26,278 nt of DNA from a virus. How positions within the stretch are numbered: the stretch's first letter is position 1; each line of letters starts with the position of its first letter. The notes beneath the pieces were generated by a model. That model was given only the letters and a program-made list of their open reading frames with translations, had not been told where the DNA came from and did no database searches. Positions 1 through 26,278 of the stretch are shown one piece after another. A program made the position numbers and the translations under genes. Where the stretch lies: positions 1 through 26,278 of the IMG/VR virus record IMGVR_UViG_3300017772_000099, one strand, 5' to 3'.

Positions 1-3
1 CAT
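1..3 (-). CDS. start codon of a further leftward gene (cut by window edge)
   Basis: On the minus strand an ATG occupies the first three bases, preceded by a GGAGAG ribosome site (positions 9-14) and lying two bases past the TAA of the helix-turn-helix gene. Only the start codon is inside the window, so nothing can be said of the product. The tight spacing suggests that the leftward operon continues beyond the edge. Confidence 0.4.
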
Positions 4-5
4 TA

Positions 6-623
6 TTACTCTCCAATTTTATTAATCCAAGCACTCACGGTATTACGGTGCTTACCAGTAATTTCACTTACTTCAGCTATAGTACATCCTTCAGCCAATA
101 ATTGCAAGCCTTTTTCTTTAATATCTGATTTATTTTCCAATTTATCCAATCTCTTATCTGTAGCTACAGCGTGATCTACTAATAATCCTGTTATATTTTC
201 GAGATTAGCCACCCTGTTAGCAAGATTAACTTGGTCGCTCACACTATTCAAGAAACTACTTAATGTACTGGCAGAACGTATATTACGCTTAGTACCGCTG
301 TTCCATATTTTAGTATCCCTCATGAGAGAAAATGTAGGATGATCCTTATTCTGCCTAATACTATAATCAATTACATTCTTATAAATTGGACTATGTTTGA
401 TCTCATCAACCCAAGTTTCCTTCTTAGTATACTTATCAGAGATAGCTTGCAAGGCTTTATTAGCATTGTCACCACTATCTAATACATACTTATAAGCACT
501 CTCAGTCTCATCTTTAGTAGCCCTCACTCTCTTCTGTATCACACCAGAGTCTATTAAATCCTGTATCAGATTAGAACGTTCGGCCTCTTGAGTGGAAAGG
601 AGAGTTTTAAGTTCTTTAGACAC
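6..623 (-). CDS. unknown protein with C-terminal helix-turn-helix
   Basis: A 205-residue protein. About residues 171-205 look like a homeodomain/resolvase-type helix-turn-helix (AEGCTIAEVSEITGKHRNTV then SAWI), the pattern used by small phage DNA-binding proteins. Residues 128-170 are rich in heptad-like Leu/Val and may form a coiled coil, so a dimer or oligomer is plausible. The N-terminal half is charged and unrecognised. It is the seventh gene from the leftward promoter near 2300 and overlaps the gene before it by 8 bases. A transcription regulator, or a small-terminase-like DNA-recognition protein, would fit the architecture, but nothing in the sequence decides between them. Confidence 0.75.
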   Translation of the reverse strand: MSKELKTLLSTQEAERSNLIQDLIDSGVIQKRVRATKDETESAYKYVLDSGDNANKALQAISDKYTKKETWVDEIKHSPIYKNVIDYSIRQNKDHPTFSLMRDTKIWNSGTKRNIRSASTLSSFLNSVSDQVNLANRVANLENITGLLVDHAVATDKRLDKLENKSDIKEKGLQLLAEGCTIAEVSEITGKHRNTVSAWINKIGE

Positions 624-837
624 AACTATAATCCCACTTATCTACGATAGTATGCGTCATAGTATCATAAACATGCCCCCATTCGTGATCATACATACTA
701 CTACCGCCAGCATTCGCTTCACATCTTAACTTACCAACCCTAGTTGCATCTTCTTGTGTATCAAATGAGTTCAGAAAATCATTCATACCCCCACAAGGAT
801 AACACTGTTGACCAGTAAACACCATAAATCGTCCCAT
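616..837 (-). CDS. small conserved phage-type protein, CxxC motif
   Basis: A 73-residue protein that starts with a hydrophobic strand (MGRFMVFTGQQ) followed by CYPCGG and a segment resembling NDFLNSFDTQEDA, then ends in an acidic/aromatic strand near IVDKWDY. Short phage proteins with a 'YYPxGGxxDFxxSFDTxEEA' core and a C-terminal 'HVVDxxxxxIV' strand are familiar from many tailed phages but have no assigned role. The start is supported by AGAGGG seven bases before the ATG. The two Cys in CYPC could bind metal or form a disulfide; no partner pair is obvious. Confidence 0.72.
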   Translation of the reverse strand: MGRFMVFTGQQCYPCGGMNDFLNSFDTQEDATRVGKLRCEANAGGSSMYDHEWGHVYDTMTHTIVDKWDYSCV

Positions 838-904
838 ACTTAAACCCTCTTAGTAAAATTCCAGAAAAATCCTATACGAATAATCCCCCATAAAATACCC
901 CCCT

Positions 905-1105
905 TTACAGTCCGCACTCATCTTCTAAATAAAAATCACAAAACATTTTCTCAGTATCCCTTGTAATATTACTTTGAACTTCAAACATAGTTATACTAGG
1001 TGGATTACCAGTAAAAGGGCTATACTCGTACATAGCACCGTGTTTGATTAATAACTTCCTAAAATCAGATATAAAGGCTTCTTCCCTTTCTTTCGCTGTA
1101 ACCAT
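905..1105 (-). CDS. hypothetical protein, 66 aa
   Basis: Not recognised. It is charged and soluble-looking, with a helical N-terminus (residues 3-23, KEREEAFISDFRKLLIKHG) and a C-terminus carrying two Cys. AGGAGA stands five bases before the ATG, a strong ribosome site, and the gene sits in line with its leftward neighbours. About 67 non-coding bases separate its end from the following gene. Confidence 0.6.
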   Translation of the reverse strand: MVTAKEREEAFISDFRKLLIKHGAMYEYSPFTGNPPSITMFEVQSNITRDTEKMFCDFYLEDECGL

Positions 1106-1114
1106 AATATTCTC

Positions 1115-1339
1115 CTATAGATTGTGAACAAAATCCCACTGAATCCTATCTCCATTATTGTAAATCCTATACACCTCATGCCCTAATAAATAAGCTGTAT
1201 TGTTATTGTGATCTAATCCCCACATCATCATACGTGCATCATCTACAATTTGCAATCGAATACTCTCTTCTTTACAACGTAATGATAGTGCATCTTGGAA
1301 CTCTTTCTTCTTCCATTGTTTGAAATCTGCTGGTGTCAT
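1115..1339 (-). CDS. hypothetical protein, 74 aa
   Basis: Not recognised. The first third is a charged helix (TPADFKQWKKKEFQDAL); the remainder looks like a small beta fold with a strand-rich C-terminus (residues 48-72). The ATG follows GGGGAAA at a normal distance, and this ribosome site lies inside the end of the upstream gene, so the two are probably translated together. Confidence 0.6.
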   Translation of the reverse strand: MTPADFKQWKKKEFQDALSLRCKEESIRLQIVDDARMMMWGLDHNNNTAYLLGHEVYRIYNNGDRIQWDFVHNL

Positions 1340-1340
1340 A

Positions 1341-1652
1341 TTATTTCCCCAGTTTAGCCTTTAGAAACTCGTACTGTTCTAGTTGTATAGCTATATTTTC
1401 CTTACGTCTCTCTTCACGAATAATCTCAGCATCTTCTTCAGAGATTAGACCTTCATGTTCCATAACAAATAATTCTATATCTGATTTAAAATTTATATAA
1501 GGACTGCCCTCATCATATTCATCATTCTTAGCTACTAGATGGAAATAGCTACCACCTTCGAGTTTAATAAGTAACCCATTGCCACAATAAGACCAGTTTG
1601 CACTCTCAATGACTTTACCTTTCAACTCCTCTAAATCTACTATTCTTTTCAT
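1341..1652 (-). CDS. hypothetical protein, 103 aa
   Basis: Not recognised. The N-terminal half reads as a small beta domain (residues 1-60: GKVIESANWSYCGNGLLIKL and a following strand). The C-terminal 35 residues are a highly charged helix rich in Glu, Lys and Arg. The start is preceded by AGGAGAAT, a good ribosome site. It lies between a small exported-looking protein and the 74-residue gene in the same leftward operon. Confidence 0.62.
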   Translation of the reverse strand: MKRIVDLEELKGKVIESANWSYCGNGLLIKLEGGSYFHLVAKNDEYDEGSPYINFKSDIELFVMEHEGLISEEDAEIIREERRKENIAIQLEQYEFLKAKLGK

Positions 1653-1665
1653 GCTATTCTCCTAA

Positions 1666-1863
1666 TTAATGAACTCTAACTGCTGCATTCATAAAAGTAT
1701 CTACATCTACGAATATCTTATAGTTTCTCACGTAACATCTACCTTTGTCAACATATATTTCTCTATTTATATATCTACCCAACTTTAATTTGCAATGTAC
1801 ATCTGTCATATCAGGAACAGGGGAGATAAGAAGCAGGGATAGCCCTATAATGTACCTAATCAT
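1666..1863 (-). CDS. small exported or membrane-anchored protein, 65 aa
   Basis: The N-terminus (MIRYIIGLSLLLISPVPDMT) is a basic residue followed by about 13 hydrophobic residues, which looks like a signal peptide or a signal anchor. A mature part of about 45 residues with two Cys (HCKLK and GRCYV) could form a disulfide in the periplasm. There is no lipobox. The ATG overlaps the TGA of the upstream membrane-protein gene (ATGA), pointing to translational coupling. Its job is unknown; adjacency to a two-segment membrane protein suggests a shared role at the envelope. Confidence 0.62.
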   Translation of the reverse strand: MIRYIIGLSLLLISPVPDMTDVHCKLKLGRYINREIYVDKGRCYVRNYKIFVDVDTFMNAAVRVH

Positions 1864-2255
1864 TTGTCTTTACTATAGCTTTGCAATACATTCAATAGTA
1901 CATCTTTAATTTCACGTACTTCTTCAGATTTAACTACATCTTCACCTACTTCGCTTGCTGCTATTAAGTACATAGTTTCTTTTGATGGGATTAAGATAAC
2001 AGAGGATATTAAAATAATTGTAACAGTGATTAACTTCCGTGTATAACCAACTAAAGACTTTTTATTAGTTAAATGGGTAGCTAAGGCTTCCTCCCACTGG
2101 TCAACTGGTGTGTGAGAATAACACTTAGGGGCTTCACTTGCATGGAAGACAGTTACAAGTAAGATAACAACACTGATAGCTACACTCCACCACATCAATA
2201 CCTCTACTTTAGAGATTAAGTCCGCAACGTATAACAAAACTGATAATGTATTCAT
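1860..2255 (-). CDS. conserved phage membrane protein, 131 aa
   Basis: Two hydrophobic segments, about residues 20-40 and 73-93, flank a polar loop. The C-terminal stretch YLIAASEVGEDVVKSEEVRE is followed by an amphipathic helix. From memory, similar 'AASEVGExVVxSxE' tails occur in membrane proteins of unrelated tailed phages, with unknown function. It is the first gene behind the leftward promoter (positions 2291-2319) and is probably made early. Its ribosome site AGGAAA is rather far from the ATG. A role at the inner membrane, such as exclusion or host takeover, is possible but not shown. Confidence 0.7.
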   Translation of the reverse strand: MNTLSVLLYVADLISKVEVLMWWSVAISVVILLVTVFHASEAPKCYSHTPVDQWEEALATHLTNKKSLVGYTRKLITVTIILISSVILIPSKETMYLIAASEVGEDVVKSEEVREIKDVLLNVLQSYSKDK

Positions 2256-2290
2256 AATAATATTTTCCTAATTGATTTGATTGAGTGGTA

Positions 2291-2319
2291 ATAATAAACT
2301 AATGCAACACCTCTGTCAA
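2291..2319 (-). promoter_or_regulatory. leftward sigma70 promoter
   Basis: Read on the minus strand, TTGACA (2319-2314) is followed by a 17-bp spacer and TATTAT (2296-2291): a perfect -35 and a five-of-six -10. Transcription would begin near 2284, about 30 bases before the ATG of the 131-residue membrane protein, and serve the leftward cluster down to the window edge. Confidence 0.75.
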
Positions 2320-2373
2320 TACTTATTTACAGATATTAATAAGAATCTAATACCATTAAATTACTAATAAGGG

Positions 2374-2402
2374 TTGACACAAGAGGATAAGGATGATAGT
2401 AT
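2374..2402 (+). promoter_or_regulatory. rightward sigma70 promoter
   Basis: TTGACA (2374-2379), a 17-bp spacer and TAGTAT (2397-2402) point rightward. A start near 2409 leaves about 28 bases before an ATG at 2437 that has a good AAGGA site. A weaker second candidate, TTTACA (2326-2331) with TAATAC (2348-2353) at 16 bp, lies upstream. Together with the leftward promoter this makes a back-to-back control region. Confidence 0.65.
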
Positions 2403-2436
2403 GGAGTTTGAATTGATTATATTAAGGAATACAACA

Positions 2437-2886
2437 ATGACACGTATCAATATAGTAGAACCTGAGCAACTAACTAAACAACACCTGTTAGCTGAGTATA
2501 GAGAGTTGCCTAGAGTGTTCACACATATTCTTAAAGCAGCAGAGAAAGGTAAAACTACAGATGACTTTGATATTCCAGATAAATATACAATTGGTAAAGG
2601 CCATGTCACATTCTTCTATGATAAAGCAGATTATTTATACTGGCGATTCCATAATATAGCAGATGTATTAGAAGGTACATTTGAGGTTAATTTGAATAAA
2701 GATTTAATAGATAAGGTAGACAATGATTATGATAAACTTCCAGAGTGGGCTTATGGTGAATATTCTCCAACACCAGAAGAGGTATATTTGAATATGTATA
2801 GATTAGCAAATAGGCACTTCTTTAAGTTGACTAATGATCATAATGATGATATTGTAGTTGCAATTACTAATAACGGAGATAAATAA
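2437..2886 (+). CDS. hypothetical protein, first gene of the rightward operon
   Basis: A 149-residue acidic protein of unknown function with no membrane segment or motif I can name. I place the start at the ATG at 2437 because AAGGA lies eight bases before it and because a strong promoter overlaps the region upstream. Longer versions are possible from the ATG at 2401 (AAGGA seven bases upstream) or the TTG at 2374, but the TTG is the promoter -35 itself. The final TAA overlaps the next ATG (TAATG), so translation is coupled to the following gene. Confidence 0.68.
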   Translation: MTRINIVEPEQLTKQHLLAEYRELPRVFTHILKAAEKGKTTDDFDIPDKYTIGKGHVTFFYDKADYLYWRFHNIADVLEGTFEVNLNKDLIDKVDNDYDKLPEWAYGEYSPTPEEVYLNMYRLANRHFFKLTNDHNDDIVVAITNNGDK

Positions 2887-3308
2887 TGAGTAAGAAATTG
2901 ACTAAAGAAGAAGTAACATTATTCCCACAATTTGTATATAATGCTATTATGACACCAGACGGTACTATATTACATTCAAAACATAGACATGATTATATCT
3001 TATATGAAGATGCTAATGGCGAAAAATATATGCTAGATGGAGGTAATGACTATAGACGTACACATATTAATGAACAAGAAGCTACAGATATATCAGTGAC
3101 ATACAGTGACAGCATAGATAAGATAAGAGAGCATCTAGTGTGGGGTACTTATGGCAAAGATGGAGAATTAGAGCTTAAAGAAGTATTATTAAAAGATATG
3201 AGTGATAATCATATTAAAGCAATTATTAATGATGGATATAAATTAAACCCTGTGATGAAATTAGAGTTGCTTTATAGGGCAGAGAATGATATTATTATTT
3301 TAGATTAA
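2886..3308 (+). CDS. conserved phage protein with HRHDY motif, 140 aa
   Basis: A soluble protein of unknown function. Its hallmark is a stretch near residues 22-38 reading TPDGTILHSKHRHDYI, followed by YMLDGGNDYRR and later VWGTYGKDGELEL and the DNHIKAII segment. Proteins with the same chain of motifs (PDGTxLxSxHRHDY, then GGxDYxR, WGTRGKDG, HIxAIL) are widespread in large tailed phages and remain unassigned; this statement rests on memory. His, Asp and Tyr clustered in HRHDY could form a metal site. It begins on the stop codon of the gene before it. Confidence 0.72.
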   Translation: MSKKLTKEEVTLFPQFVYNAIMTPDGTILHSKHRHDYILYEDANGEKYMLDGGNDYRRTHINEQEATDISVTYSDSIDKIREHLVWGTYGKDGELELKEVLLKDMSDNHIKAIINDGYKLNPVMKLELLYRAENDIIILD

Positions 3309-3325
3309 TTGGATTAGAGGTATAA

Positions 3326-4573
3326 ATGAACACACAAGAAGATGCTATTAATGCCATCAAATCTGGAAATAATGTAGCTCTATTCGCTTCGGCAGGAAAA
3401 GGTAAATCATATATTATTAAACAGATGTTAGACCAGTTTACTGTGCTTGTAGCTCCTACTGGTATAGCTGCTCTTAATATAGGAGGTGAGACAGCTCATA
3501 GCATCTTTGGACTACCTTTTGGTATACCTGTAGAGAAGGATAAGACATCACATAGTAAATCCTTTATAGAGTTATTTGGAGGTAACAGTAAGATTAAAAG
3601 GGTTATCTTTGATGAAGCACCTATGTTATTATCTTGCCACTTAGATTTAATTGATGTTAAACTTAGACATATTAAGAAGATTAATAAGCCATTTGGAGGT
3701 ATCCAAGTAATTCTCACTGGAGACCCATTTCAACTGCCACCAATCATTTCAGCACAGGATAAAAGATTATATAGAACCCTGTACCGAAGTGGATTTATAT
3801 TTGATTCTAAAGTGTGGGATAAGGCTAATTTCCAAGTATTAGGTTTAGATAAGGTTTATAGACAAAGTGATGTAGAACAGATTAGATTACTAGATGCTAT
3901 ACGTTCTAAAGGAGATGGGTGGAAACAAGCTGTAGTAGACATTAATAATATGTGTAAATACGAAGCTAATGATAACACTCTGAATCTATGTGTATTCAAT
4001 AAAGATGCAGATATTACTAACGAGAAGCATTATAAGAAGAATACTAATAAGCCTAAGCAATATGCAGCTATTATTAAAGGTAAGTTTAAATCTAAAGATT
4101 GTATCGTAGACCCTATTATTAGTCTTAAAGAAGGATTACGTGTTATTATTTGTGCCAACTGTCCAGACAAAGCATATAAGAATGGTCAAATGGGTGAAAT
4201 AGTTTCTTTACATGATGATTATGTTATGGTAAAGTTAGACAATGGTGACGTAGTGAGTGTAGAGCCTAATAAATGGGAATCTCATAAATACAGCAATGGT
4301 GTTACAGGATTGAAGCGAAGTGTTATAGGCTCTTGCACTCAGATACCTATTAGACAAGGTAATAGTATATCCATTCACAAATCACAGAGCTTGACCTTAG
4401 ACAATGTAGTTATTAATATGGGTAAAGGTGCATTCAGTCCTGCATTAACTTATGTAGCATTATCAAGAGTTAGAGATTTAAGAAATGTAGCACTCACTAG
4501 ACCAATAAAAGAATCTGATATTATTATTGACAAACGTGTACAGACATATTATAATACTTTAAAACTTAAATAA
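3326..4573 (+). CDS. PIF1/Dda-like superfamily 1 DNA helicase
   Basis: A 415-residue helicase of the PIF1/RecD/Dda branch, predicted to unwind DNA 5'-3' with ATP. Motifs in order: Walker A FASAGKGKS with Lys27; motif Ia VAPTGIAALNIGGETAHSIF; Walker B VIFDEAPM with Asp96-Glu97; motif III LTGDPFQLPP; and near the C-terminus SISIHKSQSLTLDN and ALSRVRDLRNV (motifs V/VI). The length matches phage T4 Dda (about 440). Such helicases help remodel forks or load onto origins and fit beside the primase-helicase downstream. AGAGG stands five bases before the ATG. A consensus promoter lies inside its last codons. Confidence 0.93.
   Translation: MNTQEDAINAIKSGNNVALFASAGKGKSYIIKQMLDQFTVLVAPTGIAALNIGGETAHSIFGLPFGIPVEKDKTSHSKSFIELFGGNSKIKRVIFDEAPMLLSCHLDLIDVKLRHIKKINKPFGGIQVILTGDPFQLPPIISAQDKRLYRTLYRSGFIFDSKVWDKANFQVLGLDKVYRQSDVEQIRLLDAIRSKGDGWKQAVVDINNMCKYEANDNTLNLCVFNKDADITNEKHYKKNTNKPKQYAAIIKGKFKSKDCIVDPIISLKEGLRVIICANCPDKAYKNGQMGEIVSLHDDYVMVKLDNGDVVSVEPNKWESHKYSNGVTGLKRSVIGSCTQIPIRQGNSISIHKSQSLTLDNVVINMGKGAFSPALTYVALSRVRDLRNVALTRPIKESDIIIDKRVQTYYNTLKLK
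4527..4555 (+). promoter_or_regulatory. perfect consensus sigma70 promoter inside the helicase gene end
   Basis: TTGACA (4527-4532), a 17-bp spacer and TATAAT (4550-4555) match the sigma70 consensus at all twelve positions. Initiation near 4562 would fall just before the helicase stop codon and about 27 bases before the next ATG (4589). This would give the 55-residue gene and the primase/polymerase genes a supply independent of the operon's first promoter. Confidence 0.75.
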
Positions 4574-4588
4574 AACTAGGAGAATACT

Positions 4589-4756
4589 ATGTTCGTTATT
4601 ATTACTTGGAATAAAGATGAAGTAGAATACACACGCTTACTTGAAGATGAAGACGTTTGCACGTTAGTCTTTGACACATTTGTAGAGGCAACAGATTATA
4701 CATGGGCTAATGAAGAATTATTAGATGATACATTTAAGATTGTGGAGTTAAGTTAA
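4589..4756 (+). CDS. hypothetical acidic protein, 55 aa
   Basis: A small gene in the gap after the helicase. It starts MFVIITWNKDEVEYTRLLED and ends FKIVELS; the protein is strongly acidic with alternating strand-like ends, and I do not recognise it. AGGAG lies six bases before the ATG. Its TAA overlaps the ATG of the next gene (TAATG), typical of real coupled phage genes. It is the first gene behind the consensus promoter at 4527-4555, so it may be made in quantity. Confidence 0.65.
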   Translation: MFVIITWNKDEVEYTRLLEDEDVCTLVFDTFVEATDYTWANEELLDDTFKIVELS

Positions 4757-4965
4757 TGAACCTTAAAAACAGTACATTTGAAACACCATTTGGATATACA
4801 GACAGCAATCATGCTCCTACTAACTTAACTAAAGTAGATGTAATATGTTTATACGGAGGACATGTCACATATTGCAATAACTTTGTTGTTTATAATAAAG
4901 AACGGTATTGGGATACAGTGGGTAATATTATTGGTGATGTAGTGGCTTGGAAGCGGAGGTATTGA
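4756..4965 (+). CDS. hypothetical protein, 69 aa
   Basis: Not recognised. A soluble protein rich in aromatic and Asn/Thr residues with two Cys (VICLYGG and VTYCNN); the C-terminus ends in a basic WKRRY. It starts on the stop codon of the gene before and ends one base before the next ATG. Confidence 0.6.
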   Translation: MNLKNSTFETPFGYTDSNHAPTNLTKVDVICLYGGHVTYCNNFVVYNKERYWDTVGNIIGDVVAWKRRY

Positions 4966-4966
4966 T

Positions 4967-5170
4967 ATGAAGCTAAGTGAGTGTACTATAGGAAAAGTTG
5001 TACAATTAAAGAAATTCACTTATGATGAATTGATGGATGGCAGAACCTATGGATTTGGACACGTTGTTGAGTTTAAGTATATGACTGGCAATCTAGCAGT
5101 AGTTGTGGATACACCTTGGGATGGTTTACAATATTACCTCCCAGAAGACTTAAAACCACTGGAGGATTAA
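4967..5170 (+). CDS. hypothetical protein, 67 aa, probable small beta fold
   Basis: Not recognised by family. The pattern of short strands around Gly/Val (GKVVQLKKFTY, HVVEFKYMTGNLAVVVD) is like small SH3-type barrel proteins common in phage early regions. GGAGG seven bases before the ATG is a near-ideal ribosome site. Confidence 0.6.
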   Translation: MKLSECTIGKVVQLKKFTYDELMDGRTYGFGHVVEFKYMTGNLAVVVDTPWDGLQYYLPEDLKPLED

Positions 5171-5172
5171 CT

Positions 5173-5406
5173 ATGAGAGATATCATAACAAGTGACACAG
5201 ATTTATGTACTTTACTTAGGAAGTACACCAATAGCCCTACTACACTAAATAGCCAAGCTGCTAGTAGAATAGAAGAACTAGATGAATGTTTATCTATGGT
5301 TAGGTCTAATTTAGAATCTCTAACTTTTAAGAAAGTACACCCGCAACAAGAGATATTAACTATAGAACAAATAATTGATATAATTGATGATTACAAGGGA
5401 GATTAA
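5173..5406 (+). CDS. hypothetical protein, 77 aa
   Basis: Not recognised. It is mostly helical, with a central segment near residues 28-50 (SQAASRIEELDECLSMVRSN) that could be a short coiled coil, and an acidic end. The same frame stays open upstream to an ATG at 5116, but that would overlap the previous gene by 55 bases. The ATG at 5173 follows GGAGG and sits three bases after the previous stop, so I use it. Confidence 0.62.
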   Translation: MRDIITSDTDLCTLLRKYTNSPTTLNSQAASRIEELDECLSMVRSNLESLTFKKVHPQQEILTIEQIIDIIDDYKGD

Positions 5407-5408
5407 AC

Positions 5409-5621
5409 ATGTTACTGACAATGCACATCGTAGGTTGCGTATTCTTCTTTTTACTATCATACTCACTGGGCTTCTTTATTAGTCAAAATCAATGTAATAA
5501 GAGTATGCAAACAATCTTAGCAGAACATATACAACATTATTTACAAGTAGGTATGAAGATAGGAAGAGAGCTAAATTCTGAGGAAAAGTTGCCAGATATT
5601 ATTCCTCATAAAATACACTAG
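5409..5621 (+). CDS. small single-pass membrane protein, 70 aa
   Basis: One hydrophobic segment at about residues 4-24 (HIVGCVFFFLLSYSLGFFI) is followed by a polar C-terminal domain of 45 residues ending in KIH. This is a membrane-anchored small protein with, most likely, a cytoplasmic tail. It lies directly before the primase-helicase, so membrane tethering of replication is one idea, without direct support. GGGAG precedes the ATG. Confidence 0.6.
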   Translation: MLLTMHIVGCVFFFLLSYSLGFFISQNQCNKSMQTILAEHIQHYLQVGMKIGRELNSEEKLPDIIPHKIH

Positions 5622-5630
5622 AGAATTAAT

Positions 5631-7481
5631 ATGACAGAAGAAAGAGACAATGGTGTAATACTGGGTCATCACGAATGCCCTGATTGCGGCTCTAATGATA
5701 ATCTAGTAGTATATGAGAAGCCAGATGGCAGTGTTGATGGGTATTGCTATAGTCCAAATTGTATTAGCCCTAGCGGCAAAGTAGGCTTCAAGAGTAATAA
5801 TGAGCTATACAAAACATATTTAAAAGATGAATATGATATAAGAAGAATTGATAGGAGTAAAAAGAAAGTGGCAGAAGATGATAAGCCAGCACGTAAGCGT
5901 ACTACTAAGGTTGCTAAGGAGAAGAAAGCAATCACTCCAGAAGAGAAAGCATCTGTACATAAGCAATCATCTATTAAAGGTGGTGGCTACCGTAATGTAT
6001 TAGACAAGTACAATAAGAAATTAGGTATTCGTACATCTTTCTCAGATTCAGGAGGGGTAGAGTATCGTTGGTATCCAGTAACAGAAGGAAAGACTAAAGA
6101 AGGTAAGCCTAATTTAGTCGGATATAAGAAGCGGATATGTGCTACTAAGGATTTCCGCTATGTAGGTAAAGGGTCTGGAGATGTAGACTTATTTAATCAG
6201 TGGAATTGTAGTGGAAATGGTAAGAGGTTGGTTCTGGTCGGCGGCGAGGAAGACACCTTAGCGGCTGTACAAATGATTGAGGAATACAGAAAGACTAGCA
6301 AGAATGCAGCACCTGTTGATGTTGTATCTAGTAGTATTGGGGAAGGCTCAATAGATAAGCAATGTCAGTTAAATTATGATTTCTTAGATGGATACGAGAG
6401 TATTATTATATCCTTAGATGCTGACACGGCTGGGGAGAATGCCACTGAGAAGTTAATCAAAGTATTACCACCTAGTAAAGTTAAAGTGATGCAACAACCA
6501 AGTGGCTCGAAAGACCCTAGCGATGCTTTGCAGAACGGAGATGAAGAGCAGTGGGTTAGATTATTATATGCTGCAACTAAACCTAAGATTGCTGGCATAG
6601 CTGGAAGTAGTACCATATTTGATGATATTATAGAGGCTTCTACTAAAGAGAAAATAGAACTACCGCCTTTCCTGAATAAAGTTAATGTAATGCTGAATGG
6701 TGGCCTCACTATGAATACATTTAATATTATTGCAGCTCAGACAAGTATTGGAAAAAGTAGTGTTACCAATGAGATACTACATCACTTAGTAATGAACTCT
6801 AAGGCTAAAGTAGGTGTTATGTCTTTAGAAGCATCTAAGGGTGTATTAGGTGAACAGTTATTATCTTTACATCTAGGTAAGCGTATCTCATCACTAGGCT
6901 CTATAAAGGCTAAGACTGATTACCTAATGGAGAATAGAGACAAGGCTAATGAGTTCTTTATGGATGAAGATGGGGATGATAGATTCTTTATTATGGATGA
7001 CCGTTCATACTTGTCTACAACAGATGAAGTGTTCAAGCAAATAGATAAGCTAGTCAGAGGTCTAGGTGTAAAAGTATTGATAATTGATGTACTATCTGAT
7101 TTAATGGATAACTTAGATATTAATGCACAAGCTGAGTTTATGGGTAGGATCAAGAAGCTAATAGCTAACAATGAGGTATGTATTATAGGTATTATGCACA
7201 TGCGTAAAGAGGCCACAGGCAAGGATAGTGACCCTCACTTAGTTAATGAGCATAGTATCTATGGAAGCTCTACAGCAGTTAAGAGTGCCAGTACAGTGTT
7301 ATTAATGTCTAGGGATAAAGTAAATGAAGATGAAGAAGTACGTAATACTACTAGGGTAACACTAACAAAGAATCGTATGAATGGTATCACTGGTAAGTGT
7401 TGTGAGTTGTACTATGACCATAAAGCACATAAACTACACGATAAAGATGTGTGGTCTGAGTCACAAATAGAGGGGTATTAA
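5631..7481 (+). CDS. T7 gp4-like DNA primase-helicase
   Basis: A bifunctional replication protein of 616 residues (T7 gp4 has 566). The N-terminal zinc ribbon has Cys16, Cys19, Cys39 and Cys44 and reads the primer template site. After a Lys-rich linker (residues about 75-110) comes the TOPRIM primase core, with Glu206/Asp208 in LVLVGGEED and Asp263/Asp265 in SLDADTAGEN. The C-terminal RecA-like helicase has Walker A AAQTSIGKSSV (Lys375), Walker B VLIIDVLSD, an IIGIMHMRKE strand and the STAVKSASTVLLMSRD segment. It would form a ring helicase at the fork and feed primers to the polymerase encoded five bases downstream. All catalytic motifs are intact. Confidence 0.95.
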   Translation: MTEERDNGVILGHHECPDCGSNDNLVVYEKPDGSVDGYCYSPNCISPSGKVGFKSNNELYKTYLKDEYDIRRIDRSKKKVAEDDKPARKRTTKVAKEKKAITPEEKASVHKQSSIKGGGYRNVLDKYNKKLGIRTSFSDSGGVEYRWYPVTEGKTKEGKPNLVGYKKRICATKDFRYVGKGSGDVDLFNQWNCSGNGKRLVLVGGEEDTLAAVQMIEEYRKTSKNAAPVDVVSSSIGEGSIDKQCQLNYDFLDGYESIIISLDADTAGENATEKLIKVLPPSKVKVMQQPSGSKDPSDALQNGDEEQWVRLLYAATKPKIAGIAGSSTIFDDIIEASTKEKIELPPFLNKVNVMLNGGLTMNTFNIIAAQTSIGKSSVTNEILHHLVMNSKAKVGVMSLEASKGVLGEQLLSLHLGKRISSLGSIKAKTDYLMENRDKANEFFMDEDGDDRFFIMDDRSYLSTTDEVFKQIDKLVRGLGVKVLIIDVLSDLMDNLDINAQAEFMGRIKKLIANNEVCIIGIMHMRKEATGKDSDPHLVNEHSIYGSSTAVKSASTVLLMSRDKVNEDEEVRNTTRVTLTKNRMNGITGKCCELYYDHKAHKLHDKDVWSESQIEGY

Positions 7482-7485
7482 ATAA

Positions 7486-10239
7486 ATGCGTTACGTCTTT
7501 GATATTGAAGCAACTGGATTATTAGATGATTCTACAATAGATTATACATCTAGTCCTTATGTCTTACGTCCTAACTTCAATATTCATTGTATTGTTGTTC
7601 AGGATATTGATTCAGATAGATTATTATGTTTCTATGATGGAGAAACGTATACATTTGATGGAAGAGAACACAGCGAAGTAGTAGAGGGTATTACATACTC
7701 ATTGTCAGATTACAAGCCAGTGACTTATGAGCATAGGCAACTAAAAGAATTTAAACAGTTTGTATTGGATAATCCTGATTCAGAAGTTATTGGGCATAAT
7801 ATTTTAGGATATGATCTATTAGCACTTAAACTAACTGATAATATGGACTATACAGTTAAGCACGAACTGGAAGGTACAGATACTTGGTGTGGTCTTGATA
7901 TGACCTTCTCTGATACTATGATAATGAGCAAGGTATTTAACGCTGACCGTGTAGGCTCACACTCATTAGATAACTTAGCTAAATTAACTAAGAAAGATGA
8001 GAAGTTCGAGTTCCGCAAAGGGATGAAAAAAGATGACAAGTTTAAACACTTTGCTGGAGATATGGTGTACTATTGTCTGAGAGATGGCATTGCAAATAAA
8101 AATGTTTATAACTACCTCAAGTGGGAAGAAAGTTTAGACGATTGGAATTGGAAACCTGCTCTATGTTTAGAACACAAAATTATGGAAATAGTTACCAGAT
8201 CCTCCCACAGAGGATTTGCATTCGATAAAGACTTAGCTGAGAAGTGCATCAAAGAATTGGATGAATTAATGCAGGAGCGTAAGGATATTGTAGAACCCTT
8301 ACTCCCTCCACGTAAAGCTACTAAGAAATTCTTAGGGGATCATACACCGCCTAAGAGTCAGATATTAGAGAAGGATGTGAATATTCCTGCTAGCTTCTTA
8401 TCTAAAACTAACTTAGAGATAACTAAAACTGGACTCACTTGGTTAGAAAGAAATAATGCACAATATGACGAAGATACATACACTATCACTGTAAAAGGTA
8501 ATAAAATTAAGCGAGATAGTTCAGAAGGATTTCCAAAAGTAGGATATACAGAGAAAACTATTTCAGCTAATATGAAGAGATTTGTTACTAAACATGGTGG
8601 AAGCTGGGACGAGGATAGTCTAACAGTTTCTATATTTGATAAGGAGATGAAGTTACCTATTGATGCAGTGCCTTTGAAGGATACTATGCCAATGAGAATT
8701 AGTGACAGTAGTGCTATTAAAGAGTGGTTAGTTAGTTTAGGTTGGAGTCCTTCATCTTATACTATGAATGATATAACACTTAAATCTGGAACTAAAATTA
8801 AGAGGACTCCAGAAGAGTTAGATAAGGCAGTAGATCGTTATGTTATGGAGACGTTGGAATCTCAGTTCTGTAAAGACAGGTGTGAACATTTAAAAGCTAG
8901 ACCAACTTATCATAGCCTCAGAAGTAAGATTATGAAGAAAGCTGAGAAATATGGTTGTAAAGTATTAACCAGCCCTAGTCTAACAGTAGGTGCTGATAAG
9001 GAGCTATGCCCAGTGTTGGAAAGAATTTCTGAGGAATTTTCAGAAGTAAAAAACATCGTTGAACATGGAACTTTTAAACACAGACGTAATTCTATACTAG
9101 GAGGTGGTGCAGCTTGGGAAGATGGTGAGGAAGCAGATAAAGGGTTCTTAGCTAAGATTAGAGCAGATGGTAGAATAAGTACAGATTGTGATACTATGGG
9201 GGCTGGAACTGGACGTATGCGTCATAAAGGTGTGGTTAATGTACCACGTGTATCCTCCTTGTATGGTAAGAACATGAGAGCTTTATTTAAAGTTGCAGAT
9301 AATTGTTTTAAAGTAGGTGCGGATTTTGCCAGTTTAGAGGCACGAGGCGAAGGGCATTATTGTCATCGTTACGATGTAGAAGGTAAACCCTATTGTGAAT
9401 CTCTTACACTATCACAGCCTTTTGATGTACATACAATCACTTCTCAAGATATTAGTAAGGTATTAGGAAAACCATTTGGAAGAACACCAGCTAAAAGTGT
9501 TAAATATGGTTTGACATTTGGTGCAATGGCTGCTAAGATAGCAGTTATGTTAGGTGTAGATTTAAAAACAGCAGAGGGTATTGTTGATGCTTTCTGGGAT
9601 TCAGCCAAACCATTGTCAGATTTAAAGGCTGCTGTAGAGAAATGGTGGAATAGTAGAGGTAAGAAGTATATTATAGGCTTAGATGGTAGACGTGTACCTA
9701 CACGTTTTCAACATGCCTTACTAAACTCTTTATTTCAAAGTTTTGGAGCTATTGCAACTAAGACTATGGCAGTATTCTATGATAAGTTATTACTAGATGA
9801 AGGTTTAATGGTAGACTTCTTTAAGGATGATTGGGCTAATATGTCATACGCACAATTAATGATTATCATGCACGATGAAGTGGCTATGGAGGAGACTAAA
9901 TCTAACTTTAAATGGAAGAAGTTTAATAGTGAAGAAAAAGCCTTGACATTTATAGAAGAAGATGATAAGATATGGAGTGAGGTTATACATGGTAAGAATA
10001 ATAAATACTATGTAAATGATGTAGTGTTTAGTAGTAGGAAGAAGGCTAAAGGTTATATTAAAGAACATTCTTTAGATAGTGAAGTAGTACAAGATGATAA
10101 TAATACTTATCACATAGGATACAGCAGATCTAGCGAATTAATACATACTGCTGTAAATATGACTAATGAACATTTTAAACTTAAAGTACCGTTAGAGATG
10201 GGATATGTCGTCGGTTTAGATTGGTCTATGACACATTAA
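7486..10239 (+). CDS. family A DNA polymerase with 3'-5' exonuclease and large insertions
   Basis: The replicative polymerase, 917 residues against 704 in T7. Proofreading exonuclease: Exo I FDIEATG (Asp6, Glu8), Exo II GHNILGYD (Asp110), Exo III YCLRD (Tyr196, Asp200). Polymerase: motif A VGADFASLEARGE (Asp613), motif B AKSVKYGLTFGA (Lys670, Tyr674), motif C IIMHDEVAME (His796-Asp797-Glu798), and the T7-like C-terminus ending DWSMTH. Tyr674 is at the T7 Tyr526 position. Extra length lies in two places: about residues 300-412, between exonuclease and the palm (the thumb region where T7 has its thioredoxin-binding loop), and about residues 805-880, after motif C, built of two tandem repeats. 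Catalytic residues are all present. Confidence 0.95.
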   Translation: MRYVFDIEATGLLDDSTIDYTSSPYVLRPNFNIHCIVVQDIDSDRLLCFYDGETYTFDGREHSEVVEGITYSLSDYKPVTYEHRQLKEFKQFVLDNPDSEVIGHNILGYDLLALKLTDNMDYTVKHELEGTDTWCGLDMTFSDTMIMSKVFNADRVGSHSLDNLAKLTKKDEKFEFRKGMKKDDKFKHFAGDMVYYCLRDGIANKNVYNYLKWEESLDDWNWKPALCLEHKIMEIVTRSSHRGFAFDKDLAEKCIKELDELMQERKDIVEPLLPPRKATKKFLGDHTPPKSQILEKDVNIPASFLSKTNLEITKTGLTWLERNNAQYDEDTYTITVKGNKIKRDSSEGFPKVGYTEKTISANMKRFVTKHGGSWDEDSLTVSIFDKEMKLPIDAVPLKDTMPMRISDSSAIKEWLVSLGWSPSSYTMNDITLKSGTKIKRTPEELDKAVDRYVMETLESQFCKDRCEHLKARPTYHSLRSKIMKKAEKYGCKVLTSPSLTVGADKELCPVLERISEEFSEVKNIVEHGTFKHRRNSILGGGAAWEDGEEADKGFLAKIRADGRISTDCDTMGAGTGRMRHKGVVNVPRVSSLYGKNMRALFKVADNCFKVGADFASLEARGEGHYCHRYDVEGKPYCESLTLSQPFDVHTITSQDISKVLGKPFGRTPAKSVKYGLTFGAMAAKIAVMLGVDLKTAEGIVDAFWDSAKPLSDLKAAVEKWWNSRGKKYIIGLDGRRVPTRFQHALLNSLFQSFGAIATKTMAVFYDKLLLDEGLMVDFFKDDWANMSYAQLMIIMHDEVAMEETKSNFKWKKFNSEEKALTFIEEDDKIWSEVIHGKNNKYYVNDVVFSSRKKAKGYIKEHSLDSEVVQDDNNTYHIGYSRSSELIHTAVNMTNEHFKLKVPLEMGYVVGLDWSMTH
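9916..10119 (+). repeat. two tandem protein repeats inserted in the polymerase
   Basis: Residues 811-844 and 846-878 of the polymerase align: KKFNSEEKALTFIEE with VVFSSRKKAKGYIKE, then SEVIHGKNNKYYVN with SEVVQDDNNTYHIG. Shared pattern: F[NS]S..KA..[FY]I.E, SEV[IV], NN.Y. They form almost all of the insertion between motif C and the final helix of the palm. The DNA copies have diverged, so the duplication is old. Confidence 0.72.
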
Positions 10240-10250
10240 TGGGTTAATAT

Positions 10251-10943
10251 ATGGGTAAGAAATTAGAATTAAAAGGTCAGACTTTTGGTAGGTTAACAGT
10301 TATTAAAGAAGAACCTGTAAGAAGTAATGATGGTAAAGTTAAGTGGTTTTGTAAATGCGACTGTGGTAATAATACAAGTACTACTGGTAAAGATCTAAAA
10401 AGTGGAGACACAAAGTCTTGTGGGTGTTTAGTAAAGGAGTGGGCTAGTAAGTCAGCCACAATAAGAAATACCACACATGGGTTGTGTGAACACCCTTTAT
10501 ACATTATATGGAGAGGTATGAGGGTTAGGTGTTATAAAAAGTGGAGCAAAAACTATAAAAATTATGGAGATAGGGGTATAACAGTGTGTGACTCTTGGGA
10601 AGAGGATTTCATAAACTTCTACAACGATATGTTGTTGGGGTATAAGGAGGGGTTGCAATTAGATAGGGTAGATAATGATAAGGGTTATTATAAAGAGAAT
10701 TGTAGGTGGGTGACTAACCAACAGAATCAGACGAATAAGGGATCAAAAATAGGGTCAACATCCAAGTATAAAGGTGTTTGTTGGTATAGAGGTGGTAATA
10801 GATGGTTAGCACAAATATATAAAGACGGTAAACATTATCACTTAGGTACATTCAAATGTGAACACGAAGCAGCCAAAGCTTACAACACTAAAGCATTGAC
10901 ACTCAACAGCGAATACGCTTACTTAAATAAAATAGAGGATTAG
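10251..10943 (+). CDS. AP2/HNH homing-type endonuclease
   Basis: A free-standing endonuclease of 230 residues. It has three parts. First, a Cys-rich N-terminal domain (GRLTVIKEE, then CKCDCG at residues 34-39 and SCGC at 56-59), probably a zinc-binding DNA reader. Second, an HNH catalytic region: IWRGMRVRC, YGDRGI, then LDRVDNDKGYYKENCRWVT at 137-155. Third, a C-terminal AP2 domain (residues 171-225: SKYKGVCWYRGGNRWLAQIY, HLGTF, EAAKAYN). This is the standard layout of phage AP2-HNH homing endonucleases, selfish genes that cut phage DNA lacking them. It sits 11 bases after the polymerase gene, a common homing site. Its ribosome site is weak (no clear GGAG). Confidence 0.93.
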   Translation: MGKKLELKGQTFGRLTVIKEEPVRSNDGKVKWFCKCDCGNNTSTTGKDLKSGDTKSCGCLVKEWASKSATIRNTTHGLCEHPLYIIWRGMRVRCYKKWSKNYKNYGDRGITVCDSWEEDFINFYNDMLLGYKEGLQLDRVDNDKGYYKENCRWVTNQQNQTNKGSKIGSTSKYKGVCWYRGGNRWLAQIYKDGKHYHLGTFKCEHEAAKAYNTKALTLNSEYAYLNKIED

Positions 10944-10948
10944 ATAAA

Positions 10949-11296
10949 ATGAGTATATTAGCAGTAACACAGAATGATATAGGACGAGTAATAGTAGACA
11001 GGGATGATAATTCAGAGTATAAGATAACAAGAGTAGACTTAGGAAGTGTATTAGCAGTAAGAGAAACCCATCTTTATAATTTAACTCATTCAAAAATACC
11101 TATTACAGATTTTCATAAGTTCTACTTTAAATATGAAGGGTCTGATATTACTAACACCCAAAACCAACGTAAAGTAGCAGCTAAACAATTACGCGATGCT
11201 TACGATAAATGTAGAGGATTAGATATGGGAGTATTTGTAGATGAAGTTGACTTAGGATTGTATATTACTTATGATGCCCCAGTGGAGGATTATTAG
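10949..11296 (+). CDS. hypothetical protein, 115 aa
   Basis: Not recognised. The N-terminal part (DIGRVIVDRDDNSEYKITRV) looks like a small beta barrel; residues 75-95 (NQRKVAAKQLRDAYDKCRG) are a likely helix. AGAGGA precedes the ATG. A candidate promoter lies inside its end. Confidence 0.6.
   Translation: MSILAVTQNDIGRVIVDRDDNSEYKITRVDLGSVLAVRETHLYNLTHSKIPITDFHKFYFKYEGSDITNTQNQRKVAAKQLRDAYDKCRGLDMGVFVDEVDLGLYITYDAPVEDY
11247..11275 (+). promoter_or_regulatory. candidate sigma70 promoter inside the 115-aa gene
   Basis: TTGACT (11247-11252), a 17-bp spacer and TATGAT (11270-11275): five of six matches in each box with ideal spacing. It would start about seven bases after the -10, just before the ATG at 11297. 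In an AT-rich genome such matches also arise by chance, so this is tentative. Confidence 0.4.
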
Positions 11297-11518
11297 ATGA
11301 CTAAGAAATATATCAGTGTAGTATTTCAATACGAAGATGGGGCTAACTTACCAAGCAATTTAGTAACAGCTTTCAGTAGCTTCTCTAAGGAATATGAGGA
11401 TTGTATTGTGTATGATACATGTGAAGGTAATGTTATTGATGAACACAGCAGAATGTTAGAAGTATTTGATAATATGCCAATTGATTTAGAAGAATTACTA
11501 GGAGAGTATGATGAGTAA
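11297..11518 (+). CDS. hypothetical acidic protein, 73 aa
   Basis: Not recognised. It starts with a strand (KKYISVVFQYEDG) and ends in a strongly acidic tail (LEELLGEYDE). GGAGG lies just before the ATG. Its last codons overlap the start of the next gene. Confidence 0.58.
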   Translation: MTKKYISVVFQYEDGANLPSNLVTAFSSFSKEYEDCIVYDTCEGNVIDEHSRMLEVFDNMPIDLEELLGEYDE

Positions 11519-11777
11519 ATATCAAGTAGGGGATAAGTTTAATGCTACATTAGTGATAACGTACTTTGATGAAGAGGACGACGAGATTGGTTTTAAGGTG
11601 AAAGAGCTGAGTACTAAGGTACACGCCGCCGAAATAGCAGATTATTTCATAGCAGATTATTTCACACAAGATGAAGTGTCAGAAGCATTTGATCCAAACT
11701 ATAAGGAAAGAATGAAGCAATTACGTATTAAAGAATTAGAGAAAGAATTAATTAAATTGAAAGGAGAAGATAAATGA
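11511..11777 (+). CDS. hypothetical protein with internal IADYF duplication, 88 aa
   Basis: Not recognised. A small strand-rich N-terminus (YQVGDKFNATLVITYFDEED) is followed by a charged C-terminal helix (residues 63-86). Residues 42-51 read IADYFIADYF, a perfect doubling of five residues from a 15-bp tandem duplication. There are two ATGs in a row; the second (11511) has AGGAG six bases upstream and is preferred. The gene ends with an ATGA overlap to the next gene. Confidence 0.58.
   Translation: MSKYQVGDKFNATLVITYFDEEDDEIGFKVKELSTKVHAAEIADYFIADYFTQDEVSEAFDPNYKERMKQLRIKELEKELIKLKGEDK
11634..11663 (+). repeat. perfect 15-bp tandem duplication
   Basis: The unit ATAGCAGATTATTTC occurs twice in a row (11634-11648 and 11649-11663) without a mismatch, in frame, adding Ile-Ala-Asp-Tyr-Phe. 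Identity of the two copies at every base points to a recent slippage event. Confidence 0.85.
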
Positions 11778-11971
11778 GTGACAACTATATAGCGCAAGTA
11801 CCCATCAACGGGTATGAACTAGAGCAAGGTAGTCAAGTGGGGTTAGAATTAACATTTGCTTGGCTATCACGTCAACTTAAATTAGGCGGTAAACTTAGAC
11901 ATAATGAAATGATTAGTCAGATTAATATTAAAGAAGATGGCGTAGTATTATTTGTAAAACCAGAGAAGTAG
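11774..11971 (+). CDS. hypothetical protein, 65 aa
   Basis: Not recognised. The protein has a central amphipathic helix (VGLELTFAWLSRQLKLGG) and a final strand (GVVLFVKPEK). It starts in an ATGA overlap with the gene before it. Confidence 0.55.
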   Translation: MSDNYIAQVPINGYELEQGSQVGLELTFAWLSRQLKLGGKLRHNEMISQINIKEDGVVLFVKPEK

Positions 11972-11995
11972 TAAACAATTAAATTAAGAGGAAAT
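11972..11995 (+). repeat. leader repeat, copy 1 (before the lipoprotein gene)
   Basis: TAAACAATTAAATTAA followed by AGAGGAAAT: an AT-rich leader ending in the ribosome site of the lipoprotein gene. The same 16 bases, four extra bases and the same AGAGGAAAT recur before the SSB gene (12245-12273). Confidence 0.7.
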
Positions 11996-11998
11996 AAC

Positions 11999-12247
11999 AT
12001 GAAAACTAGGGTGATGGGTATTTTACTGGTAGCAGGTTTAGCTACAGGCTGTAGCGATGGTATATTCACTACAGCAACTACTAACCCACTGGTAAGTCCA
12101 GATTATAACTACGAGATTGATACTTGGGGTGCTAATTCAGAAGTATATGAGTTCACACCAAAATCAGATGTAACTAAAACTTGTGTTTTTGTCATGTTAG
12201 ATAACGCAAGGGCTATGAGTATGCAATGTTTTAACAAAACACTATAA
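11999..12247 (+). CDS. small phage lipoprotein, 82 aa
   Basis: The N-terminus MKTRVMGILLVAGLATGC is a bacterial lipoprotein signal: basic start, hydrophobic core and a lipobox (Leu-Ala-Thr-Gly-Cys) with Cys18 as the expected lipidated residue. The mature part of 65 residues has an Asn/Thr-rich start and a C-terminal CVFVMLDNARAMSMQCF stretch with two Cys. Ser-Asp after the Cys includes Asp at +3 rather than +2, so outer-membrane sorting is plausible. Lipoproteins made by phages often block superinfection at the receptor; that is a family-level idea only. It is out of place among replication genes, and its leader is duplicated before the next gene. Confidence 0.75.
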   Translation: MKTRVMGILLVAGLATGCSDGIFTTATTNPLVSPDYNYEIDTWGANSEVYEFTPKSDVTKTCVFVMLDNARAMSMQCFNKTL

Positions 12248-12273
12248 ACAATTAAATTAAACTAAGAGGAAAT
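12245..12273 (+). repeat. leader repeat, copy 2 (before the SSB gene)
   Basis: TAAACAATTAAATTAA, then ACTA, then AGAGGAAAT, matching copy 1 apart from the four-base insertion. The first three bases are the stop codon of the lipoprotein gene. The pair therefore exactly brackets that gene. Confidence 0.7.
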
Positions 12274-12278
12274 GTAAA

Positions 12279-13373
12279 ATGGCTTTAAAGAAAACACAAC
12301 AACAGTCTGAAGGCACTGGCATTGATTATAACTTTCTACATAGTCAAGTAGAAGATGATACACATGAAGGCCGTATCTCTGTAATTATTGATGCTGGAAT
12401 GCAGAAAGCTAAAACCACTGTATATGGTATTGGTATGAATAAGGATAATGTCAACTACTTCACATCGCGTGATGATGCTATTGATTATGTAAATGATGCG
12501 GTGGATTTAATGGGTGAGTGGGTTGCAGAGAACGAAGGCTACACTGATGAACCAGAGGAAGTTCCTGCTACAGAAGAGATTATAACTAAGCATAATTTAA
12601 AAGATGTAGAAGTGGATGATACATTATACCGCGTAGATTTTAACATTGTAACACCTAAAGACCGCGAGGAGATTATCTATGCTGTAGACTTAGTAGATAC
12701 ACGTGTACAATATAAAGAGGACGATGATAAAACTCTACAATTCCGTGTATGGCTAAATCAACTAGACTTTATGACTAGAGAGATGAAAGGCTTCTCTACT
12801 AAGTTTGCTCCTCCTAAGAAGAAAGGTGCAGCTTGGACATTTGCTCCTGCATCTATGCACACTAAGCTAGCAGAGGCTACAGGTAACAAAGGTGTTATTG
12901 ATCCTTCACATGCTGATTTCGGTGATCTAAGTTTATTCCTAAATAAACCAGTAGGCGTACAGACCACTCAGAAAGAGTCTAGCAGCAATGGTAAGGATTA
13001 TATCAACTTAAAGACCTCCACGCCTACTAGACTGCCTAAGAAAGTATTAGACTTAGGTGTTACAGAGTTAGATTGCACACCAGAAGCTATTGGCTTTGAA
13101 GACGCTACAGTAGAACAGTTGAAGAATGTCATGCCTAATAAGAAAGTATTAGACAAGATTAAATCTGCTGTAAACTACGAAGGTTCTCAGATGCAGAAAG
13201 CTATTGAAGAATATGAGGCTTCACGTAATCAAGGTGAGACTAAAGATAAAGAGGAAGACGATGCGAAGGTTGAAGAAGCTCAGGAAGCAAAGAAGCCAGC
13301 AAAAGTTAAGGCTCAGAAGGCTAAGCCTGAGGAAGTAGTCGGAGATGAAGATGATGATGATTCTCCCTTTTAA
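12279..13373 (+). CDS. ssb: single-stranded DNA-binding protein
   Basis: A 364-residue protein whose last residues are GDEDDDDSPF: the acidic tail ending in Pro-Phe that SSB proteins use to dock partner enzymes. Before it lies a long Lys/Glu/Ala-rich linker (residues about 305-350). The N-terminal two thirds would hold the OB-fold DNA-binding core; strands such as GRISVIIDAGMQKAKTTVYG and LQFRVWLNQLDFMTREMKGF fit, though I cannot assign individual contacts. It is longer than T7 gp2.5 (232) or E. coli SSB (178). Position between polymerase and 5'-3' exonuclease supports the call. A good AGAGGAAAT leader suggests strong translation. Confidence 0.82.
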   Translation: MALKKTQQQSEGTGIDYNFLHSQVEDDTHEGRISVIIDAGMQKAKTTVYGIGMNKDNVNYFTSRDDAIDYVNDAVDLMGEWVAENEGYTDEPEEVPATEEIITKHNLKDVEVDDTLYRVDFNIVTPKDREEIIYAVDLVDTRVQYKEDDDKTLQFRVWLNQLDFMTREMKGFSTKFAPPKKKGAAWTFAPASMHTKLAEATGNKGVIDPSHADFGDLSLFLNKPVGVQTTQKESSSNGKDYINLKTSTPTRLPKKVLDLGVTELDCTPEAIGFEDATVEQLKNVMPNKKVLDKIKSAVNYEGSQMQKAIEEYEASRNQGETKDKEEDDAKVEEAQEAKKPAKVKAQKAKPEEVVGDEDDDDSPF

Positions 13374-13396
13374 TTAATAATTAGCTAATAGATAGA

Positions 13397-13416
13397 AGAG
13401 GGTGTGAAAGCCCTCT
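13397..13416 (+). other. hairpin between SSB and exonuclease genes
   Basis: AGAGGG (13397-13402) and CCCTCT (13411-13416) can pair as a 6-bp stem with an 8-base loop. There is no T-run after it, and the exonuclease ribosome site (AGGA) starts one base on. It is more likely an mRNA stability or processing element, or a brake on exonuclease translation, than a terminator. Confidence 0.45.
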
Positions 13417-13426
13417 AGGATTAATT

Positions 13427-14533
13427 ATGGCACTAATAGTAAAGAACAAAGATAGTAGGATTAAGCAATTCCCTAATAGTAAGATTACGGCTATTATTGA
13501 CGGTGATTATATTGCTTATAAGAGTGCTGCTGTTGGGGATGAGCATTATATTGAAGTGTTACACACAACTACAGGTAAGGTCAAAGAGTTTAAGAATGTG
13601 ACAGAATTTAAGGGCAGAGGTAAAGTAGTGGGCGGTTGGTTAGGAGATGTCAACTCAGAACGTGAAGCTAAAGGTAAACCTATCTTCTCAGTAGATGCTT
13701 TCACAATAGAATCTAAAGTTAGACGTAAAGTAGAGTTTGATGATGAGGGTAAGCAATTAACTGGAGAGGAATCTCTAAGAAATATACTGTATTCAGCTAA
13801 GTCTATGTTGAAGTCTGCACTAGAGGGATTAGAAACAGATAAGTATGTATTCTATATTGGCGGCAAGGAGAATCATAGAGAAGATATTTCTACCTTGATG
13901 CGATATAAAGGAAGCCGCATTAATACACCTAAGCCATTATTATTCAAAGAAGTTAGAGAATATCTTATAGATCATTTCAATGCTAAGGTAGTCACAGGTA
14001 TTGAAGTGGATGATAAAGTGATCATGGATGCTTATGGTGATAACAGTAAGGTGGTAGTAGCAGTGGATAAAGATGCACTATCTCAGCCTGTAAGAGTGTT
14101 CAACCCTACTAAACCAGATAAAGGTATTATTGATTGTGATTGTTTTGGGGAGCTAACTGATTATGATAGTAAGACCTCTAAGGCAAACGGGTATGGAAGG
14201 ATTCACCTATATTATCAAATGTTAGCAGGAGATACGGCTGATGAATATAAAGCTAATTGTATGTCTGATGTTAAGTATGGTCATAAATCTGCTTATGATG
14301 ACTTACATGAATGTAAAGATGATAAAGAAGCTTTGACAAAAGTTATTGAAGTGTTTAAGAAACTGTATCCAGAAGCTAAAGTAGTGGAGAGCTGGCGTGG
14401 ACAGGAGATGATGATAGATTTTCTTTCAGTCGCGCGCGAACAGTTTAAGTTAGTTTCAATGCTACGTTTCGAGGGGGACTCTAGGACGTTTGATACTGAA
14501 TTAGCTTTGTATGAGGTGGAGTATGAGTATTGA
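13427..14533 (+). CDS. FEN-like 5'-3' exonuclease
   Basis: A 368-residue nuclease of the PIN/FEN superfamily, similar in role to T7 gp6 and T5 D15: it removes RNA primers and degrades DNA from 5' ends. Metal-binding acidic positions appear in the usual order: AIIDGDYIAYK (Asp25, Asp27), the YIGGKENHREDIS loop with YKGSR, TGIEVDDKVIMD, and VVAVDKDAL. Next comes the helix-hairpin-helix-like DNA-binding part around GYGRIHLYYQMLAGDTADEY. It is about 70 residues longer than T7 gp6, partly through an N-terminal loop (residues 40-85). It follows SSB after a 53-base gap with a hairpin. Confidence 0.85.
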   Translation: MALIVKNKDSRIKQFPNSKITAIIDGDYIAYKSAAVGDEHYIEVLHTTTGKVKEFKNVTEFKGRGKVVGGWLGDVNSEREAKGKPIFSVDAFTIESKVRRKVEFDDEGKQLTGEESLRNILYSAKSMLKSALEGLETDKYVFYIGGKENHREDISTLMRYKGSRINTPKPLLFKEVREYLIDHFNAKVVTGIEVDDKVIMDAYGDNSKVVVAVDKDALSQPVRVFNPTKPDKGIIDCDCFGELTDYDSKTSKANGYGRIHLYYQMLAGDTADEYKANCMSDVKYGHKSAYDDLHECKDDKEALTKVIEVFKKLYPEAKVVESWRGQEMMIDFLSVAREQFKLVSMLRFEGDSRTFDTELALYEVEYEY

Positions 14534-14723
14534 AGACACCTTGCAAGAGGAGATAACCTCTGAGTTATCAAGGAGGAAGTATGTAAACAATGATGAAGGT
14601 AAAGCACAAATGATTGAAGATGTAACGAGTATAGTAAAACCTTACTTACCTTCGCCTACTGTAGAAGTGGAAATAGATTTTGATGAAGGTAATTATAATA
14701 TATCTATAAAGGTAGATGTGTAA
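14523..14723 (+). CDS. hypothetical acidic protein, 66 aa
   Basis: Not recognised. It starts inside the last codons of the exonuclease (overlap 11 bases) at an ATG preceded by AGGTGGAG; an ATG 12 bases earlier lacks a ribosome site. An N-terminal helix is followed by two strands (TVEVEIDFDEGNYNISIKVD). Its stop overlaps the next ATG. Confidence 0.55.
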   Translation: MSIEDTLQEEITSELSRRKYVNNDEGKAQMIEDVTSIVKPYLPSPTVEVEIDFDEGNYNISIKVDV

Positions 14724-14932
14724 TGAACATTGATGAGGAAGCAGAGAAACTATTTACCGCATTAGAGGAATCAACAGCTAAATTATTGTCAGGTGTTAGA
14801 GAGGATAAAGAGGTTGTAATATCAAATAGACGTAAATTTATATCCAACTTATATGAAACACCTTTGGCAAATGTTATACATGAAGGGGTTATAAAATGTA
14901 TTAAAATTGAAGGTACTTTAACTTATGAATAA
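14723..14932 (+). CDS. hypothetical protein, 69 aa
   Basis: Not recognised. Mostly helical and charged (DEEAEKLFTALEESTAKLLS), ending in a short strand. It begins in a TAATG overlap and overlaps the next gene by 8 bases. Confidence 0.55.
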   Translation: MNIDEEAEKLFTALEESTAKLLSGVREDKEVVISNRRKFISNLYETPLANVIHEGVIKCIKIEGTLTYE

Positions 14933-15203
14933 ACAACAAGCAATAGATAATATCATGGATAACTTCGACTTCGGTACAACATGGAAAATGATGCAATGTG
15001 ATAAAGGCTTTTGGATACATAATGCAGTGGATAATACTGAGAGTGTATTGCGGGAGCATTGTAGGGGTAGGTTAGAAGGTTTAGATTTAGTTGAGAATGA
15101 TTACCAAACAGGAGGTTTTCATTATAAATATGAAGTGGAAGAAGGTAAGCATTATATGTCTTTAAGTTTTATAGGCGAAAGTTGGGATAATTATTGGGAT
15201 TAG
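14925..15203 (+). CDS. hypothetical protein, 92 aa
   Basis: Not recognised. N-terminal helix (QQAIDNIMDNFDFGTTWKMM), then an aromatic-rich strand segment ending in Trp-Asp-Asn-Tyr-Trp-Asp. The fold is probably a small alpha/beta domain. The ATG overlaps the end of the previous gene. Confidence 0.55.
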   Translation: MNKQQAIDNIMDNFDFGTTWKMMQCDKGFWIHNAVDNTESVLREHCRGRLEGLDLVENDYQTGGFHYKYEVEEGKHYMSLSFIGESWDNYWD

Positions 15204-15208
15204 ATTGT

Positions 15209-15394
15209 ATGGAAATTAATGTAAGTTTTGATGTAGATAATTTGGTAGATTATTGGGGTGAAAAAGAAACAGATAAATACATTGCAGAGTGTATTAAAGA
15301 GTATTTCATTAAAGAGTTAAAGAAAAGCCCTGAGTATAAAGCACATATAAAACAGATGACTAAAGATAGCCTAGATAAATTGGCAGGTGAATAA
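15209..15394 (+). CDS. hypothetical protein, 61 aa
   Basis: Not recognised. It is acidic/lysine-rich and helical (residues 17-58). The frame is open from a TTG at 15194, but the ATG at 15209 gives a protein just after the previous stop; neither start has a strong ribosome site. It ends in a TAATG overlap with the MazG-like gene. Confidence 0.5.
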   Translation: MEINVSFDVDNLVDYWGEKETDKYIAECIKEYFIKELKKSPEYKAHIKQMTKDSLDKLAGE

Positions 15395-15762
15395 TGGATA
15401 ATGTAAAATTAGAGCAAGAGTTTTCAGCAATGGTGTCTAAGTTAGCTAAAGATGGAGCTGATATATTAAAAGAGATGACTCCAGAACAGGCACATTTATT
15501 ACACATGGGGATCGGAGTTGCTGGAGAGGCGGGAGAATTATTAGATGCAATTAAGAAACATGTCATCTACCAAAAACCATTAGATATAGAGAATATTATT
15601 GAAGAGGTTGGAGATATATATTTCTACCTAGAGGGGATTCACAGTGGAGTTAACTTTAGTAGGCGTACAGCTTTAGAGAAGAATCAAGAGAAGTTAGGAT
15701 TACGTTATGCTAAAGGTAGTTATAGTAATAACCAAGCTAAAGAGAGGGCTGATAAGGTATGA
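15394..15762 (+). CDS. MazG-like nucleotide pyrophosphohydrolase
   Basis: A 122-residue all-helical enzyme of the MazG/dUTPase-2 superfamily, expected to cleave (d)NTPs to monophosphate and pyrophosphate. The metal-binding signature ExxE...ExxD is present: GVAGEAGELLDAIKKH (Glu45, Glu48) and EEVGDIYFYLE (Glu71, Asp74). The C-terminal segment LGLRYAKGSYSNNQAKERAD matches the RYxxGYS...AxxRxD ending typical of phage MazG-like proteins. It fits with the nucleotidase, dNMP kinase and ThyX downstream. Phage MazG proteins may also lower (p)ppGpp, but substrate cannot be told from sequence. Confidence 0.88.
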   Translation: MDNVKLEQEFSAMVSKLAKDGADILKEMTPEQAHLLHMGIGVAGEAGELLDAIKKHVIYQKPLDIENIIEEVGDIYFYLEGIHSGVNFSRRTALEKNQEKLGLRYAKGSYSNNQAKERADKV

Positions 15763-16277
15763 GTAATCCTTGGGAGTTATACCCGCACATCTGGAAAACT
15801 AAAGCATCTTTCTTTAGTTATGTAAGAGGAGGATTAAGGCGCGCTTTATGGGAGAAATACCCAGTTAAATTAGAGTTTAAGAAGGAGCAATTAAAACCCC
15901 CTCCTATTGGATATGAAGGTAGAGCTAAGTCTGGAACTAAGTGTGCATTAACTGGAGAATGGACGGGAAACTCTAAACTAGAAGTAGATCACATAGAAGG
16001 GAATGCAAGCCTAAATGATTGGGATGATATTTTACCATTCGTACAACACTTATGTACAGTTAAAGATAACATGCAACTGGTCGAGAAGGAAGCTCATAAA
16101 ATTAAGAGTTATGCAGATAAACATGGACTTACATTTGAAGAAGCTAAAGTAATTAAAGAAGCTATCAGTATTTGTAAAGGAGATGAGAAAGAGTGGCTTA
16201 TTAGTAAAGGATTTATCCCAGAAGGTAACGCTAAGAAACGTAGAACGCAAGTTGAAGATTATTTAAGAGGAATGTAA
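15759..16277 (+). CDS. HNH-family nuclease, conserved in phages
   Basis: A 172-residue protein. The N-terminus (NPWELYPHIWKTKASFFSYV) and a basic segment (GGLRRALWEKYPVKLEF) precede an HNH-like core: KCALTGEW (Cys62), LEVDHIEGNASLNDWDD (Asp77, His78) and DNMQLVEKEAHKIKSYA (Asn104, His113). From memory, closely similar proteins occur in other podo- and siphophages as single-copy conserved genes, which argues for a housekeeping nuclease (recombination or packaging) rather than a selfish one. There is no AP2 or zinc-knuckle targeting domain, unlike the endonuclease at 10251. ATGA overlap with the MazG-like gene. Confidence 0.8.
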   Translation: MSNPWELYPHIWKTKASFFSYVRGGLRRALWEKYPVKLEFKKEQLKPPPIGYEGRAKSGTKCALTGEWTGNSKLEVDHIEGNASLNDWDDILPFVQHLCTVKDNMQLVEKEAHKIKSYADKHGLTFEEAKVIKEAISICKGDEKEWLISKGFIPEGNAKKRRTQVEDYLRGM

Positions 16278-16279
16278 TT

Positions 16280-16477
16280 ATGTCGGAAAGTATTAATATT
16301 TTTAAAGAAGCGGAGGTTGAAACAGTTGTAGCTTCTGTAACAATAGCAGATCATTTTGATGTTGATTTTAAAATAACAAAATACAATGGGGAATTATACA
16401 TAGATGCAGAGTTAACAGAAAATATTGCCATAGATTTCCTAGAAGATTTAGGTTACACAATAACTAAAGAGAATTAA
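16280..16477 (+). CDS. hypothetical protein, 65 aa
   Basis: Not recognised. A small acidic alpha/beta protein with strands around EVETVVASVTIADHFDVDFK and a final helix (ENIAIDFLEDLGYTITKEN). Two bases separate it from the gene before and one base from the gene after. Confidence 0.55.
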   Translation: MSESINIFKEAEVETVVASVTIADHFDVDFKITKYNGELYIDAELTENIAIDFLEDLGYTITKEN

Positions 16478-16478
16478 T

Positions 16479-17561
16479 ATGAGCTTAAAGGATGATAAAT
16501 TAAAGTTACAAGTAATTAAATTAGACAATGAAGGATATACACAAACTAGAATTGGCATGATCGTGGGATTAGCACCTAACACTATTTCAGACTTTCTTAA
16601 TAAGAAGACATTTAATGTGTGGTGGAGTCAGTTTGATAAGGGGGTGGAGGAGTTTGGTGAGGCTTTTGAGAAGGTTAAACATAGCGAGAAGTACGAGAGT
16701 ATAGTTGCTGTTAATCTGGATCTAGATACTACCCCAGTGCCAATTAAGATTGAAACTACAGTAGGTAAGATACACGACGATTGTACACACTTTGTCATTC
16801 CAGATACGCAAGTAAAACCTAATATCAGTTTAGATTATTTACATTGGGTGGGTATGTATATTGCTAATCGTAAACCTGATGTGATAATCCACTTAGGCGA
16901 TCACGCAGATATGGAGTCTCTGAGTAGTTATGATAAAGGGAAGCGATCAGCAGAAGGTAAGCGAGTAAAACAAGATATTAAGTCTGCCATAGAAGGTATG
17001 AATGTATTGTTAAAACCTGTATATGATTTACAGAAGAAACAATTAGAAGAGTTCGGAGAGATCACATATAAACCACGTATGGTGCTAACTTTAGGTAATC
17101 ACGAGTACCGTATCAGCAGACATGTGGATGCTAATCCAGAGTTGTTCGGATTCTTAGGCTACGATGATCTCAAATACAAAGAAAATGGTTGGGAAGTATA
17201 TGACTTCTTAAAACCTGTAATTGTGAACGGTGTCACTTATGTTCACTTTATGGCTAACCCAATGACAGGCAAACCATACGGAGGTGCTGCATTAAATGTA
17301 TTAAAAAATGTAGGGGAGTCTTTTACACAAGGACACAAGCAAACACTGGACGTATCTACACGCTTTCTCCCTAGCAGTGGAAGACAACAATGGGCTATTA
17401 TAGCAGGTGCTTGTTATGTGCACGAAGAGGAATATAAAGGTTATCAAGGAAACCATCATTGGAGAGGTGTAATAGTCAAACATAATGTATCAGAAGGTAG
17501 TTATAACCCAATGTTTGTAGACTTAGATTACTTATCGAAGAGGTATTCAAAATGTACATAG
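16479..17561 (+). CDS. metallophosphoesterase with N-terminal helix-turn-helix
   Basis: A 360-residue calcineurin-like phosphoesterase. Metal-binding motifs: VIPDTQV (Asp109, Gln111 in place of the usual His), HLGDHAD (Gly140-Asp141), TLGNHEY (Asn207, His208) and TQGHKQT (Gly285, His286). Residues 5-48 form a helix-turn-helix (KLQVIKLDNEGYTQTRIGMI, then VGLAPNTISDFLN), so the enzyme probably binds DNA; a role as a nuclease or end-processing phosphatase follows, though substrate is unknown. Gln111 replaces the DxH histidine, seen in some phage members. The coding end (17501-17547) is nearly repeated at 19100-19146. Confidence 0.85.
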   Translation: MSLKDDKLKLQVIKLDNEGYTQTRIGMIVGLAPNTISDFLNKKTFNVWWSQFDKGVEEFGEAFEKVKHSEKYESIVAVNLDLDTTPVPIKIETTVGKIHDDCTHFVIPDTQVKPNISLDYLHWVGMYIANRKPDVIIHLGDHADMESLSSYDKGKRSAEGKRVKQDIKSAIEGMNVLLKPVYDLQKKQLEEFGEITYKPRMVLTLGNHEYRISRHVDANPELFGFLGYDDLKYKENGWEVYDFLKPVIVNGVTYVHFMANPMTGKPYGGAALNVLKNVGESFTQGHKQTLDVSTRFLPSSGRQQWAIIAGACYVHEEEYKGYQGNHHWRGVIVKHNVSEGSYNPMFVDLDYLSKRYSKCT

Positions 17562-17809
17562 AAGAAGATGACAATCTAGATAAAATAATATTATCTTATC
17601 AATCTCCTTGGAATAATGCTTACACTGTGTTAGACTCTGATACAGATGATTGGCCTAGTTTATTAACTGAGTTTGCATTAGTATTAAATGAAGCTGGATT
17701 CAGTATCCCGATAGGAGAGTTAGAGATTAAACTTAATACTCTCTTACAAGAATATAGTGCTAGCGTAACTACACAAGCGGATGAAATGTATGACTTTTTC
17801 AAAGACTAA
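17552..17809 (+). CDS. hypothetical acidic protein, 85 aa
   Basis: Not recognised. An acidic protein, probably helical in its second half (residues 42-84). It overlaps the phosphoesterase end by 10 bases and the nucleotidase start by up to 29 bases, which indicates a compact translated array. No motif is visible. Confidence 0.55.
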   Translation: MYIEEDDNLDKIILSYQSPWNNAYTVLDSDTDDWPSLLTEFALVLNEAGFSIPIGELEIKLNTLLQEYSASVTTQADEMYDFFKD

Positions 17810-18389
17810 AGGTGTCATAGCAGTTGACATTGATCTCACAGTAGCAGCTTCCGATTTGGCACATTGGGACTGGTTGCAGTTGGTAACTTCTCAAGATAAA
17901 GTGTTCCCTTATAATACAGAGGGGTTAGAGTATAACTTAGGGGAATACTTCTCCTTACCTACCTCTTGCGATGCAATGGCTTATTGGAGATACGATGATA
18001 TATATGATGAGAATACATCTAGAACTAGGTTTGATATAAACCCTGTAGGGGGTTCTCAAGAAGTGTTGGAGAACCTACATAACTTAGGATATGAAATAGT
18101 GTTCGTATCTCAAGTTAAAGGAGATCATCACAAGTCAAAGGTAGAATGGGTTAAACGTCACTTCCCTTTTATGAGTGGCTTCCTAGCAACTAAAGAGAAG
18201 CAGTATGTAATGTCTAAGATATTCATAGACGATAGGAATAAGCATTTAGCAGCTAACCTATCACCTTATAGGATTAAGTTTAAAACTCCTTATATCCAAG
18301 ATGTAGATTTAGATGGTAATGAGTTATTCTTAGTAAGTGATGATTGGTATGAAATAGAGAAGAAGATTATGGAGATTACAAATGTCTAA
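17781..18389 (+). CDS. HAD-type 5'(3')-deoxyribonucleotidase
   Basis: A 202-residue haloacid-dehalogenase phosphatase. Motif I is VIAVDIDLTVA (Asp16 nucleophile, Asp18). Motif II/III are FVSQVKGDHHKSKVEW (Ser and Lys) and IFIDDRNKHL (Asp-Asp). The arrangement is that of the NT5C family, which removes phosphate from deoxyribonucleoside monophosphates. The helical cap is inserted after motif I. An alternative start is the third codon after (17790). It overlaps the dNMP kinase gene by 8 bases; phosphatase and kinase side by side suggest control of which dNMPs are kept. Confidence 0.78.
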   Translation: MKCMTFSKTKGVIAVDIDLTVAASDLAHWDWLQLVTSQDKVFPYNTEGLEYNLGEYFSLPTSCDAMAYWRYDDIYDENTSRTRFDINPVGGSQEVLENLHNLGYEIVFVSQVKGDHHKSKVEWVKRHFPFMSGFLATKEKQYVMSKIFIDDRNKHLAANLSPYRIKFKTPYIQDVDLDGNELFLVSDDWYEIEKKIMEITNV

Positions 18390-19023
18390 GTTTAAAGGTA
18401 AAGTGGTTATATTAAATTCCCCCCCTAACTCAGGGAAGGATTCTATTGCAGAAGTATTGAATGATAGCTTAGATTGGGATTGGAATTGCTTTAAAGACCA
18501 CTTGTATGACTGTACCGCCACATTGTTTAATACAGATAAGTGGGATTTAATAGAGTGGGCTACAGATAGAGTAACTAAAGAAGTTCCACTTGAAGAGTTA
18601 TCTATACCATCAGATAAATATAAACTATTAGATAATATAGTTAAATCTAACAGAGCATTCACTTTAGAAGATGGTTATATACCACTGTCCCCTAGAGAAG
18701 CATTAATATATACATCTGAGGTGGTAATTAAGCCTACAATGGGAGAAGAATACTTTGGTAAGATAGCAGCAGAGAATATTGACTTAGATGAAGTTACAGT
18801 GTTCAGTGATGGCGGCTTTAATGAAGAGTTATTGCCCGTGATTGAGAGAGTAGGTGCTGAGAATGTATATGTAGTACAATGGAGTAGAGAGGGATGTTCA
18901 TTTAAAGGGGATAGTAGAAATTACCTTAAAGTACCAGATAATGTTGCTAAACTGGTGACTACCAACAATGGTACTATTGATGAGATAGTTGATGAAATAA
19001 TTAATTGGATAAGCGGAGAATAG
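18382..19023 (+). CDS. deoxynucleoside monophosphate kinase
   Basis: A 213-residue P-loop kinase like T4 gp1 and T5 dNMP kinase, converting dNMPs to dNDPs with ATP. Walker A is NSPPNSGKDSIAE (Lys19). Later motifs: LSPREALIYTSEVVIKPTMG (NMP-binding helix), VFSDGGFNEELLPVI (Walker B-like strand with Asp) and YVVQWSREGCSFKGDSRNYL, the Arg-rich lid. Length is normal for the family. It recycles monophosphates from degraded host DNA and dTMP from ThyX. Its gene ends three bases before a tiny membrane ORF. Confidence 0.87.
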   Translation: MSKFKGKVVILNSPPNSGKDSIAEVLNDSLDWDWNCFKDHLYDCTATLFNTDKWDLIEWATDRVTKEVPLEELSIPSDKYKLLDNIVKSNRAFTLEDGYIPLSPREALIYTSEVVIKPTMGEEYFGKIAAENIDLDEVTVFSDGGFNEELLPVIERVGAENVYVVQWSREGCSFKGDSRNYLKVPDNVAKLVTTNNGTIDEIVDEIINWISGE

Positions 19024-19026
19024 AAT

Positions 19027-19119
19027 ATGCAGTATTTAGGATTAGTACTTATTGGTTTATGGGTGATGAGCGTAGCAGCTTGGATTACAAGTATGGGACT
19101 TATAACCCAATGTTTGTAG
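19027..19119 (+). CDS. possible 30-aa membrane peptide
   Basis: A short frame MQYLGLVLIGLWVMSVAAWI followed by ten more residues; almost wholly hydrophobic, one membrane helix. GGAG lies eight bases before the ATG, a strong ribosome site. Its last seven codons run, out of frame, into the phosphoesterase relic (19100-19178), so it may be a gene cut and re-ended by that recombination rather than a native peptide. Confidence 0.4.
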   Translation: MQYLGLVLIGLWVMSVAAWITSMGLITQCL

Positions 19120-19178
19120 ATTTAGATTATCTATCAAAGAGGTATTATACACGGTGTAGGTATTTGGTTTGGTGTTAG
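19100..19178 (+). pseudogene. relic of a second metallophosphoesterase gene (3' end)
   Basis: Bases 19100-19146 match 17501-17547, the end of the phosphoesterase gene, at 43 of 47 positions. In the corresponding frame both encode YNPMFVDLDYLSKRY; all four differences are synonymous (GAC/GAT, TAC/TAT, TTA/CTA, TCG/TCA). The relic frame then runs on with an unrelated tail to a TAG at 19178. There is no start codon or upstream catalytic part. Because only silent sites differ, the fragment derives from a related functional gene, not from a fresh copy of the neighbour. Confidence 0.75.
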
Positions 19179-19255
19179 TTGGTAAAAGAGGCTCATACAT
19201 ACCACTACAAGCTCCATACGAGCATCCTCAGAGTGAAACAGCTTGAAAAGGTGTA

Positions 19256-19310
19256 ACCCTACAGGGTGCTTAAAATATACAATTTAAAGGGCTTAGAATG
19301 GCTTATATTA
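19256..19310 (+). repeat. 55-bp dispersed element, copy A (before thyX)
   Basis: It consists of a dyad ACCCTACAGGGT, an 11-base variable part, ACAATTTAAAG, then CTTAGAATGGCTTATATTA. It matches the minus strand at 24123-24069 at 47 of 55 positions without gaps. It contains a possible mini-frame Met-Ala-Tyr-Ile-Asn-Asp-Lys-Gly-stop (19298-19324) with AAAGGG upstream. It lies in the 212-base stretch before thyX that has no full gene. Function unknown; a regulatory cassette is the simplest guess. Confidence 0.72.
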
Positions 19311-19331
19311 ACGATAAAGGATAAGTAGTAC

Positions 19332-20195
19332 ATGATCAAATCAACAATTATATGTGATTCTAAGTCAGACGCAGGACGTATCACTACATTTGAACTAGAA
19401 TATCACAGGTTCTTCCACTCTGAGCTAATGACACACAGGGTGTTTAGCCGTAACGCTATGAGTAGTAGGGCTGTCCCTATCAATAAGATGATAGAGCAAG
19501 TGAGAGATAATCCAGCTATGCCAGTGAAGTGGGGATTGAATAAGGCAGGAATGCAATCAGAAGATAATCACTCAGATGATAGTATATGTATAGATGCTTG
19601 GAAGAGAGCAGCAAATGATGCAGCCCAGAGTGCAGAGAGATTAAGAGATTTAGGATTACATAAACAATTAGTTAATCGTGTATTAGAGCCATTCCAAATG
19701 ATGAAGACTGTAGTTACTTCTACAGAGTGGGATAACTTCTTCGATTTACGTACACATAAAGATACACAACCAGAGTTCCAAGTGTTAGCTAAAATGATGC
19801 AAGAGCAGTATAATAGTAGTGAGCCTACTATGCTGAAAGAAGGGCAGTGGCATCTTCCTTATGTAGCCACTACATTTGATTACACTACTGGCGAGCAAGT
19901 ATACTATACAGAAGGGGGTCACAGTGGGTTGCTCTCGTTGGAAGAAGCTCTAAAAGTAAGTGCTTCATGTTGCGCCCAAGTAAGTTATAGAGTTAATGAT
20001 AATTCTATTGACAAAGCATTAATGATATATGATAAACTTATTAGTTCTACTCCCGCGCACGCCAGTCCATTTGAGCATCAGACTAGAGTATCCGGGGATG
20101 ACGGTGGTTTAGAAGGTGTTACACATTTTGATATGAATGGAGAAGGTTGGAGCGGTAACTTTAAGAACTGGATACAATATAGGCAATTATTATAA
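19332..20195 (+). CDS. thyX: FAD-dependent thymidylate synthase ThyX
   Basis: A 287-residue flavin-dependent thymidylate synthase that methylates dUMP to dTMP using methylene-tetrahydrofolate, NADPH and FAD. The ThyX motif appears as THRVFSRNAMSSRA (residues 34-47), a variant of RHRxxSxNExSxR with Thr for the first Arg and Ala for Glu. Other family features: FHSELMTHR helix, TPAHASPFEHQTR (folate/FAD region) and the C-terminal NWIQYRQLL with Arg. It is longer than the 210-250 typical of bacterial forms; an insertion lies around residues 55-135. Such variants are common in phages. Together with dNMP kinase it raises dTTP supply in an AT-rich genome. Confidence 0.9.
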   Translation: MIKSTIICDSKSDAGRITTFELEYHRFFHSELMTHRVFSRNAMSSRAVPINKMIEQVRDNPAMPVKWGLNKAGMQSEDNHSDDSICIDAWKRAANDAAQSAERLRDLGLHKQLVNRVLEPFQMMKTVVTSTEWDNFFDLRTHKDTQPEFQVLAKMMQEQYNSSEPTMLKEGQWHLPYVATTFDYTTGEQVYYTEGGHSGLLSLEEALKVSASCCAQVSYRVNDNSIDKALMIYDKLISSTPAHASPFEHQTRVSGDDGGLEGVTHFDMNGEGWSGNFKNWIQYRQLL

Positions 20196-20211
20196 GAGAT
20201 TAATAAAGTCA

Positions 20212-20241
20212 TTGACAAGCTCACACTAATTAAGTTATAAT
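20212..20241 (+). promoter_or_regulatory. consensus sigma70 promoter
   Basis: TTGACA (20212-20217), an 18-bp spacer and TATAAT (20236-20241) match both consensus boxes fully. It stands in the gap after thyX; transcription would start near 20248 and drive the five small genes to 21821. The leader is AT-rich and ends in AGAGATAATACA before the ATG. Confidence 0.75.
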
Positions 20242-20269
20242 ACATTTTTAAATTAATAGAGATAATACA

Positions 20270-20689
20270 ATGAAATATATAAATACAGATAAAGAGATTG
20301 AAGTGGGAGATCAGGTGATGTATGAAGGGAAGGTTACAAATGTAGCTGGTATTGATCTTTATTGCAATGACGTTCCGACAATCAGATTAGAGAATAGGGA
20401 TGCAGTGTTTTGGGACTATGAATATGCAAGACTAAACTATATGGGTACAACTCTAACACCACACATCCACAGGGATGTAATCATTGCTTATGCTAATGGG
20501 TTTGAGATTGAATATTTAGGGGATTGTTCAGGAGAATGGTTCTCTATAGAGCATCCAAACTTCTACCCTGAAGAAAAATACCGCATCAAACCAATAGTCA
20601 CTAAATCACCAGCACAATTAGAGAAAGAAGCTATTAAAGAAGAGATGGATAAATTAAGTAAACGATTAGAGGAGTTAGATGTAGAATGA
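20270..20689 (+). CDS. hypothetical protein with phage 'YRIKP' domain, 139 aa
   Basis: The first 60 residues look like a small barrel (IEVGDQVMYEGKVTNVAGID). Residues about 68-112 (DVIIAYANGFEIEYLGD, WFSIEHP, YRIKP) form a short domain seen in many phage early proteins with the pattern I..WA.G..IE, W, YRIKP; function unknown. A Lys/Glu helix ends the protein (residues 117-139). It is the first gene behind a full consensus promoter. Confidence 0.65.
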   Translation: MKYINTDKEIEVGDQVMYEGKVTNVAGIDLYCNDVPTIRLENRDAVFWDYEYARLNYMGTTLTPHIHRDVIIAYANGFEIEYLGDCSGEWFSIEHPNFYPEEKYRIKPIVTKSPAQLEKEAIKEEMDKLSKRLEELDVE

Positions 20690-20898
20690 AAGATATGTTA
20701 GGGCAAGAAGTAGTAATAGGTGATACGGTGATATTTACTGACTATAAAGATGAGGATAATGATTACAATTTGACAGGAGGTATAGTAGTATTGGTACAAG
20801 AATACAGCATAGACGTAGAAGATATGTATGGTAACTATTACAATTTATGTAGTCCAAAGTTTGCATATTACACAACAATTAAAGATTTAACATTATAA
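20686..20898 (+). CDS. hypothetical protein, 70 aa, small barrel-like
   Basis: Not recognised by family. LGQEVVIGDTVIFTDYKDED, GGIVVLVQEY and SIDVEDMYGNYYNL suggest an SH3-like barrel, as in other small phage proteins here. Starts in an ATGA overlap. A TATAAT overlaps its stop codon (20894-20899) and another lies at 20908-20913, but neither has a good -35. Confidence 0.57.
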   Translation: MKDMLGQEVVIGDTVIFTDYKDEDNDYNLTGGIVVLVQEYSIDVEDMYGNYYNLCSPKFAYYTTIKDLTL

Positions 20899-20945
20899 TA
20901 CATCTGATATAATAAATATAAAAGGGTTTCCTTGTGAGGTTAGTA

Positions 20946-21359
20946 GTGAATAATACCGAAGAATTTAAAATGAATTTATTTAATCAGATAAGAGAAGATG
21001 GAGGAAAGACTAAAGAAGAGGCTGAGGAGTTAGTGACATATTTCACTATGAATGAAGCGAAGATCACTTCTTTCAAGAATACAATTAGAGTGTCTAGGTC
21101 TATTCCTTTACGCTATGTAGAAGATACATTACTGACTAAGAGTAAACCAGAGATAGACAAGTTGTTATTTAATCTAGGGTTTGATACAATTAATTCATCT
21201 TATGTAATAGATGTACATTGTTACACTTGGGAAGGTAAGACTGAATGTGGTAAGGTGCTACTAGGACAGGAGAGATTAGATCCTAAGTGGATGCAATCAG
21301 ACAGGAAGAGTGATGATGCTTTTCATTATATGAATAGAGAGATTATGAGAGAGGTTTAG
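20946..21359 (+). CDS. hypothetical protein, 137 aa
   Basis: Not recognised. Helical N-terminal half (DGGKTKEEAEELVTYFTMNE) and a second half with a Cys-containing strand segment (YVIDVHCYTWEGKTECG). I prefer a GTG start at 20946, six bases after GAGG. A GTG at 20934 would add four residues but lacks a site, and the ATG at 20970 is poorly served. Two bases separate its stop from TTGGA before the next gene. Confidence 0.57.
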   Translation: MNNTEEFKMNLFNQIREDGGKTKEEAEELVTYFTMNEAKITSFKNTIRVSRSIPLRYVEDTLLTKSKPEIDKLLFNLGFDTINSSYVIDVHCYTWEGKTECGKVLLGQERLDPKWMQSDRKSDDAFHYMNREIMREV

Positions 21360-21364
21360 TTGGA

Positions 21365-21586
21365 ATGGCTAGATATAAACTGGTAGCTAAGGGTACAGAT
21401 TCTGAAGATGTATTGGAAGTAGGAGGCCAGAGAAAGAACACGAAAGCTGATATACAACAATGGATTGACGATAACGTTAGAGTATTGGGTTTAGATTGGC
21501 AGGTAGGTTACATGGTTAAGTTTCGAAAAGGTACTACAATATATGAGTGGTTGTGGATAAAAGACAACAAGAGGGTTAAAGTATAA
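21365..21586 (+). CDS. hypothetical protein, 73 aa
   Basis: Not recognised. A basic small protein: strand (YKLVAKGTDSEDVLEVGG), a helix (KADIQQWIDDNVRVLG), then Trp-rich strands (YEWLWIKDNKRVKV). One base separates it from the next gene. Confidence 0.57.
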   Translation: MARYKLVAKGTDSEDVLEVGGQRKNTKADIQQWIDDNVRVLGLDWQVGYMVKFRKGTTIYEWLWIKDNKRVKV

Positions 21587-21587
21587 T

Positions 21588-21821
21588 ATGTATTTAACTA
21601 ATGTATTTGAAAGGAAATTCAAGATAGAGACTATTATTAAGTATTCTGGAGAAGTGTACGTAGTGAAGGAGGCTAAATTATTTGGTTGCTATCTACGTGT
21701 ACATGCTAACCAAGTATCTTTAGTAGCTAAACGTAATGCCACTTGTTACAATGATATACAATCTATCATAACTGAGTTAAGTAATCTATTAGGTGACTCC
21801 TACTCTATCGTTGATAATTAA
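21588..21821 (+). CDS. hypothetical protein, 77 aa, last rightward gene
   Basis: Not recognised. Beta strands in the first 50 residues (KIETIIKYSGEVYVVKEAKL, YLRVHANQVSLVAK) and a final helix (YNDIQSIITELSNLLG). It is the last gene before the convergent hairpin at 21824-21870. Confidence 0.57.
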   Translation: MYLTNVFERKFKIETIIKYSGEVYVVKEAKLFGCYLRVHANQVSLVAKRNATCYNDIQSIITELSNLLGDSYSIVDN

Positions 21822-21823
21822 TA

Positions 21824-21870
21824 ATAAGCCCTAATATCCCAAGGAGGGGAGGAAGGACAAAAGGGCTTAT
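21824..21870 (+). terminator. hairpin at the convergence of the two operons
   Basis: ATAAGCCCT (21824-21832) and AGGGCTTAT (21862-21870) form a perfect 9-bp stem around a 29-base purine-rich loop (AAGGAGGGGAGGAAGGA). Only a weak T-tract (CTTTTAT) follows on the plus strand. It lies between the stops of the last rightward and last leftward genes, where a bidirectional stop is expected. The large loop is atypical of a simple intrinsic terminator. Confidence 0.55.
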
Positions 21871-21900
21871 AAACTTTTATATCTATTTGATAAGATCTAT

Positions 21901-22425
21901 TTAATAGAATCTATTATATCTCTTTATAGAACAATACCATCCATGTACTTCCACTGTACAAGTCTTATCCACATTCATCGCAATAAAACCTCCCCCATTT
22001 AATGTCCCTAAGTTACCTATAAATATCCTATTAGTTTCCAATACAATATGAGTCTTAGCTGTTTTATAATCCATAGAGGTTAAGAATGGTATGACATAAC
22101 TGTCATCTGCTAAATGTAGATTAATATTAACTTCTGTGTTTGGTGATGTTGTTATTAAAGATAGATCCATCCTAATAGTAATCTCATCCCCTAGTGCTAA
22201 ATCACTAAAGTCAAATCTATTAGTAGTGGGATTCCATACATCTGGCACACCGCAAGGCTTAAAGTCTCTCATAGTATTAGCACCAAGAGTATCATTAGTT
22301 AATACTACATCACCTCCACCTCCTGTGACAGTTAAAGGTGTAATACTTGTAGCTGCATCTGAATAAGAGAAGTGACCATCTAAGTGATCTACTATATACT
22401 CATTACTCCCTACTATAATACCCAT
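21901..22425 (-). CDS. probable virion structural protein, 174 aa
   Basis: A beta-rich protein, Thr/Asn/Gly-rich, with segments such as LTVTGGGGDVVLTNDTLGAN, FDFSDLALGDEITIRMDLSL and the C-terminal TVEVHGWYCSIKRYNRFY. The jelly-roll-like pattern and composition are typical of phage fibre, decoration or baseplate parts; I cannot name a family. It follows, with one base between, another protein of similar type, in the late leftward cluster. It is the last gene before the convergent hairpin. Confidence 0.62.
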   Translation of the reverse strand: MGIIVGSNEYIVDHLDGHFSYSDAATSITPLTVTGGGGDVVLTNDTLGANTMRDFKPCGVPDVWNPTTNRFDFSDLALGDEITIRMDLSLITTSPNTEVNINLHLADDSYVIPFLTSMDYKTAKTHIVLETNRIFIGNLGTLNGGGFIAMNVDKTCTVEVHGWYCSIKRYNRFY

Positions 22426-22426
22426 A

Positions 22427-22702
22427 TCAGCACCTCTCTTCCACTGTGAGAGTAGAACCTAATGCACCTGTACATCTAGCCCACACCCTCAAACTATTCT
22501 TTGTAGCCACTCCTATAGCGTATGGGTAGTGTATATTACTGATTGTGTAATCTCCTAGATCATCTATACCAGGTTGACTTACACTCTCTTTTACAACTAC
22601 ACTAGCATACCCTTTGTTAAACATAGACAGAGGTACACCTACGTTTATAGCAGCTTCAGTGTTTATATCTACCCATGTATTACTTATTGGTATAGATGCC
22701 AT
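22427..22702 (-). CDS. probable virion-associated protein, 91 aa
   Basis: A small beta-sandwich-like protein: ASIPISNTWVDINTEAAINV, then YASVVVKESVSQP, and a C-terminal strand pair ending in GSTLTVEER. Short proteins of the 'IPISNTW' type occur beside structural genes in other phages. It begins in a TAATG overlap with a 46-residue ORF; AGGAGAG supplies the ribosome site. Role unproven, probably a capsid or tail accessory. Confidence 0.6.
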   Translation of the reverse strand: MASIPISNTWVDINTEAAINVGVPLSMFNKGYASVVVKESVSQPGIDDLGDYTISNIHYPYAIGVATKNSLRVWARCTGALGSTLTVEERC

Positions 22703-22842
22703 TAATCTCTCCTATTATTAATTTTCTTTATAGAAGTATCCTTCTTAATCTTCCTTGCCCTTCCATTTAGCCATACCTTTAAACCCAATAGCAGGAGCAA
22801 GAAATGAATCAGCAATAAACTGTAATGCTCCATTTCCGACAT
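22702..22842 (-). CDS. 46-aa membrane protein nested in the end of the 182-aa gene
   Basis: The frame starts MSEMEHYSLLLIHFLLLLLG and ends in a Lys/Arg-rich tail: one membrane helix (residues 7-24) and a basic cytoplasmic side. The ATG at 22842 has AAGGA upstream at a usable distance, and the TAA overlaps the next ATG (TAATG). It overlaps the end of the 182-residue membrane protein by 98 bases in another frame. Size and topology resemble small phage holin/antiholin or lysis-timing proteins, but that is only a possibility. Confidence 0.48.
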   Translation of the reverse strand: MSEMEHYSLLLIHFLLLLLGLKVWLNGRARKIKKDTSIKKINNRRD

Positions 22843-23293
22843 GTTTACTTCTTCCTTCTCTATCGTAAAGGATGTATGCTGCAACCATGTAATATGCAAT
22901 AATAACACTATTATATATCCACAACTCTCCTAAATAAGTAATAGGGGCTAACCCTATAGTCTCTTGCAAGTAATTATTAACATGTATATAATAATAATTG
23001 AACCAACTTTCTGAGCCTAGATAATTAATACCTAACTGAACTAATAGAATACCTAACACTTTATAAAGTAGTGAAATATGTTTCATACCTAATAGACATA
23101 TCATACCTAATACTGAAGATAAGGAGTATATCAAGTAATCATAACCTTCAGGTATGCTTACCACTTCTAATATAAAGACAGATAACAATACAGTGGATAG
23201 GAATACTCCACACACAGCAAACCCTTGTTTAGTAGGGTGGGTAAATGTTATGAGGATACATACAATGATTAATAACGTCCATAATGTCATCAT
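22745..23293 (-). CDS. polytopic membrane protein, 182 aa
   Basis: About five membrane helices (roughly residues 2-18, 24-46, 53-70, 73-92, 124-143) and a basic, Gly-rich C-terminal tail of 35 residues (FIADSFLAPAIGFKGMAKWK) likely in the cytoplasm. Not recognised. In the lysis/tail cluster it may act at the inner membrane during late infection. It starts ATGATG, four bases after the stop of a 19-codon frame. The ribosome site is weak (AAGAAG), in line with coupling to that mini-gene. Confidence 0.68.
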   Translation of the reverse strand: MMTLWTLLIIVCILITFTHPTKQGFAVCGVFLSTVLLSVFILEVVSIPEGYDYLIYSLSSVLGMICLLGMKHISLLYKVLGILLVQLGINYLGSESWFNYYYIHVNNYLQETIGLAPITYLGELWIYNSVIIAYYMVAAYILYDREGRSKHVGNGALQFIADSFLAPAIGFKGMAKWKGKED

Positions 23294-23297
23294 ATTA

Positions 23298-23357
23298 TTA
23301 CTTCTTTATTTGAGGTTTATCTGAACTCTCACGAGGTACTGTCACTGGCCTAGCCAT
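23298..23357 (-). CDS. possible 19-aa peptide MARPVTVPRESSDKPQIKK
   Basis: A tiny frame of 19 residues, basic and Pro-rich, not hydrophobic. It has AAGGAAAG at a good distance before its ATG and ends four bases before the next gene, which itself lacks a strong site. It could be a real micro-protein or a translational coupler. I do not recognise it. Confidence 0.42.
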   Translation of the reverse strand: MARPVTVPRESSDKPQIKK

Positions 23358-23379
23358 AATACTTTCCTTTGATATTTAA

Positions 23380-23721
23380 TTAGTTAATGTTATAATGATT
23401 CTCAATCACTTGTTCTATTTCTCTATCTATTGCTGCGAAGTCAGACTTAACTATACATTCACAGTCAACAGGTATACAACCAGATGAGTATAAAATAGCA
23501 TTACAACCTTTAGCTATAAGATTATCTACTATCTCTTCCCCATCTCTAGTAGTTAAGATTCTATCTACTAACACTATATCATAACATAGTAAGTCTTCTA
23601 AGTCAACACTTTCGTCTACATTAGAGAAAATAACATTGTCTTTAGCAAAGAGGTAAGCATTCAATACCATTCGGTGTATTTCATTATCTTCTATAAGAGC
23701 AATGTTAATCTTTCTTATCAT
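23380..23721 (-). CDS. stand-alone response-regulator receiver (CheY-like) protein
   Basis: A 113-residue single-domain protein with receiver-domain layout. Strand 1 INIALIEDNEIHR supplies the acidic pair (Glu11-Asp12). Strand 3 YDIVLVDRILTTRDGEE has the phospho-acceptor position Asp53 and the usual Gly. Strand 4 NAILYSSG has the switch Ser79/80, and strand 5 ECIVKSDF has the conserved Lys92. Length (113) is close to the normal 120. No output domain and no kinase gene is seen. Start ATG at 23721 with GAGG six bases upstream; it overlaps the spanin-like gene by 17 bases. Receiver domains are rare in phages; it may intercept a host phosphorelay. Confidence 0.75.
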   Translation of the reverse strand: MIRKINIALIEDNEIHRMVLNAYLFAKDNVIFSNVDESVDLEDLLCYDIVLVDRILTTRDGEEIVDNLIAKGCNAILYSSGCIPVDCECIVKSDFAAIDREIEQVIENHYNIN

Positions 23722-24046
23722 CTTTAGCCTCTAATAACTCTTGCATTATCTTATTATAAGTGGCTAACTGTACTCTCTGAGATTCAATGATACCTATATA
23801 CTTATGCTTCTCCACCTGACACTCATTAACTGACCGTTGTAGCTCTGTAACCTTATCAGTTAAGGCTTCTATCTTAGCCTCTAGTTTCACTTTATGTTCT
23901 TTATTCATAATAGTTAAACATATATTAGGGTTTTTAAATATGAACAGTATTAACCCTATGAAGAATAGTATAAAGAGTATACCTGTCAGTCCTACTTTAT
24001 CGTACAATAATGGGATTCCATTAATTATATCTACTAGCCATCCCAC
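23705..24046 (-). CDS. TM plus coiled-coil protein, spanin-like
   Basis: A 113-residue protein with one membrane helix (residues 19-37, GLTGILFILFFIGLILFIF) followed by a long charged coiled coil (50-107: KVKLEAKIEALTDKVTELQ, IESQRVQLATYNK). This is the shape of an inner-membrane spanin (Rz), which bridges to the outer membrane in the last step of Gram-negative lysis, and the holin-like gene is just upstream. No Rz1 lipoprotein partner is visible. The start is GTG (24046) with AGGAG six bases upstream. Confidence is limited because any TM/coiled-coil protein would look like this. Confidence 0.6.
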   Translation of the reverse strand: MGWLVDIINGIPLLYDKVGLTGILFILFFIGLILFIFKNPNICLTIMNKEHKVKLEAKIEALTDKVTELQRSVNECQVEKHKYIGIIESQRVQLATYNKIMQELLEAKDDKKD

Positions 24047-24068
24047 TTAACACTCCTATGCTATAAGC

Positions 24069-24123
24069 TAATATAAGCCATTCTAAGGGCTTTAAATTGT
24101 GGATATTCACTACCCTGTAGGGT
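24069..24123 (-). repeat. 55-bp dispersed element, copy B (before the spanin-like gene)
   Basis: On the minus strand it runs ACCCTACAGGGT, 11 variable bases, ACAATTTAAAG, CC, CTTAGAATGGCTTATATTA, the inverted partner of 19256-19310. Here the dyad is extended to CTACCCT-AC-AGGGTAG. It lies in the 147-base gap before the spanin-like gene, downstream of a hairpin. The mini-frame is Met-Ala-Tyr-Ile-Ser-Leu-stop. Confidence 0.72.
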
Positions 24124-24152
24124 AGCACTACTTAACGCTAAAACGTTCTGAA

Positions 24153-24182
24153 ACACCCCTTAATGAAGCTTCTCAGGGGTGT
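24153..24182 (-). terminator. hairpin after the holin-like gene
   Basis: On the minus strand ACACCCCT (24182-24175) pairs with AGGGGTGT (24160-24153), an 8-bp GC-rich stem with a 14-base loop (which holds the palindrome GAAGCTTC), followed by a short TTT. It could end or attenuate the late transcript after the holin-like gene; the T-run is short, so efficiency is uncertain. Confidence 0.5.
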
Positions 24183-24194
24183 ATTATAAGCTAT

Positions 24195-24713
24195 CTAATC
24201 CTTCTTATTGTTATTACTAAATAGAGCCACGTTCTTCATAGAACTACCACGAGTAGTACCTACAAAGTAAGCTACAGAGCTAATCCAAGCTGTTAGATAA
24301 GAACCAAATATAGTGTCTATCACTCGTTGATTAGCTTCTGGTATTACATGGAACATAAGAGTAGCTGTAAAGGCAATTAAACCTACTGTCAATATGTACA
24401 TTATATTAGCAGGGGTGTTACTATCTTTATGTGCTTCTCTGGCATTAGATATATCTTTAAGTTCAGATGTCTGTAACTCTACATCTAACTCCTTCATTCT
24501 AATCTTAAAGGCGTAATCAGCACTCTTGATCTTAAACACTTGTTCTGGTGTTGCAGACTCTACAAACTGCTCTAAAGCAACCTCATCTTTAATCTCTACA
24601 CCTACAGCATCACTCACAGCTTTAATAGCCAGTGAAGGTAATGTAGCACCTCCTGATAAGACTGCACCTACGATGTGAGGAGCATACTCCTTTAATTTAT
24701 CTGTCCAGCTCAT
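24195..24713 (-). CDS. holin-like protein, 172 aa
   Basis: An N-terminal amphipathic/hydrophobic segment (residues 11-35, APHIVGAVLSGGATLPSLAI), a charged middle (40-100), then two membrane helices (102-122 ANIMYILTVGLIAFTATLMF and 132-152) and a TTRGSSMKN tail. This is the layout of the holin family found beside endolysins in gene-transfer agents and phages (three-segment type, with conserved C-terminal GSSxKN). Predicted role: timed permeabilisation of the inner membrane for lysis. No endolysin is seen in the window. Starts in an ATGA overlap with the gene upstream. Confidence 0.72.
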   Translation of the reverse strand: MSWTDKLKEYAPHIVGAVLSGGATLPSLAIKAVSDAVGVEIKDEVALEQFVESATPEQVFKIKSADYAFKIRMKELDVELQTSELKDISNAREAHKDSNTPANIMYILTVGLIAFTATLMFHVIPEANQRVIDTIFGSYLTAWISSVAYFVGTTRGSSMKNVALFSNNNKKD

Positions 24714-25078
24714 TTATCCTTCTCCTTAAATTCATCTGGAAATTCATACTCCCCAGTTTTATATGTATGGTTAGGGTCAAATGTAAATAACCAATCTATA
24801 AGATTAGCCCAGAAGTAAATGTAAGAGTTCTTAACGCCTCCCCTACTCTCCTCTAATACTTTCAACCCTGTGACACCTGATATAGACTTATATGTAGTTC
24901 TATACACATAAGAACAAGCGGCTATATCTTCTCCATGAGCGCAAGAAAAGAAGTAATCACTAAGTTCATCCCACTCTCTGTGCAAAGATAATACTATTAC
25001 ATTCCTAGTAAAACCTAATACTTTTAATATGAAGAATACGGGGACTGATAGGATGAATAATAGTATATTTCTAAGCAT
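24710..25078 (-). CDS. small membrane protein of the lysis cluster, 122 aa
   Basis: One N-terminal membrane helix (residues about 3-22, RNILLFILSVPVFFILKVLG) and a soluble part with two Cys (SCAHGEDIAACSYVYR), Tyr/Trp-rich, ending in a charged tail. From memory similar small proteins sit beside holin genes in other phages. Function unknown; it may be part of the lysis system or an antiholin. It is followed by the holin-like gene with a 4-base overlap. Confidence 0.65.
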   Translation of the reverse strand: MLRNILLFILSVPVFFILKVLGFTRNVIVLSLHREWDELSDYFFSCAHGEDIAACSYVYRTTYKSISGVTGLKVLEESRGGVKNSYIYFWANLIDWLFTFDPNHTYKTGEYEFPDEFKEKDK

Positions 25079-25090
25079 TGTTAACTCCTA

Positions 25091-25624
25091 TTACAGTGTA
25101 GCAATATACGTAGTAAAAATAACTTTTATCTCTGATCTATTATGAGACATAGCATCTGCAAAATCTTGTTTAGTCATAGTTATAGGGTTGTTATTAATAT
25201 CAATCCAACCTTCAACATCTCCACTGCCCATATTATCATATGCTTCTTTCATCATTAAATAATCAGAAGCGTAATCTGGATGGCGTACTTGAACAACAAC
25301 ACTGTCAGAGGGACGTGTCCAAGCTATATTTGCTAGAGAAGTATTTCTAATATTTATAGGTAGATTAGAAGCCACTTCTTGTGCGGCTGCTTCACTTGCT
25401 ATGTTTTCAGCTTTCACCGTGGCGTGTAAATCAATCAGATATTCATAAGCAGAAAAATCCGTTATTTCTTCGTTAAGGGTATTGTCTTTATATTCAATAC
25501 TCCCTCCTTCTAATACTGAATCCCAATGAATAACCCAGATATTATCATCAATCAATAGATCAGCTACTATGGATTCTCCATCTATGACAATAGATTGTTC
25601 TTCATTTATAATAGTAATTTTCAT
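25091..25624 (-). CDS. probable tail-fibre assembly or fibre-associated protein, 177 aa
   Basis: The N-terminal 60 residues have the pattern of phage fibre-assembly proteins (NIWVIHWDSVLEGGSIEYKD, TDFSAYEYL). An Ala/Glu helix (72-90) and a C-terminal domain follow (YASDYLMMKEAYDNMGSGDV, ITMTKQDFADAM). It is encoded directly after the collar-containing fibre gene, the usual place for such chaperones. The match is by pattern and position, not by a diagnostic motif. An alternative is a minor tail structural protein. Confidence 0.58.
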   Translation of the reverse strand: MKITIINEEQSIVIDGESIVADLLIDDNIWVIHWDSVLEGGSIEYKDNTLNEEITDFSAYEYLIDLHATVKAENIASEAAAQEVASNLPINIRNTSLANIAWTRPSDSVVVQVRHPDYASDYLMMKEAYDNMGSGDVEGWIDINNNPITMTKQDFADAMSHNRSEIKVIFTTYIATL

Positions 25625-25628
25625 TTAT

Positions 25629-26278
25629 CTATACCTTTATAATGAAACATAATGTGTAAAATTCTGGCTCACTCGAAGCTGAACTCACAGACCCCGTAAT
25701 ACCGTGGGTATGCGAAGCACCGCCGCCTGTAGAAACAGTGTTATTATAGCCAACTGTGCCCTCACCTAAGCCTGAAATCAAACCATCTGTACTTCCAAGT
25801 TCATCAGCTCTGATAGCCACGGGGTGAGTGTGGCTAGGCATTTGCGCTGTGGTAAGTGTATGTGCTGCACCAGTAAAAGTATCAGCGTGTGTATGAGTAG
25901 CTGAGCCTCCTGTAGTTCCTGCAACACTAGAGCCTTTAATAAACTTGCCGATGAGATTAGGAGTACCATTCGTTCCATCACATAATAAGTAACCAGAGGG
26001 CACATTAGCCGCCAAACCAGACCACATAGATATGATGCCTGTTGGTTCATCTAACCTCTTCCAAGCTGCTGGAGTTCCGTTTGTTATAACTCTAGTAAAT
26101 ATTTGATCTGGAATAAGATCATGCAGTGTTTGACTTACAAAAGTGGACGTTCTTGCTATAGAAGTCAGCACTCCTACTTTTAAAGACCCTGAGGGAAACG
26201 TCCCCATAGAAGCTGCGGAAGTAGTAATAAAGCCAGTGCTGGTAATACTGTCAATATTTACAACAGAGTTGGGGGCTA
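25629..26278 (-). CDS. tail fibre protein with phage tail-collar domain (5' end outside window)
   Basis: A tail-fibre C-terminal part. The collar domain is clear: GIISMWSG, PSGYLLCDGTNGTPNLIGKF and the His-rich HTH repeats (ATHTHADT, MPSHTHPV, GASHTHGI) that line up metal ions down a fibre axis, ending in EPEFYTLCFIIKV. The minus frame stays open through the window edge (23 further codons, including SVVNIDSITSTGFITT before Met at 26207), so that Met is internal and the gene begins outside. It recognises or positions the fibre for receptor binding. The fibre-assembly gene follows after 4 bases. Confidence 0.85.
   Translation of the reverse strand, partial: APNSVVNIDSITSTGFITTSAASMGTFPSGSLKVGVLTSIARTSTFVSQTLHDLIPDQIFTRVITNGTPAAWKRLDEPTGIISMWSGLAANVPSGYLLCDGTNGTPNLIGKFIKGSSVAGTTGGSATHTHADTFTGAAHTLTTAQMPSHTHPVAIRADELGSTDGLISGLGEGTVGYNNTVSTGGGASHTHGITGSVSSASSEPEFYTLCFIIKV

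Follow-up and report, generated by a model that had tools for sequence, protein, structure and literature searches.

We analysed the full length of a viral DNA of 26,278 nucleotides (IMG/VR record IMGVR_UViG_3300017772_000099, referred to here as the window). A preliminary description, made from the sequence alone, had placed a CheY-like receiver domain at positions 23380 to 23721. A real receiver reading frame does lie there, on what had to be corrected to the minus strand. In the order of transcription, the tail-fibre genes are followed by these features:

24710..25078, minus strand: small protein with an N-terminal transmembrane segment, at the head of the cassette, kept in the related phages L091 and L175
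24195..24713, minus strand: holin-like membrane protein (phrog_1544)
23705..24046, minus strand: membrane protein of 113 amino acids with a single transmembrane segment (about residues 18-36) and a coiled coil, GTG start, weak Rz-like match
23728..23732, minus strand: AGAGG resembling a Shine-Dalgarno site, 6 nt upstream of the receiver start codon
23705..23721, minus strand: 17-nt overlap of the coil gene and the receiver gene; overlaps of 4 to 17 nt recur in most related modules
23380..23721, minus strand: stand-alone receiver-domain protein of 113 amino acids, predicted to lack helix alpha4, with E11/D12, D53, G61, S79/S80 and K92
23298..23357, minus strand: 19-amino-acid mini-gene MARPVTVPRESSDKPQIKK with a good ribosome site, kept in three related phages
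22745..23293, minus strand: polytopic membrane protein with three or four predicted transmembrane segments, in the same operon, 37-38% identical in relatives

The receiver reading frame starts with an ATG at 23721, and its codon usage is coding-like in its own frame only. AGAGG is a plausible ribosome site for this start, and the 17-nt overlap with the upstream coil gene makes translational coupling of the two genes possible.

As had been proposed, the receiver gene is followed by a mini-gene and by a polytopic membrane protein gene, and this order is kept in relatives. The earlier placement of the receiver among late/lysis genes is confirmed as well. Counterparts of the mini-gene (MSGPSSTPRESADKPKVRK in L084 and L175, MSAPSTAPRNSADKPKVRK in L168) always lie directly upstream of the polytopic-protein gene in the related phages. 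Homologues of the holin-like gene in Vibrio and Oceanospirillum phages adjoin M15/amidase endolysins; searches of the window clade contigs, which are incomplete, gave no endolysin of the families M15_3 or Amidase_2. At its 3' end the polytopic gene also contains an out-of-frame ORF (22702-22842, minus strand, MSEMEHYSLL...) that runs past the stop codon of that gene and encodes one transmembrane segment and a basic tail. It is about 50% identical in L091 and L175 and is possibly a real overlapping gene.

By profile searches, the only Pfam family matched by the window protein was Response_reg, at a weak E value of 0.018 that is under the gathering score, and five of its seven NCBIfam matches were response regulators. 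The L091 homologue gave a stronger match to Response_reg (E 4.9e-6, also just under the gathering score), and all nine of its NCBIfam matches fell in two-component families. When we searched the PDB with a profile built from two sequences, the matches listed were response-regulator or phosphorelay entries, including the NtrC1 receiver at an E value of 5.2e-7. We therefore assign the protein to the PF00072 superfamily through the homology of its clade, not through a Pfam threshold, and regard it as confirmed that it is a real, divergent receiver domain.

The five landmarks named in the preliminary description are all present: the acidic pair E11-D12, the phospho-acceptor D53, the switch residues S79/S80, K92, and the glycine G61 at D53+8. 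At about 29% identity, the active site is invariant across the three full clade members; E11, D12, D53, G61 and K92 all belong to the 26 columns, of 103, that are invariant (P about 8e-4, hypergeometric), and the switch position is also conserved, as S79 or a Thr, in the three homologues. Conservation of Asp53 and Lys92, on which the proposal had been made to depend, was thus borne out in the related phages. Comparison of the L091 and L175 receivers gave a dN/dS of 0.143/0.971, about 0.15, which places the clade receiver under purifying selection. Like CheY, Spo0F, NtrC1 and DesR, the window protein combines the alpha/beta fold with an acidic pair, phospho-Asp, Thr/Ser, Lys and a Gly at D+8. 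It differs from these PF00072 receivers in scoring under the gathering threshold, in having helix alpha4 essentially missing and in the residues that follow the lysine, which are S/G/D-D-F in the clade (S-D-F in the window) in place of the usual P-F.

At 113 amino acids the window protein is a receiver only, with no PhoB/OmpR-type C-terminal DNA-binding domain, as originally described. No HATPase_c kinase was found in 12 phage records, and every matching record among the 12 carried exactly one receiver, never more. There was no match to the window in the PADLOC defence library. Since the phage has no kinase, phosphorylation of Asp53 would have to come from a host kinase or from a small phosphodonor. 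A receiver with neither an output domain nor a kinase of its own could also act as a decoy, draining or blocking host histidine kinases late in infection and so silencing an envelope-stress or other host response, and host kinases are known targets of phages, PIT4 being an example (PMC10714779). Against such a role, which we think unlikely, production late and from a lysis-linked cassette would be poor timing for a factor of host takeover, and a sponge leaves unexplained the recurrent position, described below, behind a membrane/coil gene in or beside lysis genes.

The DNA polymerase and phosphoesterase genes of the window phage led to its relatives; tblastn against GenBank phages had given no close homologue of the window receiver or of its L091 homologue, and initial scans of IMG/VR had given no match to the receiver, the holin or the polytopic protein. 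Two related marine phages have receiver homologues with the same synteny, at 29% and 28-31% identity; the L091/L168 receiver is 29% identical to that of the window (pairwise E 2e-9), and the L175 receiver is 75% identical to that of L091. The gene was found in all four related phages that cover this spot, and the coil gene directly precedes it in all three in which that side is covered. L168 and L175 repeat the order holin, coil, receiver with 8-nt overlaps. An apparent absence of the receiver from L084 was rejected, because that contig starts within the last 13 codons of the gene (MDVLDGHINKEI).

The polymerase and phosphoesterase regions yielded two further observations. A gene of HNH/AP2 type after the window DNA polymerase (10251-10943, plus strand) probably encodes a homing endonuclease; in L084 such a gene follows the phosphoesterase gene, in L172 it occupies two other places, and in L089 a C-terminal remnant of it lies after the polymerase, so that it looks mobile. 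A short ORF at 19005-19178 (plus strand) repeats the C-terminal end of the phosphoesterase encoded at 16479-17561 (NPMFVDLDYLSKRY) and represents a partial duplication.

AlphaFold2 run on a three-sequence alignment, shallow as that alignment is, gave a model of the receiver with a pLDDT of 84.5 and a pTM of 0.80; a single-sequence prediction was poor (pLDDT 40) and was set aside. In the model, a central sheet is combined with helices alpha1-3 and alpha5 in receiver order, and the elements run beta1-alpha1-beta2-alpha2-beta3-alpha3-beta4-beta5-alpha5, with no alpha4 between beta4 and beta5. The Foldseek matches listed against the PDB were receivers (DesR, NtrC1 and VraR), and alignment of the model to receivers with VIA-align gave Z scores of 13 to 14 over 102 to 112 aligned residues at 2.1 to 2.9 A. 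The suggestion that the protein has a receiver fold, which a different predicted fold would have overturned, was therefore upheld (Z about 14).

Among the internal parts of the model, confidence is lowest where alpha4 is missing (pLDDT about 62). The loss of this helix is also indicated, independently of the AlphaFold2 model, by the spacing between the switch Ser/Thr and the lysine, which is 13 to 14 residues in the window clade (13 from Ser79 to Lys92 in the window), compared with 22 in CheY and 20 to 23 in canonical receivers; pattern-derived spacings of 10 to 15 in some bacterial receivers and of 17 in L176 were discarded by eye as mis-hits on an earlier lysine. The window receiver does not have the intact alpha4-beta5-alpha5 output face of a canonical CheY-type protein. 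On the evidence of the model and the spacing, the window clade has an atypical receiver with a reduced alpha4-beta5-alpha5 face in which helix alpha4 is predicted to be essentially absent, a point missed in the preliminary description.

The overlap of the receiver gene with a spanin-like gene, also noted previously, is real and measures 17 nt, but the likeness of the upstream product to a spanin is weak (phrog_739, Rz-like spanin, E 0.0021), and we noticed no Rz1 partner for it among the ORFs listed. Positive charge flanked the coil side of the transmembrane segment in every coil partner scored for topology, by a simple charge rule for which an Rz control was uninformative. This pattern suggests that the coil is cytoplasmic. 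Such a coil would be within reach of a cytoplasmic receiver, and its topology would be opposite to that of an i-spanin. The spanin call for the upstream gene is thus doubtful.

The preliminary description knew of few comparable phage proteins. This is only partly right, as such proteins occur in at least six other lineages, under the annotations PhoB, CheY-like or hypothetical, and without exception they are encoded within or next to lysis genes. Altogether, a stand-alone receiver immediately following a gene for a small membrane/coiled-coil protein was found in seven phage lineages, among which are five kinds of Alteromonas phage. None of these receivers has a kinase or a DNA-binding domain, their reading frames usually overlap the upstream gene, and they lie among the endolysin, holin and spanin genes of a lysis cassette, except in one lineage, where the receiver is beside the cassette. 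In every lineage the coil/receiver junction is an overlap of 4 to 17 nt or a gap of a few nucleotides. Because the lineages were obtained from receiver searches and are not a random draw, we claim no enrichment P value.

The gene orders differ in detail. An IMG/VR phage that is unrelated to the window phage by its other inspected genes (L176) has a TM-coil gene, a receiver (E 4e-12), a GH19 endolysin, an Rz-like and an Rz1-like gene. The Alteromonas phages R8W and H4 (Autographiviridae) have holin, TM-coil, receiver; R9Y1, named as a siphovirus, has TM-coil, receiver, GH108 lysozyme. In XX1924 and PB15, the receiver lies between an XhlA gene (phrog_937, E 1e-12 in XX1924) and a gene for a DUF5675 protein or an M15 peptidase, followed by a GTA holin; the profile match to the PB15 receiver begins upstream of its annotated start, which has therefore probably been placed too late. 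XhlA, a PBSX-type lysis accessory membrane protein (PHROG 'hemolysin'), is like the window coil protein a small lysis-cassette protein with a coil and one transmembrane segment, whereas the window protein, whose transmembrane segment is N-terminal, is not recognised as XhlA. The myovirus V22 has a papain-like amidase, a coil protein with a weakly hydrophobic N-terminus, a receiver, an Rz-like gene and a 2-TM protein, with DUF5675 nearby. The schitoviruses V19 and R22Y have coil and receiver, and in V19 DUF5675 lies nearby on the opposite strand. Between lineages, most coil partners show no recognisable homology, and a shared C-terminal docking motif was not significant among them, except between R8W and R9Y1 and close kin.

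The GenBank name 'hybrid sensor histidine kinase - response regulator' for the V22 protein (L217:2992-3441) is not supported, nor is 'DNA-binding response regulator' for that of R8W (L178:4013-4474); both are lone receivers. Other candidates were set aside. Most CheY matches in GenBank phages (Listeria, Salmonella, Acinetobacter, faecal contigs) look bacterial and were not counted; many GenBank 'phage' records (the Listeria, Salmonella, Enterococcus and Acinetobacter series) appear to contain bacterial chromosomal response regulators, probably from contaminating host DNA. Stenotrophomonas phage Bhz63 was rejected as a comparable case because its receiver has room for an output domain and is accompanied by a CreC-like kinase gene; this PhoP-like response regulator and the kinase gene, a pair at L184:4001-5547, possibly form a complete two-component system.

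The phospho-Asp is retained in the window clade, R8W, R9Y1, XX1924, PB15, V22 and L176. In two schitovirus receivers, not annotated as such, the phospho-Asp and the Lys have both been lost, whereas the coil partner remains:

L183:3998-4450: aspartate-less receiver of V19
L216:3001-3447: aspartate-less receiver of R22Y

Phosphorylation is therefore not essential in every lineage, and in that of V19 and R22Y the receiver fold must either work without it or be decaying. These two phages, together with the absence from the window clade of alpha4, part of the usual output face, would fit an adaptor that acts in lysis independently of phosphorylation, with the receiver fold serving as a scaffold or chaperone that binds the coil, the holin or the endolysin, and the phospho-site kept in some lineages though not needed. 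The retention of the phospho-Asp in all the other lineages, and the invariance of the five landmarks in the window clade at about 29% identity, speak against this explanation; we consider it improbable, if still worth serious attention.

Junctions of lysis and tail-fibre genes are known insertion points, and the receiver might be no more than a passenger (moron) gene in a permissive late position with no role in lysis. The Alteromonas examples do lie in exchangeable host-recognition modules (PMC10579305). A passenger would not be expected in all four related phages, nor under purifying selection, nor overlapping the same kind of partner across unrelated lineages, and we regard this explanation as quite improbable.

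Several of these proteins have been published in other terms. For V22 gp30, A5 gp11 and P24, the published description is of 'CheY-like' auxiliary metabolic genes that belong to host-recognition modules (PMC10579305; PMC7289586), class II being given for V22; R8W g48 was described as 'PhoB', associated with low phosphate (PMC8228385). We inspected the V22 and R8W loci, and took A5 and P24 from PMC10579305 alone. V22 gp30 and R8W g48 resemble the window receiver in standing alone without a kinase and in position, with a small membrane/coil gene just before them and tail-fibre and lysis genes alongside, and R8W g48 has no DNA-binding domain; unlike the window protein, the Alteromonas CheY-like/PhoB receivers are full-length, with alpha4, at about 147-153 amino acids. 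These annotations (PMC8228385, PMC7289586, PMC10579305) are what favours an auxiliary metabolic or transcriptional function. However, the receiver family (Response_reg) is the only one matched by the R8W and R9Y1 proteins, which have no DNA-binding domain, the V22 protein is a 149-amino-acid receiver without a kinase, and the neighbours are lysis genes, not metabolic genes, which makes such a function very improbable. In the non-subscription literature that we covered, we found no paper connecting CheY-like phage receivers with the lysis cassette. What is new here is the missing alpha4, the doubt about the spanin call, and the recurrence of coil and receiver in lysis cassettes of unrelated phages.

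The functional suggestions of the preliminary description, action on a host phosphorelay or a timing of lysis, are reasonable and in part supported. The repeated occurrence of the receiver in lysis cassettes, coupled to a membrane coil, points to a role in lysis more than to a generic kinase sponge. The most likely role for the window protein, which we put forward tentatively, is that this divergent, phosphorylatable receiver of the lysis cassette, apparently without alpha4, modulates lysis while tethered to the membrane. The receiver would be a late product whose message overlaps the one for a small membrane protein with a probably cytoplasmic coil, and would dock onto this membrane-tethered coil. 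A host histidine kinase or a small phosphodonor would set the phosphorylation state of Asp53, and that state would alter the coil-receiver complex so as to advance or delay the action of holin and endolysin, tying lysis to the state of the host. Phage lysis is tied to a signal in VP882, through VqmA and quorum sensing, and in T4 lysis inhibition; by analogy, a phospho-receiver would take the place of the DNA-binding receptor or periplasmic antiholin of those systems.

The presence of the same arrangement in several unrelated phages suggests that viruses may tie the moment of lysis to host signalling. It is conceivable, though we hold this with less assurance than the role proposed for the window protein, that a membrane-anchored cytoplasmic coiled coil and a stand-alone phospho-receiver form a two-gene module, recurrent in unrelated tailed phages, by which lysis is plugged into the two-component signalling of the host; the window clade would have a minimised form of it without alpha4. 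For a lytic phage, the choice of when to lyse is the central one, and only a few cases are known in which lysis is linked to the physiology of the host. If our proposal is true, host histidine kinases would be wired directly to lysis, several genes published as 'auxiliary metabolic genes' would be reclassified, and the form without alpha4 would stand out among receivers for its small size and its changed output face. The module is testable in cultured Alteromonas phages (R8W, PB15, XX1924, R9Y1 and V22).
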